From Frigoriflavimonas asaccharolytica (GTDB taxonomy: Bacteria; Bacteroidota; Bacteroidia; Flavobacteriales; Weeksellaceae), in assembly GCF_013294015.1 (NCBI RefSeq), contig NZ_JABSNO010000022.1, forward strand, positions 1 to 59,091: a stretch of 59,091 nt of DNA, in the 5' to 3' direction. Both the position numbers and the translations under genes were made by a program. Shown piece by piece: positions 1 through 59,091 of this stretch. Position 1 is the stretch's first letter, and each line of letters begins with the position of its first letter. The notes beneath the pieces were generated by a model, which ran no database searches, was not told the DNA's origin, and was given only the letters and a program-made list of their open reading frames with translations.

Positions 1-1
1 T

Positions 2-88
2 GATAACTTTAACTTGGAATCAAAAATTCCAGAAAATATCAATATTAAAATTTTAGAAATTGAAAATCATAGTGTTTTTAAGCGCTGA
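2..88 (+). CDS. C-terminal fragment of an unidentified protein (runs off the left edge)
   Basis: The frame starting at base 2 is open for 28 codons and stops at TGA 86-88, ending in residues ENHSVFKR. Only the tail is visible, so the family cannot be named. The tail has ordinary flavobacterial composition. The next gene on the opposite strand converges on it. It could also be a chance open stretch at the window edge. Confidence 0.4.
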   Translation, partial: DNFNLESKIPENINIKILEIENHSVFKR

Positions 89-106
89 CTAAATAGGAAA
101 TTATCA

Positions 107-129
107 TCAAGTCGGGGCGCAGATTTTCG
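107..129 (-). repeat. 23-bp dispersed repeat, copy 1
   Basis: These 23 bases are the exact reverse complement of 27545-27567; the core reads TCTGCGCCCCGACTT on the minus strand. Both copies lie in non-coding DNA. GC content is well above the surroundings, as expected for a dispersed intergenic repeat. Confidence 0.7.
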
Positions 130-151
130 TTTTGATTAGAGACTTTTTCAA

Positions 152-262
152 TTATTTAAAAGTGTTTAGAAAACTAATTTCCTCATCATTCATTCTTCTA
201 ATATAATAACTTTGCATTTCATTCTTTTCCATAAAAGTTAGAATTTTATACATAGCATCGCC
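152..262 (-). other. Open frame in phase with, and directly after, the stop of the 263-742 lipoprotein
   Basis: Reading on past the TAA at 263-265 in the same frame gives 36 sense codons and a second stop at 152-154. The translation contains MYKILTFMEKN and YYIRRMNDEEISFLNTFK, which looks protein-like and not random. It may be the original C-terminus of the upstream lipoprotein, cut off by a nonsense change. Confidence 0.4.
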
Positions 263-742
263 TTATAAAGTATCATTTTTTAAGGCGAATGTTATCAGCA
301 AAGGTCTTCGAGAAATATTGTAAGCAATCTTTACTCTATTTTGACCTAAAATAGAGGTAATTTTAGAAGTGGAAATTGATTTTGCTTTGCGAATGATTTC
401 TGCACATTCTTGTATTTGGAACAACGAATCTTCTTTTGAAGGAGGAATTATCAAATAATTCATCATTGAAGGTTCCAAATAATTGATAACATACCGTGAT
501 TTTAAACTGTCTTCTACAATAAAATGAATTGCACCCAACAAATATCTTTTATCAATTTCATCACCAAATTCTGGTGGTGGTCCGCCGGATTTTATTTTCT
601 TAATCTTTCCTATACTATCAATCTTACCTTCAAGTTCCGACACTGAAAAATATCTTTCATGAATAAGTGGATATTCCTTTACAATTTCCTTCTTGTTGCA
701 ACTAGAAATTATTAAAATAAAAAATATAAAGGCAATTCTCAT
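263..742 (-). CDS. Hypothetical lipoprotein, possibly truncated by a premature stop
   Basis: A 159-residue protein with a lipoprotein signal: hydrophobic residues 3-13 then the lipobox-like ISSC with Cys15, so it is probably lipid-anchored in the envelope. No family is recognised in the mature part. It starts 5 bp after the stop of the OsmC gene, so the two are probably co-transcribed on the minus strand. The oddity is downstream: the frame continues open for 36 codons beyond the TAA, so the present C-terminus may be artificial. The start ATG directly precedes the signal peptide and is convincing. Confidence 0.65.
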   Translation of the reverse strand: MRIAFIFFILIISSCNKKEIVKEYPLIHERYFSVSELEGKIDSIGKIKKIKSGGPPPEFGDEIDKRYLLGAIHFIVEDSLKSRYVINYLEPSMMNYLIIPPSKEDSLFQIQECAEIIRKAKSISTSKITSILGQNRVKIAYNISRRPLLITFALKNDTL

Positions 743-747
743 TCAAA

Positions 748-1173
748 TTAACTTACAATTTCCCCATTCACAAAAACTTCATAATCCACCGTCACATTCG
801 GTTCCAAAGTTTTAGAAACTGAGCAGAATTTTTCAAACGAAAGTGAGGCAGATCTTTCCGCTTTTTTCGGGTCGATGTTTCCTTCCAGAAAAAATTTCAC
901 CAAAATAGATTTGAAAGGTTTCGCCTCATCTACTTCTATTCTTTCACCCGTAACTTCTGCGGAAAATGAAGTGACTTCTTGCCGTTGCTTCTTCAAAATA
1001 GAAATCATATCTATCGCACTGCAACTCGCAACTGCCATCAATACAGATTCCATAGGAGAAACACCTTTATCCGAATCTGAATGAGAAACATTGTTGAGAA
1101 GAATACTATTTCCTACGGAATTTTTGCATTCAAAAAGGTAATTATCGTTGATTCTGTTTAATGTGATTTTCAT
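748..1173 (-). CDS. OsmC/YhfA family protein
   Basis: A 141-residue protein of the OsmC/Ohr superfamily, which are dimeric thiol proteins; characterised OsmC and Ohr members reduce organic hydroperoxides, while the YhfA-like branch has no settled substrate. The sequence has the two family cysteines: Cys51 in the helix motif ASCSAIDMISIL and Cys117 in FEKFCSVSKTLE. The segment SPMESVLMAVASC (39-51) is the usual lead-in. Length is normal. It is the first gene of a short pair with the 263-742 lipoprotein. OsmC superfamily is secure; the exact subfamily is an inference. Confidence 0.88.
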   Translation of the reverse strand: MKITLNRINDNYLFECKNSVGNSILLNNVSHSDSDKGVSPMESVLMAVASCSAIDMISILKKQRQEVTSFSAEVTGERIEVDEAKPFKSILVKFFLEGNIDPKKAERSASLSFEKFCSVSKTLEPNVTVDYEVFVNGEIVS

Positions 1174-1204
1174 AATTCGTTATTATTTATTGCTGATTGC
1201 ATTC

Positions 1205-2527
1205 TTACAAAATCCCTCTCGCTTTTATTTCCAGATATTTATTGATCACTTCTATATTCAGATTTTCTGGTAAAGTATAGAGCGAATAAATACCGTATTT
1301 TCGCAACTCTTGAATGATGAGTTTCTTTTCAAACTCTAATTTCTCTGCAATTATTTGATCATAGACTTCCTGCATGTTCTCAGGATTTTCATTTATTAAA
1401 TTTTGCAATTCAGAATTTTTGAAGAAAATAACCACCAAAACATGGTTTTTTGCAATTCCACGCAAATATTTCATTTGGCGATTTACGGCATCCAAAGTTT
1501 CAAAATTGGTGAAGAGTAAAAGCAAACTTCTTTGTCCGATATTAAATCTCACATCAGTATACAATCTGCTAAAATCGCTTTCGTAGAAGTTGGTTTGGAT
1601 ATTATACAAAGCCTCGGAAATCTTTTTCAATTGTCCGCTTTTGTTATCCGCAACTACTCTATTTTCGGTTTTTTTGGAGAAAGTCATCATTCCAGCGCGA
1701 TCAAATTTTTTCAAAATAATATGAGAAAGCGCCATCGTTGCATTGATGGAATAATCTAGCAAACTCAAACCTCGGAAAGGCATTTGCATGGTTCTTCCTT
1801 TATCAATCAATAAATAAATGCGTTGAGATTTTTCATCTTGATATTGGTTTACCATCAGTTGATTTCGCTTGGAAGTTGCTTTCCAATTGATCGTTCTTAT
1901 ATCATCGCCAGGTACGTATTCTTTAATTTGCTCAAATTCCATGGTATGTCCCAATCTTCGGATTTTTTTAATTCCGCCTAATAGAAATTCATTTTGAAGT
2001 GCCATCAATTCGTATTTTCTTAAATGTATAAAGGATGGATAAGCTGGCAACATTGCATTTTTTTGAAATTGAAATCTTTTGGAAACCAAACCAATTTGCG
2101 ATTGCGCAAATACATTTAAATTTCCAAAACTATATTCGCCACGTTCTTTTGGTTCTAGAATATATTCTAACAGAACGTTTTTATTTGAAAGAATTTTTTG
2201 ATTAATCACAAAATCTCTTTTCTGAAATTGAAAAGGGATTTCATCAATAATTTTGACTAATATTTTAAATCTAAAATTGTTTTTTACATCAATTTTAATT
2301 TTATTTTCATCGCCATTGCTCATTTTTTCTGGCAAAATTCTTTGTGCATTGATTCCCTGTTTTTCGGTGAAAAGAAATAGATAATCTACTAAAAATACGA
2401 TAATTAATAGCACCAAAAATAGGTGGGCAAAATTCATTAATATTGGGAAAAAGAAAGCAAATACATAAGAAAATCCTACTGCAATTAGCAGGAGGAAAAA
2501 ACGGGTATTGATGTAAAGCGATTTCAA
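1205..2527 (-). CDS. DUF58 domain protein (vWA-like)
   Basis: A 440-residue DUF58 protein. Two N-terminal membrane helices lie near residues 9-30 and 35-53, followed by a beta-rich region and the DUF58 core. Diagnostic motifs are EYVPGDD (203-209) and INWKATSK (213-220), then a vWA-like strand LLIDKGRTM (239-247). The usual metal-site DxSxS is replaced by DKGRT, so metal binding is doubtful. DUF58 proteins are typically encoded beside MoxR ATPases, as here (gap 79 bp), and are thought to be their membrane partners. Its biochemical role is not established. Closing gene of the envelope operon. Confidence 0.9.
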   Translation of the reverse strand: MKSLYINTRFFLLLIAVGFSYVFAFFFPILMNFAHLFLVLLIIVFLVDYLFLFTEKQGINAQRILPEKMSNGDENKIKIDVKNNFRFKILVKIIDEIPFQFQKRDFVINQKILSNKNVLLEYILEPKERGEYSFGNLNVFAQSQIGLVSKRFQFQKNAMLPAYPSFIHLRKYELMALQNEFLLGGIKKIRRLGHTMEFEQIKEYVPGDDIRTINWKATSKRNQLMVNQYQDEKSQRIYLLIDKGRTMQMPFRGLSLLDYSINATMALSHIILKKFDRAGMMTFSKKTENRVVADNKSGQLKKISEALYNIQTNFYESDFSRLYTDVRFNIGQRSLLLLFTNFETLDAVNRQMKYLRGIAKNHVLVVIFFKNSELQNLINENPENMQEVYDQIIAEKLEFEKKLIIQELRKYGIYSLYTLPENLNIEVINKYLEIKARGIL

Positions 2528-2570
2528 TTTATATCTTTTTAATGATTTATTAATTTGGTGTTTGGCGTTT

Positions 2571-2598
2571 GAGATTGCTTCGTTTCTCGCAATGACAG
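2571..2598 (-). repeat. Short dispersed hairpin repeat in the MoxR-DUF58 gap
   Basis: The bases form a small hairpin with ATTGC pairing with GCAAT around a pyrimidine-rich loop, and end in AATGACAG. Close variants occur near 27719-27756 and 27766-27780. It is inside the transcript between MoxR and DUF58. No function is proposed. Confidence 0.45.
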
Positions 2599-2606
2599 AA
2601 TGAAGA

Positions 2607-3599
2607 TTATCGTGGTATTTCTATGCTTTCCATTATTTGGCGGATGATTTCATCGGCTGTCAAACCTTCCATTTCCTTTTCTGGAGAAACCATTACTCGA
2701 TGTCTCAACACTGCAAAAGAAGCTTCTTTTATATCTTCTGGTGTTACAAAATCTCTACCTCGTATTGCCGCAAAAGCTTTACTTGCAGTTAATAATGCCA
2801 AACTTGCTCTTGGAGAAGCACCTAAATATAAGAATTGATTTTCCCTCGTATTCACAATTATTTTTGCAATATATTCTAATAAATTGTGCTCGACGATTAT
2901 ATCTTTTACCAAATTTTGGTAAGATTGCAAATCTTGCGCAGAAAGTACCGCTTTTACAGCATCTGTTTTATCTTCTAGTTTATTTTCATGCTGATTTTTG
3001 ATGATCATAATTTCTTGATCAATATTTGGATAACCAACATTTATTTTGAATAAAAAACGATCTAATTGCGCTTCTGGAAGACGATACGTTCCTTCATGCT
3101 CAATAGGATTTTGTGTGGCAATTACCAAAAACGGCAAATCCATTTTGTACTCCGTTCCATCCATCGTGATTTGGCGCTCTTCCATCACCTCAAACAAGGC
3201 TGCTTGCGTTTTTGCGGGCGATCTATTGATCTCATCAATTAAAATAAAATTGGAGAAAATAGGTCCTTGTTTAAATTCAAATTCAGAGTTTTTCACATTG
3301 AAAATGCTTGTACCCAAAATATCCGAAGGCATTAAATCTGGCGTAAATTGTATTCTGCTAAAATCTACAGAAATAGCTTTTGCCAAAAGTTTTGCGGTGA
3401 TGGTTTTTGCAACACCGGGAACGCCTTCTATTAAAACGTGACCATTGGAAAGTAGCGCCGCCAAAAGATGATCGATCATATTTTCCTGACCAACAATCAC
3501 TTTTCCTATCTCTGATTTTACAAGATTTAAACTGTTTTGCAGAGCAGACAAATCTACTCTCGCGTGAAAATCTGGTATTTTGTATATTTCGTTTTCCAT
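2607..3599 (-). CDS. MoxR family AAA+ ATPase
   Basis: A 330-residue AAA+ ATPase of the MoxR family, chaperone-like proteins thought to act on membrane or vWA-containing partners. Walker A is GVPGVAKT (59-66), Walker B ILIDE (119-123), sensor 1 ATQNP (161-165), and EAQLDRFLF (176-184) is the conserved MoxR segment. Length matches the family. The following DUF58 gene is the expected partner. Upstream in the same direction, the DUF4350-DUF4129-SpoIIM genes are the usual companions in Bacteroidota, but here about 1.1 kb of repeats and a transposase gene intervene. Confidence 0.93.
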   Translation of the reverse strand: MENEIYKIPDFHARVDLSALQNSLNLVKSEIGKVIVGQENMIDHLLAALLSNGHVLIEGVPGVAKTITAKLLAKAISVDFSRIQFTPDLMPSDILGTSIFNVKNSEFEFKQGPIFSNFILIDEINRSPAKTQAALFEVMEERQITMDGTEYKMDLPFLVIATQNPIEHEGTYRLPEAQLDRFLFKINVGYPNIDQEIMIIKNQHENKLEDKTDAVKAVLSAQDLQSYQNLVKDIIVEHNLLEYIAKIIVNTRENQFLYLGASPRASLALLTASKAFAAIRGRDFVTPEDIKEASFAVLRHRVMVSPEKEMEGLTADEIIRQIMESIEIPR

Positions 3600-3651
3600 T
3601 TTTTTAGGAATTATTTTTTCTAATTATTAAATATAGTATTTCTTTTTCATA

Positions 3652-3791
3652 TTCTTCATAGAAGCTAAACCTAGATACAAAAGATTTATTTTCAAATAAA
3701 ATCTATAAAATATTGTTTGCTTCATAGAAGCAAAACCTTTATAATCACATCTACAATATCGCAATTTAGCTTCGTAGAAGCTAGACCTTTG
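3652..3791 (-). repeat. Three hairpin repeats downstream of the first HUH transposase
   Basis: Three palindromes lie on the 3-prime side of the transposase: around CTTCATAGAAG at 3654-3664, TTTGCTTCATAGAAGCAAA at 3716-3734 (8-bp perfect stem), and TAGCTTCGTAGAAGCTA at 3767-3783 (7-bp stem). Two or three are followed by AACCT or ACCTTTG, the reverse complement of the CAAAGGTT that precedes the hairpins on the other side of the gene. The two groups are therefore inverted relative to each other. The rest of 3600-3908 is AT-rich and shows no gene. Confidence 0.75.
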
Positions 3792-3908
3792 TGTATAATT
3801 AATACCGACTACCTATTCAATATAGTCCAATTGCATTGCACTATTTTCATAGTGTGTCGGCATTATACCATAATGTTTTGACTAAATTATAATCTTGTTT
3901 GGTATAAT

Positions 3909-4379
3909 CTACAAATCATCGAAAAATTCAAACACATATTCTTCTTTGTATTCTATCTCAAATTTTGTTAATAATTCCAAATATTCTTGTTTAAAAGATT
4001 GTTTCTTATGATGTTCCTTTTGGTTTAAAATATATTTGGAAACTCTATCTACTTGGCTTTTGGAATAAGAAAACGCACCATATCCTATTTGCCAATTAAA
4101 TTTACCACGAAACCAATTTTCATCATTCATCATCTTTGAAGAATCCGATTTTATATCTCGTACAATATCTGGAATCAAAACATTCAAATCATTATAGCCA
4201 ATCAAGATATGAATATGATCTGGATTTGCATAAATAGCCAACAATTTCTGGTTTTTATTTTGAATAATTCCGGTAATGTACTTTTCTAATCGATCTCTTT
4301 TTTCTTCTGTAATTAATTTTTCTCTATATTTTACAGCGAAAACCAATTGGATAAAAATTTGTGAATACGTGTTTGCCAT
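3909..4379 (-). CDS. IS200/IS605-like Y1 (HUH) transposase
   Basis: A 156-residue single-domain Y1 transposase, a family of single-strand DNA nucleases that recognise hairpins and join through a tyrosine-DNA intermediate. The HUH pair is His55-Ile-His57 in NPDHIHILIG; the catalytic tyrosine is probably Tyr116 in KYILNQKEHH. Length and motif spacing are those of an intact enzyme. No TnpB accompanies it. Hairpin repeats in opposite orientations flank it (3652-3791 and 4391-4665), the arrangement seen for REP-associated transposases. It interrupts the MoxR/DUF4350 operon in the same orientation. Confidence 0.88.
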   Translation of the reverse strand: MANTYSQIFIQLVFAVKYREKLITEEKRDRLEKYITGIIQNKNQKLLAIYANPDHIHILIGYNDLNVLIPDIVRDIKSDSSKMMNDENWFRGKFNWQIGYGAFSYSKSQVDRVSKYILNQKEHHKKQSFKQEYLELLTKFEIEYKEEYVFEFFDDL

Positions 4380-4390
4380 AATTACAAAAT

Positions 4391-4665
4391 CTACAAAGGT
4401 TGGGCTTCTCTGAAGCCGTGTTGCGTTCTAATTTTTTTTAATATCTACAAAGGTTGGGCTTCTCTGAAGCCGTGTTGCGTTCTAATTTTTTTTAATATCT
4501 ACAAAGGTTGGACTTCTCTGAAGTTCTAATTTTTTTTAATATCTACAAAGGTTGCGCTTCTCTGAAGCCGTGTTGCGTTCTAATTTTTTTTAATATCTAC
4601 AAAGGTTGGGCTTCTCTGAAGCCATTTTGCATTTTATTTTTTTGAAGTTTGGGCTTCTATGAAGC
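4391..4665 (+). repeat. Five tandem 54-bp hairpin units plus one solo hairpin
   Basis: Units begin CTACAAAGGTTG at 4391, 4445, 4499, 4543 and 4597, giving spacings of 54, 54, 44 and 54 bp. Each contains GGCTTCTCTGAAGCC or a variant (6-bp stem, 3-base loop) and ends in a T-rich tract. Unit 3 lacks ten bases after the hairpin. A sixth hairpin, GCTTCTATGAAGC, is at 4653-4665. The array occupies almost the whole gap between the transposase start and DUF4350. It is not a CRISPR, because the units are identical throughout with no unique spacers. Confidence 0.9.
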
Positions 4666-4707
4666 ATTTTTGTATTTAAATAGCTCCAATTAATTATTCT
4701 TCAAAAT

Positions 4708-5871
4708 CTACCCTAAAATATCATCTAATATATTGTTCATTTTTATCAAATCTTCTTTTTGCACTTGAGCATACGGATCTTGCGCTTTGTTGATTAAAAC
4801 TATTGCTTCTTCAATTTTCACTAAATTTTTTCCCGTTTTTAATTGTAATTTTTTGGCAAATTTATCATCTAAGATTTTGGTATCTAAAAAAAGATCTAAT
4901 CGAACTTTATGCAGAAAATACTGCGCTTTTTTTGCCATCATATCATGAAAATCGCCTTCTTGAAGATAGAGGTTTCCGATACTTTTCACAAATTCGACAG
5001 ATTTATTTTCTAGCGGTTTTAGAATTGGGATAATTCTTTGTTTTCGCTTTGCTTGAAAAAAAATAAAAATCAACAAGCCGATTAAAAGCAAATACCAAGC
5101 ATATCTTAATGGTGCATTTGCCAAAATAAAACTTAATGGACTGGATGCTGATCCAGATTCTCGACTATCTGCGGTAAACCACATTGTTTTTCTATCTGGC
5201 AAATAGCTAAATACATTTTCTAAATATTTGGAATTTTTGGAACTAAGCAGATAATAGTTTGTTAAAAAGAGTGGCTCTGAATGAAAATAAATGTGTCCTT
5301 TTCCACTTTTAAATTTAATAAAATTAGCGCCAATTTCATCAAAAGTATCTGTTGTGCTCAGAATTTCTACATCTTCGGAAACATAAGTGAAACCTTGTCT
5401 GGTAGGAAATTTATCTAAAATAAGCGAATCATTTTTTAAATTTTTATCCGTGAATTTTAATGTGTTTATATCTTCAAAATTCACACGACTAAGATGCAGA
5501 TCCATAGATTCTATCGGATCTGGGAAAGAATTATCAGATATAACCAATACATCTGAGCCAAGGTTGACCATATTCTTAATTTTTTTCCAAGATTCTGCGT
5601 CTATATCTTGCTCGATTAATAGAATATTATGAGGTTCGTATTTTTTATTGTCTTGATAATAATCGTATGGCGAAAGCGCAACTTTTTTTAGCTTATTGTT
5701 TAATAATTTTGGCGCTTCTTGATCGAAAATATACAAGCCAAACGGAGATTTTTCTTTTGTTTGATAGTTTTTTCGCCAATCTATTACTTCTGCTTTGCTC
5801 ATTTCTAGCAAAACCAAAACTACCATCACGATGATGAAAATAATACCGTATAATTTGAATGTTTTATTCAT
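4708..5871 (-). CDS. DUF4350 domain membrane protein
   Basis: A 387-residue protein with an N-terminal membrane helix (about 7-23), a large extracytoplasmic region (about 25-255) and a second helix (about 257-274) followed by a cytoplasmic tail. This is the DUF4350 layout usually found between DUF4129 and MoxR genes in Bacteroidota. The middle region contains the Rossmann-like stretches NILLIEQD (82-89) and DVLVISDNS (107-115). The gene follows DUF4129 by 1 bp. Function is unknown; context suggests a membrane complex with the MoxR ATPase. Confidence 0.82.
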   Translation of the reverse strand: MNKTFKLYGIIFIIVMVVLVLLEMSKAEVIDWRKNYQTKEKSPFGLYIFDQEAPKLLNNKLKKVALSPYDYYQDNKKYEPHNILLIEQDIDAESWKKIKNMVNLGSDVLVISDNSFPDPIESMDLHLSRVNFEDINTLKFTDKNLKNDSLILDKFPTRQGFTYVSEDVEILSTTDTFDEIGANFIKFKSGKGHIYFHSEPLFLTNYYLLSSKNSKYLENVFSYLPDRKTMWFTADSRESGSASSPLSFILANAPLRYAWYLLLIGLLIFIFFQAKRKQRIIPILKPLENKSVEFVKSIGNLYLQEGDFHDMMAKKAQYFLHKVRLDLFLDTKILDDKFAKKLQLKTGKNLVKIEEAIVLINKAQDPYAQVQKEDLIKMNNILDDILG

Positions 5872-5872
5872 A

Positions 5873-6682
5873 TCACAGTATTTTATTTTTTGATAAAGAA
5901 GAATTTAAAAAATCTTCTTTAAATTTTTGATACAAATCTTCGTCTATTTTTTGCTCACCATACCAAACGTTCTCAAAAATATAAGATAGTTTTTGGTAGG
6001 AATCTCTGTTATTTTCTGAAGCAATTTCTGCAATATAGTCGGTATTTGTTTTTTCGGGATTCCAATGTATCAGTTTTTGATCCGTCATTTTCTTTAAAAT
6101 AAATAAAAATTGATACCGTATTGCCGAGCGAAATTCTCTTTTATTTTCAAACTCTGCAATAGAATTTGGAAAATTTATCTCATGTATGTTTTCATGAAGC
6201 ACTGAACTATTGATATTTATAACTTTATCTTTTCTAGAGAAAAAGAAATTTCCATCTTTCCCAAGCAAATACCGAATGATGAAGAATAAAGCTGCTGCAA
6301 CAATTAAAATAGCTAATATTTTCAAAAATAATTCTACACCACCTACAGCATTGGGAGCGTTTCCAAATATACTTTCCCAGATTTTCTCAAATTTTCTTTT
6401 TATTCTAGTCCAAAGAGATTCTTGAGGTTTTATGGTAGAATAATCAAATTCTTTGCTTTGATATTTTTTCGTGAAATTGTCTGCTAATTTTTTAGGATAA
6501 AGTGTATTTTCTGTAGTATAGTTTGTTCTAAGTAGGGAATCGATCTTTATGGTATTCATATCTTCTACTACTGAAATAGAATCTAATATTCCAGGCGAAA
6601 TTTGTTCTTCATCTTGAGAGAAAAGAAAAGAAGAAATAAAAACTAAAAAGAGTAGGAAAATTCTAGATTGCATGAGTACCAA
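5873..6682 (-). CDS. DUF4129 domain protein
   Basis: A 269-residue protein with a signal peptide, a central membrane helix (about 117-139) and a C-terminal DUF4129 region. The latter shows REFRSAIRYQFLFILKKM (182-199) and FENVWYG (236-242), the typical segments. The start at 6682 overlaps the upstream gene by 20 bp; the internal Met4 (6673) gives MQSRIFLLFLVF, a better signal peptide, with an 11-bp overlap. Either choice implies translational coupling. It is part of the SpoIIM-to-DUF4350 run. No biochemical function is known. Confidence 0.82.
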   Translation of the reverse strand: MVLMQSRIFLLFLVFISSFLFSQDEEQISPGILDSISVVEDMNTIKIDSLLRTNYTTENTLYPKKLADNFTKKYQSKEFDYSTIKPQESLWTRIKRKFEKIWESIFGNAPNAVGGVELFLKILAILIVAAALFFIIRYLLGKDGNFFFSRKDKVININSSVLHENIHEINFPNSIAEFENKREFRSAIRYQFLFILKKMTDQKLIHWNPEKTNTDYIAEIASENNRDSYQKLSYIFENVWYGEQKIDEDLYQKFKEDFLNSSLSKNKIL

Positions 6683-7622
6683 TGGTGTCTATTTCTTCTA
6701 AATTTTTGTCTCTGTGAAGGTCTGTTCTGCTATCATAATACAAAAGGCCAGAGTTTACATAGATGATATTGCTTAAGATTAAGGACATTAAAATTGCAAG
6801 TCCATAAAATACGAAAAACATAATACCCAAAGAGTCAAATGGATTTTCGTTTCCACCCTTTTCTTTTACCGTAAATGCAGAGAACATTATCATAAATAAT
6901 GGAATTGTAGTAAAAATTGAAGTAATTACTTGAATGATGATATACATTATCGTTGTGGATCCCCAATATTTCCAAAAGGGAGATTTTTCTCTTTGATGGC
7001 TGTATGAGAATTGCGAGCGAACGGCGTAGCTCAAACTTTCGAAAAAGCCTTTCTTGGTGTGTAGAAAATCATACAATAAAAAATTGACCACATTCATTAA
7101 TGTTGGCATCACGAAAAGTAAAACTAGCAATCCTATAATGATGAATATTAAGAGATAACTGATACCAATAAGTATTAATGCGAGTGGAGAAACTACAAAA
7201 AATAACCCGAGAAAAAGGATTGCCATTCTTTTTCCGTTGCGCTTCATATCTCCTAAAATTTGATCTGCTTTAATGTTTTTGTCGCCAGTTTCGCTTAATC
7301 TTTTAAGATAAAAAACCGGGTAAGAATAATTGATAACAGAAACTGCAAGGAATAAAAACAATACAAATAAACACACGATTACCAAGACAATAGTATTTTC
7401 TTGAAAATATTGTTGAAAAAAATAATTTTGACCTTCTGTATTTGCGTCGAAAATTTGGGAGAATAATTCTCTGTAGCCAAAAACAACAATTACCATTAGC
7501 AAAATCAATAGCAAACCATTTAGTAAAAAATAGTTTTTGAAATAATTTTTTCCATTTTCTTTAAAAAATTGGAAAGTATCACTAATCATAGCGCCAAAAT
7601 CTCTTTTTTTATAAAATTCCAT
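6663..7622 (-). CDS. Polytopic membrane protein of the MoxR cluster
   Basis: A 319-residue integral membrane protein with about six hydrophobic segments, including 30-48, 72-95, 131-175 and 220-245. It starts with MEFYKKRDFGAMISDTFQFF, the short amphipathic lead typical of this uncharacterised flavobacterial family. It overlaps the preceding SpoIIM gene by 14 bp and the following DUF4129 gene by up to 20 bp, so translation is probably coupled. Function is unknown; I infer a structural or transport role with its operon neighbours. Confidence 0.75.
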   Translation of the reverse strand: MEFYKKRDFGAMISDTFQFFKENGKNYFKNYFLLNGLLLILLMVIVVFGYRELFSQIFDANTEGQNYFFQQYFQENTIVLVIVCLFVLFLFLAVSVINYSYPVFYLKRLSETGDKNIKADQILGDMKRNGKRMAILFLGLFFVVSPLALILIGISYLLIFIIIGLLVLLFVMPTLMNVVNFLLYDFLHTKKGFFESLSYAVRSQFSYSHQREKSPFWKYWGSTTIMYIIIQVITSIFTTIPLFMIMFSAFTVKEKGGNENPFDSLGIMFFVFYGLAILMSLILSNIIYVNSGLLYYDSRTDLHRDKNLEEIDTIGTHAI

Positions 7623-8592
7623 TTAGTGTTTGTTTTTTAATTTTGTTGTGAACGATATTTGGATAAATGAAATAATAGAAAGTGATGGTAATTAAACATC
7701 CAAAAATGATGAATAGATTCAAAAATTCTGGCATTTCTAGTGCATATCTTGTTACGTAACCTTCTATAATCGCAGCTACAACGGTGAAAGGTATTGTGCT
7801 TGCAAATATTTTGAGAGAATCTTTCATTCCTATTTTTAGAGAATTTATTCTAGAAAAAGTCTTTGGAAAAAGAATAGAAGTACCCAATACCAAACCAGCC
7901 ATGCATTCTATCACCATACCGAAAATTTCGAAAGTACCATGCAACCAAATTCCTCGAAGAGAATCGTTTAAAGCGCCATGCTCATAAAATAAATATTGAA
8001 AAACACCCAACATTATGGAATTTTGCAGAAGAATATATAAAGAACCTACTCCACCAAATATACCGAATATATAGAGTTTTGCACCTACCATTATATTATT
8101 AAACATAATACCAATGGTACTTCCCCAATTGCTCCCACCTTTGTAAACATCCATTGCGCCGCCATTTTTTATATTTTCTAGCGTCATATTCACATAACTC
8201 GGTGGCAAAATAGTGGAAACAAATTCTTTATTATAATGGAAAATCAAAACACCAATACAAACAAAAAGAAAGAAAAATGAAAAAGCATAGTACAAATATC
8301 TTTTGTATTCATAGATAACCAAAGGAATTTCTGTAAGAAAAAATTGCAAAAATCTGTTCTTATCAATCCTCCTCGTTTTATAAATTTTCTGAAAAACGCT
8401 TGTAGAAAGGTGATTGATGTATAAAGTTGCCTTAGATTTTGGATAGTAAGTTTGTGCAAATGAGAGATCATTCACCAAATTGATGTACATAGAAGAAAGG
8501 TCATCCGGATTTTTTTTAATTTTTCCTTCGATAACCTGCTCTATTTCCAACCATTTTTCTTTATTTTGTTTGATAAAAGCTACCTCTCTCAT
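7609..8592 (-). CDS. Stage II sporulation protein M family (SpoIIM/DUF95)
   Basis: A 327-residue protein with a soluble N-terminal helical part (about 1-100) and five or six membrane helices. The SpoIIM-type core includes FNNIMVGAKLYIFGIFGGV and LHGTFEIFGMVIECMAGLVLG, the usual conserved loops. In non-sporulating Bacteroidota these proteins are regularly encoded next to RDD and DUF4129 genes; here the RDD gene is divergent, with 23 bp between the starts. The family name reflects homology only; no sporulation is implied. First gene of the minus-strand envelope operon. Confidence 0.88.
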   Translation of the reverse strand: MREVAFIKQNKEKWLEIEQVIEGKIKKNPDDLSSMYINLVNDLSFAQTYYPKSKATLYINHLSTSVFQKIYKTRRIDKNRFLQFFLTEIPLVIYEYKRYLYYAFSFFFLFVCIGVLIFHYNKEFVSTILPPSYVNMTLENIKNGGAMDVYKGGSNWGSTIGIMFNNIMVGAKLYIFGIFGGVGSLYILLQNSIMLGVFQYLFYEHGALNDSLRGIWLHGTFEIFGMVIECMAGLVLGTSILFPKTFSRINSLKIGMKDSLKIFASTIPFTVVAAIIEGYVTRYALEMPEFLNLFIIFGCLITITFYYFIYPNIVHNKIKKQTLNGIL

Positions 8593-8615
8593 TGTGTGGC
8601 TAAAATAAAAAAAAT

Positions 8616-9371
8616 ATGTCGCAAATTGCTATTAATACTTCTCAAAATGTAGAAATAAATTTTACGTTGGCAAGCATCGGAGAAAGAATCTTTGCATTTC
8701 TCTTGGATGTGCTATTTTTAATAGCATTCATGGTGCTTATCAATCTTTTATTTTTCAAAGTATTAGGTTTAGACGATTATTTTTCAACCTTATCTGATAA
8801 TTGGTCTAAAATGGCAATTATTTTAATGATCACCTTTCCTGTATATATTTATACCGTAACGCTAGAAAGTTTGATGGAAGGGCAAACTTTTGGAAAGAAG
8901 ATTTTAAAAATAAAAGTGGTAAAAATAGATGGATATCAAGCACATTTCAGTGATTATTTTGTGCGATGGATTTTTCGATTGGTAGATATTTGGTCTAATT
9001 CTGCGGTTGTTGGTTTATTATTTGCCATCATCAATAAAAATAACCAAAGATTGGGAGATCTCGCATCTGGAACAGCCGTAATATCTTTGAAGAAAAATGT
9101 AAATATATCCAACACAATTTTAGTAAATTTAGCAGAAGATTATCAACCAACATTTCCGCAAGTGGTTATCTTGAGTGATGATGATATGAGAATCATCAAA
9201 GATAATTTTCAATATGCTTTGAAAGTAGATGATCAGCAAGTGATAAGTAAACTCTCTGATAAGATACAGACCTTGCTGAAAATTGAAATAGATGGCAGAG
9301 ATTATACGGATCGTCAATTCATCATCAAAGTAATTGAGGATTTTAATCATTTTACAGGAAAATTTAATTAA
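8616..9371 (+). CDS. RDD family membrane protein
   Basis: A 251-residue RDD family protein. The defining residues are visible: Arg24 and Asp31 in GERIFAFLLDVLF (helix 1) and Asp124 in VRWIFRLVDIW (helix 3), with GQTFGKKILKIKVV (89-102) between them. About three membrane helices are followed by a 90-residue soluble tail (from about 160), which the MoxR-cluster versions commonly carry. Some RDD proteins have been linked to ion transport, but that is not shown for this branch. It is divergent from the SpoIIM gene. Confidence 0.9.
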   Translation: MSQIAINTSQNVEINFTLASIGERIFAFLLDVLFLIAFMVLINLLFFKVLGLDDYFSTLSDNWSKMAIILMITFPVYIYTVTLESLMEGQTFGKKILKIKVVKIDGYQAHFSDYFVRWIFRLVDIWSNSAVVGLLFAIINKNNQRLGDLASGTAVISLKKNVNISNTILVNLAEDYQPTFPQVVILSDDDMRIIKDNFQYALKVDDQQVISKLSDKIQTLLKIEIDGRDYTDRQFIIKVIEDFNHFTGKFN

Positions 9372-9382
9372 AAATATTAAAA

Positions 9383-9682
9383 ATGAAAATAGAAAATAAA
9401 CGAAATGGAAATGGCGGCTATATAGAAATGCTGAAAGAAGAGGATGAAAATAAAGAAGTCGGAAGATTAACCTATACTATAAATCCTGAGGAGAAGAAAT
9501 TAATAATTTCATACGTGATGGTATATCCAGAATTTGAGGGGAAAGGAATGGGGAAATTTTTGGTAGAAGCAGCAATAAAATTTGCTAGAGAAGAGAATTG
9601 GAAAATTTATCCTCATTGTTCCTACGCAAGATCTGTAATGAATAGAATGAATGATGTGGAAGATATTTTGCTAAAAAGTTAG
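9383..9682 (+). CDS. GNAT-type N-acetyltransferase domain protein (YjdJ-like)
   Basis: A compact 99-residue protein with the acetyl-CoA binding segment VYPEFEGKGMGKFLVEAAIKFARE (middle third), matching the Q/RxxGxG/A pattern, and the C-terminal PHCSYARSVM of the small YjdJ-type GNAT proteins. The substrate is unknown. It starts 11 bp after the RDD gene, so probably shares its transcript. Its 3-prime end overlaps the convergent glycosyltransferase gene by 12 bp. Confidence 0.85.
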   Translation: MKIENKRNGNGGYIEMLKEEDENKEVGRLTYTINPEEKKLIISYVMVYPEFEGKGMGKFLVEAAIKFAREENWKIYPHCSYARSVMNRMNDVEDILLKS

Positions 9683-10642
9683 TACCTCATTTGTAATTAT
9701 TTCTTCAATATCATCTGGATAATCTACCGTGAAAATTTGCGCCGAAGCTACCCAATTTGTTATTTCTAAGACGTCCAATATTTTTGAACTTCTAATTCCC
9801 AATTGTTGAAGGGCAAAAGCATTGCATTCTTGCTCATATTGGTTGTGAATAGGGACTACAAACAACTTTTTGTTTAAAAATAAAGCTTCTGCAGGACCTT
9901 CAAAGCCAGCGTTGCACAAAATTCCCTCACATCTTGCAAAATTTTTTAAAAATTCAATAGTATCTATTGGAAAGATGGATACGTTTTCAAAGTGAGAAAT
10001 ATTTTTTGCATGTTTTGAAAAAATTTTCCATTGAACAGGTATTTGTTTTAAAGTTTTGATTAGATTTTCATCTGAAAAACTTGGTAAATACACAATATAG
10101 AAGCCATCATTAGAAGGAGTTAATTGTCTGATACTTTTTCTAATTACTGGTTTTTTTATTTTAGGATGATAATTTTCAAAATGAAAACCAATTTTTTGCT
10201 CACTTGGGGCATAATTTTTTAGAAAGAATTCGCCAGATACAGATTTTTTCGAAGGTTTTGGAGCTTCTGCAAAATCCAATGCTGCTTGATGGCTAAGCTC
10301 CAACATTTTCAAACCTCTCAATTTGCAAGCCCAAGCTGTTATTGGCTCAAAATCGTTCAGAATTAAATCATATTTACTTAATTCTATTTGATTGATAATT
10401 TTTATTGTCTCTACAAAATTATTTTTTAGAAGTATTTTCTTGTAAGAAATTCCACCAGATTTGTTGTATAAAAGCGATATACCTTTATATTTATAATCTA
10501 TTGGAAAATCCGCACTTAACTGAGATTGATGACCACTGATCAATGTATCTACCTTCGCATATTTTTTAAGAATCGGGATAATTTCTTGCGCTCTAGCTAC
10601 ATGACCATTACCCGTTCCTTGAAAGGCGTATAAAATATCCAT
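9671..10642 (-). CDS. Glycosyltransferase, GT28/MJ1255-like
   Basis: A 323-residue GT-B type glycosyltransferase. The N-terminus has the GTGNGHVARAQE motif (9-20), the glycine-rich G-x-GH-x-R loop of this group. The C-terminal half has CNAGFEGPAEALFLNKKLFVVP, the donor-binding segment with the usual Gly-x-x-x-x-Ala-Glu-Ala. It overlaps the stop of the LpxH-like gene in a TAATG arrangement, so translation is coupled. Acceptor and product cannot be predicted; pairing with an envelope phosphoesterase suggests glycolipid or surface polysaccharide work. Confidence 0.82.
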   Translation of the reverse strand: MDILYAFQGTGNGHVARAQEIIPILKKYAKVDTLISGHQSQLSADFPIDYKYKGISLLYNKSGGISYKKILLKNNFVETIKIINQIELSKYDLILNDFEPITAWACKLRGLKMLELSHQAALDFAEAPKPSKKSVSGEFFLKNYAPSEQKIGFHFENYHPKIKKPVIRKSIRQLTPSNDGFYIVYLPSFSDENLIKTLKQIPVQWKIFSKHAKNISHFENVSIFPIDTIEFLKNFARCEGILCNAGFEGPAEALFLNKKLFVVPIHNQYEQECNAFALQQLGIRSSKILDVLEITNWVASAQIFTVDYPDDIEEIITNEVLTF

Positions 10643-11478
10643 TACTTAAAGTTGGTTACAATTTTCAGCAAATCTGCATGGTTAATGTCGGTTAAATCTT
10701 CTGATATATCTTCTTTTAGTTCCTTTTCGTTTTCAGAATAATAAAATAGGTCCCATTTGTGGTCATTATATTCTAAAGCCGTTAGATTTTCTACCCAATC
10801 GCCAGAATTCAAGTACATACAAGAGCCATTGTTGGTTGTAACTTTTCGCATTTGTGGTTGATGGATGTGCCCGCAAATTACGAAATCGTACTTATTATCA
10901 ATAGCTAATTCTGAAGCTGTCAATTCAAAATCGCCAATAAATTTAACTGCTTTTTTTACGTTGTCTTTGATTTTTTTTGAAAAGGAATATTTTTCTTTAC
11001 GCATTTTTAGCAAAAACCAATTAACGATGTTATTAATGATTATCAGTAAATCGTATCCTTTACCACCCAATTTTGCAATCCATTTTGAATGATGCACAGA
11101 AGCATCGAATACATCACCATGAAAAATCCAAACCTTATTTTCATCTAAACTGAGGCATAATTTATCACATACTTTTAGTGATCCTAGTTCAAAATCTGTA
11201 AACTTACGAAACATTTCATCGTGGTTACCAGTTATATAATAAACCTCGGTATCTTTCGTGGCAAAAGATAGTATTTTTTTTATAACCTTTAAATGCGATT
11301 GCGGGAAGTATGATTTCTTAAATTGCCATATATCAATAATATCACCATTTAATATTAAAGTTTTGGGTTGTATAGAGTTTAAATATCGGAGCAACTCGTA
11401 TGCTTTGCATCCATAAGTACCCAAATGAACATCAGAAATAACAACAATATCTACATTTCTTTTCATTGTTTTAAGCAA
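10642..11478 (-). CDS. UDP-2,3-diacylglucosamine diphosphatase-like metallophosphoesterase
   Basis: A 278-residue calcineurin-like phosphoesterase. All metal motifs are present: SDVHLG (Asp16, His18), NGDIID (Asp46), GNHDE (84-88), HGD (120-122) and GHIHQP near 208-213. The LpxH-type lineage cleaves UDP-2,3-diacylglucosamine to lipid X in lipid A synthesis. This protein has the same motifs and general size, so LpxH-like activity is plausible but unproven. The internal Met5 is an alternative start. Expected location is the inner face of the inner membrane. Confidence 0.82.
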   Translation of the reverse strand: MLKTMKRNVDIVVISDVHLGTYGCKAYELLRYLNSIQPKTLILNGDIIDIWQFKKSYFPQSHLKVIKKILSFATKDTEVYYITGNHDEMFRKFTDFELGSLKVCDKLCLSLDENKVWIFHGDVFDASVHHSKWIAKLGGKGYDLLIIINNIVNWFLLKMRKEKYSFSKKIKDNVKKAVKFIGDFELTASELAIDNKYDFVICGHIHQPQMRKVTTNNGSCMYLNSGDWVENLTALEYNDHKWDLFYYSENEKELKEDISEDLTDINHADLLKIVTNFK

Positions 11479-11516
11479 AGTAAAGATTTATAGATGAATT
11501 GATGATGAATAGAATA

Positions 11517-12263
11517 TTAAGCTTTCAACAACGCTAAGTATTCCTCTGTGATTTCCATATTGTGGTAAACATTCTGCACATCATCGTCATCTTCGAAGCG
11601 ATCTAGCATTTTCATATTTATTTTAAATTGCTCTTCAGAAACTGCCTTCATTGTTGTAGGAATTCTTTCTATTTCTGCACTCTTTGCTTCAATCTTTAAC
11701 TCTTCTAATTTGTGAGAAAATGTACCGAAATCTTCAAAAGCGGTAGTTACGATAACTTCTTCCTCATCACTCTCTATATCTTCTGCTCCACCATCTATAA
11801 GCTCCATTTCAAACTCATCCCAAGACATTGTGATGCTTGTTTTGTCCAATGTGAAAATCCCTTTTCTATCAAAAAGGAAAGCAAGTTCTCCATTTTTACC
11901 GAGATTACCATCAAATTTATTGAATATGGCTCTAACGTTTGCTACCGTTCTTGTAGAATTATTCGTTGTGCAATCCACGAAGAAAGCAACACCACCTAAA
12001 CCATAACCTTCGTAGGAAATTTCTTCATAGTTTTCTGCATCTGCACCGCTGGCTTTTTTTATGGCACGTTCTACATTGTCTTTTGGCATGTTCGCACCTT
12101 TCGCATTCAAGATGCATCTTCTCAACGCAGGGTTTGCTTCAGGATCTGGACCACCATCCTTCACAGCTAAAGCTATGTCTTTTCCTATTTTAGAAAAAGC
12201 TTTCGCCATCTTGTCCCATCTTGCCATTTTACTAGCCTTTCTATACTCAAATGCTCTACCCAT
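11517..12263 (-). CDS. YebC/PmpR family protein
   Basis: A YebC family protein of 248 residues with the start set at 12263, giving MGRAFEYRKASKMARWDKMAKAFSK, the family N-terminus; 14 further upstream codons are open but do not look conserved. Other family marks are NPALRRCILNAKGANMPKDNVERAI and EISYEGYGLGGVAFFVDC. Known members act as transcription regulators or as translation factors that relieve ribosome stalling; which applies here is unknown. It stands alone, with the convergent-style ompA terminator just upstream. Confidence 0.92.
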   Translation of the reverse strand: MGRAFEYRKASKMARWDKMAKAFSKIGKDIALAVKDGGPDPEANPALRRCILNAKGANMPKDNVERAIKKASGADAENYEEISYEGYGLGGVAFFVDCTTNNSTRTVANVRAIFNKFDGNLGKNGELAFLFDRKGIFTLDKTSITMSWDEFEMELIDGGAEDIESDEEEVIVTTAFEDFGTFSHKLEELKIEAKSAEIERIPTTMKAVSEEQFKINMKMLDRFEDDDDVQNVYHNMEITEEYLALLKA

Positions 12264-12303
12264 TATTTTGAAATTAATTTTAGCAAAAATACAAAATTTG
12301 CAC

Positions 12304-12333
12304 AAAAAAACGCCCTCAAATTGAGAGCGTTTT
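12304..12333 (-). terminator. Intrinsic terminator after ompA-family gene
   Basis: On the minus strand AAACGCTCTCAA pairs with TTGAGGGCGTTT (one G-T pair) and is followed by a T run. It lies 21 bp after the stop of the OmpA-family gene. Confidence 0.8.
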
Positions 12334-12354
12334 ATATATATTAGAGAAATTTAA

Positions 12355-13794
12355 TTATTTCTTTCTTGTAGCTTTTTTAGCTGGTACAACTTCCATGTCA
12401 TTTTTTCTCATGTTGTCGTATTCAGCACCTTCCATAGGGATTACAACTACTTTTCTATCTACCAATCTTGCTTCATCAGATGCAGATTCAGATACCATAG
12501 CTTTTGCTTCACCTACACCTCTAGATTTAAGAGTAGAAGAACTTACACCTCTAGCTTCCAAAGCGTCTACTACAGCAGCAGCTCTTTGTCTAGATAATTT
12601 TAAGTTGTAAGCATCAGATCCTTTTTTGTCTGTTTGTCCTTCTATTACATAAGTACCACCATCTGTCATTAAGATTTTTGCAGCAGCATTTATTTTTTCA
12701 CTAGATTCTGGACGTAAAGTAGCTTTACCAAAGTTGAAATAAATATTATTCAAAGCGTTTGTAGCTTCTTCACTTGTAGCTGTTCTAGGTTTCGGACAAC
12801 CATTGTATTGAGCTAAACCAGGAACTGTAGGACAAGCATCATCTTTATCTAAGATTCCGTCTTCGTCTGTATCTGGCCATGGGCAACCATTGTTTTCCAT
12901 TGGACCTGCAACTGTAGGACAAGCGTCATCTTTATCAATAAGACCATCTCCGTCTGTATCTGGCCAAGGACAACCGTTGTTTTCAACTGGTCCAGGAACA
13001 TCAATACACTCATCGTCTTTGTCTGGAATTCCGTCTCCGTCAGTATCAGGACATCCTTGAAATTCAGGTAAACCTGGAGTATCAGGACAAGCATCATCTT
13101 TATCTAGGATACCATCTTTATCTCTATCTGTATTACCAAATCTAAACAATAAAGAAGCAGAACCTTGCCAGAAATTAGCAACATTAGATTTATCTGTAGG
13201 AGTACCTACATAATCTCCTTGTACACCAACACCGAAAGCTTTTGTTAACCAGAAGTTAGATCCGATTCCACCTGCAGCAGTAAAGTGATTTGCTTTTCCG
13301 AATAAGTTTCCATCTCCATCATATGCAGAATAGATTTGACCATTTACATCTGTTCTTGGGAATGCAAGACCTTGATAGTCATGTCTTAGGTAGTTTGCTC
13401 CAATCCTTACATATGGATCGAACCAGGAATCTTCATTCCAAAGTCCGTTAATTTTAAATTGTAGACCCAAACCAGTCATCAACATAAATTCTTTACCCAT
13501 GTTGAAACGTTTGTTTTCTACGTTACCAACAGTTGTTTGCCAGTCTACTGCCAAAAATTTATTAATGTTTCTAGCTACAGTAAGTTTGGACAATGGAGGT
13601 GTAATAGAATAATTACCAAGATTGAAAACCTGTTCTGTGTTTCCAAATGTATCTCCGAAGCTCCCTGTTACAGCAGTGTGGTTCACTCCATGTGCACCAA
13701 CTCCTATAAGCCAAGGATTAGTGGTAGTTTGAGCGAAAACAGTAGAGGCAACTGTAAGTGCCAATGCTGAAATTCCTAATTTTAGATTTTTCAT
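12355..13794 (-). CDS. OmpA family outer-membrane protein with thrombospondin type 3 repeats
   Basis: A 479-residue secreted protein. Signal peptide 1-21 (cleavage after VFA), N-terminal eight-strand-type barrel (about 25-220), four or five calcium-binding TSP type 3 repeats (about 225-340) with DTDGDGIPDKDDEC-like units, and a C-terminal OmpA peptidoglycan-binding domain (about 345-455) with NNIYFNFGKATLRPESSEKI and LSRQRAAAVVDAL. It ends in a lysine/arginine-rich tail. The expected role is to tie the outer membrane to peptidoglycan. Codon use is richer than in the neighbours, as for an abundant porin-like protein. Own terminator; no operon partner. Confidence 0.93.
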   Translation of the reverse strand: MKNLKLGISALALTVASTVFAQTTTNPWLIGVGAHGVNHTAVTGSFGDTFGNTEQVFNLGNYSITPPLSKLTVARNINKFLAVDWQTTVGNVENKRFNMGKEFMLMTGLGLQFKINGLWNEDSWFDPYVRIGANYLRHDYQGLAFPRTDVNGQIYSAYDGDGNLFGKANHFTAAGGIGSNFWLTKAFGVGVQGDYVGTPTDKSNVANFWQGSASLLFRFGNTDRDKDGILDKDDACPDTPGLPEFQGCPDTDGDGIPDKDDECIDVPGPVENNGCPWPDTDGDGLIDKDDACPTVAGPMENNGCPWPDTDEDGILDKDDACPTVPGLAQYNGCPKPRTATSEEATNALNNIYFNFGKATLRPESSEKINAAAKILMTDGGTYVIEGQTDKKGSDAYNLKLSRQRAAAVVDALEARGVSSSTLKSRGVGEAKAMVSESASDEARLVDRKVVVIPMEGAEYDNMRKNDMEVVPAKKATRKK

Positions 13795-13871
13795 AGATTT
13801 AAATGATTAAATAATTGATATTGCAAAATAAATACAATTTTTCCTGATACACAATGTTTTTGTTATGTTTT

Positions 13872-14330
13872 TTAACTTTTTTTAAGAATTCGATCTAAAG
13901 TTATTTTATTTTCTCTATTTTTTATACTTTCTCGCTTATCAAATAGCTTTTTCCCTTTTCCGACTGCTATTAAGACCTTCGCAAAACCCCTGTCGTTAAT
14001 ATATAACTTCAATGGAACGATTGTAATACCGACATCTTTTAATTTTTTACCAAATTTTAACAATTCCCTTTTATGAAGCAATAATTTGCGATCTCTTTTT
14101 ATTTGATGATTATAATAAGTACCCAATTTATATTCATCAATCATCATATTAATAAGGTATAATTCTCCATTAATCATTTGGCAAAAAGAATCTGTAATAC
14201 TAGCTTTAGAAGATCGCAAAGATTTTATTTCTGTACCAGATAATACTATTCCCGCTTCTATCTCATCCGAAAGTTCATATTCAAACCTTGCACGTTTATT
14301 TTTTATCGTTACTGTTTTTTCAATTTTCAT
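13872..14330 (-). CDS. smpB: SsrA-binding protein SmpB
   Basis: A 152-residue SmpB, the tmRNA partner in trans-translation rescue of stalled ribosomes. The sequence has the OB-fold landmarks NKRARFEYELSDEIEAGIVL, GTEIKSLRSSKASITDSF and the basic C-terminal tail GKKLFDKRESIKNRENK that enters the decoding centre. Length is normal. It is divergent from the ABC-F gene. Confidence 0.96.
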   Translation of the reverse strand: MKIEKTVTIKNKRARFEYELSDEIEAGIVLSGTEIKSLRSSKASITDSFCQMINGELYLINMMIDEYKLGTYYNHQIKRDRKLLLHKRELLKFGKKLKDVGITIVPLKLYINDRGFAKVLIAVGKGKKLFDKRESIKNRENKITLDRILKKS

Positions 14331-14457
14331 TTCAATGGCGAATATCTTAATTTTATATGAAATAACAATAGATTTAGAATTTTTTTTATAAACTTTTGTA
14401 ACATCGTACTCGCCAACAATTACAAAAAAGACCTTTTATATAACCAAATTCTTTTCG

Positions 14458-14465
14458 TAATTTTG
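14458..14465 (+). promoter_or_regulatory. Putative -7 element for the ABC-F gene
   Basis: TAATTTTG matches the Bacteroidota -7 consensus TAnnTTTG. It is 19 bp before the ATG at 14485, leaving a leader of roughly 12-15 bases. No clear -33 TTG is seen. Confidence 0.45.
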
Positions 14466-14484
14466 CAAAAAATTAAAATATAAT

Positions 14485-16110
14485 ATGTTAACAGTATCAA
14501 ATCTATCATTACAATTCGGAAAAAGGGTGCTATTTGACGAAGTAAATATAAAATTCACGAAAGGAAATTGCTACGGAATCATCGGTGCAAATGGTGCCGG
14601 AAAATCTACTTTCTTGAAAATTCTAACTGGAAAACAAGATCCTACAACAGGTTCTATCTCTTTAGAAAATGGAAAAAGAATGTCTGTGCTAGAGCAAGAT
14701 CACTATTCTTACGATGATTTCAACGTAATAGAAACAGTTCTACGTGGTAATGAAAAATTATTCAAGATAAAAGAAGAAATGGATGCGCTCTATGCAAAAG
14801 AAGATTTTTCTGATGCAGATGGTATAAAAGCAGGTGAACTAGGTGTAGTTTACGAAGAAATGGGTGGTTGGAATGCAGAAACCGATGCTCAAATGATGCT
14901 TTCCAATGTTGGAATTGGTGAAAGTATGCTCTACACAATGATGTCTGAACTGGAAAATAAAGACAAAGTGAAAGTACTTCTTGCACAAGCATTATTTGGT
15001 AATCCAGACGTTTTGGTTCTAGATGAACCTACCAATGATTTGGATATAGAAACCATCGCTTGGCTAGAAGATTTCTTGGCAGATTATGAAAATACGGTAA
15101 TTGTAGTTTCTCACGACAGACACTTTTTAGATACCGTTTGTACACACATTGCAGATTTAGATTACGCAAAATTAAATCTTTATACAGGAAATTATTCTTT
15201 CTGGTACCAAGCATCTCAATTAGCAACCAGACAAAGACAGCAAGCTAATAAGAAAGCGGAAGATAAAAAGAAAGAATTGCAAGATTTCATCGCACGTTTT
15301 AGTTCCAATGTCGCAAAAGCAAAACAGGCAACCGCTCGTAAAAAGATGATCAGTAAATTGAGTATTGATGATATCAAACCATCTTCTAGAAGATATCCTG
15401 CGATTATTTTTGATCAAGATCGTGATGCAGGAGATCAAATTTTAGAAGTGAAAGATTTAGAAAAAACAAAAGATGGAGAATTGCTTTTCTCTAACGTCAA
15501 TTTTAAATTAAAAAATAAAGATAAAGTTGCCATTATTTCTAAAAACTCTTTGGCAATTTCAGAATTTTTTAAAATAATTTCTGGAAACGAAAAAGCGGAT
15601 AAAGGCGAATTTATGTGGGGAATTACTACCTCTCAATCTTTCATGCCTTTGGATAACAATGAGTTTTTCCAAGATAAAGATTCTAATTTGGTAGATTGGT
15701 TGAGACAATATACTAAGAATGACGAAGAAAGACACGAGGAATATATGCGTGGATTTTTGGGGAAAATGCTTTTCTCTGGAGATGAAGCTCTAAAATCTTG
15801 TACCGTACTTTCTGGAGGAGAAAAAATGCGATGCATGTTCAGCAAAATGATGTTGCAAAGAGCCAATGTTTTATTAATGAACGAGCCTACAAACCATTTA
15901 GATCTAGAAAGTATTACAACCTTAAACAGTTCTTTAGAAAATTTCCGTGGTAATATTCTTTTGGCTTCTCATGATCATGAAATGTTGCAAACTGTATGTA
16001 ATAGAGTGATAGAATTGACACCAAATGGCGCAATAGATAGAGAAGTTACTTACGATGAATATCTTGCTGATAAGAAAATAAAGGAAATGCAAGCACAAAT
16101 GTATTCTTAA
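14485..16110 (+). CDS. ABC-F family ATPase (YbiT-like) with one degenerate ATP site
   Basis: A 541-residue soluble protein with two ABC domains and a central linker (about 235-300), the ABC-F layout; such proteins bind the ribosomal E site. NBD1: Walker A GANGAGKST (34-42), Walker B VLVLDEP (176-182), H-loop SHD (209-211), but SELENKD (154-160) where the LSGGE signature should be. NBD2: signature LSGGE intact (442-446), H-loop SHD (495-497), but the Walker A position reads IISKNSLAI (350-358) and Walker B reads VLLMNEP with Asn466. In the head-to-tail dimer, the NBD1 Walker/NBD2 signature site is complete and the other is missing on both faces. Single-gene unit with terminator. Confidence 0.93.
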   Translation: MLTVSNLSLQFGKRVLFDEVNIKFTKGNCYGIIGANGAGKSTFLKILTGKQDPTTGSISLENGKRMSVLEQDHYSYDDFNVIETVLRGNEKLFKIKEEMDALYAKEDFSDADGIKAGELGVVYEEMGGWNAETDAQMMLSNVGIGESMLYTMMSELENKDKVKVLLAQALFGNPDVLVLDEPTNDLDIETIAWLEDFLADYENTVIVVSHDRHFLDTVCTHIADLDYAKLNLYTGNYSFWYQASQLATRQRQQANKKAEDKKKELQDFIARFSSNVAKAKQATARKKMISKLSIDDIKPSSRRYPAIIFDQDRDAGDQILEVKDLEKTKDGELLFSNVNFKLKNKDKVAIISKNSLAISEFFKIISGNEKADKGEFMWGITTSQSFMPLDNNEFFQDKDSNLVDWLRQYTKNDEERHEEYMRGFLGKMLFSGDEALKSCTVLSGGEKMRCMFSKMMLQRANVLLMNEPTNHLDLESITTLNSSLENFRGNILLASHDHEMLQTVCNRVIELTPNGAIDREVTYDEYLADKKIKEMQAQMYS

Positions 16111-16164
16111 TAATTTTTAGCTTAATGACGAGAAAAGGAAATTTATTATTATAAAATAATATTT

Positions 16165-16202
16165 AAAAGTCTTTCAATTAATTTTGAAAGACTTTTTATT
16201 TT
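16165..16202 (+). terminator. Intrinsic terminator after ABC-F gene
   Basis: AAAGTCTTTCAA (16166-16177) pairs perfectly with TTGAAAGACTTT (16184-16195), followed by TTATTTT. A 12-bp stem. Confidence 0.88.
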
Positions 16203-16250
16203 AAAAAATTGCTTTACTCCAGAAAGTTCAATTTGCGAGAAAAAAAATCA

Positions 16251-16258
16251 TAAATTTG
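16251..16258 (+). promoter_or_regulatory. Putative -7 element for recJ
   Basis: TAAATTTG matches TAnnTTTG and ends only 5 bp before the recJ ATG at 16264. If transcription starts at the usual distance, the mRNA would have almost no leader. Confidence 0.45.
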
Positions 16259-16263
16259 TAAAC

Positions 16264-17973
16264 ATGACTCAGAAATGGATTTACAAAGATGAACCCGATG
16301 AAGAAACGGTAGAAAGAATAAGCACATCGCTTGGTTTTGGAACTTTTGAATCCAAAATTTTGGTGATGCGTGGTATTGATGATTATCAAAAAGCACGAGA
16401 ATTTTTTAAGCCAAAAATAGAAGATATTCACAATCCGTTTTTGATGGCAGATATGCAAAAAGCGGTAGATCGGGTAGCTTCTGCTGTAGAAAACGGTGAG
16501 AAAATTCTGGTGTATGGAGATTACGATGTAGACGGAACCACGGCAGTTGCGTTGATGTATCTTTACCTCATCAAAATTGTAGACAAAAAATACATAGAAT
16601 ATTATATCCCAGATAGAAACAAGGAAGGTTATGGAATTTCTACAGAAGGTATAGATTACGCTTCCGCAAACGTATTTTCATTAATAATAGCGTTGGATTG
16701 TGGGATAAAAGCAATTGATAAGGTAGAATATGCAAGCACTTTAAATATAGATTTCATTATTTGTGATCACCATTTACCCGGGGAAAAAATACCTGCAGCA
16801 TACGCAGTTTTGGATCCCAAACGAAAAGATTGCAGATATCCCTACAAAGAACTTTCTGGTTGTGGCGTTGGTTTTAAGCTTTGCCAAGGATTAAATACCA
16901 TCTACAAAATCCCAGATTCTGAATTGTATGATCTTACAGATTTATTGACTATTTCCATAGCTGCAGATATTGTAGCAATGACAGGTGAGAATAGATTGCT
17001 CGCAAAAATGGGCATTAAAATTTTAAGAAATACAAGAAAGTTAGGTTTAAGATTACTAATTCCCGAAGATAAACTGGCTACTTTTGATGTTTCTAATATC
17101 GTATTCGAAATTGCACCCAAAATAAATGCTGCTGGAAGAATTTCCCAAGGAAAAGCTGCCGTAGAATTAATGGTTTCGGACAATCTGAAAAATGCGCAAC
17201 AAATGGTAGAAAATATCATGACGCTCAATACACAACGCAGAACTTTGGATTCTTATTCTACAGAAGGTGCACTAAAACAAGTAGAGGAAAATCAGGAAGA
17301 AAAAAAATTCACAACGGTAGTTTACGATGCTTCTTGGAACAAAGGAGTGATTGGTATTGTGGCTTCTAGATTAATAGAAAACCACTACAAACCTACCCTA
17401 GTTTTCACCGATGGAAATGATGGCGAAATAGTAGCTTCCGCAAGAAGTGTGGCAGATTTTGATGTGCATGAAGCTTTGGAAAAATGTTCGGATCATTTTT
17501 TAAGATTTGGTGGCCATCAAGCTGCAGCAGGACTTTCTATGGAAAAAGACAAGTTTGAATCTTTTAAAATTAAATTTGAAAAAGTAGTTGCGGAAAGTAT
17601 ACAAGAACATCAAAAAATACCAACTATTCTTATTGATGCAGAGATGAAAATGAAAGATTATGATAAAGATTTTATCAATTTTCATCGGAAATTAGCACCT
17701 TTTGGACCTAGGAATATGAAACCTACTTTTGTGATGAAAAATCAAAAAGTTACGGGTTTTGTAAAGCAAATGGGTAAAGAAGGAAGCCATCTTAAATTTC
17801 ATTTAAAGCAAGAAAACACAGGCAAAAATATCGAATGCGTAGGTTTCAAATTAGGCGAGTTTGCGGAAGAATTTCGCACAAAACATTTTGATGTTGCTTT
17901 TACCTTAGACGAGAATCATTGGAAGGGAAATGTAACTTATTATTTTAATATCAGAGACGTGAAGTTTCATTAA
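16264..17973 (+). CDS. recJ: Single-stranded-DNA-specific exonuclease RecJ
   Basis: A 569-residue DHH-family 5-to-3 exonuclease acting in recombination and mismatch repair. Motifs are YGDYDVDGTTA (84-94), ALDCG (143-147), CDHH (167-170) and the DHHA1 segment FGGHQAAAGLSM near 415-427, followed by the C-terminal OB-type domain. Length agrees with bacterial RecJ. A promoter-like element abuts the ATG. No obvious terminator follows; nadD is 174 bp downstream with its own promoter-like element. Confidence 0.96.
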   Translation: MTQKWIYKDEPDEETVERISTSLGFGTFESKILVMRGIDDYQKAREFFKPKIEDIHNPFLMADMQKAVDRVASAVENGEKILVYGDYDVDGTTAVALMYLYLIKIVDKKYIEYYIPDRNKEGYGISTEGIDYASANVFSLIIALDCGIKAIDKVEYASTLNIDFIICDHHLPGEKIPAAYAVLDPKRKDCRYPYKELSGCGVGFKLCQGLNTIYKIPDSELYDLTDLLTISIAADIVAMTGENRLLAKMGIKILRNTRKLGLRLLIPEDKLATFDVSNIVFEIAPKINAAGRISQGKAAVELMVSDNLKNAQQMVENIMTLNTQRRTLDSYSTEGALKQVEENQEEKKFTTVVYDASWNKGVIGIVASRLIENHYKPTLVFTDGNDGEIVASARSVADFDVHEALEKCSDHFLRFGGHQAAAGLSMEKDKFESFKIKFEKVVAESIQEHQKIPTILIDAEMKMKDYDKDFINFHRKLAPFGPRNMKPTFVMKNQKVTGFVKQMGKEGSHLKFHLKQENTGKNIECVGFKLGEFAEEFRTKHFDVAFTLDENHWKGNVTYYFNIRDVKFH

Positions 17974-18014
17974 CCACAAAAATTTTAACACATCAGGTAC
18001 ATGAGAAAAGATTA

Positions 18015-18022
18015 TATCTTTG
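18015..18022 (+). promoter_or_regulatory. Putative -7 element upstream of nadD
   Basis: TATCTTTG matches TAnnTTTG, 125 bp before the nadD ATG. The leader between contains AAAACTAATGTG twice. No good -33 element is visible. Confidence 0.35.
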
Positions 18023-18147
18023 TGAATATTTTAGAACACATTAGCTAAAAATATCTCAATGAAAATCTTTGATTTTCAAAACTAATGTGAGCTAATGCTT
18101 ACTAAAGTCATCAGTAAATTAAAAAACTAATGTGGTAAAAAAAATGT

Positions 18148-18735
18148 ATGACAAAAATTGGTCTTTTCTTCGGCTCTTTCAATCCTATTCATATTGGACA
18201 TTTAATTCTTGCGAATTATATTTTAGAAAAATCAGACATGGAGCAAGTTTGGTTTGTAGTTTCTCCGCAAAACCCGTTCAAAGAAAAAAAATCTTTGTTG
18301 AAAGATTATCACCGTTTGGATATGGTCAATTTAGCTTTGAAAAATTATCCAAAAATGCGCGCTTCTAATGTAGAATTTTCTATGCCACAACCAAGTTACA
18401 CCACAGACACATTAGCATATTTAAAAGAAAAACATCCAGAAAAATCTTTTGCATTAATCATGGGCGAAGACAATTTAAAAAGCCTTCACAAGTGGAAAAA
18501 TTCAGAAAATTTAGTAGAAAATAATCATATTATCGTTTATCCTAGAAAATTAGAAGCTGATAATTTGGAAGAAAATCCCTTATTAAATCATCCGAATATT
18601 AGTTTGATAGATGCTCCAATCATTGAACTTTCTGCCACGCAAATACGGGAAATGATCAAACTTAACCAAAACGTAAGACCGATGCTTCCGCCAGAAGTTT
18701 TTGAATTTTTGGATGGGAGTAGTTTTTATAAGTAA
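18148..18735 (+). CDS. nadD: Nicotinate-nucleotide adenylyltransferase
   Basis: A 195-residue NadD, which adenylates nicotinate mononucleotide to deamido-NAD in NAD synthesis. The nucleotidyltransferase motif GSFNPIHIGHL (residues 9-19) and the C-terminal LSATQIREMI carry the active-site signature. Length is typical. The start at 18148 gives MTKIGLFFGSF, the family N-terminus; a different-frame ATG at 18132 is not used. Confidence 0.95.
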   Translation: MTKIGLFFGSFNPIHIGHLILANYILEKSDMEQVWFVVSPQNPFKEKKSLLKDYHRLDMVNLALKNYPKMRASNVEFSMPQPSYTTDTLAYLKEKHPEKSFALIMGEDNLKSLHKWKNSENLVENNHIIVYPRKLEADNLEENPLLNHPNISLIDAPIIELSATQIREMIKLNQNVRPMLPPEVFEFLDGSSFYK

Positions 18736-18747
18736 TGTAAAAGTCAA

Positions 18748-18829
18748 GAAATTAATTGTACAGATTTTGTAGTTTTTGCAAATCTTACAAAATATTAAAT
18801 CTGCAATATTTGCAAGAGCAATTAATTTC
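18748..18829 (+). repeat. 82-bp nested imperfect palindrome after nadD
   Basis: GAAATTAATTG (18748-18758) is the exact inverse of CAATTAATTTC (18819-18829). Inside, CAGATTT pairs with AAATCTG and TTTTGTA with TACAAAA. The element could form a long stem-loop in RNA. It may serve as an mRNA end structure for nadD or be a small mobile palindrome. Confidence 0.55.
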
Positions 18830-18865
18830 CAAATTAGCATAGTAACACTTATTCAAAATAAATAA

Positions 18866-19204
18866 ATGGAATTTATAGATAAATTTTTTGCAAAATATTC
18901 AGACGATAAAATCACGAAATGGTTTAAGCAAGTTTGCACTGCGGAAGCAATTTCCTGGGCATTATTGTTTAGCGCGATGATCTGGATTCGCTATGATCGA
19001 GAAGGACTTTTGCCTACAATTTACATCATCATCATCGGAAATATCCATGGCTTATTTTTCACCCTTTACTTACTCCTAATCTTACCCGCAAAAAGAATTT
19101 TCAAATGGGACGATGAAGATTTTGTAGTTGCACTTCTCGCTGCATTCTTCCCTTTTGCAACTATTTTTATCGAAAAGAAGTTTGCAAAAATGGATCGGGA
19201 ATAA
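18866..19204 (+). CDS. DUF3817 domain membrane protein
   Basis: A 112-residue protein with three membrane segments (about 28-44, 52-75 and 87-103), the DUF3817 pattern including GNIHGLFFTLYLLLIL. The family is found in many bacteria and sits in the inner membrane; no function is established. The ATG at 18866 gives the expected length. A shared two-way terminator lies just after the stop. Confidence 0.85.
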   Translation: MEFIDKFFAKYSDDKITKWFKQVCTAEAISWALLFSAMIWIRYDREGLLPTIYIIIIGNIHGLFFTLYLLLILPAKRIFKWDDEDFVVALLAAFFPFATIFIEKKFAKMDRE

Positions 19205-19234
19205 AAAAAAGGAACATTGCTGCTCCTTTTTAAT
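19204..19234. terminator. Bidirectional terminator between DUF3817 and the convergent lipoprotein gene
   Basis: AAAAGGA (19207-19213) pairs with TCCTTTT (19224-19230), with A-rich and T-rich tracts on the outer sides, so it can act in either direction between two convergent genes. Confidence 0.7.
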
Positions 19235-19250
19235 TTAAAATATATGATTA

Positions 19251-20986
19251 TCAATAATCTCGAAGAACATGACCTGTTGCTGTAATTGTACGAGTTCCAT
19301 TCTCAAAAGTTCCATTAAGTGTGAAATCAATATATCCACCGACTGGTCCAAAATTACTAATCTGTAAGATAAAATTATTTCCTGGTGTATTTGCTGATAT
19401 GCCATTTGGTATATTATAAAATGCAACAGTAAAACCAGAAGTATAAGTTCCTGCAGCAGCAGTAAAACCACCTCCAAATATTGCAAACTGTGGGGTTCCA
19501 CAATCAATTGTAATGTAAGTATTGTCTAAATTACCAGTAAAAATACCAATACAGGTTTGTACTGGATCATTATCAACTTTAAAATTAATTATTTCATTAA
19601 TTGCACTACAAGACGTAATAAAACTAAGATTTGTAACTGGGAATGCTGTAAATGCAATATTTCCAGTGGTCTGCAAATTATCCAAATCATATCCTTCAAC
19701 TTGAAATTGTGGACTTGAACTACAAACAAAGCTATTGATTGAAAATTGACCATTTGTTACAGGAATTATACTGTAAAAAAATTATTTCCCGTTGGTCTAA
19801 AAATCTGAACAAAACCATCTATCACATTGTTTCCAGCACAATCTAAAAGTGTTCCTTCTATCAATGTACTTTGAGCTGTTGCAATATTCAAAACTACATC
19901 TATATTCGAAGAATTTGCTGTGAATGGACCAATTGTAGATGTTTGTATTAAATTCTCGCAATTATCATAAATTTTCATTATTAAAGGTTGATTTGCTGGA
20001 ACAAAGCCAGTAACTAAACCATTAGAATTTGTGGATAAACCATAATCTTGAGCAGAATTTGCACTTAATCTAATATGCAAATTTCCTAATGGTTGATTAA
20101 GTGAATTTTTCACTGATACATTTAAAATTACTGGATTAGTTGTCAAACTTGGACACCACCAAGAAAAATGCTTCACATTTCCTACATATTTATTCCCAAC
20201 TTTGGTAGCGCTTCCTTCTTCTCTCCAAATTCCTTCCGTTTCGTTGAAAGACCATAAAGGTATTGTATTTGGCGAACTTGCCAATTGTGCAGCATCAATC
20301 GGCGAAGTAATTTCTGCCGTATGATTGTCTGCAATTTGTAGATTTTGCCCTGCGTCTCCCGTTAGTTGTACATGCATCATTCCGTAAGATTCCAAAAGTC
20401 TGGATTGCCCTTGAGAATTTCCGGCGAGCAAACTTCCAGGCATGGTTTCGTTAAAATAAGTATCCGAAGTTTTTAGATTAAATAAAGCAACTTTTACACT
20501 TCCAGTATACGCACTTCCATTTTCATTTTTGAAACTTCCATCAAATTTAACGGAACTTCCATCGGGTAGAGAAACGGTACTTGTAGCACCAGAATTTACT
20601 GTAGCAGTAGTAGTTGCAGGTATCATCATGATATTGATGCGGTTGTCTCCATTTGTAGGAAGCAAAACTCTAGAAGCATTTACAAAACCAGATTTTGTGG
20701 CTTTTACATGTGCAAAATTTTCTTTTACCGAAACATTTTTTAGTAAGAAAAACCCTTTAGAATTGGTTTGAACTGTAGAAGTTCCTATAGAAATTGTAGC
20801 TCCAGATACAGGATTTCCGCTTCTATCCAAAACTTGACCAAAGAAATTTCTGTTTACGGTATTTCCATAATTGTATTGAAATTCTGGGGAAACGATGTTT
20901 GTTTCATTTGTCTCTTCAATCGCTTCAGTTCGGCATCCGTTTGTGAAAAAAAACACTAAAATCAAGAGTAAAATTGATTTTTTCAT
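19251..20986 (-). pseudogene. Carboxypeptidase-regulatory-like lipoprotein, split by a frameshift
   Basis: The first part, 19766-20986 (406 aa), has a lipobox FFTNGC (Cys18), then a carboxypeptidase-regulatory-like fold with GQVLDRSGNPVSGATISIGT and TNSKGFFLLKNVSV, then a long beta-rich region. It stops just after a run of seven A on the plus strand (19775-19781). Adding one base to that run restores a single frame that continues through SIIPVTNGQFSINSF and GYDLDNLQTTG to the stop at 19251, giving about 578 residues. So this is one gene with a one-base loss in a homopolymer: a real mutation, a phase-variable tract, or an assembly error. Surface protein of unknown ligand. Confidence 0.85.
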
Positions 20987-21369
20987 GGTTTTGGCTTTTT
21001 AACCTCATAAAGGTAAATAATATATTCCAAAATTAATTCAGATTATTTATTGGCAATATTGAAGCGAGAATTGCTAAAATTTAATTAAAAATAGACGCAA
21101 GAGTTGAATTTTATACTCTGTTTCTTGCTGATAATTTAAAATTCAAATTCATCAATATAAATTTTTAGTACTGACAATCAATTAATTATAAATAAATTTA
21201 AAATAATACACTACTTTGTATTGCATATTACTAAATTTAAAACATATCTTTGTAATGTCAATTAATAACAAAACTAAACTACCGAAACTAAAAGTCGCGA
21301 AAAACGAATAAGCAAATTCACAAAACTAATAACCTGCGGCTTTTATTTTTTATTAAAAACTATTTTACC
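20987..21369 (+). other. Divergent intergenic region upstream of the barrel receptor
   Basis: The 383 bp contain no gene. The right half holds a promoter-like pair (21221-21252) and a leader with a possible attenuator-like stem (21290-21344). The left half is plain AT-rich DNA in which I see nothing further. Confidence 0.5.
21221..21252 (+). promoter_or_regulatory. Promoter-like element for the OMP receptor gene
   Basis: TTG at 21221-21223 and TATCTTTG at 21245-21252 match the Bacteroidota -33 and -7 boxes with 21 bp between. The predicted leader to the ATG at 21370 is about 110 bases. Confidence 0.6.
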
Positions 21370-23571
21370 ATGAAAACTTTAATCACTTCTCTCGCCTTAC
21401 TTTCTGGTTCTCTCTATTTTGCGCAAGAAACGTCGCCAAAAGATTCTATAAAATCTGAAAATATAGAAGAAGTAATCATTCAAAAAAAAGTATTTTTAAA
21501 AAAAGCAGATCGCATGATTTACGATGTAGCCAATTCGCCAATTGCAAAAGGAACTACCGCTTTTGATTTACTAAAAGAAACACCATTAGTTTCTTCTACA
21601 GACAATTCTACATTGAAAATTCTAGGTAAAAACAACGCAATTATCTACATCAATGGAAGAAAAACCAATATGGATGCAGAAGCTGTGATGGAAATGCTAA
21701 AAAACACGCCTTCAGAAAATATCTCGAAAATTGAAATTATCACCGTTCCTTCTTCAGAATTTGTGGTAGAAAGCAACGATGGAATCATCAATATCGTATT
21801 GAAAAAAAAGCAAACCGATGGCTTAAATGGGACTTTGAAATTAGCAGACGAGCAATCTTTCTACAATATGCCTTCTGCAGCTTTGAGTCTAAATTACAGA
21901 AAAGATAAATTGGGCGCAGATGGAAACATCTACTCTAGTTTGCAACAAACTCGCAGAGATTTAACGTTAACGAATGGAAATTCGACTTTTAATAATACCA
22001 GTATTGGAGGAATGACAGATCCCAATCAGAATTTGGGAGGCTACATTAATTTAGATTATGAGCTTACACCAAAACAAAATATTGGACTGTCTTACAATAC
22101 CAGATATAATTGGAGCAATAATTCGCAAACCAATTTAAATAATACGGCAATAGATCTAATTGCAAATACCACCAAAAAAACAAATACTTTAAATATAGAA
22201 GATGCAACGTCTAAAAGCCACTCTTTGAATTTAAATTATGAATTAAAAACAGATGAAGAAGGCAGTAAATTGGTGATGAATGCTTCTTATTTAAATTATA
22301 ATAGAATGCAACAGAACACCAATACAACTACCAATCTTGCTACAAATGGTGTAAATTCTCGTTTTTTGCAAGCCAATCCACAATTTGTAGATAATTATGG
22401 TTTCCAAGCAGATTATTTTCTAAAATTAAAACACGAAACTACTTTATCTTTTGGAGGAAACTACAACAACACAAAAACGGATAACGATACCACTTTTGAA
22501 AATTTAATTCCGCCATCTGGAATAGATGCCAATCTTTCTAACCATTTTGTATACAAGGAAAATATTTCTGGATTTTACGGAACATTAGAGAAAAGCATCG
22601 GTGAAAAATTTTCAGGAAAAATAGGAGCTCGCCTAGAATTAACGCATAACGAGGGTGACGTTTTGGGTAAAGAGGATCCTTTCTATCATTTCTCAAATGA
22701 TTATGCTGATGTTTTGCCGTATGCAAGCGCAAACTATAATTTTAACAAAGACAATTCTTTAAGCTATACATTTTCTAGTAGAATTAGAAGACCATCTTTT
22801 GGCCAACTAAATCCTACCCGACAATACATTACGGAATTAAACTATGTGCAGAATAATCCTTTTATGAAAGCATCTACTTACTACACGAATGAAATAAATT
22901 ATATGTTCAAAAATTCATACTTCTTTGTATTAAATCACACTTTTATAAAAGATGAAAACCAAGAAATTCCTTTGCAAAAAACAAATGCCAATGGCGAAAC
23001 TGAATTAAGATACATAAGAACAAACTATGGAGATAAACAGGAATTTGGTGCCACAATAGGAATGCAAAAAACATTTTTTAACGGTATTTGGAATGCCAAT
23101 AATAGTTTAAATTTAGCCTACAATATTTTTAAAGGTTCACTTTCTACAGATCCAATTACCAATGAAGAATTTCCCGTTTATGACATCAATAAAGACACCT
23201 TTTTTTATATGGTGCAACTTAATAATACGATCCGTTTATCTTCTAAAAAAGATTGGTATTTTGGCATAAATTATTTCTACTTATCGCCTCAAGAAGTAGA
23301 ATTAGGGAAACTAGATACCCTACAAAGTTTAGATTTATCTGTAAAGAAAATCTATAAAGATTGGACTTTTATGTTTGAAGTAAATGATATCTTAGGCACC
23401 AATGTAGAATCCTTCAAAGAAATACAGAACACAGGATACTTTAACAGCGTAAATCAAAACCGATACAAAAGAAGCGTGAATTTAAGAGCAACCTATAATT
23501 TTGGAAATAAAAAAGTAGAAAAAATCCGCAAAACGGAAAGCGCAAATTCATCTATAAAAGACAGAACTTAA
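21370..23571 (+). CDS. TonB-dependent receptor-like outer-membrane beta-barrel protein
   Basis: A 733-residue outer-membrane protein. Signal peptide 1-18 (SLYFA), a plug-like domain (about 35-145) with LLKETPLVSSTDNSTLKILG and ISKIEIITVPSSEF, then a C-terminal 22-strand-type barrel of the OMP_b-brl_3 kind. No N-terminal carboxypeptidase-like extension is present, unlike many relatives. No SusD partner is adjacent, so carbohydrate import is not suggested; a metal or peptide ligand is possible but unproven. Preceded by a promoter-like pair and followed by a strong terminator, so monocistronic. Confidence 0.88.
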   Translation: MKTLITSLALLSGSLYFAQETSPKDSIKSENIEEVIIQKKVFLKKADRMIYDVANSPIAKGTTAFDLLKETPLVSSTDNSTLKILGKNNAIIYINGRKTNMDAEAVMEMLKNTPSENISKIEIITVPSSEFVVESNDGIINIVLKKKQTDGLNGTLKLADEQSFYNMPSAALSLNYRKDKLGADGNIYSSLQQTRRDLTLTNGNSTFNNTSIGGMTDPNQNLGGYINLDYELTPKQNIGLSYNTRYNWSNNSQTNLNNTAIDLIANTTKKTNTLNIEDATSKSHSLNLNYELKTDEEGSKLVMNASYLNYNRMQQNTNTTTNLATNGVNSRFLQANPQFVDNYGFQADYFLKLKHETTLSFGGNYNNTKTDNDTTFENLIPPSGIDANLSNHFVYKENISGFYGTLEKSIGEKFSGKIGARLELTHNEGDVLGKEDPFYHFSNDYADVLPYASANYNFNKDNSLSYTFSSRIRRPSFGQLNPTRQYITELNYVQNNPFMKASTYYTNEINYMFKNSYFFVLNHTFIKDENQEIPLQKTNANGETELRYIRTNYGDKQEFGATIGMQKTFFNGIWNANNSLNLAYNIFKGSLSTDPITNEEFPVYDINKDTFFYMVQLNNTIRLSSKKDWYFGINYFYLSPQEVELGKLDTLQSLDLSVKKIYKDWTFMFEVNDILGTNVESFKEIQNTGYFNSVNQNRYKRSVNLRATYNFGNKKVEKIRKTESANSSIKDRT

Positions 23572-23600
23572 TTCAATTTTTCATTTTAATTTCTCAAAAG

Positions 23601-23631
23601 AAATCCACATCATTTTTGGTGTGGATTTTTT
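23601..23631 (+). terminator. Intrinsic terminator after the OMP receptor gene
   Basis: AAATCCACA (23601-23609) pairs with TGTGGATTT (23620-23628), followed by a T run. Confidence 0.85.
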
Positions 23632-23660
23632 AAATTTGAAAAGAAGATTGTTTAAATTTT

Positions 23661-24584
23661 CTACAATTTCGGCAAAAATATTTCAGCCAACATGCATCTC
23701 GCACTTCCACCACCGTTGGTTTCTATGGTTTCTAAATCTGCATAAATAATTTCACAATGGTTTTCAATAGAAGAAATTTGTTCTTCTGTTAAAGATTTAA
23801 AAGCTGTTTCGCTCATCACCAAAAATTGTTTTCCATCTGTATTTTGTACTTGAAGCATATTACCCGCAAAATTTTGCAGCTGATCTTCAGAAATTTCTAT
23901 CAATTCTTTGTGGCTAGATTTGATGACTTCTTGCACTTTCTCGCGTTCCATTTCGTCATCAATACAATCCAAACAGATTACCACAAATTGCTCTGCAACA
24001 CACATCATCACATTGGTGTGGTATATTGGCAATCTTTCGCCGTTAGCATTTTGATAAGAATGAAATACTATTGGTGTATATTCTATTTTCTCACAAAAAT
24101 CTTGAAACAATTCTACATCCAATCTCAATGAAACAGAGCCATAGGCCAATTTATTATCATGATCAAAAATGATACTTCCTGTTCCTTCCAAAAATTTCCC
24201 CATATTTTCTGCAGGAGATAAATCTAAAATATTTTCCACCAAAAAACCTTCAGTTTTAATGGTTTCTATAATGTCATTTCTTCTTTCCACTCTTCTATTT
24301 TCTGCAAACATCGGATAGGTAACCGCGGTTCCATCAACATGAAAACTCACCCAATTATTTGGAAAAATAGAATCTGGCGAATGTGGTTCCAAAGTATCTT
24401 TTATAGAAATGACGTTAATGCCTTTAGATTTTAATTTTTCTACAAAATTTTGAAATTCCACCAAAGCTTTTGCTTGAATATCGTTTCCCTTTTGTTCTAC
24501 TTGAAAATAATTATTCTCTGCCGTTTCAGCATTATAGCCAAAAGCAATAGGCTCAATCATCAAAAGTGTATCTGTAGTTTGCAT
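23661..24584 (-). CDS. ctlX: Citrulline utilization hydrolase CtlX-type amidinotransferase-fold enzyme
   Basis: A 307-residue member of the guanidino-group modifying superfamily, matching the CtlX type in length and motifs. Visible active-site parts: PNNW (75-78), LEGTGS (132-137), YHTNVMM with His189, and the catalytic Cys297 in GGGSARCMLAEI. Superfamily enzymes act on arginine, citrulline or methylarginine through a cysteine adduct. CtlX has been linked to citrulline use. A second superfamily member lies at 26216-27130. The upstream 440 bp are non-coding. Confidence 0.86.
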   Translation of the reverse strand: MQTTDTLLMIEPIAFGYNAETAENNYFQVEQKGNDIQAKALVEFQNFVEKLKSKGINVISIKDTLEPHSPDSIFPNNWVSFHVDGTAVTYPMFAENRRVERRNDIIETIKTEGFLVENILDLSPAENMGKFLEGTGSIIFDHDNKLAYGSVSLRLDVELFQDFCEKIEYTPIVFHSYQNANGERLPIYHTNVMMCVAEQFVVICLDCIDDEMEREKVQEVIKSSHKELIEISEDQLQNFAGNMLQVQNTDGKQFLVMSETAFKSLTEEQISSIENHCEIIYADLETIETNGGGSARCMLAEIFLPKL

Positions 24585-25026
24585 AATTTTTTTATTTCAA
24601 TTAGGCAAAAGTATGATTTTTTTGATTATTTTTAATCACAAATAAGGATGATTAAAATTTTTATAATAATATAAAACTGAGAATTTTTCTTTTTTCTTAA
24701 CGCAAAGATTATCTGTATATTTACTAAATAGTAGGCAAAGATTATGACTTTGTCATTGAAGCGTATGTTTGAAGTGCTTTTAATTTAAACGCTGTAAAAA
24801 AATCATTTAAATTAACGTTTGACGGAAACAAAATAATCGAATAATTTATATATCACTATTCACAAACTTAATCAAATTGCTTGCAATTAAATCTTTGCAT
24901 ACTAAAGTTAGAATTTAGCAAAAAATATCTTTGCGTTAAAAAAAATCTTAGAGTTTCATTTGCAATTATAGCATTTATCAAAAGTTTATCTTAAATTAGT
25001 TCAATATATTTTAGAAATAAATAGAA
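24585..25026 (+). other. AT-rich intergenic region containing an element with inverted ends
   Basis: The 442 bp hold no convincing gene. They include a 243-bp segment bounded by 13-bp inverted repeats (24697-24939). The remainder is low-complexity AT DNA. Confidence 0.5.
24697..24939. repeat. 243-bp element with 13-bp terminal inverted repeats
   Basis: TTAACGCAAAGAT (24697-24709) is the exact reverse complement of ATCTTTGCGTTAA (24927-24939). The interior is non-coding and also contains internal GCAAAGATTAT and CTTTGCAT motifs. The size and inverted ends resemble a miniature element; no target duplication is evident. Confidence 0.5.
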
Positions 25027-25410
25027 ATGGAACTTTCTGAAAATCAAATTTCCTATAAAATAATAGGAGTTGCCTTGGAAATTCATAGAACATATGGAGT
25101 TGGTTTGTTAGAAAAAGCTTACGAAGATATTCTAGCTTATGAACTAAAAGAACTTGGGCTTGATGTTAAAGCTCAGCTTTCACTACCTTTGAAACATAAA
25201 GACCTCGTTATTGAGAACGCTTATCGTTTAGATTTATTGGTAAATGAAAAAGTGATTATTGAAGTGAAAGCTGTATCAGAACTTCATCCAATTGTTGATG
25301 CTCAAGTTTTGACTTATTTAAAATTGACTAAATTAAAATTAGGAATAATTATCAATTTTCACTCTAAATTATTAAAAGATGGTATTAAACGTAAGGTAAA
25401 TAAATTGTAA
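25027..25410 (+). CDS. GxxExxY family protein
   Basis: A 127-residue GxxExxY protein. The naming motif is GLLEKAY (Gly26, Glu29, Tyr32). Later residues, RLDLLVNEKVIIEVKAV with Asp69, Glu79 and Lys81, have the D...ExK pattern of PD-(D/E)xK nucleases, which supports a nuclease-like fold; activity has not been shown as far as I know. The gene is followed by cutC after 5 bp. In Bacteroidota this family recurs next to non-coding repeats rich in CGCAAAG, as here. Confidence 0.88.
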   Translation: MELSENQISYKIIGVALEIHRTYGVGLLEKAYEDILAYELKELGLDVKAQLSLPLKHKDLVIENAYRLDLLVNEKVIIEVKAVSELHPIVDAQVLTYLKLTKLKLGIIINFHSKLLKDGIKRKVNKL

Positions 25411-25415
25411 AAATT

Positions 25416-26075
25416 ATGTTAGAAATTGCTTGTTTTGATCTTACTTCGGCAGAGATTGCCTTGGCTTCGGTTGCAGATAGAATAGAATTTTGTAGAGATA
25501 GATTTCAAGGTGGAACAACGCCAGATCTGGAAGAATTTAAATATTTAAAAGAAAAATTTGATAAACCCATTTATATAATGATTCGCCCAAAAGGTGGCGA
25601 CTTCTACTACAGCGACGATGAATTTGCAGAAATGATAGAATCCATCAATAAATTTAAAAAATATGGAGCAGATGGTTTCGTTTTTGGAATTTTGGGCAGA
25701 CAGCAGGAAATAGATCTAGAAAGAAATAAATTTTTGCTAGATCTTGCACATCCAATTCCATGTACCTTTCATAAAGCAATAGATCGTGTACCAGATTATG
25801 AACTTGGAATTTCAAAAATAGTAAAATTAGGCTTTCATAATGTGCTGACTTCTGGCGGCGCAGAAAATTTGCGAGATGGCGCGGAAAATATAAAAAAAAG
25901 CATCGAAAAACACTCCGACAAAATAAATATAATAATTGGCGGTGGTTTACGATCCGATAATATAAAAAGGGTAAAAGAGGAAACTGGCGGCAGCAATTTC
26001 CATTCTTCTGCAATTACAAAATATGGCATTTTTGCGGATGAGACAGAGATTAGTGAGATCAAGACGTGGATTTAG
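25416..26075 (+). CDS. cutC: CutC family protein
   Basis: A 219-residue TIM-barrel protein of the CutC family. The signatures are LEIACFDLTSAEIALASVADRIE at the N-terminus (family ExCxxxxxSAxxA-like), RFQGGTTPDLEE, and IMIRPKGGDFYYSDDEF. The family is annotated for copper homeostasis from early genetics, but the copper role is disputed, so I would not infer it. Start spacing of 5 bp from the GxxExxY gene suggests co-transcription. Confidence 0.92.
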   Translation: MLEIACFDLTSAEIALASVADRIEFCRDRFQGGTTPDLEEFKYLKEKFDKPIYIMIRPKGGDFYYSDDEFAEMIESINKFKKYGADGFVFGILGRQQEIDLERNKFLLDLAHPIPCTFHKAIDRVPDYELGISKIVKLGFHNVLTSGGAENLRDGAENIKKSIEKHSDKINIIIGGGLRSDNIKRVKEETGGSNFHSSAITKYGIFADETEISEIKTWI

Positions 26076-26182
26076 GAAATAATATTGGTGAATTTTACAA
26101 GAGTGACTTCTATTTCTTCGCAGAATTTTCCCATTATTTGTCTTTCCGTAGGAAACTCTGTAGTATTATTAGACTTCAAGAT
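26072..26182 (-). pseudogene. Possible C-terminal gene remnant
   Basis: On the minus strand a frame without start runs about 35 codons to a TAA at 26072-26074, with text such as TTEFPTERQIMGKFCEEIEV. It looks protein-like but I do not recognise it. It overlaps the end of cutC by 4 bp. It may be chance. Confidence 0.25.
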
Positions 26183-26215
26183 GCTTTCAGCATGACAAAC
26201 TGGCTGTTGTAAAAC

Positions 26216-27130
26216 CTACTCTCTAACCAATGGCAAAGTAGAACATCTCAATAAACCACCCATTTTGGAAATTTCTCGGTAAGGAATTTCTTCTACCGTC
26301 ATTCCCCAGTTTTCTCGCAGGTGCTTATTCAACCTCGTAAAACTAGAATCTGAAACCACAATCTCTGGCGAAATGGAAAATATATTTGGATTCATTTCAA
26401 ACATTTCTTGCTTTGTCACATGAAAACAATTTGATTCCCCAAAAATTTGTACCACTAATTTATAATCGTCTTCACTTACAAAACCATCTTTGTAAATGAT
26501 GCATTTATCTTTGCCAATAGGATTAAACGTGCAATCCAAATGTAAAATCCCCTGAAAAGGATCTGTGTCATTTTTCTTTAATTCTAAATCTATAATTCTC
26601 TTCTTAGGGAAATATTCTTTTAAAATTTCTATTGCATATTCATTTGTTCTGGCAGTTTTAAAGTTTCTATAATCTTCGGAAAAGCAAGTTCCTATAAAAA
26701 TGAAATTGTTCCAAGAAATAACATCGCCGCCTTCTATATGTGCAGATTCTGGAAGATTGATTATGTTTTTCCATCCTACTCTCGCAAATATTTTGCGATA
26801 AGCATCTTGCTCATCATAGCGATCTTGAATAATATTAGAAATAATCATCTTATCTTCTATTACAAAAGCAACATCTCTGGCGAAAACTTGATTGTAATCT
26901 TTTATCAAACTCGGACGGTAAACTTCTACATCATGCTTTTTCAAAATCTTTTCAAATTCTGTCATCTCAAAAGTAATATCCTTTTCTTGAGGATAGATAT
27001 TATTTTGAATTGAATGGTAACTCTTGGCATCAAAACTATCTTCTAGAGAATGTGGTGCACCCATGGAATCTGGTAATCCAAGAACTACTGATTTTAATTT
27101 GCCGGTTTCGTTATTGATGTTTAACTTCAT
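26216..27130 (-). CDS. DDAH/arginine-deiminase-like guanidino-modifying hydrolase
   Basis: A 304-residue enzyme from ATG 27130 (MKLNINNETGKLKSVVLGLP); the 6 codons upstream look non-conserved. Superfamily motifs are FARDVAF (83-89), HIEGGDV (131-137), HLDC with His198, and catalytic Cys296 in GGLLRCSTLPL. This is a complete active site for hydrolysis of arginine-like guanidino groups; whether the substrate is arginine, dimethylarginine or another compound is open. It is separate from the CtlX gene but in the same direction and in the same neighbourhood. Confidence 0.85.
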   Translation of the reverse strand: MKLNINNETGKLKSVVLGLPDSMGAPHSLEDSFDAKSYHSIQNNIYPQEKDITFEMTEFEKILKKHDVEVYRPSLIKDYNQVFARDVAFVIEDKMIISNIIQDRYDEQDAYRKIFARVGWKNIINLPESAHIEGGDVISWNNFIFIGTCFSEDYRNFKTARTNEYAIEILKEYFPKKRIIDLELKKNDTDPFQGILHLDCTFNPIGKDKCIIYKDGFVSEDDYKLVVQIFGESNCFHVTKQEMFEMNPNIFSISPEIVVSDSSFTRLNKHLRENWGMTVEEIPYREISKMGGLLRCSTLPLVRE

Positions 27131-27283
27131 ATAAATGGTAAAAAACAAATATACGAATTGTTAAGTAGTTTTGGGAGTTTTGTTTAATATCGGTATTTAT
27201 AAAAATAGAAATTTTCTAGATTAAATTATTATAAAAATTTGTAGATTATTTTTTAAGATTTCCGAAAATATATTGTCTTGTAA

Positions 27284-27469
27284 TCATTTTAAAAATTGAT
27301 TTTTTAGAATAAAAAATAAGCCTAAAAATATAAGCGCTCCACCTGCTCCTTGCCAAAAACTCAATACATTTAAATTTTTCGAGATAATATTTATGGGAAT
27401 AAAGGGCAATAGTAATAAGATAATTCCTACTATCAAAAAGATAATATATTTTTTCTCAACTTTTTTCAT
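27284..27469 (-). CDS. Small two-helix membrane protein
   Basis: A 61-residue protein with a lysine-rich start (MKKVEKKY) and two membrane helices (about 9-27 and 38-57). No family is recognised. It stands alone between the DDAH-like gene and citrate synthase. The composition and clean ATG make it believable; small size keeps confidence moderate. Confidence 0.5.
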   Translation of the reverse strand: MKKVEKKYIIFLIVGIILLLLPFIPINIISKNLNVLSFWQGAGGALIFLGLFFILKNQFLK

Positions 27470-27544
27470 GATTTTACTTTTAAAAGATGACTATTTTCAA
27501 TGAGTAAATTGAATTTTCTATTTGTTACAAAATTTTGAATCTAG

Positions 27545-27567
27545 CGAAAATCTGCGCCCCGACTTGA
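27545..27567 (+). repeat. 23-bp dispersed repeat, copy 2
   Basis: Exact reverse complement of 107-129; contains TCTGCGCCCCGACTT. It opens the composite repeat region before the gltA terminator. Confidence 0.7.
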
Positions 27568-27783
27568 GTGGAAATCCTTTTTTTGGTGGCTGAGCTTGTC
27601 GAAGCCAGCAAAAAAAAGATTGATTCAGATTTTCTATTTTTCATTTGAATCATCGAAACTCGTTCCTCGTTTTGGGAACGGAAGGCGGGAATTGGCGCCC
27701 AAAAAATTAAGGTTAAGATTGCTTCTCCCGATAGTTATCGAGATCGCAATGACAGCGCACTCTTTTTTTCCTCGCAACGACAG

Positions 27784-27817
27784 AAAAAAATCCCTTCCAA
27801 AAAATTGAAAGGGATTG
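27784..27817 (-). terminator. Intrinsic terminator after gltA
   Basis: On the minus strand AATCCCTTTC pairs with GGAAGGGATT, followed by seven T. It is 22 bp beyond the gltA stop. Confidence 0.85.
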
Positions 27818-27838
27818 TAAATATTTTAAATGAAAAAA

Positions 27839-29125
27839 TTATCTGCTTTCCATAGAAACGTAATCTCTTACAGCTTCACCTTGGTATACTTGTCTTGGAC
27901 GAGCAATAGGTTCGTTGTTCAAACGCATTTCTTTCCATTGGGAAATCCAACCTGGAAGTCTTCCTAATGCGAACATTACGGTAAACATTTCTGTAGGAAT
28001 TCCTAAAGCTCTGTATACAATTCCAGAATAGAAATCTACGTTTGGATACAACTTTCTTTCTACAAAGTATGGATCTTCTAATGCTACTTTTTCTAATTGC
28101 ATTGCAATTTCTAAAGTTTTATCTTGGATTCCTAATTTAGCAATTAATTCGTCGGCTGCTTTTTTAATGATTTTTGCACGAGGATCAAAGTTTTTGTAAA
28201 CTCTATGACCAAAGCCCATCAAACGGAAATTGTCGTCTTTATTTTTTGCTTTTTCTACGTATTTAGAAACATCTCCACCATCTTTATCAATCATTTCTAG
28301 CATTTCTATCACCGCTTGGTTTGCACCACCATGAAGTGGACCCCAAAGTGCAGAAACTCCTGCAGCAACGGATGTAAATAGACCTGCATGTGCAGAACCT
28401 ACCATTCTTACGGTAGAAGCAGAACAATTTTGCTCATGATCTGCGTGAAGAATTAATATTTTGTCTAATGCATCTACAACCACAGGATCCATTTCGAAAT
28501 CTTCGTTTGGTTTGCGAAATGCCATTCTGTAGAAATTCTCTACATAATTAAGAGAATTATCTCCGTGATTTAATGGTAAACCTTGTGTTTTTCTGTAAGT
28601 CCAAGCACAAAGATGTGAAAATTTCGCTAGTAGAACTTCAGATGCATGATCTAAATCTTCTTTAGATTTTACATCTACACCTTTTGGATTAAATGCTGTA
28701 AGTGCAGAAGTCATGGAAGATAAAACTCCCATTGGATGTGCAGATCTTGGAAAAGCATCGATGAGTTTTTTCATCTCCTCGTTTACATAATTGTCAGATT
28801 TTAATCTTCCTTCAAAGCTTGAAAATTCCTCTTTGGAAGGTAAATTTCCGTGCAAAAGCAAATACATTACTTCTGTGAAATTAGATTTTTCTGCCAATTG
28901 CTCAATCGGATATCCTCTGTACGATAGTTCACCTTTGTCGCCATCTAAATAAGTAATTTGACTGATGGTAGAACCTGTATTTTTAAATCCTAAATCCAAA
29001 GTGATCAAACCAGTTTGATCTCTCAATTTAGAAATATCTATACCTCTATCACCAATGGTGCTTTCTATAATTGGGTAATCAAAGGATTTCCCATCGTAGT
29101 TTATTGTTACTTTATTTTCTGACAT
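27839..29125 (-). CDS. gltA: Citrate synthase
   Basis: A 428-residue type II citrate synthase, condensing acetyl-CoA and oxaloacetate at the entry of the TCA cycle. Catalytic residues are placed in LWGPLHGGANQ, GFGHRVYKNFDPRA and YPNVDFYSG. The length and N-terminal domain (VTINYDGKSFDYPI) fit the hexameric bacterial type. It has its own terminator. Enolase is upstream in the same direction with a 200-bp gap. Confidence 0.97.
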   Translation of the reverse strand: MSENKVTINYDGKSFDYPIIESTIGDRGIDISKLRDQTGLITLDLGFKNTGSTISQITYLDGDKGELSYRGYPIEQLAEKSNFTEVMYLLLHGNLPSKEEFSSFEGRLKSDNYVNEEMKKLIDAFPRSAHPMGVLSSMTSALTAFNPKGVDVKSKEDLDHASEVLLAKFSHLCAWTYRKTQGLPLNHGDNSLNYVENFYRMAFRKPNEDFEMDPVVVDALDKILILHADHEQNCSASTVRMVGSAHAGLFTSVAAGVSALWGPLHGGANQAVIEMLEMIDKDGGDVSKYVEKAKNKDDNFRLMGFGHRVYKNFDPRAKIIKKAADELIAKLGIQDKTLEIAMQLEKVALEDPYFVERKLYPNVDFYSGIVYRALGIPTEMFTVMFALGRLPGWISQWKEMRLNNEPIARPRQVYQGEAVRDYVSMESR

Positions 29126-29325
29126 TGTCTTTATTTTGTTTTGATAAAAGTACGGAAAAAGTGTTTAATATTAAAATAATACCATTGTATTTATAATAAA
29201 TAATTGTTAAATTTTTATAAATCTTGGCCTTTCAACAGTCTTTTTGATAGTTTATAGATTTATTAATTTGATTTTCAAATATTTACAAAAAACACCGAAC
29301 GTAATATCCGGTGTATTGATTTTGT

Positions 29326-30642
<1,317 letters not shown>

Positions 30643-30645
30643 CTA

Positions 30646-30653
30646 CAAATTTA
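30646..30653 (-). promoter_or_regulatory. Putative -7 element for eno
   Basis: TAAATTTG on the minus strand matches TAnnTTTG and is 27 bp upstream of the eno ATG. The -33 position has no clear TTG. Confidence 0.45.
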
Positions 30654-30701
30654 AGGAATTTTATGGTGGCGGGAAATTTTATTTACTTTTGTGTAAAGAT
30701 T

Positions 30702-30827
30702 GGTCACGGATTGCAAATCCGCGAGATCGGATTATCAGTTAAAAAATATATAACAGGTAATCTTGATAGTGAATCGATTCTTATTGAACAAATCAATTCG
30801 GATGAGGTTGCAAATCCGCGATATGGG
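30702..30827 (+). repeat. REP family 2, copies a and b (R orientation)
   Basis: A complete hairpin copy at 30702-30730 contains GTCACGGATTGCAAATCC then GCGAGATCGG. A second, half copy at about 30808-30827 has GTTGCAAATCCGCGATAT. Together they precede the 30858 gene. The full copy pairs ACGGATT with AATCCGC-type bases around a short loop. Confidence 0.75.
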
Positions 30828-30857
30828 AAAAGAAAAACTTTTATAAATTACAATAAT

Positions 30858-31493
30858 ATGACAATACAAGAAAAATTTTACTCAATAATAGATGAATTGT
30901 TTAAAAATAATCCATCAATATTAAAAATAAATTCAGGAAATAAAGTTTCAAGTATATTATTATTCAAAGATTTTATTAATATAATAAAAATTTGGAAAGA
31001 TAATTTAAACTTAGCATACACTCCATTTGCAAGAAAGATTAGTTTAGATAATCAAATGTTAATAAATGATATTAATCAAAATTGGCATAATCAATTACCC
31101 ACAATAACTGAATTTAAAGAATATGTTTCAATAAAATATAATTTTGAATTTAGTACAAATGTATTAAATTATGTATACATATATTTTTATATTACTTGGG
31201 AAGTTTTTAAAGATAAAGAAAATGTAATAAAATTTAATTTGCAAAATCCATATAAAGGCTTAATTCAATTATTTATTCAAGACAATATTTATATGCATGA
31301 AGGTATATATATAGGTAATATAACAATGAGTCATAGTAAAAGTATTAACTTTAAACTACCCTCTATTGATAATGATTTTTTAGATTATATAGATAAAAAA
31401 TGTAAATTAGTTGGTAGTGATGGTATTCCCAATCAAGAAGAAGTTAATCAACTATGGGAAGAATTTCAAAAACCCAATGTCGCGGATTTGTAA
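30858..31493 (+). CDS. Hypothetical protein in repeat island
   Basis: A 211-residue protein from ATG 30858 (MTIQEKFYSIIDELF). The open frame extends back to 30663, but that part is repeat DNA and gives unnatural sequence, so I reject it. Content is rich in Asn, Ile, Lys and aromatic residues; no signal peptide, no membrane helix, no family recognised. The last residues NVADL and the stop codon come from a REP copy at 31478-31502, so the natural C-terminus may be lost. A/T content is higher than in the eno gene, in line with a transferred gene. Confidence 0.6.
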   Translation: MTIQEKFYSIIDELFKNNPSILKINSGNKVSSILLFKDFINIIKIWKDNLNLAYTPFARKISLDNQMLINDINQNWHNQLPTITEFKEYVSIKYNFEFSTNVLNYVYIYFYITWEVFKDKENVIKFNLQNPYKGLIQLFIQDNIYMHEGIYIGNITMSHSKSINFKLPSIDNDFLDYIDKKCKLVGSDGIPNQEEVNQLWEEFQKPNVADL

Positions 31494-31553
31494 TCCGTGA
31501 CCTGATATGTAATCCGTGACCAACTTATAACTATCTTTAATTAAAAATATGTC
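31478..31553 (+). repeat. REP family 2, copy c plus duplicated transposase leader (L orientation)
   Basis: Copy c at 31478-31502 contains GTCGCGGATTTGTAATCCG, followed by a half copy ending ATCCGTGACC, then 31522-31553, which matches the leader and first bases ATGTC of the transposase at 32668-32700 except for one substitution and one indel. It therefore carries an ATG (31549) opening a six-codon frame. Confidence 0.8.
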
Positions 31554-31587
31554 TGATGTTGAAGATTAATAAAAAAAAAGGAAATTA

Positions 31588-31887
31588 ATGAAATCTATTA
31601 AATTACTAATAATTTTGCTCCTTTTTATAGGGTGCAAGTCGGAAAAAGAATGGAATAAAGAAGAGTTAGAAATTGTTACATTTTATATAAATGAAAAATT
31701 ATTTAGAGATGTTCTTTCTCCTGATATAAATAAAGAGTTTATAGAAATATATGAAAAAGATAGTGCAAATTATAATACACTTCAAAAATATATGGAGTTA
31801 GATTCGATAGTTACAAAAGAAGTTTCAAAAAGAAAGTTCTACATTACAATATCAGACTTTGATGTTCCACCTTATTTAAAATTTTAA
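31588..31887 (+). CDS. Small hypothetical lipoprotein
   Basis: A 99-residue lipoprotein: hydrophobic residues 4-14, lipobox LFIGC with Cys16. The mature part is charged and unrecognised. It follows the duplicated transposase leader by about 35 bp and precedes the 31892 gene by 4 bp, so the two probably form a unit and may be driven by the copied leader. Function unknown. Confidence 0.65.
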   Translation: MKSIKLLIILLLFIGCKSEKEWNKEELEIVTFYINEKLFRDVLSPDINKEFIEIYEKDSANYNTLQKYMELDSIVTKEVSKRKFYITISDFDVPPYLKF

Positions 31888-31891
31888 TATT

Positions 31892-32467
31892 ATGGCAGGA
31901 ACAAATAAATTTAAAAATATTTATGGTAAGGATATTACTAATAACCAAACAACCTCGTTGAAAGAATATCTCAAAGAATTTTATATAGACGGCATACTAA
32001 AAAAATCAGAACGAATAGAAAATAGTAAAGTAGAATTTACTTATTATTATTTAGATGATTCAGAAAATATAAACAATTTATTACCTTTATACCTCAATAA
32101 AAAAGTTTCTTTTTACAATATTTCTTTTGTAAATAACCTTAAATTAGAAGTTATTTATTCTTATGAAAATGGAATATTAGTAGGTAGATGTAAATCAGTT
32201 ATTGATAGTGGAAATAAAATAGTATGTTATCAAGGACTTGATATTTCAGGATTACCAATAAATACTGAAACAAGGAAATATTTTTATGAAAATAATGAGC
32301 CAAAATATACATTTGAGTATGATGAAAATGGTGATTGTTTTATAATCTATGATGATACTACCGATCAGCAAGATATTTTTGCTTGGGATATAGGCGATCC
32401 AAACTTGACTTCATTTTCGTGGCAAGGTTTTGAATATTACGAACATGCAGAACCTATAATACCATAG
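31892..32467 (+). CDS. Hypothetical protein paired with small lipoprotein
   Basis: A 191-residue protein with no signal peptide, acidic, rich in Tyr, Asn and Asp, with the flavour of beta-rich repeat proteins (YDENGDCFIIYDDTTD). No family is recognised. Its start lies 4 bp after the lipoprotein stop. Small orphan gene pairs of this style in Bacteroidota are sometimes immunity proteins of polymorphic toxins, but no toxin is seen here, so that is only a thought. Confidence 0.6.
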   Translation: MAGTNKFKNIYGKDITNNQTTSLKEYLKEFYIDGILKKSERIENSKVEFTYYYLDDSENINNLLPLYLNKKVSFYNISFVNNLKLEVIYSYENGILVGRCKSVIDSGNKIVCYQGLDISGLPINTETRKYFYENNEPKYTFEYDENGDCFIIYDDTTDQQDIFAWDIGDPNLTSFSWQGFEYYEHAEPIIP

Positions 32468-32477
32468 TAGGATAATT

Positions 32478-32658
32478 ATGGCACAAATATTAGATAAAAT
32501 ATTAGTTGTAGATGTAGAAGCTATTTGTTGGGAAGGCAAACTTCTAGAATATGGTAAATGATATTATAGAAATAGGTATCTGTTTATTAGATGTAAACAC
32601 TGGAGAAGTTTCTGATAATAGAGGGATATTGGTAAAACCAGATGTCGCGGATTTGTAA
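32478..32658 (+). pseudogene. Remnant of a DEDDh 3-5 exonuclease gene
   Basis: ATG 32478 opens ILDKILVVDVEAICWEGKL, which matches the N-terminal ExoI motif (VVDxE...CWEG) of KapD-like DEDDh exonucleases. The frame stops at 32559-32561; one frame over, DIIEIGICLLDVNTGEVSD continues the family sequence. It then runs into REP copy d and ends DVADL. About 60 of the usual 180-200 residues remain, with a frameshift, so this is a broken gene. Confidence 0.72.
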
Positions 32659-32700
32659 TCCGTGACCAACTTATAACTATTTTTAATTAAAAAATATGTC
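32643..32700 (+). repeat. REP family 2, copy d and transposase leader (L orientation)
   Basis: Copy d at 32643-32667 contains GTCGCGGATTTGTAATCCG. The following 33 bases lead into the transposase ATG and are nearly identical to 31522-31553. On the other side of the gene, copy e is its inverse with one mismatch in 25. Confidence 0.82.
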
Positions 32701-33250
32701 CACTTCTTACAAAGCCACAGAAATAGATAGTGCCTATTTCATCACGATCACAATTGTTGGTTGGGTAGATGTTTTTACAAGACTATCGCAGAAAATGGTC
32801 ATTATTGATTCTTTTAAATATTGCCAAACACAAAAAGGCTTGACGATTTTTGCGTATTGTTTAATGTCTAATCATCTGCATTTATTTTGTAGAGCAGACG
32901 GAAAATATTTGCTTTCTGAAATAATGCGAGATCTCAAAAAATTTACTTCAAAGAAAATAATTGAAACCATGCAATCTGAACCTGAAAGTAGAAAAGAGTG
33001 GATGTTAGATTATTTTAAAAAATCTTGCGAACATCTTGCACGAGAGCAAAATTATAAAGTTTGGCAAGATGGCTATCATGCAGAAGAAGTATTTTCTAAT
33101 AAATGGATTAAAGAAAAAATAAATTACGTTCATCAAAATCCTGTGAAGCAGAAAATTGTAAGTGAGCCAGAACATTACTATTTTAGCAGTGCAAGAAATT
33201 ATGCGGATTTAGAATGTGCGATAGATGTGGAAGTTGTTTTTATGGGGTGA
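32696..33250 (+). CDS. REP-associated tyrosine transposase (RAYT)
   Basis: A 184-residue Y1/HUH transposase of the REP-associated type, larger than and only distantly similar to the one at 3909-4379. The HUH pair is His60-Leu-His62 in MSNHLHLFCR; the catalytic tyrosine is probably Tyr144 in INYVHQNPV, followed by the RAYT-type tail PEHYYFSSARNY (158-169). The motifs are intact. REP copies d and e flank it in opposite orientation within 60 bp, as for known RAYTs. Known RAYTs cleave REP hairpins in single strands and are usually not transposed as ordinary IS elements. Confidence 0.9.
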   Translation: MSTSYKATEIDSAYFITITIVGWVDVFTRLSQKMVIIDSFKYCQTQKGLTIFAYCLMSNHLHLFCRADGKYLLSEIMRDLKKFTSKKIIETMQSEPESRKEWMLDYFKKSCEHLAREQNYKVWQDGYHAEEVFSNKWIKEKINYVHQNPVKQKIVSEPEHYYFSSARNYADLECAIDVEVVFMG

Positions 33251-33253
33251 AGT

Positions 33254-33314
33254 GGTCACGGATTGCAAATCCGCGACATCGGAAGAGATCGGGTTAAAAA
33301 TCCGCGACAACGGG
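33254..33314 (+). repeat. REP family 2, copies e and f (R orientation)
   Basis: Copy e at 33254-33282 contains GTCACGGATTGCAAATCCG followed by CGACATCGG; a half copy to 33314 has AAAATCCGCGACAACGGG. The pair of a full copy followed by a half copy repeats the pattern at 30702-30827. Confidence 0.78.
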
Positions 33315-33362
33315 AATAATGCTGCAAAAGATTTTAGGCAACAACGTTAAATCAGGGACTTG

Positions 33363-33440
33363 AAATCAGAAAAAAAGCCATCTATTTTAGATATTTATAA
33401 AAAATCAGAAGATAATTTACGAGCAAGACCATGTTATTAA
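33363..33440 (+). pseudogene. Possible C-terminal gene remnant next to REP copy f
   Basis: An open frame without start gives KPSILDIYKKSEDNLRARPCY and a TAA at 33438-33440. It looks protein-like but is not recognised. A broken gene end is plausible beside a REP; chance cannot be excluded. Confidence 0.25.
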
Positions 33441-33459
33441 CTCAAAATCCCTAAATAAT

Positions 33460-34134
33460 ATGAATTTTAAAACTAAAATAGTTACGATTTTATTATTCTC
33501 TTTATTAATTACGAATTGTAAGGAGGAATTGAAAGAATGTGTAAGCCAATCTACTGATACTAATGTAAAACTATATAATGATTTAACAGATCAGTTGATA
33601 CCTTATTTTTTTAGAGAAGATTATTTAGGTGATAAAAGATATTTTGATAGTTTAAGAGTTCATGATGATAATTTATATATCGAAGAGAAGACAAAAGCGC
33701 ACAACGAAATTTTTAATCATCCTGAAAAATTTTGCAATTTGTATATAGATTCTACTAAAAGTAAAAATACATATTTTGCTACAGATAATACCGAGGTTTA
33801 TTTAAGACGCATAATCAGAACGAAGGATTTTTTTAAAGACTTTTCTAATAGTCCAGATATTAAAAATTTAAGCATACGAAGTACTATAAAAGCAAATCAA
33901 TTTAATTTGTGTACCGCAAAAGTCCTAGATCTGGCAGAGTATGATACAAATGATTGTGAGATAGGTGTTATCTATTTTTCAGAGATTGTATTCGATACTT
34001 CAAAAAAAAGAGCATTAGTTTTTGTTGACCATCATATAAAAAAAGATTATTACGGTAGAAATGCTGTATTTATACTAAGATTGCATGATAATTATTGGGA
34101 AATAGAAGATGCTATGTTAATGTCAACTTCCTAA
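33460..34134 (+). CDS. Hypothetical lipoprotein in repeat island
   Basis: A 224-residue lipoprotein: hydrophobic residues 8-18, lipobox LITNC with Cys20. The mature region carries several Cys and charged patches (CVSQSTDTN, KFCNLYIDS, NDCEIGVIY). No family is recognised. It lies between REP copies e/f and g. It has its own ATG with an AT-rich leader. Function unknown. Confidence 0.65.
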   Translation: MNFKTKIVTILLFSLLITNCKEELKECVSQSTDTNVKLYNDLTDQLIPYFFREDYLGDKRYFDSLRVHDDNLYIEEKTKAHNEIFNHPEKFCNLYIDSTKSKNTYFATDNTEVYLRRIIRTKDFFKDFSNSPDIKNLSIRSTIKANQFNLCTAKVLDLAEYDTNDCEIGVIYFSEIVFDTSKKRALVFVDHHIKKDYYGRNAVFILRLHDNYWEIEDAMLMSTS

Positions 34135-34162
34135 TTTCAAGCTCTTTTCTTTTTTCTCCTGC

Positions 34163-34187
34163 TGTCGCGGATTTGTAATCGGAGACC
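34163..34187 (+). repeat. REP family 2, copy g (L orientation)
   Basis: The bases read GTCGCGGATTTGTAATCGG then AGACC, differing from copies c and d at two positions in the second arm. It is a solo copy beyond the lipoprotein gene. Confidence 0.75.
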
Positions 34188-34227
34188 AACATCATTAAAA
34201 AAAAACAAATTAATTCACCTTAAAATA

Positions 34228-34337
34228 AAACCTGCGCAACTTTGACCATAAACATGCGCATGTTTCACTCCATTCTTGCTTAGGTTTCATATCAAACATG
34301 CGCAGGTTTCATCACAAACATGCGCAGGTTTCTACAA
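34228..34337 (+). repeat. Five-unit array with exact 22-bp period, core TGCGCA
   Basis: Units start at 34228, 34250, 34272, 34294 and 34316, each exactly 22 bp apart. Unit cores: AAACCTGCGCAACTTT, AAACATGCGCATGTTT (a perfect 16-bp palindrome), ATTCTTGCTTAGGTTT (decayed), and AAACATGCGCAGGTTT twice. A small hairpin follows. The array is 130 bp upstream of the lipoprotein at 34467 and just beyond REP copy g. Confidence 0.85.
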
Positions 34338-34466
34338 ACCCTTGATACAAGGCTTCCAAAAGCTTGTAAAGATTTAATTTAATACTGATTTTCAAAACCT
34401 TAAAATTTAAAAAAGCAAAGGTTTTATTTGGCATAAAATCCTTAACTTTCATTAAAATAATTATTT

Positions 34467-34826
34467 ATGAAAAATTCTATTTTAATAACTGCATGTATTG
34501 TTTTAAGTTTGATTTCCTGCAAAAAGAATAACGCAGAAAGTGTAGACAATGCACAGCAGAGCATTAATTCTTTAAATATGGATGAAACACAAAGCTATAC
34601 CTACATTGCAAGTGATAGCGAACGGGCAAAGGTCACTTTTCAAAATGCTGGTGCAGATCATACCATTACCATCAATTCTAACAATACCAAATTTGTTCTA
34701 GACAAAAAAGATGGTGATGAAGATACCCAAATCTACGAGAGAAATGGCGTGCAAGCAAAATTGACCAAAGATTCTTTGTTTATTATACAAGACAACCAAG
34801 TAATTCCACTTGTTTTATCTAAATAA
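34467..34826 (+). CDS. Small hypothetical lipoprotein
   Basis: A 119-residue lipoprotein: hydrophobic segment 5-16, lipobox SLISC with Cys18. The mature part (YIASDSERAKVTFQN, NNTKFVLDKKDGDEDTQIYERNG) is weakly like the MliC fold of lysozyme inhibitors, but I cannot be sure, since the usual cysteines and Trp are missing. It lies downstream of the 22-bp array. No co-directional partner follows. Confidence 0.65.
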   Translation: MKNSILITACIVLSLISCKKNNAESVDNAQQSINSLNMDETQSYTYIASDSERAKVTFQNAGADHTITINSNNTKFVLDKKDGDEDTQIYERNGVQAKLTKDSLFIIQDNQVIPLVLSK

Positions 34827-34865
34827 TTATTTCAACTTTTGAATTCGCTCTTGGTATGTGAAAAA

Positions 34866-36128
34866 CTATTTTAATGTATTTTCTAGTGTTTTGATGTTGC
34901 CATCTACTGGTTCTGTAATTTTAAGTCCCAATATTTGCGCTATCAAAGGATAGACGTGTATATTTTCAAATGGTTTTATCTTAAGATTATTTTTGAAAGC
35001 TGGTCCGAAGGCGTAGAAAGTTGCACGCATTTCGGGCGTTTTTTTGGAATCGTAGCCATGCTTTCCTACAGATGTTTTCTTCCCTTTTTCTAGAAAAATA
35101 TTTGGTGCTTTTGGAACTAAAAGTATTTGCCCGATCCTATCGTACAAGTCGTCTTTTTCTGAAAAATGAAATCTTTTGGGGAAGTTGCTATCGAGATAAA
35201 CTTTGTAATTTCTGTTTTTACTTCTCTTTAATTCTTTGTAGGTTTCTTTTACTAATTCAGGATTTTTCACAAATACCCTCAAAAGTGTTTGAGAATTATA
35301 GTAATCAAATCGAGATTTATCTTTCAAAATTTCTGGAATATCCATCGCTTCTTCTTTTGCTACTTTTATCATCCCGTGATCTGAAACAAAAATAAAGTTC
35401 ATATTTTCTAATCCCAATTCTTTTACTTTTGCTACTAAACTTCCTACAGCAGCATCTACCACATGCACAGCTTGCTCTGCTTCTGGGCTTTCTGGTCCAA
35501 ATTTGTGCCCATCATGATCTACTTCTGGAAAATATAAGGTGATAAAATGAGGTCTTTTATCCTCAGGTAATTTCAACCAATTGATGACTTTTTCTACCTT
35601 ATCATCTGGGGAAAATTTCTCGTGATAATTATAATAGTACGTTGGTCTTTTACCTCCAGCATCACTTTCTGACCCTACCCAAAACATTGATGCAGCTATC
35701 ATCCCTTGCTTTTCTGCCAAGCTCCATAGTGGGATTCCTCCATACCAACTGCCATCTCTTACCTTCGTTTTGTCGCTCATTGCATAAGTTTCCTTTCTTT
35801 TATAATCATAAAAATAATTATCTACCAAACCATGATGGGCAGGATATAATCCTGTTGCAATGGTGTAATGATTGGGGAAAGTGATGCTCGGAAAACTTGG
35901 CAACATAGATTCTCCTTGAACTCCACTTTCGGCAAGTTTTAGAAGATTAGTAGCATTATATTTTTTAGCAAAATCATATCGAAAGCCATCTGCAGAAATA
36001 AGAATCACATAAGGTTTTTTTGTTGCAGCGATGGTATTTTCTCTATCCGGAATTACGATTTGAGCTGTATCTGATTGAGAATAGGAAAAATTAAAACTTA
36101 AGATTAATAGAAAAATAAGATGTTTCAT
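34866..36128 (-). CDS. Ectonucleotide pyrophosphatase/phosphodiesterase-like alkaline phosphatase family protein
   Basis: A 420-residue secreted enzyme (signal peptide 1-17). All seven metal and nucleophile residues of the NPP family are visible: Asp47, Thr83 (nucleophile in SFPSITFPNHY), Asp204, His208, Asp250, His251 and His356 (VGKHGYD). NPP enzymes hydrolyse nucleotide or phospholipid pyrophosphate and phosphodiester bonds. The substrate here is unknown. It is a single gene just downstream of rplQ with its own signal peptide, so periplasmic. Confidence 0.93.
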   Translation of the reverse strand: MKHLIFLLILSFNFSYSQSDTAQIVIPDRENTIAATKKPYVILISADGFRYDFAKKYNATNLLKLAESGVQGESMLPSFPSITFPNHYTIATGLYPAHHGLVDNYFYDYKRKETYAMSDKTKVRDGSWYGGIPLWSLAEKQGMIAASMFWVGSESDAGGKRPTYYYNYHEKFSPDDKVEKVINWLKLPEDKRPHFITLYFPEVDHDGHKFGPESPEAEQAVHVVDAAVGSLVAKVKELGLENMNFIFVSDHGMIKVAKEEAMDIPEILKDKSRFDYYNSQTLLRVFVKNPELVKETYKELKRSKNRNYKVYLDSNFPKRFHFSEKDDLYDRIGQILLVPKAPNIFLEKGKKTSVGKHGYDSKKTPEMRATFYAFGPAFKNNLKIKPFENIHVYPLIAQILGLKITEPVDGNIKTLENTLK

Positions 36129-36192
36129 AATAGATGAAATTTTTAAAATGGACTGCTAATTTTTAGAGATCGTTGGAAAATTTTTTAAAACA

Positions 36193-36224
36193 AAATAACC
36201 ACCTAAAAAAGTAAGTGGTTATTT
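36193..36224 (-). terminator. Intrinsic terminator after rplQ
   Basis: AAATAACCAC pairs with GTGGTTATTT around a 12-base loop, then a T-rich stretch on the minus strand. It lies 29 bp past rplQ and closes the ribosomal operon. Confidence 0.85.
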
Positions 36225-36252
36225 ATTATTTGTAAAAAGAAAACTTAAAAGA

Positions 36253-36807
36253 TTACTCTTCTGTTTTTTCTTCTTCAGAATCTACTTCAGCTGTTGGAGT
36301 TTCCTCAACTACTGCATCAGATACAGTTTCTTCAGATTTTGCTTCAGCTTTTGCATCTGCAAGAGTGGCTACTTTTTCAGTTTTCGGAGCAGATGCTCTT
36401 CTACTTCTTCTAGTAGTTTTCTTTTCTTCTTCGTTAGGATTGTACATTTCGTTGAAATCTACTAATTCTATCATTGCCATATCTGCAGCATCACCTAGTC
36501 TGAAACCAGTTTTGATAACTCTAGTGTATCCACCGTTTCTTTCTGCAACCTTTGGAGCAACTTCACGGAACAATTCTGTAACGGCTTCTTTACTTTGTAG
36601 GTAAGAGAAGGCTGTTCTTCTATTGTGTGTAGTATCTTCTTTAGATTTCGTGATGATAGGTTCTATGTAAACTCTTAGTGCTTTTGCTTTTGCAACAGTA
36701 GTGTTAATTCTTTTGTGCTCAATAAGAGAACATGCCATATTGGAAAGCATAGCTTTTCTGTGTGGAGCGGTTCTGCTTAAGTGATTAAATTTTTTGCCGT
36801 GTCTCAT
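36253..36807 (-). CDS. rplQ: 50S ribosomal protein L17
   Basis: A 184-residue L17. The core (about 1-120) has [21 protein letters not shown] and the family centre [20 protein letters not shown] charged extension from about 125 follows, first basic (TTRRSRRAS) then strongly acidic (EEKTEE). Such tails are usual in Bacteroidota and make it longer than the 127 residues of E. coli. Last gene of the operon, 6 bp after rpoA. Confidence 0.95.
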
Positions 36808-36813
36808 TTTATT

Positions 36814-37809
36814 TTATTTATCAGCGTCTAGTTTATACTTTGCTGTATCAAAACCAAAGTTTAAACCTTTAGCATGTACTAGCTCTTCTAATTCTGTAAG
36901 AGATTTCTTTCCGAAATTTCTAAATTTCATTAAGTCTGATTTGCTATATGAAACCAGTTCTCCTAATGTTTCTACTTCAGCAGCTTTCAAGCAATTCAAT
37001 GCTCGAACGGAAAGATCCATATCTGCTAATTTAGATTTTAGCAATTGTCTTGTATGAAGTGTTTCTTCGTCGTATTGAATAGATGCTTTTACAGCTTCTG
37101 TTTCCAAAGTGATTCTCTCATCAGAGAAAAGCATAAAGTGGTAAATCAAAATCTTGGAAGCCTCCGTCAAAGCGTTTTGTGGACTTATAGAACCATCTGT
37201 TTCTATATCCAAAACCAATTTTTCATAATCGGTTTTTTGCTCTACACGATAATTTTCTACAGAATATTGTACTTTTTTAATTGGTGTAAAAATAGAATCA
37301 ATCGCTATTGTTCCCAATGGTGCGTTTGTATTTTTATTTAATTCTGATGGTACATATCCTCTACCTTTTTCTATACCAAAAGTAATTTCAAAAGTTACAT
37401 CTTTGTTCATCGTACAGATTACTAAATCTGGATTCAAAACATCAAAACCACTAATGGATTTTGCAAGATCTCCTGCAGTTACAGATGTTTGATTACTAAC
37501 TGTTGCAGTTACCTGCTCAGAAGTTGCATTCTCTGTATTTGCTTTTAAACGGAGTTGTTTCATATTTAAAACCATTTCTGTAACATCTTCAATGATGCCA
37601 GGAATAGTAGAAAATTCGTGCTCTACGCCTTCTATTTTTATCGCTGTAACAGCGAACCCTTCTAAAGACGAAAGTAAAACTCTTCTTAATGCATTTCCTA
37701 TAGTTAATCCAAATCCAGACTCTAATGGTCGGAATTCAAACTGACCTCTGAAATCATCAGAATTGAGTAATATTACTTTATCGGGTTTTATGAATTGTAA
37801 AATTGCCAT
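36814..37809 (-). CDS. rpoA: RNA polymerase subunit alpha
   Basis: A 331-residue alpha subunit: N-terminal dimer domain (1-235) with [21 protein letters not shown] and a C-terminal DNA/activator-binding domain (about 245-320) with [21 protein letters not shown]. It scaffolds RNA polymerase assembly. It is in the alpha operon between rpsD (33 bp) and rplQ (6 bp). Confidence 0.97.
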
Positions 37810-37842
37810 ATAATTTGGTTGAGCAAACTTTGAGAGTAATTA

Positions 37843-38451
37843 TTATTTAGAGTAAAGTTCCACGATCAGCTGTTCCTTAATATCTTCAGGAATTTGCATT
37901 CTTTCTGGTGCAGAAATAAAAGTACCAGATTGTTTTTCATCGTTGAACTGTAGCCAATCGTAATTAGATTTTCCTGCAAGGGAATCTGCAATTACTTCTA
38001 AAGATTTAGATTTTTCGCGAATTGCGATTACATCTCCATCTTTCAAAATGTAAGAAGGAATGTTCACCAATTCTCCATTCACTGTTACGTGACGGTGAGA
38101 AACCAATTGTCTTGCCCCAGATCTAGTTTTTGCATATCCAAGTCTGAATACTACATTATCTAATCTAGATTCGCAAAGTTGTAAAAGAACTTCTCCAGTT
38201 ACCCCTTTTGCTCTTACTGCTTTCTTATACATATTAGAAAATTGTCTTTCTAAGATGCCATAAGTATATTTTGCTTTTTGTTTTTCGGTAAGCTGTATAG
38301 CGTACTCTGATTTTTTCGCGTTACGTCTCTTGTTTGGTCCGTGTTGTCCTGGTGGTTGATTTTTTCTTCTTTCGAAGTTTTTATCATCACCGAAAATAGG
38401 AGCTGCAAACTTACGTGCGATTTTTGTTTTTGGTCCTGTATATCTTGCCAT
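37843..38451 (-). CDS. rpsD: 30S ribosomal protein S4
   Basis: A 202-residue S4 with [21 protein letters not shown] and the RNA-binding S4 domain [27 protein letters not shown]. No N-terminal zinc cysteine cluster is present. It is a primary assembly protein of the 30S and in E. coli the alpha-operon repressor; that control is not shown here. Confidence 0.97.
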
Positions 38452-38531
38452 AATTTGTTTATTAAAGGTTCAGAATTTAAAAATTCAAGGTTTTAAATAC
38501 ATTAAAATTGAATTTATAAACATTGAATAAA

Positions 38532-38921
38532 TTATACTCTTCTTCTTTTAGGAGGTCTACATCCGTTGTGTGGTATTGCAGTAATATCTACAATCTCACT
38601 CACTTCTATACCTGTATTGTTTAAAGTTCTAATAGCAGATTCTCTTCCTGCACCTGGACCTTTCACAAATACTTTCACTCTTCGAAGACCTGCTTCATGT
38701 GCTATGTTTGCACAGTTTTCTGCTGCCATTTGAGCAGCAAAAGGAGTATTCTTTTTAGAACCTCTAAATCCCATCTTACCTGCAGATGACCAAGAGATCA
38801 CTTCACCAGCTTTGTTGGTTAAAGAGATAATGATATTATTAAAAGTAGCTTGGATATGAGCTTCCCCAATCGCTTCTACTTTTACTTTTCTTTTCTTTGT
38901 AGCTTTCGTTTGTTTTGCCAT
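38532..38921 (-). CDS. rpsK: 30S ribosomal protein S11
   Basis: A 129-residue S11 with the conserved [18 protein letters not shown] and the C-terminal [14 protein letters not shown]. It lines the 30S platform. An 80-bp spacer to rpsD follows, larger than the 12 bp to rpsM. Confidence 0.97.
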
Positions 38922-38933
38922 AATTCTTACCGA

Positions 38934-39311
38934 TTATTTACTTGCTTTCTTTTTGTTAGCAACAGTTTTTCTTCTTCCTTTTCGGGTTCTAGAATTATTT
39001 TTAGTTCTTTGTCCTCTTAAAGGTAATCCTAGTCTGTGACGTATTCCTCGTTGGCATCCAATATCCATCAATCGCTTGATGTTTGTTTGAACTTCAGAAC
39101 GCAATTCACCTTCTACCTTTACGGTTTCTGTGATGTAGTTTCTGATCAATGCCAATTCATCGTCATTCCATTCGTTGACTTTCTTATCTTCGCTGATACC
39201 AGCGTTTTTTAGAATTTGGGAAGCAGTGCTTCTTCCTACACCGAAGATGTAAGTAAGACCAATAACTCCTCTCTTGTTTTTTGGTAAATCAATACCTGCA
39301 ATTCTCGCCAT
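38934..39311 (-). CDS. rpsM: 30S ribosomal protein S13
   Basis: A 125-residue S13 with [24 protein letters not shown] and the C-terminal [20 protein letters not shown]. It forms intersubunit bridges in the 30S head. It starts 3 bp after rpmJ stop. Confidence 0.97.
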
Positions 39312-39314
39312 AAT

Positions 39315-39431
39315 TTAGCCTTGTCTTTGTTTAAATTTTGGGTTCTTTTTGTTGATCACGAAAAGTACACCTTTTCGGCGGACGATTTTGCAATCAGCAC
39401 TTCTTTTTTTGATAGATGCTCTAACTTTCAT
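39315..39431 (-). CDS. rpmJ: 50S ribosomal protein L36, zinc-free form
   Basis: A 38-residue L36 too short for a simple length filter: [20 protein letters not shown] and [12 protein letters not shown]. In the zinc form the metal is held by three Cys and one His; here only one Cys remains (SADCK), with Asn and Phe at the other expected places, so it is the C-minus type. Three bp before rpsM. Confidence 0.95.
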
Positions 39432-39563
39432 TTGACTTTTGTTTAATTTTCCAACGGTTAAATGAGATCTTACGGCATCATTCCCTTTTGTTTAAATTTT
39501 AATGATAATTGTAATCACAGGATTACAAGTTGTTTTCTATAATAAAATTCAGAACTTTCTGAA
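39432..39563 (-). other. Spacer between infA and rpmJ with two hairpins
   Basis: The 132-bp spacer is the longest but one of the operon. On the minus strand AATTCAGA pairs with TCTGAATT (39546-39565), overlapping the infA stop and followed by TTTATT. Further on TTGTAATC pairs with GATTACAA (39509-39528). This looks like an attenuation or processing point. Confidence 0.55.
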
Positions 39564-39779
39564 TTAATATCTGAATGTAATTCTACCTTTCGATAGATCG
39601 TAAGGAGACATCTCTAATCTAACTTTATCACCAGGAAGAAGTTTGATGTAGTGCATCCTCATTTTACCAGAAATATGAGCAATTAAAATATGCCCATTTT
39701 CTAGTTCAACACGAAACTGCGCGTTGGAAAGTGCTTCCGTTATTACGCCGTCTTGTTCTATATGTTTCTGTTTTGCCAT
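39564..39779 (-). CDS. infA: Translation initiation factor IF-1
   Basis: A 71-residue IF-1, an OB-fold protein that binds the 30S A site. Signature segments: [54 protein letters not shown]. It starts 5 bp after secY. No map gene lies between, unlike some operons of the type. Confidence 0.97.
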
Positions 39780-39784
39780 TTAAT

Positions 39785-41167
39785 TTATTGTGGGTTTGAT
39801 GTTCTAGATAATTTAGACTGCATCAAACCATCATAATGATGATTTAGTAAATACGTGTTGATTTGCTGTATTGTATCCAAAATAACTCCAACCATGATTA
39901 ATAGTGAGGTTCCTCCGAAAAACAAAGCAAATCCTTCTGTTTGAACTAGCCAACCAAACACAAGCGCTGGAAGGATTGCAAAAATAGCTAAAAATATTGA
40001 ACCTGGCAAAGTTATTTTTGATAAAATATCATCCAAGTAATCAGATGTATCTTTTCCTGGTCTTACTTTCGGTATTAGACCGCCATTTCTCTTTAGATCA
40101 TCTGCCATTTGATTCACAGGAATTGTGATTGCAGTGTAGAAAAATGTAAATATAATAATCAAAAGTGCGAACAAGAGATTGTATTGCCAGCTAAAAACAT
40201 TTTTAAAACCTCCCAAAAATGTATTCGTGGAATCTACTTTTGTTAAAAGTCCTGGTAAAAACATCAATGCTTGAGCGAAAATGATTGGCATTACACCTGC
40301 TGCATTAACTTTTAATGGTATCCATTGTCTTGCGCCATCCATCAAATTTTTAGTAACACCACCTCTAGCTTGTGCTCTACTTACATATTGAATTGGGATT
40401 TTGCGAACTGCAACAGAAAGTAAAATTCCTAGTAGTATAACGACCATCCAGAATATTACTTCTATCAAAATCACTATTGTACCAGCACCAGCTGCTCCAG
40501 TTTGCGTAACGTATTCTTGTACGAAAGCTTGTGGAAGACCTGCTAAAATACCTACCATAATAAGGATAGAAATACCGTTACCGATACCTTTATCTGTAAT
40601 CTTTTCTCCTAGCCACATTGCAAATACAGAACCTGCAACCAATAATACTATACTAGGAAACCAAAACATAAACTGGCTTGGTTCTATATAATAAGCTGAT
40701 TGAAATTGCGAGTAAGGCAAAAACATTTGTGTAATTGAGGTAAGATAAGATGGAGCTTGAACTAAACAAACAGCTATTGTAAGCCATCTTGTTATCTGAT
40801 TTAAGGTATTTCTACCAGACTCTCCGTCTTTTTGCAGTTTTTGTAAATATGGAATTGCCATACCCATTAATTGCACAATAATAGATGCAGAAATATACGG
40901 CATTATTCCTAAAGCCATGATAGAAGCATTTGCAAAAGCACCACCAGTAAAAGAAGATAGCAAACCTAAAAGACCTGCACCTTGCTTATTACCACCTTGA
41001 CTTTTATAATGTTCTAATAAATCTCCAACTTCAGCAAGATTAATTGCTGGAAGAGAAATGTATGTTGAAAATCTATACACTAGGATAATACCCAAAGTGA
41101 AGAGAATTTTTTCTCTTAATTCTTTTAGACTCCAAATATTCTTGAGTGTTTGTATAAATCCGTTCAT
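39785..41167 (-). CDS. secY: Protein translocase subunit SecY
   Basis: A 460-residue SecY, the central channel of the Sec translocon, with ten membrane helices; the family marks include ALGIMPYISASIIVQL and QARGGVTKNLMDGARQWIPLKVNAAGVMPIIFAQ. It follows rplO after 8 bp, the usual spc-operon position. Confidence 0.97.
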   Translation of the reverse strand: MNGFIQTLKNIWSLKELREKILFTLGIILVYRFSTYISLPAINLAEVGDLLEHYKSQGGNKQGAGLLGLLSSFTGGAFANASIMALGIMPYISASIIVQLMGMAIPYLQKLQKDGESGRNTLNQITRWLTIAVCLVQAPSYLTSITQMFLPYSQFQSAYYIEPSQFMFWFPSIVLLVAGSVFAMWLGEKITDKGIGNGISILIMVGILAGLPQAFVQEYVTQTGAAGAGTIVILIEVIFWMVVILLGILLSVAVRKIPIQYVSRAQARGGVTKNLMDGARQWIPLKVNAAGVMPIIFAQALMFLPGLLTKVDSTNTFLGGFKNVFSWQYNLLFALLIIIFTFFYTAITIPVNQMADDLKRNGGLIPKVRPGKDTSDYLDDILSKITLPGSIFLAIFAILPALVFGWLVQTEGFALFFGGTSLLIMVGVILDTIQQINTYLLNHHYDGLMQSKLSRTSNPQ

Positions 41168-41175
41168 TTCTTGTA

Positions 41176-41625
41176 TTAAAGAGTGATTGCTTTTCCGCCT
41201 GCTTTAGCAATAGCTTCTTCAGCTGTTTTGGTAAATTTGTTTGCAGATACAGAAACTGCACTTGTCAGCTCTCCTCTACCTAAAATTTTCACCATATCAT
41301 TTTTACCTGCTAAACCATGTTCCATCAAAACATCTCTTGTGATGTCTCCTTTTACATCTTTAGTATCGATAAGCATTTGTAATGTATCAAGGTTGATACC
41401 TCTAAATTCTTTTCTATTGATGTTGGTGAAACCAAATTTAGGCAATCTTCTTTGCAAAGGCATTTGACCACCTTCAAAACCTACTTTTCTTGAGTATCCA
41501 GATCTAGACTTTTGTCCTTTGTGTCCTTTTGTGGAAGTACCACCTTTTCCAGTTCCTTGCCCTCTACCAATTCTTTTTGAATTATGTGTAGAACCTGCTG
41601 CTGGTCTTAATTTATTTAAATTCAT
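41176..41625 (-). CDS. rplO: 50S ribosomal protein L15
   Basis: A 149-residue L15: MNLNKLRPAAGSTHNSKRIGRGQGTGKGGTSTKGHKGQKSRSG is the characteristic Gly-rich start. It follows rpmD after an 80-bp hairpin spacer. Late 50S assembly protein. Confidence 0.96.
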   Translation of the reverse strand: MNLNKLRPAAGSTHNSKRIGRGQGTGKGGTSTKGHKGQKSRSGYSRKVGFEGGQMPLQRRLPKFGFTNINRKEFRGINLDTLQMLIDTKDVKGDITRDVLMEHGLAGKNDMVKILGRGELTSAVSVSANKFTKTAEEAIAKAGGKAITL

Positions 41626-41705
41626 GATATTTTTAGATTTGAGATTAAAAGATTAGAGATTGGAGACTTCATAAAAATTCCGTCTCTAATCTCTTGTCTA
41701 ATTTC
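41626..41705 (-). other. Hairpin spacer between rpmD and rplO
   Basis: The spacer is built of GAGATT-like words. GAGATTGGAGAC can pair with GTCTCTAATCTC with a single G-T pair. The other gaps in this part of the operon are 20 bp or less. Confidence 0.5.
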
Positions 41706-41882
41706 TTATTTTTGAACTTCTAGAAGGTGACCTACTGCTCTCACCATTCCAAGAATTGCTGGAGAGTCATCATGTTCTACTACTTGTTGCAATTTTTTAA
41801 AACCTAAAGCTTCAAGAGTTCTCTTTTGTCTTTTAGTTCTATTAATAGCACTTCTTACTAATTTGATTTTTATTTTCGCCAT
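41706..41882 (-). CDS. rpmD: 50S ribosomal protein L30
   Basis: A 58-residue L30 too short for a simple length filter: MAKIKIKLVRSAINRTKRQKRTLEALGFKKLQQVVEHDDSPAILGMV. It lies between rpsE (11 bp) and rplO, the standard spc order. Confidence 0.95.
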   Translation of the reverse strand: MAKIKIKLVRSAINRTKRQKRTLEALGFKKLQQVVEHDDSPAILGMVRAVGHLLEVQK

Positions 41883-41893
41883 TTTCTTAAAAA

Positions 41894-42415
41894 TTAACCT
41901 TTAAAAACTTTCTCCAATGATATACCTCTCATTCTTGCAATTTCTTCTGGTGTTCTAATATCCAATAATGCTTTGAAAGTTGCCTTTACAACATTATGTG
42001 GATTAGAAGATCCTTTAGATTTTGAAAGTAAATCTGTAATACCTGCACTCTCTACTACCATACGAACTGGTCCACCGGCGATAACACCGGTACCTTGTGA
42101 AGCTGGTCTCAAGAAAATATCTGCACCACCAAATCTTGCTGAAGTTTGGTGAGGAATTGTAGTATTTTTTCTTGGTATTTTTACTAAATTTTTCTTAGCA
42201 TCTTCTACTGCTTTTGCAATAGCTGAAGCTACTTCTTTAGATTTTCCTAAACCAAAGCCGATGATACCATCTTCGTTTCCTACAACAACAATTGCAGAAA
42301 AACCGAATGCTCTACCACCTTTGGTTACTTTTGTAACTCTATTTACAGAAACAAGACGATCTTTTAATTCTAATCCTCCCGGTTTCACTCTTTCTATATT
42401 TTCTATACCTAACAT
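41894..42415 (-). CDS. rpsE: 30S ribosomal protein S5
   Basis: A 173-residue S5 with dsRNA-binding N-terminal part ([31 protein letters not shown]) and C-terminal fold ([19 protein letters not shown]). It contributes to decoding accuracy. It starts 19 bp after rplR. Confidence 0.97.
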
Positions 42416-42434
42416 AATTTCCGAAATTTAATGA

Positions 42435-42782
42435 TTAGAATTTTAGTCCTGCTTCTCTTGCGCTATCAGCAAGTGCTTTTATTCTTCCGTGATATACAAA
42501 TCCGTTTCTATCAAAAACTACTGATGAAATACCAGCAGTTTGTGCTTTTTCTGCTATTGCTTTACCAACTGCAATAGAAACATCTGTTTTTGTACCTGTT
42601 GTATCCAATGATCTAGAAGATGCATAAGCCAACGTAGTTCCAGAGACATCATCTATTACTTGAGCATAAATTTCTTTATTGCTTTTGTAAACAGTTAATC
42701 TCGGTAATTCTGAAGATCCAGAGATTTTCCCTCTTACTCTTCTTTTTATTCTTATTCTTTTTTGTACTTTAGTAAGTGCCAT
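42435..42782 (-). CDS. rplR: 50S ribosomal protein L18
   Basis: A 115-residue L18: [37 protein letters not shown] and C-terminal [24 protein letters not shown]. It binds 5S rRNA. Length and ends are normal. Confidence 0.97.
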
Positions 42783-42797
42783 ATTCTTATGATTTTA

Positions 42798-43343
42798 TTA
42801 AGCAGATTTACCAGCTTTTCTTCTTATTATTTCTCCAACGAATCTTACACCTTTCCCTTTGTATGGTTCTGGTTTTCTGAAAGATCTTATTTTTGCGGAT
42901 ACCATCCCAAGAAGTTGCTTATCAAAAGATGACAATGTAATTATTGGGTTCTTACCTTTTTCTGTAAGTGTTTCAATCGTGATTTGCTCTGGCATGTGCA
43001 TTACAATACCGTGTGAGAAACCTAAAGATAAATCTAATCTTTGCCCAGCATGTGAAGCTCTATAACCTACACCTACTAATTCTAATTTTTTGGTGAAACC
43101 TTCTGAGGTTCCTATCACCATATTGTTTATCAACGCTCTTAGCAATCCGTGTAGTGCTTTATCTTCTTTAGATTCTGTAGCACGGGATAGTGTAAGTACG
43201 CCGTCTTCTTGTTTTAATGAAATACCACCTTTTAATTCTTGCGTTAGGGTACCTTTAGCACCCTTTACTGTTACAACACCATTTTCTTCGGTAACTGTAA
43301 CTCCTGCAGGAATAGTGATAATTGCTTTACCAATTCTAGACAT
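42798..43343 (-). CDS. rplF: 50S ribosomal protein L6
   Basis: A 181-residue L6 with two homologous domains: MSRIGKAIITIPAGVTV at the start and KPEPYKGKGVRFVGEIIRRKAGKSA at the end. Located near the L12 stalk base. Confidence 0.97.
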   Translation of the reverse strand: MSRIGKAIITIPAGVTVTEENGVVTVKGAKGTLTQELKGGISLKQEDGVLTLSRATESKEDKALHGLLRALINNMVIGTSEGFTKKLELVGVGYRASHAGQRLDLSLGFSHGIVMHMPEQITIETLTEKGKNPIITLSSFDKQLLGMVSAKIRSFRKPEPYKGKGVRFVGEIIRRKAGKSA

Positions 43344-43361
43344 TTTCCTAATTTTTAATTG

Positions 43362-43760
43362 TTAATATACGTAGCAAATTACCTCACCACCTACTTTTTC
43401 TTCTCTGGCTTTCTTATCAGTCATCAATCCTCTTGATGTTGAAATAATAGCCACACCTAAACCATTCAATACTCTTGGAAGATCTTTTGTTCCTTTGTAT
43501 TGTCTTAAACCCGGTCTAGAAGCTCTTTGTATAGACTTCATAGCTGGTTTGTTGGTTTTTTTGTCATATTTTAAAGCGATTTTGATATTCCCTTGAACTT
43601 CGCTTTCTTCGAATTTGTAATTCAAAATATAACCTTGTTCAAAAAGAATTTTCGTAATCTCTTTTTTAACATTTGATGCAGGAATATCTACCACTTTGTG
43701 GCCTGCGCTTTGAGCGTTCCTTACTCTAGTTAGGAAATCTGAAATTGGATCTGTTACCAT
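43362..43760 (-). CDS. rpsH: 30S ribosomal protein S8
   Basis: A 132-residue S8: DPISDFLTRVRNAQSAGHK at the start and the C-terminal signature STSRGLMTDKKAREEKVGGEVICYVY. In E. coli it represses the spc operon; not shown here. A 152-bp spacer separates it from rpsN. Confidence 0.97.
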   Translation of the reverse strand: MVTDPISDFLTRVRNAQSAGHKVVDIPASNVKKEITKILFEQGYILNYKFEESEVQGNIKIALKYDKKTNKPAMKSIQRASRPGLRQYKGTKDLPRVLNGLGVAIISTSRGLMTDKKAREEKVGGEVICYVY

Positions 43761-43912
43761 TTTTTATTAAATTATTTTGGTTAATGATAATTAGTTTTGA
43801 TTTCAGAATCAAGATTTTAAATTCAAAAATCAAGATTTAAATCTTGGTTCTCTTATCTTGTCTCTTGGTTCTTTATTTCAACTTAATTACCCGGATTTTT
43901 TATTGATAATAA
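43761..43912 (-). other. Low-complexity spacer between rpsN and rpsH
   Basis: The 152-bp spacer is made of recurring words such as AATCAAGATTT, TCTTGGTTC and TTCAGAATCAAGATT, able to fold on themselves. No gene. The longest gap of the operon. Confidence 0.5.
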
Positions 43913-44182
43913 TTACCAGCTTGCTTTTTTCACACCTGGGATAAGACCTTTGTTTGCCATCTCTCTAAATGTAACTCTAGATAAGCCGAAAGTTCTCATG
44001 TATCCTCTTGGTCTTCCAGTGATTTTACATCTGTTGTGTAATCTTACTGGTGAAGCGTCTTTAGGTAATCTTTGTAATGCTTCGTAATCTCCAGCTTCTT
44101 TCAAAGCTTTTCTTTTCTCTGCATATTTTGCTACTGTAGCTTCTCTTTTGCGCTCACGCGCTTTCATTGATTCTTTAGCCAT
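43913..44182 (-). CDS. rpsN: 30S ribosomal protein S14, zinc-free form
   Basis: An 89-residue S14 of the longer, zinc-independent class: no CxxC pairs, and the signature [39 protein letters not shown]. It is 3 bp after rplE. Together with the C-minus L36 this operon avoids zinc ribbons. Confidence 0.97.
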
Positions 44183-44185
44183 CTT

Positions 44186-44737
44186 TTAGTTCTTTTTAAA
44201 AGGCATACCAAAATGCGTTAATAATGCTTTCGCTTCTTTATCAGTTTTCGCAGTTGTAACAAAAGTAATATCCATTCCTTGAATTTTCTTTACTTTATCA
44301 ATTGCTATTTCTGGAAAGATGATCTGTTCTGTAATCCCAAGATTATAGTTTCCTCTACCATCAAAACCATCAGCTTTGATACCATTGAAATCTCTAATTC
44401 TTGGCAAAGCAGAAGAAGTAAGTCTATCTAAAAACTCATACATTTTATGCGCTCTTAAAGTAACTCTAGCTCCAATTGGCATTCCTTTTCTTAATTTGAA
44501 AGCTGCTTCATCTTTTTTAGAAATAGTACCAACTGCCTTTTGACCAGTGATCATCGTCAATTCTTCTATTGCATAATCTACAATTTTCTTGTCTGCACTT
44601 GCTTCTCCCAAACCTTGAGAAAGACAGATTTTCAATAATTTAGGAACCTCCATTACGGATTTGTACCCAAACTCTTCCATCATTGCAGGAACAATTTTTT
44701 CTTTGTAATTATTAATGGGTCTAGCTATATATTCCAT
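44186..44737 (-). CDS. rplE: 50S ribosomal protein L5
   Basis: A 183-residue L5: [21 protein letters not shown]-type start and [32 protein letters not shown]. It binds 5S rRNA and contacts the P-site tRNA. Eleven bp after rplX. Confidence 0.97.
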
Positions 44738-44748
44738 CGTTGTATTAA

Positions 44749-45069
44749 TTATATTGTTTCTCCGGTAGATTTAGCTACTCTAGTTTTCTTATTGCCATCC
44801 ATTTTACTTCCAGTTTTTGTTGCTTTACCATCTTTGTCAGTTAGCATAACATTAGAAATATTAATAGACGCTTCTTTTTCTACAATACCACCTTGAGGAC
44901 TTTGTGCAGAAGGCTTCATATGTTTTTTAACAATGTTTGCGCCTGCAACAATTACTCTAGGATCTTTACCTTCTTTTCTTATTACCTGAAGAATTTCTCC
45001 TTTGGTACCTTTATATTTACCGGTAGTAACGATTACGTTATCTCCTCTTTTCAATTTTAATTTTGTCAT
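44749..45069 (-). CDS. rplX: 50S ribosomal protein L24
   Basis: A 106-residue L24 with the KOW motif [21 protein letters not shown] (about 6-26). One of the two initiators of 50S assembly. Twenty bp after rplN. Confidence 0.97.
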
Positions 45070-45089
45070 TTTCTTGGAATTTTGTAAAA

Positions 45090-45458
45090 TTAAAGTACTT
45101 CTGGAGCAAGAGATATAATTTTCATATATTCCTTATCTCTTAATTCTCTAGCAACTGGTCCGAAAACACGTGTACCTCTCATTTCTCCTGTTGGATTTAA
45201 AAGAACGCAAGCATTGTCGTCAAATTTGATGTATGAACCATCTTTTCTACGAACTGCTTTTTTTGTTCTAATAATAACTGCTTTAGAAACTTGTCCTTTT
45301 TTAGCAGATCCAGCGGATGAATTTTCTTTGATAGTAACTACCACTTTATCACCTACTGAAGCATATCTTCTTCTTGTTCCACCTAGAACTCTGATCACTA
45401 GTACTTCTTTTGCACCAGTATTATCAGCTACTTTTATTCTTGATTCTGTTTGTAACAT
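45090..45458 (-). CDS. rplN: 50S ribosomal protein L14
   Basis: A 122-residue L14: [27 protein letters not shown] and the C-terminal [28 protein letters not shown]. Start and rpsQ stop overlap by one base, so coupling is likely. Confidence 0.97.
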
Positions 45459-45712
45459 TATTTAGCTTTTTCAATGATTCTTACTAATCTCCATCTCTTA
45501 CTCTTGCTCAAAGGTCTTGTTTCTACAATTTCCACTGTATCTCCTTCGTTGCACTCATTATTTTCATCATGAGCTGTATATTTTTTCGTTTTCAAAACGA
45601 ATTTTCCATACATCGGGTGCTTTATTCTGCTTGTTTCACTTACAACAATAGTTTTTTCCATTTTATTGCTAGAAACAATTCCGATTCTTTGTTTTCTTAA
45701 ATTTCTTTCCAT
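45458..45712 (-). CDS. rpsQ: 30S ribosomal protein S17
   Basis: An 84-residue S17, OB fold: [19 protein letters not shown] and the signature [22 protein letters not shown]. Primary 16S binder. Eleven bp after rpmC. Confidence 0.97.
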
Positions 45713-45723
45713 TTTAAAATGAA

Positions 45724-45918
45724 TTATTGTTGTTGTTGTTTAGCAGACAATTCTGTTTGCAATCTTGCAATTGTTCTTCTCAAATCTTTGATTTGAATAG
45801 GATTTTCCAAAGGGCTAATCTTGTGTGCAAGTTTCAACTTTGTGTATTCTGCTTGCATAGAAGTTAGATTATTTTGCAAATCTCCTGCGCTTAAATTTTT
45901 GATATCAGCATTTTTCAT
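45724..45918 (-). CDS. rpmC: 50S ribosomal protein L29
   Basis: A 64-residue L29: two helices, with [29 protein letters not shown]. It sits at the tunnel exit. A glutamine run ends the protein. Eleven bp after rplP. Confidence 0.96.
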
Positions 45919-45929
45919 TTCTAGATCTT

Positions 45930-46355
45930 TTATTGAGGTTTAACAAAATCGTTAGCTACTACAAACTTAGTAACAATTGGAAGTTTCTGTGCAGCTAAAC
46001 GTAGTGCTTCTTTAGCAACTTCGTAAGGAACACCGCCAACTTCAAACATTATTTTACCTGGTTTTACTACAGCTACCCAATATTCTACAGCACCTTTTCC
46101 TTTCCCCATCCTTACTTCGGCTGGTTTTTTGGTAATAGGCTTGTCTGGAAATATTTTGATCCATAGTTGACCCTCTCTTTTCATATATCTAGTTGCAGCA
46201 ATACGTGCTGCTTCTATTTGTCTTGCAGTAACCCAAGCTCCATCTGTAGCTTTGATTCCGAAAGTTCCATAAGCAAGTTGGTGTCCTCTACCAGCTATGC
46301 CTTTCATTTTCATTTTATGGACCTTACGAAACTTGGTTCTTTTTGGTTGTAACAT
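45930..46355 (-). CDS. rplP: 50S ribosomal protein L16
   Basis: A 141-residue L16: [21 protein letters not shown] and the signature [29 protein letters not shown]. It stabilises A-site tRNA. An 80-bp AT-rich spacer precedes it after rpsC. Confidence 0.97.
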
Positions 46356-46435
46356 AATTTAAATTTTAGATTGAATTTTAGATTTTGATTTTAAAAAAGT
46401 AACGGTAATTTAAAATTTGAGCCTAAAATTTGTAA

Positions 46436-47182
46436 TTATTTTCTGTCTCTTGAAGGTCTTCTGTTATCTCTATCACCACCTGAACGGCGATCTCTATCTC
46501 CACCACCTGTAGAAGGACCTTTTTTCTGTTGACCAACTAATGGTGTTAGATCTCTTTTACCGTAAACTTCCCCTTTCATAATCCAAACTTTCACACCTAA
46601 TCTACCATATTGTGTAGCAGCTTCGGCAATGTGATAATCTATATCTGCACGGAAAGTTGATAGTGGAATTCTACCTTCTTTAAAGTTTTCACTTCTAGCC
46701 ATCTCTGCACCATTCAGTCTACCTGAAATTTGTACTTTGATACCTTCAGCTCCCATTCTCATGGTACTTGCGATAGACATTTTTACAGCTCTTCTGTAAG
46801 AAATTCTGTTTTCAATTTGTCTTGCAATACTATCTGCTACTAATACAGCATCTAGCTCTGGTCTTTTGATTTCAAAAATATTGATCTGAACTTCTTTGCC
46901 AGTCAATTTTTTCATTTCCTCTTTCAATTTGTCAACTTCTTGTCCACCTTTTCCAATGATAAGACCTGGTCTTGCAGTGGTAATAGTAACAGTAACTAAT
47001 TTAAGAGTTCTTTCTATATATATTCTAGAAACACCACCTTTTGATAATCTTGCGTCTAGGTATCTTCTGATCTTGTAATCTTCAGCGATTCTGTCTCCAT
47101 AATCTTTTCCGCCATACCAGTTAGAATCCCATCCTCTGATGATTCCTAATCTGTTTCCTATTGGATTTGTTTTTTGTCCCAT
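46436..47182 (-). CDS. rpsC: 30S ribosomal protein S3
   Basis: A 248-residue S3. KH domain about 40-110 with [19 protein letters not shown]-terminal domain [19 protein letters not shown]. From about 220 it has a Gly/Arg/Asp-rich tail ([19 protein letters not shown]) not found in E. coli S3, probably flexible RNA-binding. Two bp after rplV. Confidence 0.97.
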
Positions 47183-47184
47183 AC

Positions 47185-47586
47185 CTATTTGCTTTCTTTA
47201 TTACCAAGGATTAATGTAACGTGATTGGATCTTTTTCTGATTCTATGACCTCTTCCTTGTGGTGCTGGTCTCAATCTTTTCAATTGTCTTGCACTATCTA
47301 CCATAATTTCTTTTACGATAAGATCTGCTTCTTCAATATCTGCTCCTTCATTTTTGGTTTGCCAGTTTGCCATTGCAGACAAAAGCAATTTTTCTAATCT
47401 AATTGAAGCTCCTTTTTTGGAGAATTTTAATATAGAAAGTGCTCTTTCTACATTTTCGCCACGGATAATATCTGCAACCAATCTCATTTTTCTTGGAGAA
47501 GTAGGACAATCATTCATACGAGCTTGTACAATATCTCTTTTTTCTTCTTTTCTAGCTATTGCGCTATCTTGTTTTCTTGATCCCAT
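47185..47586 (-). CDS. rplV: 50S ribosomal protein L22
   Basis: A 133-residue L22: [30 protein letters not shown] and the beta-hairpin/tail [22 protein letters not shown] that lines the peptide tunnel. Overlaps the rpsS stop by one base. Confidence 0.97.
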
Positions 47587-47864
47587 TATCTACTCCCTTT
47601 ATTTTTGTTACCAGTATGACCTCGGAATGATCTAGTAGGAGAAAATTCTCCTAATTTGTGACCTACCATGTTTTCTGTTACATAAACAGGAATAAATGAT
47701 TTCCCATTATGTACAGCAATTGTTTGCCCTACAAAGTCTGGAGAAATCATAGACGCTCTAGACCAAGTTTTGATTACTGTCTTTTTATTAGACTCTATAT
47801 TTGCTTGAACCTTCTTATCTAATTTATAGTAAATAAATGGTCCTTTTTTAAGTGATCTTGCCAT
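47586..47864 (-). CDS. rpsS: 30S ribosomal protein S19
   Basis: A 92-residue S19: [19 protein letters not shown] and [20 protein letters not shown]. It binds the 30S head with S13. Two bp after rplB. Confidence 0.97.
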
Positions 47865-47866
47865 AA

Positions 47867-48688
47867 TTATTTTCTTTTAGATAAGATGTAACGGTTAGAC
47901 TCTTTGTTTTTGTTTCTTGTTTTGTAACCTTTAGACGGTTGACCGTTTCTAGATCTTGGATGTCCACCAGAAGATTTACCTTCACCACCTCCCATTGGGT
48001 GATCTACAGGATTCATCACTACTGGTCTTACTCTTGGTCTTCTACCTAACCATCTGCTTCTACCTGCTTTACCAGAAACGGTAAGTTGGTGATCAGAATT
48101 AGATATAGCTCCAATCATGGCCATACATTCTACTAAAATCATTCTAGATTCTCCAGAAGGCAACTTGATGATGGCATATTTACCATCTCTAGAAGTTAAT
48201 TGTGCGGAAGAACCTGCACTTCTTGCCATTACAGCACCTTGTCCTGGTCTTAATTCTATACAAGAAACCACAGTTCCTAATGGAATGTTTTTCAATTTCA
48301 TAGCATTACCTACATTAGGCTCTGCTGTTTCCGAAGAAATTACTGTTTGTCCTACTTTGATACCGTTTGGAGCGATGATGTATCTCTTCTCTCCATCTGT
48401 ATATTCTAAAAGTGCGATAAATGCAGTTCTGTTCGGATCATACTCTACAGATAGAACTTCTGCAGAAACATCTAATTTGTTTCTTTTGAAATCTATAATT
48501 CTGTATTTCTTTTTGTGTCCACCTCCGATGTGACGCATGGTCATTTTACCTGTTTGGTTACGACCACCTGATTTTTTAATACCAACGGTTAGAGATTTCT
48601 CTGGTTTGTTAGTAGTAATTTCCTCAAAATTGTTTACAATTCTGAATCTCTGTCCCGGGGTGATAGGTTTTAATTTTCTAACAGACAT
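47867..48688 (-). CDS. rplB: 50S ribosomal protein L2
   Basis: A 273-residue L2: [18 protein letters not shown] and, near the peptidyl-transferase centre, [23 protein letters not shown] with the conserved His. Essential for subunit joining. Length is exact for bacteria. Confidence 0.98.
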
Positions 48689-48702
48689 TACTTTTGTTTA
48701 TT

Positions 48703-48999
48703 TTAATTGTTTTCTACTGAAAAAATATCAATTACTTCTCCTTCAACAAGAGATACAACTGCTTTTTTCACTTTATTTGTTTTACCTACTTGCATACCTC
48801 TTTTGGTTTGCTTAGAAGTCACTTTTGGAGCGTATATCATACTTCTCACATCAGCTACCTTCACATTGTAAGCCTTTTCTATCGCATTTTTGATTTGGAT
48901 TTTATTCGCTTTTGGGTTTACCAAAAAAGTATAATCTCCTCTCAATTCTGTCAAGTAGTTTGCTTTTTCCGAAATAACGGGTTTTATAATTATCGACAT
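48703..48999 (-). CDS. rplW: 50S ribosomal protein L23
   Basis: A 98-residue L23: IIKPVISEKANYLTELRGDYTFLVNPKANKIQIKNAIEKAYNVKV. It is the docking site for trigger factor and SRP at the tunnel exit. Three bp after rplD. Confidence 0.97.
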   Translation of the reverse strand: MSIIIKPVISEKANYLTELRGDYTFLVNPKANKIQIKNAIEKAYNVKVADVRSMIYAPKVTSKQTKRGMQVGKTNKVKKAVVSLVEGEVIDIFSVENN

Positions 49000-49002
49000 G
49001 CT

Positions 49003-49632
49003 TTATTTCTTTAAATTTTCTTGAAATTTCTCTACAGCACCTTCAAAGAAAACAATTTCTCCAGCATGTACTAAATCATAAGAGCTGATCTCATTATAAT
49101 TAGCAACTTTCGTTTTGCCTAAGTTTCTTGATGATAAATAAAGATTTTTATTTGCTTCTGGTAAAATGAACAAAGATTTTTTACCATTCAATGCTAATGC
49201 ATCTAATATAGTGATAAAATCTTTAGTTCTTGGAGCATCCATAGATACATCTTCCAATACCATAATACTGTTATCTTTCATTTTTTGAGAAAGCACAGAT
49301 TTTTTTGCCAATCTTTTTAGAGATTTGTTCAATTTGAATCTATAATCTCTTGGTCTTGGACCAAAAACTCTACCTCCACCTTTGAACAATGGATTTTTGA
49401 TATCACCATATCTGGCTCCACCACTTCCTTTTTGTTTTCTCAGTTTCTTTGTAGAACCTGTAATTTCGCTTCTCTCTTTAGATTTGTGCGTACCTTGTCT
49501 TTGTGCAGCAAGATATTGCTTCACCTCTAAGTAAACCGCGTGTTGCTTTGGTTCGATACCGAAAACGGACTCATCAAATGCAACTTTTCTTCCGGTTTCT
49601 TTTCCTTGTGTATTTAATACTACTAATTCCAT
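49003..49632 (-). CDS. rplD: 50S ribosomal protein L4
   Basis: A 209-residue L4 with the tunnel loop [30 protein letters not shown]. In E. coli it represses the S10 operon; not shown here. Its start overlaps the end of rplC by 10 bp. Confidence 0.97.
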
Positions 49633-50249
49633 TTTCTGATAATTACATAAGAATTTTTTGCTCCCGGAATAGCTCCTTTTACTACTAAAAGGTTTTGCTC
49701 TTCGTCTACTTTTAACACTTGAAGGTTTTGTACGGTAACTTTATCACCACCCATTCTTCCTGCCATACGCATTCCTTTGAATACTCTAGAAGGATCTGAA
49801 CCTGCACCGATCGAACCTGGAGCTCTTAATCTGTTGTGCTGTCCGTGAGTCGCTTGCATTACCCCCGCAAAGTTGTGTCTTTTCACAACCCCTTGAAAAC
49901 CTTTACCTTTTGACGTTCCAGTTACATCTACAAATTCGCCTTCTGCGAATAGATTTACCTTTACTACATCTCCCATTGTTAAATTATTAACGAATTCGTG
50001 ATAGAATTCAACTAATTTAGCTTTAGGAGTAGAACCAGCCTTTTTAAAATGGCCGATTAACGCTTTACCAACGTTCTTTTCACTCTTGTCATCGAAACCT
50101 AGTTGAGCACTAACGTACCCATCTTTCTCTATGGTTCTGACCTGTAAAACCGTACATGGACCTGCTTGAATAACGGTGCAAGGAATATTTTTCCCAGCCT
50201 CGTCAAAAAGAGATGTCATCCCGATTTTTTTTCCAATTATACCTGACAT
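49623..50249 (-). CDS. rplC: 50S ribosomal protein L3
   Basis: A 208-residue L3: [28 protein letters not shown] and the conserved loop [41 protein letters not shown] at the peptidyl-transferase centre. It is the first gene of the operon here: no rpsJ precedes it, and a promoter-like pair lies directly upstream. Confidence 0.97.
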
Positions 50250-50317
50250 ATATTTTATATCTTTTTAAGATTTCTATTTTTCTCATTGAGTTTTAGTGAT
50301 TTCTATGATTGAAATAG

Positions 50318-50345
50318 GCACACTTCTTCCTCAAATTGAGTGTGC
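50318..50345 (-). promoter_or_regulatory. Palindrome straddling the predicted rplC transcription start
   Basis: On the minus strand GCACACT (50345-50339) pairs with AGTGTGC (50324-50318) around a purine-rich loop. It begins at the last base of the -7 element, so the predicted start lies in its first arm. It could be an operator or a leader hairpin. Confidence 0.4.
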
Positions 50346-50375
50346 AAATGTATAAATAATTTTGGAATTGACAAA
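50345..50375 (-). promoter_or_regulatory. Promoter-like element of the ribosomal operon
   Basis: On the minus strand TTTG (50375-50372) and TACATTTG (50352-50345) match the Bacteroidota -33 and -7 boxes, 19 bp apart. The leader to the rplC ATG is about 90 bases. Confidence 0.65.
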
Positions 50376-50411
50376 ATGAGATTGAAAATAATTTTAAATT
50401 TGTTGAAATAA

Positions 50412-50440
50412 AAAAATCTTCACGGTTAAATGAAGATTAA
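50412..50440 (-). terminator. Intrinsic terminator after the DUF805 gene
   Basis: On the minus strand AATCTTCA pairs with TGAAGATT, followed by seven T. It separates the DUF805 gene from the ribosomal operon promoter. Confidence 0.85.
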
Positions 50441-50461
50441 ATTGAATGATGATCGTAGTTG

Positions 50462-50758
50462 CTATACTTGTTTTTTGGAAGGAAACCCTGCTAAAATTAA
50501 ATTAAGTATCGGAATCAGAAACAAAAAGCCAGAAAATCCAGCATCTTTTAATCGTCTAAATCCAAATGATATAAAAGTTAATAAAATGAGTATAGTATAA
50601 ACATTATAGATTTCTATTGTGATAATTTCTCTCATATACAATGATCGCATAATGATATTTAATATCATCATAACACCAAAAAAAATCCAAAATACTTTCA
50701 AAGAAATTTTTTTATTAAAATTGAATAGGTTTGCAAGCGAATTAAAGTAATTTTTCAT
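50462..50758 (-). CDS. DUF805 family membrane protein
   Basis: A 98-residue membrane protein with three helices (about 20-38, 50-66, 78-92) and the DUF805 signature FGFRRLKDAGFSGFLFLIPILN. The family is widespread and uncharacterised. Its start is 9 bp from the upstream lipoprotein stop, suggesting co-transcription. Confidence 0.85.
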   Translation of the reverse strand: MKNYFNSLANLFNFNKKISLKVFWIFFGVMMILNIIMRSLYMREIITIEIYNVYTILILLTFISFGFRRLKDAGFSGFLFLIPILNLILAGFPSKKQV

Positions 50759-50767
50759 AGTTAATTT

Positions 50768-51394
50768 TTAACAGTTATCAATTGTACAGTTAATATACCA
50801 CTCTACTACACATCCAAAACCTTCTGATATACATAATACCATTTGATACCAGTTTTGGTCATGAATACCTTCATCAACACAAGTTCTTATGCCATCGTAA
50901 GTACACGGATAATCACTATCTTCCGAACCACCACTACTTACAATTTGTGAAATACCTCCATTAGTAATTTGAACAATATTAATTACTTCATGATCTAAAT
51001 ACAACGTTACATTTGCATTTATCACACTTTTATTTTCGACAATATAGTCTGTAAATTCTTCGTCATTATTAAAAATTGGAACGATACCTAAAAGCTCAAC
51101 TTCACTTTTCATCAGATGATATTGAAGATTAGGATTCTCCTGAGCCAAAATTGTAATGTCTGGAACAGGTGAATTTTTTAAATTAACTGCTTTTGTCTCT
51201 TTGGTGGTTTTATCGAAAATAATTAAACCATTGTAAGTCAAAGTATTTTCTTTACTATTTCTTTCTACATCATTTGTATTCAAAGTCATAGAATTTATAT
51301 TTTTGGAAACTATGTCAGGATTGTTTTGCCGACTACAACTAATTATTAACATAATAAAAAGGTAGGACATTAAATTTAAATAACTTTTAATCAT
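50768..51394 (-). CDS. Hypothetical cysteine-containing lipoprotein
   Basis: A 208-residue lipoprotein from ATG 51394 (MIKSYLNLMSYLFIMLIISC; Cys at 20 is the lipobox Cys). The frame extends 29 codons upstream into the IS end, which is not credible as coding. The C-terminal 45 residues contain six cysteines (CTYDGIRTC, LCISEGFGCVV, NCTIDNC), which would form disulfides outside the membrane. No family recognised. The IS3 element ends only 58 bp upstream of its ATG, so the natural promoter may have been displaced. Confidence 0.68.
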   Translation of the reverse strand: MIKSYLNLMSYLFIMLIISCSRQNNPDIVSKNINSMTLNTNDVERNSKENTLTYNGLIIFDKTTKETKAVNLKNSPVPDITILAQENPNLQYHLMKSEVELLGIVPIFNNDEEFTDYIVENKSVINANVTLYLDHEVINIVQITNGGISQIVSSGGSEDSDYPCTYDGIRTCVDEGIHDQNWYQMVLCISEGFGCVVEWYINCTIDNC

Positions 51395-51584
51395 AATATT
51401 TATTTTGTTTATAATGTACAGAAAAAAGTTTACAATACAAAATATTGAAGTTGTAATCTTCCCACCATTAGGTACATTCAAAAGTAGAGTTTTTTGTTAA
51501 TAAATTGTTGTTGTCGCTGTAAAAATTTTGTTGGAATGTTGGAAACTCTGCTGGATTGGTGTGGCTGAGTTTTCCATATTTCAA

Positions 51585-52364
51585 TTAAAAATCCCGTGGT
51601 GTAAGGTATTGTAATGCGCTATGTGGTCTTTCATTATTGTACATCCACATCCATATTTCTGCATAATTTCTCATCTGTATAATGTTTTCAAATAGATAAA
51701 CATCTAAAAACTCTCCCCGAAATGTTCTGTTAAACCTTTCCACCAATGAGTTTTGCGTAGGTTTTCCTGGTTGAATGTAGTGAAGTTTGATTTCGTTTTC
51801 TTCACACCAAAACTTCAATTTCATTGCAATAAACTCTGGTCCATTATCTACTCTTATTTTTTCCGGCTTTCCCCGCCATTCAATTAATTGCTTTAATTGT
51901 GCGATAACTCTTGACGATGGTAAACTGGTATCAATTGTAATATTCAAAATCTCTCTATTGAAATCATCAATGATATTCAAGGTTCTCACGCTTTTTCCAC
52001 ATTCCAAAGTATCGTGCATAAAATCCATACTCCAAGTTACATTGGGGTAAATTGGGCGTAGCAACGGTTCTTTTACTCTCGCTGGAAGTCGTTTCTTTCT
52101 TTTGCACCTCAAATTGAGTTTCATTGATTTATAAATCCTATAAACTCGCTTATGATTCCACTTAAAACCTATGTTTCTCAAACGGTGATGCATTGTCCAA
52201 AATCCCCATGTTTGATGCTTTTCTGCAAGCAAAACCAATTCCATGCGTATTTCATCATCGGCACTTTTAATTACCTTTTGATAATAGAAAACCGAGCTTC
52301 TCAAACTGAAGATCTTACACGCCTTGCGAGAACTGATCTTGTGGAACTCTTTGGAATAAACCAC
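51585..52364 (-). CDS. IS3 family transposase OrfB (DDE integrase core)
   Basis: A 259-residue DDE transposase: Asp114 in WSMDFMH, Asp173 in RVDNGPEF, Glu209 in SLVERFNRTFRGEF, with the N-terminal HTH_21 region RKACKIFSLRSSVFYY. It is normally made as an OrfAB fusion by -1 frameshifting. The stated start is the first in-frame ATG; the frame is open back to the slippery site. Confidence 0.92.
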   Translation of the reverse strand: MVYSKEFHKISSRKACKIFSLRSSVFYYQKVIKSADDEIRMELVLLAEKHQTWGFWTMHHRLRNIGFKWNHKRVYRIYKSMKLNLRCKRKKRLPARVKEPLLRPIYPNVTWSMDFMHDTLECGKSVRTLNIIDDFNREILNITIDTSLPSSRVIAQLKQLIEWRGKPEKIRVDNGPEFIAMKLKFWCEENEIKLHYIQPGKPTQNSLVERFNRTFRGEFLDVYLFENIIQMRNYAEIWMWMYNNERPHSALQYLTPRDF

Positions 52365-52387
52365 TAAATCTCGCTTCTCACAAGGCG

Positions 52388-52654
52388 TTAGAACTTTTTT
52401 GCGATGACATCTTTCATTACCACATTTTCTAAAGTAAGCTCTGCCACAATTTTTTTGTACTGCGAGAGTTCTTTCTCCATCTCTTTCATTTTCGAAAGCT
52501 GTTGAACATCCAGACCTCCATATTTACTCTTCCATTTGTAAAATGTTGGCTGGCTAATTCCATTTGAACGGCAAATTTCATTTACCGTTTTTCCTTGTTG
52601 CTGTTCAGACAAAATTTTAATGATCTGAACTTCTGTAAATCTGCTATTTTTCAT
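52388..52654 (-). CDS. IS3 family transposase OrfA
   Basis: An 88-residue OrfA with helix-turn-helix (EVQIIKILSEQQQGKTVNEICRSNGISQPTFYKWKSKYGG) and a C-terminal leucine-zipper region. The end of the gene has the slippery heptamer AAAAAAG in the correct phase (52400-52394) just before the stop TAA; slipping back one base joins KKVLTPCEKRD to OrfB. Confidence 0.93.
   Translation of the reverse strand: MKNSRFTEVQIIKILSEQQQGKTVNEICRSNGISQPTFYKWKSKYGGLDVQQLSKMKEMEKELSQYKKIVAELTLENVVMKDVIAKKF
52394..52400 (-). promoter_or_regulatory. Programmed -1 frameshift site of the IS3 element
   Basis: A AAA AAG in the orfA frame, 3 bases before the orfA stop. Standard heptamer for IS3-family OrfAB fusion. 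Confidence 0.8.
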
Positions 52655-52791
52655 ATTCTTCCCAAATTTAAAAACTACATTTTTAAATGATCCGGTTTTT
52701 GGGGAAGACTACAAAGTGATGAATTTCACAATAAGGTAAATGTTTGAATTAATAATCTTTCATTAATGATTTATTTTTTCTAAATTTAACA

Positions 52792-53763
52792 ATGAAAAAA
52801 CTCCTCTATTTTTTGTTATTATTTCTAATTTTTAATTGCAAAGACAAAACTCCAAAAGAACACACTTTCTATTATTGGAAAACAAATCTGGCTTTAAATA
52901 ATGAAGAAAAAACTGCGCTTCAAAATGCGAAAGTTCCTCTACTCTACACTCGTTTTTTTGATGTAGATATAGTTGCTGGCAAATTTCAACCTGTTGGTGT
53001 GATTACTAAAGATGCTTCTTTTCAAACGGATAAGAAAATTGTTCCCGTTGTGTTTATTAAAAATGAAGCGTTTCTACATATTAATAAAGAAGAAATAAAA
53101 TTTCTTGCAGAAAGCATCCATAATTTAATACAGAAAAAAAGTGCAGAACTTCAACTCAACACTAATAATGAATTACAAATAGATTGTGATTGGACTGCCG
53201 GAACGAAAGATGATTATTTTAAATTTCTGGAGACTTTAAAGCAAATTTCGGGAAAACAGATTACTTGCACTTTGAGACTGCATCAAGTGAAAGATAAAAA
53301 AGCGACGGGAATTCCACCTGTTCAAAAAGTATATTTGATGTGCTATGCAACTTCTTCCCCATTAGAAAATTCAACAAAAAATTCTATTCTGGATGTGCCT
53401 ACTTTAAAAAATTATCTCTCCGATTTGGATGATTATCCTTTAAGAATGGATATTGCGCTTCCTATTTATTCCTGGGGAATTGTTACTAATTTTGAAAATA
53501 AACATAAATTAATTAACGCTTTAACAATACAAGATTTAAAAAATAATACTAATTTTATAAAAATTTCTGAAAACACTTTTAAATTAAAGCAAGATGGTTT
53601 CTATTTCGGGATGTATTTGAGCAAAGATTTTACCATTAAAATTGAATCTGTAGCGCAAAATGATTTGGATGAAACGTTAGCATTTATTGATGATAAAATT
53701 TCTGAATACAACATCATTTATTATCAATTGGATCGTCGGTTTTTGAAAAACTATCAATTTTGA
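52792..53763 (+). CDS. Hypothetical lipoprotein, possible TIM-barrel fold
   Basis: A 323-residue lipoprotein: hydrophobic 4-14, lipobox LIFNC with Cys16. The mature region begins KEHTFYYWKTNLAL and has alternating strand-helix segments with LQIDCDWTAG (about 128-137) and VYLMCYA (about 180-186), reminiscent of GH-like TIM barrels or DUF3142, which I offer only as a possibility. Paired with the next gene, 312 bp downstream. The IS end lies 79 bp upstream of its ATG. Confidence 0.72.
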   Translation: MKKLLYFLLLFLIFNCKDKTPKEHTFYYWKTNLALNNEEKTALQNAKVPLLYTRFFDVDIVAGKFQPVGVITKDASFQTDKKIVPVVFIKNEAFLHINKEEIKFLAESIHNLIQKKSAELQLNTNNELQIDCDWTAGTKDDYFKFLETLKQISGKQITCTLRLHQVKDKKATGIPPVQKVYLMCYATSSPLENSTKNSILDVPTLKNYLSDLDDYPLRMDIALPIYSWGIVTNFENKHKLINALTIQDLKNNTNFIKISENTFKLKQDGFYFGMYLSKDFTIKIESVAQNDLDETLAFIDDKISEYNIIYYQLDRRFLKNYQF

Positions 53764-54075
53764 ATTTGTGGATGTTAAACTTTACAAAATTAATAGTGGA
53801 TATTTCATCCACAACCTTTGTCAAATCGGAGATTGACTGCGTCTAACAACTTTGTTAAGTTTCAGCAAAACCAAGGGTAAATCCCGAGAGCAATCGGGAG
53901 GACAAAGTTTATTTTTGCTGTTAATTTTCACCATTGAGTTTTATTAAGGAATTGAGAGAATTAAGTGCGCTTTTTTTAAGAAGGAACAAACATAGTTTGT
54001 TTTGGTTAAGAAAATTAAGGCAAAATTAAAAACTCTCAAAGTCAATTTTGAAAAGAATATTAAAAAACACCTCTA
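53764..54075 (+). other. Intergenic region between two secreted-protein genes
   Basis: The 312 bp are non-coding. They include a small dispersed hairpin CCCGA/TCGGG at 53883-53898, similar to motifs near 27727, and AT-rich DNA. I see no promoter I would defend. Confidence 0.4.
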
Positions 54076-56559
54076 ATGAAAAAACTAATTTTACTAGTAT
54101 TAATCGCATTTTACGGACAATCCAAAGCTTGTGCATGGTATGAACCAGATTATGAATATTTTAATGTTTTCACGCAAAATTTAATTCCGAATAAAGCATA
54201 TCAACCTTTTTTGCTCACATATTCTAGTCCTTTTTATGAGGATGAAAACGCAATTTTAGATGAAAATATTGAAGCTTGGCAGAAATTCTTTAATAATGAT
54301 TTGAATTATGAAGAAACCAGAGCTTTGGTAACCTTAGTAGACATCAAACATTTAAATAATATAAAATCTGGGAAGCTCTCTCACCCATTATTTCAAAAAA
54401 CCGGCGTTAGATTTTATACAAAATATAAAGAAGCAATGGATTATCTCATTCAGGCCAAATATATGGAACCTTACATGAGAATTCAATACCAAGAAAATCC
54501 AGATTCTTTTTATTATCCATCAGATTCTTCTGAAAAAAATGCGACTCAATTAAATTATGCAAAAACTATTGCTGCCTTAAAAAGTCTTTATAACGCCGCA
54601 AAAAATCCTGAAATAAAATTGAGGTATGGCTATCAAATGGTACGTTTCAACCATTATTCTCGCAAATTTGCAGCATCTGTAAATGACTTTAAAAAATATG
54701 TAGAACCATTGAAAAAAGATACGCCTATTTATTGGTATGCACTCGATCAGAAAGCTGGCGCAGAACGTGGACTATTGTTATTTAACGAAGCGAATTACGA
54801 TTTTTTTCAAGTTTTTATGCATTCTAGAAATAAGAAAAAGAGCGCCTATAATTCCATGAAATTCAGCAACAATAGTGAGTTTGAATCTTTGGTGAAAATG
54901 GCAAAAAATGCAGAAGAAAAAAATGTGGCGTACTTTCTATTGGCATACAACAAATTTAATAATCCTGTTTCTATAATGGAAAAGATGTTGCAAAACAATG
55001 CTAATTCAGATATTTTGAAAGTTTTAGCAGCAAGATCTATCAATGAATTGGAACGCTCCTATCTTCCGATATACGTAACTTGTGGTAAGGATTGCAAAAC
55101 TAAAGACAAAAGACTACCACTCTACAATGCATCCTTACAAATGGCTGAAGGTAATAGTGAAGATTATACCGTAGAATTAGGGAAATTTATTGCAAAAGCT
55201 CGTGCAAAATCGGATGACGATTATTGGAAAATGGCGGATGCATATATTCAATTTTTATATAAAGATTATGCGAAAAGTTTGATGATCTTGAATCAAATAA
55301 AAACCAATGATTCGCAATATTTGGAAGAAATAAAAAAACTGAAAATGCTGAATGACATTGTTTCTCAACCAAAAATTACCGAAAAATTTGAGGTAGAAAT
55401 GATTACAAAATACGGCCAATTTTTTACTGCGAAACCAAAAGAACAACAAAATTATTGGGAAAATGGTAATAGCACGACGGATTTCATAAGAGATATTCTT
55501 GCCAATAGATACTTTTTGCAGGGTGAAGATGGAAAATCTTTCTTAATGAACAACCAACTGTCTGATTTGCAATATAATCCGAATTCTGAATTGGTGAAAA
55601 AGGTAGAAGCATTCTACAAAAAGAATAACAAAAATCCTTTTGAAAAATATATCGCGGAAAATTTAAATAATGTAGGTAATACAGACGCTTTCTTTAATGT
55701 GATTTATGGAGATTTTGCGATGAGAAATGCACAATTTGCCAAAGCAAAAGAGCATTATCAAGCTGCTACAAATTTTACAGGGATTCCGCGGACAGTTTAT
55801 CATTGGAACGAAGAAAGCAGAACAAGCTCAATGATGAAATTTGACAAAAACCAATATGATGGATTTAAAAATATATCTAATCTTATTTTTGGTCACAACA
55901 TTTGGGAAAGTTTTGGAAGCGCGGCCAATGAATCTATGAAAGCCGAGAATACGAAAGATTTTCCGTTCATAAAAAATTCTATGACGAAATTAGAATTAGC
56001 AAACGCAGCCATTCAACTAGAAAACACGGGTAAGGGAAATTCTGAAATTGCAGCAAAAGCAAATCAACTTTTGGGTAATTTACTATACAATACTTCTCTG
56101 CTTGGCTACTATCGCCATGTATTTGTGATGGATGTAACCAACGAAAATGGGCCAAAATTTAATGGAGGCTATGGCGAAACAGATTTCCATTATTATTACA
56201 AAAACTTTAGCTATAACAGCTTTATAGAGCCAGACAATTTTGATCTTGCATTAAATTACTATCAAAAAGCATTGGCGAAAAATAATGATAGAGAAGAGCA
56301 AGCCAGAATTTTGTTTCAAATGGCGAGTGCGGAACAAGGAAAATATTACCAAGCAGAATCTGAAAATTCTGAAGAAATTTCTTATAGTGATTCAAATTAT
56401 GAAGCGAAAATGAAAGCTAGAGAAGCTAGGGAAGATGCTTTTAAAAATTCTAAATTCAGAAATAATTTTGCCTTGCTAAAAAGTAAATACGCCGATACCA
56501 AAACAGTGAAAAGTTTGAGAAACAGTTGTTCTTATTTTGAATATTATATGAGAAAGTAA
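54076..56559 (+). CDS. Large secreted protein of unknown function (helical repeats)
   Basis: An 827-residue protein with signal peptide 1-19 (cleaving near KACAW). The mature N-terminus ACAWYEPDYEYFNVFTQNL is followed by mostly helical sequence with TPR-like stretches (for example YGDFAMRNAQFAKAKEHYQAA, 555-575, and DNFDLALNYYQKAL, about 735-748). No enzyme motif is visible. Relatives usually occur beside lipoproteins like the 52792 gene, which I infer from style, not from a search. Function unknown. Confidence 0.75.
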   Translation: MKKLILLVLIAFYGQSKACAWYEPDYEYFNVFTQNLIPNKAYQPFLLTYSSPFYEDENAILDENIEAWQKFFNNDLNYEETRALVTLVDIKHLNNIKSGKLSHPLFQKTGVRFYTKYKEAMDYLIQAKYMEPYMRIQYQENPDSFYYPSDSSEKNATQLNYAKTIAALKSLYNAAKNPEIKLRYGYQMVRFNHYSRKFAASVNDFKKYVEPLKKDTPIYWYALDQKAGAERGLLLFNEANYDFFQVFMHSRNKKKSAYNSMKFSNNSEFESLVKMAKNAEEKNVAYFLLAYNKFNNPVSIMEKMLQNNANSDILKVLAARSINELERSYLPIYVTCGKDCKTKDKRLPLYNASLQMAEGNSEDYTVELGKFIAKARAKSDDDYWKMADAYIQFLYKDYAKSLMILNQIKTNDSQYLEEIKKLKMLNDIVSQPKITEKFEVEMITKYGQFFTAKPKEQQNYWENGNSTTDFIRDILANRYFLQGEDGKSFLMNNQLSDLQYNPNSELVKKVEAFYKKNNKNPFEKYIAENLNNVGNTDAFFNVIYGDFAMRNAQFAKAKEHYQAATNFTGIPRTVYHWNEESRTSSMMKFDKNQYDGFKNISNLIFGHNIWESFGSAANESMKAENTKDFPFIKNSMTKLELANAAIQLENTGKGNSEIAAKANQLLGNLLYNTSLLGYYRHVFVMDVTNENGPKFNGGYGETDFHYYYKNFSYNSFIEPDNFDLALNYYQKALAKNNDREEQARILFQMASAEQGKYYQAESENSEEISYSDSNYEAKMKAREAREDAFKNSKFRNNFALLKSKYADTKTVKSLRNSCSYFEYYMRK

Positions 56560-56786
56560 CTATAAACTTTTACAAATTTAAATAATCGCAATACTTTAAT
56601 TTTTAATTACTTAAAAATTGTTAGAAAAAATAATAATAAAAATACTTCAATAAGAATTTGAATGGGAAAATATTTAATTCTGTCACGATAAAAACTACTA
56701 AACCAATTCTGTTATAGTTTTATAAAAATTGTTTTGGGTCTTTAGTTTAATTATCTTGCAGGATGTAATAATTGCACTTCATCTCT

Positions 56787-58490
56787 ATGAAAAAACTTAT
56801 ATTTTTTGCTTCTATCTTTTTACCAATTATTTGTTTTTCACAATTTTTTTCGACGAAGAATGATTTGGATCAAATTAACTCGCTTGTATTTTCGATTTCT
56901 AAAAATTATGACCAGCAAAAAGACACCATACAGTTAAAAAATTTCATTGGGAAATTGGCATCTGAAAATAAGGTGAAAGCTAGAATCTACCCAATCATCG
57001 AGCAAATTTTTGTGGCTAACAAAAATTCAGATTTGCAAGACCAAATGAATCGTGAAAGCACGAGACTTTTCGAAAAGGCTATTAAAAGTTCCATAAAATT
57101 AAATCGGCAAGATTTAATTATGTGGACACAAGTTAATTATGCTTTTTATCTCTATAAGTACCGAGAATACAAAAATTCTTTTCCCTATTTCTTAAGTTCC
57201 ATCAAATATTTAGAAGAAAATCCGGATCAAGACATTATTCAGCCTGCGAAAACCTACATAAAAATCGGCTATTTTAGTGATACTATTGGTGAACGTGAAA
57301 ATGCTATTAAATTTTTAAAAAAAGCGCAAACATATACGCATGAAAATGCTAGAGAAATGGCCAATATTCTGGATAATATTGGCAATTGCTATTGGAAACT
57401 AAACAATAGCAAAGAAGCAGAAAAATATTATAATGAAGCCAAAATAATTGCACTGAAAAGTAAGGATGAATTGAGGTATGCTAAAACTCTAGGTAATATC
57501 GGAATTATAAAAACGAGTGAAAAGAAATACGATGAGGCGGAAAAACTAATCTTGAAAGATATAGAAATTTCTGAAAAATTGAAGAGCCATCAAAATACAA
57601 TGTTTGCTTTAATACATTTGAGTAATGTTTACTTAGCAGAAAAAAAAATAGACTTGGCTGAAAAAGTACTACAAAAAGCCAACTGTATTGCCAAATCCAA
57701 AAACTACTTCAAAAGTTCTGAACTAGATATCTTTTTACAATTACTAGAAGTCGCAAAAAGTAGGAAGGATGATTCTCAAGAATTAGCATTAAGAAGAAAA
57801 GTAGACACCTTAAAATTAGAATTAAAGAATTTTGATGGCGAAGAAGCTATATCTGAAATTAATTGGGATACTCAAAAAGAAATTTCGCAATTTCAGCTTG
57901 CCGCCATAAAGGAAAAAGGTGATAAAGAATATATACAAAAGATTGCAGCTATTGTGTTTTCTCTGTTTTTGATAGTTCTTATCATTTTTATCGTAAAATT
58001 TTTAAAAAATAAACACAAAATTGCAAAATCTGATTTTGATAAGAAGGTATTAACATTATCTCTAAACCAATTGAAATCTGAAAAAAAATTGACGGTATCT
58101 CAACAGACAATAGAATCCTACAAAATTTATCTATCTGAAAAAAATGAACAAATAGAAAACTTGGAACATGAGATAGAAAAAGTAACAAATTCTACCTCTC
58201 CATATAATTCTGTACAAAAAGGGGAGCTACAAAAACTATTGGAATCTCATTTGATGACACATGAAAATTGGACAAATTTTAAGACAATTTATATTAATGA
58301 AAACCCGGAAGAATATCATGCATTAATAAAGGAATTACCAGATCTTACAGATTCTAATTTGAGGATTATAATTCTGGCACAAATGGGAATGAGCAACAAT
58401 GAAATGTCTAATATTTTGGGCGTAACGGTAGATGCTGTGAAAAAAGCAAAGCAGCGACTTCGGAAAAAATATAGCGAAATAAGTATTTAA
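56787..58490 (+). CDS. TPR sensor-like protein with membrane helix and C-terminal HTH
   Basis: A 567-residue protein from ATG 56787; a TTG five codons upstream is not preferred. Signal peptide 1-18, TPR array about 80-330 (ILDNIGNCYWKLNNSKEAEKYYNEA), membrane helix about 386-408, coiled coil about 425-475, and a C-terminal LuxR-like HTH (LAQMGMSNNEMSNILGVTVDAVKKAKQRLRKKY, about 527-560). This is the layout of flavobacterial TPR-HTH transmembrane regulators: periplasmic sensing joined to cytoplasmic DNA binding in one chain. Ligand and targets are unknown. Confidence 0.88.
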   Translation: MKKLIFFASIFLPIICFSQFFSTKNDLDQINSLVFSISKNYDQQKDTIQLKNFIGKLASENKVKARIYPIIEQIFVANKNSDLQDQMNRESTRLFEKAIKSSIKLNRQDLIMWTQVNYAFYLYKYREYKNSFPYFLSSIKYLEENPDQDIIQPAKTYIKIGYFSDTIGERENAIKFLKKAQTYTHENAREMANILDNIGNCYWKLNNSKEAEKYYNEAKIIALKSKDELRYAKTLGNIGIIKTSEKKYDEAEKLILKDIEISEKLKSHQNTMFALIHLSNVYLAEKKIDLAEKVLQKANCIAKSKNYFKSSELDIFLQLLEVAKSRKDDSQELALRRKVDTLKLELKNFDGEEAISEINWDTQKEISQFQLAAIKEKGDKEYIQKIAAIVFSLFLIVLIIFIVKFLKNKHKIAKSDFDKKVLTLSLNQLKSEKKLTVSQQTIESYKIYLSEKNEQIENLEHEIEKVTNSTSPYNSVQKGELQKLLESHLMTHENWTNFKTIYINENPEEYHALIKELPDLTDSNLRIIILAQMGMSNNEMSNILGVTVDAVKKAKQRLRKKYSEISI

Positions 58491-58500
58491 TTTACATAGA

Positions 58501-58533
58501 AAAAACCTGTAGTACTTACGTAAAACAGGTTTG
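58501..58533 (-). terminator. Hairpin with T run on the minus strand
   Basis: AAACCTGT pairs with ACAGGTTT. On the minus strand the second arm is followed by TTTTTT; on the plus strand no T run follows. It therefore best fits a minus-strand transcript. Confidence 0.55.
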
Positions 58534-58798
58534 CAAAATATAAAGAATTGTGTTTTCTGGTAATTAGCAGATTGTTTTATTTTTATCTATTAATTACTGT
58601 AAAAGTACATCTCGATAATTAAAAACTAAAGAAAAAGGGGTGGACAAATAGGTGGACAAATGAACGAATCACTATAAAGACCAGATTATCTGTGTCTTAA
58701 AGTGCTAAATTCTTAGTATTTATAATGAAATTTTGTAATTAAAAAATTCTAAACTCATATTTCGCTATTTGTTCTTATCATTTATTTCCTACTTTTAG

Positions 58799-58936
58799 CT
58801 AAGTAAAAAGCTTTTTGACAGCTCCACCAGCGCAAGCTTCATTTCCTCTTATTAAAGCACATGCAACAAGCTTTTTGCCATAAGCCACCTGCTTTAAAAA
58901 ACCAATTACAAATCCAAGACTTGCGACAAAGAACAA
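58799..58936 (-). CDS. Possible small secreted or membrane peptide
   Basis: A 45-codon frame with TTG start (58936), reading FFVASLGFVIGFLKQVAYG and then KKLVACALIRGNEACAGGAV, ending at TAG 58799-58801. A hydrophobic start, a two-cysteine core and a GG pair make it peptide-like. No ATG, and no family recognised. The minus-strand terminator at 58501-58533 is the only other support. Confidence 0.3.
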   Translation of the reverse strand: MFFVASLGFVIGFLKQVAYGKKLVACALIRGNEACAGGAVKKLFT

Positions 58937-58994
58937 CTTTTTGATAATTTAAATTTTATTTTTCTAATAAGTAATTAAAATAATGAAACATTTA

Positions 58995-59091
58995 TGATAC
59001 CCTTGAAAAACTGGACCACTATTTAAGTTGAAATTATTAACTTTAAATAGTCGGAAAAAACATGAGAAAAACGAGAAGAAAATTTGATGGT
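58995..59091 (+). mobile_element. Left end of a second IS3-type element (runs off the edge)
   Basis: From TGATACCC (58995) the sequence runs through AAACTGGACCAC, a typical IS3-group end, to the ATG of a transposase at 59062. The right end is outside the window. Confidence 0.6.
59062..59091 (+). CDS. Start of an IS3-type transposase OrfA (partial)
   Basis: ATG 59062 opens MRKTRRKFDG, the typical start of IS3-group OrfA proteins (K-T-R-R-K-F). Only ten codons are visible. Confidence 0.65.
   Translation, partial: MRKTRRKFDG

Follow-up and report, generated by a model that had tools for sequence, protein, structure and literature searches.

What domesticated RAYTs do for their hosts is, to our knowledge, still an open question. 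The REPs of the classical superfamilies carry a GTAG or CGTC tag at the 5' end (PMC3733652) and usually exceed 100 copies per genome, and in the REPtron a RAYT gene lies between two inverted REPs with more REPs nearby (PMC2817692). A form typical of Bacteroidetes, TnpAREP subclass 2.6 or RAYT group 5, is about 180 residues long (mean 179), bears the motifs NH[LIV]H, WQ and YIH[QN]NP and an SS near the C-terminus, and is flanked by palindromes with copies elsewhere (PMC6006769). In the rAID (recombinase-associated acquired interbacterial defence) arrays of Bacteroidales, co-oriented genes of 100-300 codons that are orphan-immunity-like are separated by repeated motifs, and the assembly of such arrays has been called an area of active research (PMC12247911).

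The window, a stretch of 59,091 nucleotides from Frigoriflavimonas asaccharolytica, contains at 30.7-34.2 kb an island situated between eno and the next conserved gene, which encodes a lipoprotein (Table 1). As an earlier note on this DNA had it, the small genes of the island are AT-rich (GC 0.23-0.26 vs 0.33-0.40 in the neighbours), and two of the ORFs are, as judged by eye, of lipoprotein type. All island genes lie on one strand in the ORF list, which is the output of a simple six-frame picker and not of a gene caller, and in a Pfam scan of seven ORFs in and beside the island, Y1_Tnp alone exceeded its cut-off among the island genes.

Table 1. Features of the island, in window positions.
Feature	Position	Strand	Basis or remark
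REP a	30703..30725	-	2 mismatches to core
REP b, partial	30798..30828	-	71% to a
Orphan immunity-like gene, ~210 aa (orf276 with likely start near 30861)	30861..31493	+	
REP c	31479..31502	+	0 mismatches to core
Half copy immediately 3' of REP c	31504..31521	+	
RAYT-leader copy without RAYT	31522..31555	+	direct repeat D4
Lipoprotein-type ORF, 99 aa	31588..31887	+	
Orphan immunity-like gene, 191 aa	31892..32467	+	
Frameshifted 5' remnant of 3'-5' exonuclease-like gene, ~54 of 183 residues, cut at REP d	32481..32640	+	
REP d including its 5' tag; inverted partner of e on the upstream side	32641..32667 (copy at 32644)	+	
RAYT (TnpAREP), 184 aa	32696..33250	+	Y1_Tnp, REP_Tyr_transpos; HUH motif NHLH (H60/H62), Y144
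REP e, downstream inverted partner of d	33254..33277	-	
REP f, degenerate; outer end is left seam of putative captured unit	33284..33312	-	
Last 42 codons of Rhs-associated partner gene, with in-frame stop	33313..33440	+	homology to intact partner
Lipoprotein, 224 aa, likely orphan immunity gene of Rhs partner	33460..34134	+	homology, partner context
REP g, right seam of putative captured unit	34158..34187 (palindrome from 34164)	+	2 mismatches to core

The eno regions of 11 relatives, selected by identity and contig position from 36 other genomes with an enolase match, are all devoid of RAYT, REP and island genes, and a twelfth fetched region (G009) has different neighbours at eno. Eight of the 11 have a homologue of the 119-aa lipoprotein gene on the far side of eno, at a distance of only about 0.1-0.3 kb in six. 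Vertical inheritance of the island was rejected because of this absence; the earlier note had tied that reading to repeats limited to this locus together with a conserved gene order, and the repeats are indeed nearly limited to the locus, but relatives do not share the gene order. Carriage by a plasmid or phage was likewise rejected, as the RAYT matched five plasmid records, all at less than 60% identity, and no phage record; a database search with the 224-aa lipoprotein returned no plasmid match.

The RAYT that the earlier note had read from the letters is borne out by its ORF and by scores of 42.1 bits against Pfam Y1_Tnp (cut-off 23) and 100.3 bits against NCBIfam REP_Tyr_transpos (NF047646, cut-off 80). 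Its motifs are NHLH, VWQDG, YVHQNP (V for I) and YFSSARNY, and together with the profile scores and its length they place it in subclass 2.6, consistent with the inverted palindromes d and e that flank it and have copies elsewhere. Tyrosine 144 aligns with residue 115 of TnpArep chain 4ER8, and Y115F has been called a catalytic mutant (PMC8266576); judging from this alignment and the motifs, the active-site residues are intact. Exact inverted repeats (counted as such, and not as palindromes) of at least 12 bp flank the RAYT in 51 of 87 loci, and of at least 17 bp in 34. The genome holds eight Y1_Tnp matches at E up to 1, five of them above the cut-off, and no link was found between the two Y1 transposases of the window. 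In contrast to this locus, neither orphan immunity genes next to the RAYT nor REPs where genes join are mentioned in the consulted passages on subclass 2.6 (PMC6006769).

Seven full, partial or degenerate palindromes and one extra half copy surround the RAYT. The inverted pair d/e has 28-nt arms that are 96% complementary, and copies a, b, c, f and g are likewise present as previously described; the half copy behind c had been missed, and the succession of a full and a half copy, proposed for a-b and e-f, is also found at c. Among the copies folded as single-stranded DNA (a and c to g), the stem is 10 bp long in c, d and e and 9 bp in a, with a loop of 3 nt, whereas the folding of f and g is not clearly better than that of shuffled sequences. 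Positions 31504-31547 are 95% identical to 32650-32693 (direct repeat D4), and the leader copy that overlaps this repeat may either have been left by a second RAYT unit or have arisen by copying of the leader. Searching the 3.43-Mb genome for GTCGCGGATTTGTAATCCG with at most two mismatches gave seven matches (reversed control 0), six inside the island and one on contig C7, and a looser pattern added one copy at the start of contig C3, adjoining a RAYT fragment, such that only two further copies were found outside the island.

Among 296 genomes of the family, the REP copies number 0-30 per genome, and in 16 loci the conserved block starts with a CCGAT-like tag. The island REPs thus differ from the classical superfamilies in both tag and copy number, with a CCGAT-like tag in place of GTAG or CGTC and seven matches here, and from the REPtron in being few and clustered at immunity-like genes and in a 5' tag that is CGAT-like and not GTAG, although the RAYT between two inverted REPs with more REPs nearby is common to both. 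No REPIN, a closely spaced pair of inverted REPs present in many copies, is found in the window; relatives have +- REP pairs spaced by 18-137 bp.

The 224-aa lipoprotein unit (33313-34161) shares 92-95% of its DNA letters with several Chryseobacterium-type genomes (genus g21 of the set of relatives, taken as Chryseobacterium), as compared to 77.6% for eno in the one such genome compared, indicating that the unit was recently transferred. In the 11 loci from 10 genomes in which the DNA runs on into the upstream partner gene, the match starts at 33313-33315, the outer end of REP f; the reading frame of the partner was examined in three of the 11. On the right, the match extends in the furthest-reaching loci to 34161, within 3 bp of REP g (2 bp short of its palindrome). 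Homologues of the 224-aa gene follow Rhs-type genes in Chryseobacterium-type genomes, one lying 20 bp behind an ORF with an Rhs core (L255; Rhs_assc_core in the intact partner) and others inside Rhs arrays (L253, L254). A same-family REP lies within 1.5 kb of the gene in five of 21 other genomes, with 0.07 expected; the probability of 4e-10 for this count ignores kinship, and about three independent cases would bring it to an estimated order of 5e-5. Two genomes with a REP about 310 bp downstream of the gene (G193 and G293) were counted as one case because their flanks are homologous, and their treatment as two independent single-copy cases was rejected.

A third breakpoint lies at REP d. Homologues of the exonuclease-like gene encode 182-186 residues and continue past ILVKP or ILIKP in ten of 11 loci, the exception being a 90-aa ORF (L274), and eight of 36 other matches to the remnant reach the cut at 32639-32640 while the rest stop earlier. 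In these comparisons, three homology breakpoints coincide with REP ends exactly or to within a few bp, so that the proposal that the repeats bracket genes holds in a stronger sense than was first made. The 210-aa gene, whose last codons and stop (VADL*) are supplied by REP c, provides no independent seam, since its end there is also its natural gene end. For the 276-aa ORF from 30663 a start near 30861 is likelier; its 5' part reads through REPs a and b.

The 210-aa gene has matches (E at most 0.001) in eight of 295 other family genomes. One homologue immediately follows an ORF of 1125 aa (L258) and another comes after an ORF of 1165 aa and two small ORFs (L259); these large ORFs share about 900 residues and differ at their C-termini. 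The 191-aa gene, with matches in 25 of 295 genomes at the same threshold, has homologues directly behind ORFs of 878 (L260) and 947 (L262) residues that share their C-terminal half. No Pfam or NCBIfam match was obtained for the large ORFs of L258, L260 and L262, and the only names among partners were the Rhs core of the L255 partner and DUF6603 in a neighbour; that relatives of the 210- and 191-aa genes sit behind large effector-like proteins is consequently inferred from architecture. The tail of the 99-aa ORF, FDVPPYLKF, resembles FDVSPYIKF, the tail of the ORF preceding a 191-aa gene homologue in L197. The island genes look like toxin-immunity genes without their toxins, a likeness that the earlier note had missed.

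Related RAYT loci point to exchange of such cargo. At a lacI-uxaA site, the match of L108 to L105 and L336 breaks off at 4754 and resumes at 6567 or 6570, both REP edges, and in between are three orphan genes and further REPs. In Chryseobacterium, sequence comparison thus shows that species differ in the cargo next to a related RAYT and that the changes fall at REP edges (L333 and L335 appear identical to L105 and L109 and were left out of the count). In L106, by contrast, no REP follows the RAYT at up to three mismatches. REP-gene-REP series occur in L149, L130, L087 and L328. Compared with ORFs 5-9.5 kb away, those up to 2 kb from these RAYTs have a higher AT content and are shorter (paired p 4e-4 and 2e-4). 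One of 24 hand-picked cargo proteins exceeded a Pfam cut-off, whereas 16 did so among 20 similarly sized far genes that were sampled randomly from 85. In a set of 30 REP sites that were not hand-chosen, only five adjoin an Rhs core and only three a RAYT (controls 0/29). REP arrays at the Rhs loci L328 and L334 have no RAYT in the 13-15 kb fetched, indicating that a RAYT need not act in cis. The idea that other RAYT loci carry the same orphan genes found little support and was rejected for RAYT loci at large: when the ORFs within about 3.6 kb of the RAYT at 87 loci were compared with every ORF of these loci, few shared genes emerged, and the sole link to the window is the 210-aa gene, a homologue of which lies between REPs adjoining the RAYT in Flavobacteriaceae bacterium PS02293 (L149; 36% over 207 aa, E 4e-34). 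What recurs, as far as these sequences tell, is the kind of gene and not its identity.

Four island genes of 99-224 aa on the + strand, with homologues of three behind toxin-like genes and a predicted immunity function, are close to the description of rAID arrays (PMC12247911). The island differs from those arrays in having no tyrosine recombinase among the seven ORFs scanned in and beside it (Pfam), in the repeats between its genes, which are RAYT-type palindromes, and in the presence of gene fragments. Relatives of the 224-aa gene sit in arrays of Rhs or other polymorphic toxin-immunity cassettes (PMC3482391), whereas at the island, which is not an Rhs locus, immunity-like genes stand without toxins. 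Integron gene cassettes are likewise single-gene units with folded single-strand sites between them; their enzyme chemistry is different, and Pfam showed no integrase among the island ORFs.

It seems somewhat probable that the island is a RAYT/REP-seamed array of orphan immunity genes that was acquired piecewise around a subclass 2.6 RAYT. Fragments of toxin-immunity loci, none comprising more than an immunity gene and the tail of its toxin gene, would have been joined to REP ends between eno and the conserved lipoprotein gene. As in studied relatives, the RAYT would bind the single-stranded REP hairpin and cleave beside it by means of its tyrosine, and joining of the cleaved end to another strand would move REP-bounded DNA or join new DNA to a REP end. 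The seams may thus have been made by the RAYT, and the genes may protect the cell against Rhs- and T6SS-type toxins of other bacteria. The earlier suggestion that the repeats shape gene content stands insofar as the RAYT and its palindromes belong together and the island consists of foreign, variable DNA; the RAYT as the maker of the seams is inferred.

A rather unlikely alternative is that the array grew by illegitimate or homologous recombination, like Rhs arrays elsewhere, and that RAYT and REPs inserted into tolerant gene spacers and move nothing. No same-family REP was found up to 1.5 kb on each side of homologues of the 210-aa gene (0 of 10 loci) or the 191-aa gene (0 of 29) from other genomes, such that this REP is not required for the spread of these genes and was rejected as their constant companion. 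In addition, other palindromes or plain terminators occupy the same 3' place in several 224-aa homologues, L108 has a fourth cargo gene (118 aa, 6836-7192) whose bounds, 6780 and 7238, do not coincide with REP edges, and the start of contig C3 has a RAYT unit inside an IS91-like gene. If a REP had inserted later into an existing spacer, however, donor DNA would be left on both sides of it, which is at odds with the breakpoints of foreign or cut DNA at f, g and d and with REP edges on both sides of the three-gene cargo of L108.

It is improbable that the REPs merely serve as short shared homologies for incoming cassettes, through RecA or annealing, with a RAYT that only maintains and spreads them. 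REPs are common to different species, and at the Rhs locus L334 immunity-like genes are followed by direct REPs, which would permit cassette loss or gain. The cassettes of the window, in contrast, lie between inverted REPs, which would lead to inversion and not insertion; about 25 bp is short for homologous recombination, and a same-family REP is found at the left seam in none of the 11 loci with a continuing partner gene, at up to four mismatches. That the hairpins are kept behind immunity genes to end or stabilise transcripts is very improbable, since this leaves unexplained the REPs on the 5' side, the exonuclease cut at d and the 5' seam at f, even though in several arrays REP+ copies are located 10-40 bp downstream of stop codons and hairpins behind 23 loci of the 224-aa gene (redundant loci L249, L251 and L252 excluded; several of the hairpins are ordinary terminators) exceed those behind 266 other gene ends (p 3e-6).

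Beyond the acquisition of this one array, it may tentatively be proposed that subclass 2.6 RAYTs are active gene-capture enzymes through which single genes are gained, swapped and lost by joining at REP hairpins, and that their cargo in Flavobacteriia consists largely of orphan immunity genes. With REPs at the joints of apparently captured immunity-like genes, the question of array assembly and that of the role of RAYTs both become testable with one purified protein and one marker assay. If true, the gene-capture proposal would amount to an integron-like system of acquired defence that is based on an HUH transposase and not on a tyrosine recombinase.

The small genes that share an island with a RAYT gene and its REP palindromes, between eno and a conserved 119-aa lipoprotein gene, are most likely orphan immunity genes, since their homologues elsewhere stand, as read from the sequences, in the layout of polymorphic toxins and immunity genes, and no ORF of the island is as large as the partner ORFs found there. 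A Pfam scan gave a family for none of the four. Among 295 other genomes of the family, 21 have a match to the 224-aa lipoprotein, all except one of them in a genus taken to be Chryseobacterium. At one of the loci fetched from other genomes (L255), 20 bp separate its homologue from an upstream ORF that carries an Rhs core (Rhs_assc_core, E 5e-21), and at two more (L253, L254) it lies within Rhs arrays, preceded by shorter ORFs that end in the same C-terminal tail. The 210-aa gene, matched in 8 of the 295, has homologues immediately 3' of a 1125-aa ORF (L258) and 3' of a 1165-aa ORF and two small ORFs (L259); these large ORFs have about 900 residues in common and different C-termini. Homologues of the 191-aa gene (25 of the 295, some matches weak) immediately follow ORFs with a C-terminal half in common in L260 and L262. 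What the island keeps of a partner is 42 codons from the 3' end of the Rhs partner gene, and the end of the 99-aa ORF is perhaps an effector tail.

Features of the island, with positions in the window
Feature	Position (nt)	Placement
REP a	30703	5' of 210-aa gene
REP b	30798	5' of 210-aa gene
210-aa gene	30861-31493	
REP c	31479	3' of 210-aa gene
99-aa ORF	31588-31887	
191-aa gene	31892-32467	
Exonuclease-like remnant	32481-32640	
REP d	32641	one side of RAYT gene
RAYT gene	32696-33250	
REP e	33254	other side of RAYT gene
REP f	33284	adjoins REP e
224-aa lipoprotein gene	33460-34134	
REP g	34158	3' of 224-aa lipoprotein gene

The RAYT is of a known kind. It scores above the NCBIfam REP_Tyr_transpos cut-off and agrees with the published motifs of TnpAREP subclass 2.6/RAYT group 5 (PMC6006769), and a profile of five relatives matches TnpArep 4ER8 (E 1.7e-4), with Y144 aligned to residue 115. 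RAYT matches, other RAYT types among them, occur in 19 of the 58 other genomes compared; a scan that took one genome from each species kept at least 80 RAYT loci. Of 87 RAYT loci, 51 have an exact inverted repeat of 12 bp or more around the gene and 34 have one of 17 bp or more; the short ones may be chance. Another Y1 transposase (window 4020-4367), one of three in the genome with similar Y1_Tnp scores, has tandem imperfect palindromes, TTGGGCTTCTCTGAAGCC, beside it at 4390-4650.

When folded, REPs c, d and e each form a 10-bp stem with a 3-nt loop, and REP a one of 9 bp; REPs f and g are worn copies. Across 16 loci the conserved block opens with a CCGAT-like tag and closes with CCGTG; in the two REP superfamilies described, the defining tags are GTAG and CGTC (PMC3733652). 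With up to two mismatches, the REP pattern has seven matches in the 3.43-Mb genome, six of them in the island, and a reversed control has none. A lone copy on contig C7 (C7:10458; L003:1501) has a partial second copy directly behind it and a lipoprotein-type gene shortly after. A further copy at the start of contig C3 (C3:1-400, L016) accompanies a RAYT unit that ends abruptly after about 30-40 residues, inside a gene bearing HPHLHCIVPGGG, which by eye appears to be an IS91-like motif. REPs c (31479-31493) and d (32644-32658) give the same in-frame VADL-stop to the gene or remnant that each cuts. Four imperfect repeats with ACATGCGCAGGTTTC, spaced 22 nt apart, occupy 34220-34332, after REP g and before the next lipoprotein gene. 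Beyond, the 119-aa lipoprotein gene is separated from rplQ by a type I phosphodiesterase/nucleotide pyrophosphatase gene (34866-36128), for which the corresponding place in G006 (L090) has no space.

The unit from 33313 to 34161, which holds the partner-gene tail and the 224-aa gene, has 92-95% DNA identity to several Chryseobacterium-type genomes and lower identity to others, down to 67% (L246). The housekeeping genes eno, gltA, rplQ and rpoA have 77-80% identity to L091, the sole genome of that genus compared, and the RAYT at most 82% to the three relatives compared. As the identity of the unit lies above both, it arrived recently by horizontal transfer, probably later than the RAYT. At the left seam, in the 11 loci (10 genomes) whose DNA runs on upstream into the partner gene (its frame was read in three of the 11), the match starts at 33313-33315, where REP f has its outer end. 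At the right seam matches stop between 34134 and 34161, and in L227, L231 and L243, where a common terminator follows, they extend to 34161, 2 bp short of the REP g palindrome. A third seam is that of the exonuclease gene: its homologues (182-186 aa) extend beyond ILVKP/ILIKP in 10 of 11 loci, and the remnant in the window stops at that position and then reads into REP d. In the 210-aa gene, REP c takes the place of the natural end; this junction was left out as seam evidence, because 210-aa homologues also end near that point.

In vitro, TnpAREP is described as cutting single-stranded DNA beside a REP hairpin and joining the end to another strand (PMC8266576). If the island RAYT acts likewise, new DNA could be attached at a REP end, and a gene lying between REPs could be moved. 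By this analogy we infer that the seams are RAYT-made, as such cleavage and joining would account for their position at or beside REP ends, despite the absence of an island-family REP at the left seam in all 11 loci with a continuing partner gene. Homology-driven exchange and passive insertion are possible alternatives. At the equivalent 3' place many 224-aa homologues have other palindromes or terminators, such as GCGAGC..GCTCG, AAAGTC..GACTTT and CACGAA..TTCGTG at nearly the same position in several genomes (L228-L245). Within up to 1.5 kb of sequence on each side, island-type REPs were found near none of the 210-aa (0/10 loci) or 191-aa (0/29 loci) homologues of other genomes; near the 224-aa gene they occur in 5 of 21 other genomes, which, with flanks in common, come to about three events. 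Placement at seams may thus be common to several palindrome families, or passive.

Similar loci occur in other genomes. At the lacI-uxaA site of Chryseobacterium, one site as far as the contigs reach, a RAYT is present and the cargo differs between loci. The match of L108 to L105 and L336 breaks off at 4754, where the REP behind the L108 RAYT has its outer end, and resumes at 6567 or 6570, where the next REP(+) starts; the interval holds three orphan genes and further REPs. A fourth cargo gene of L108 is bounded at 6780 and 7238, neither of them a REP edge, and, with up to three mismatches allowed, the RAYT of L106 is not followed by a REP. F. fontis (L130) carries a run of REP-gene-REP units with gene GC of 0.23-0.25, and the arrangement is similar in L149, L087 and L085. 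In L085, from a different genus (G009), the segment 5100-7200 holds a related RAYT, REPs and orphan genes; it lies directly upstream of enolase in opposite orientation, which may be coincidence, a second insertion or a flip. ORFs within 2 kb of a RAYT (n = 179) are shorter and more AT-rich than those at 5-9.5 kb (n = 253), with GC lower near the RAYT in 34 of 46 loci (Wilcoxon p 4e-4). Only one of 24 hand-picked cargo proteins passed a Pfam cut-off (DUF7674), versus 16 of 20 far genes of comparable size drawn at random; one cargo protein matches Imm35 below the threshold. In two Rhs loci (L328, G277 C16; L334, G291 C1:3.09-3.11 Mb) an island-family REP lies 3' of immunity-like genes, with no RAYT within the 13-15 kb examined. 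Among 30 unselected REP sites, one per genome, five have an Rhs core and three a RAYT within 1.5 kb, versus none of either in 29 control loci. The association of REP sites with Rhs cores and RAYTs is real, and most REP sites lie elsewhere.

Clustering of REPs around a rayt is already known (PMC2817692), and a Chryseobacterium study notes that a RayT gene lies close to a gene for a multidrug pump (PMC11194056); among the hits listed by a literature search, mostly outside subscription journals, none linked RAYT/REPs to immunity genes. In Bacteroidales, rAID arrays have as defining features a tyrosine recombinase, short orphan immunity genes in one orientation and motifs between the genes; their origin is termed an area of active research (PMC12247911). 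Although the recombinase of rAID arrays is absent from the island, the island would resemble such an array in its working, and its small genes would protect the cell.
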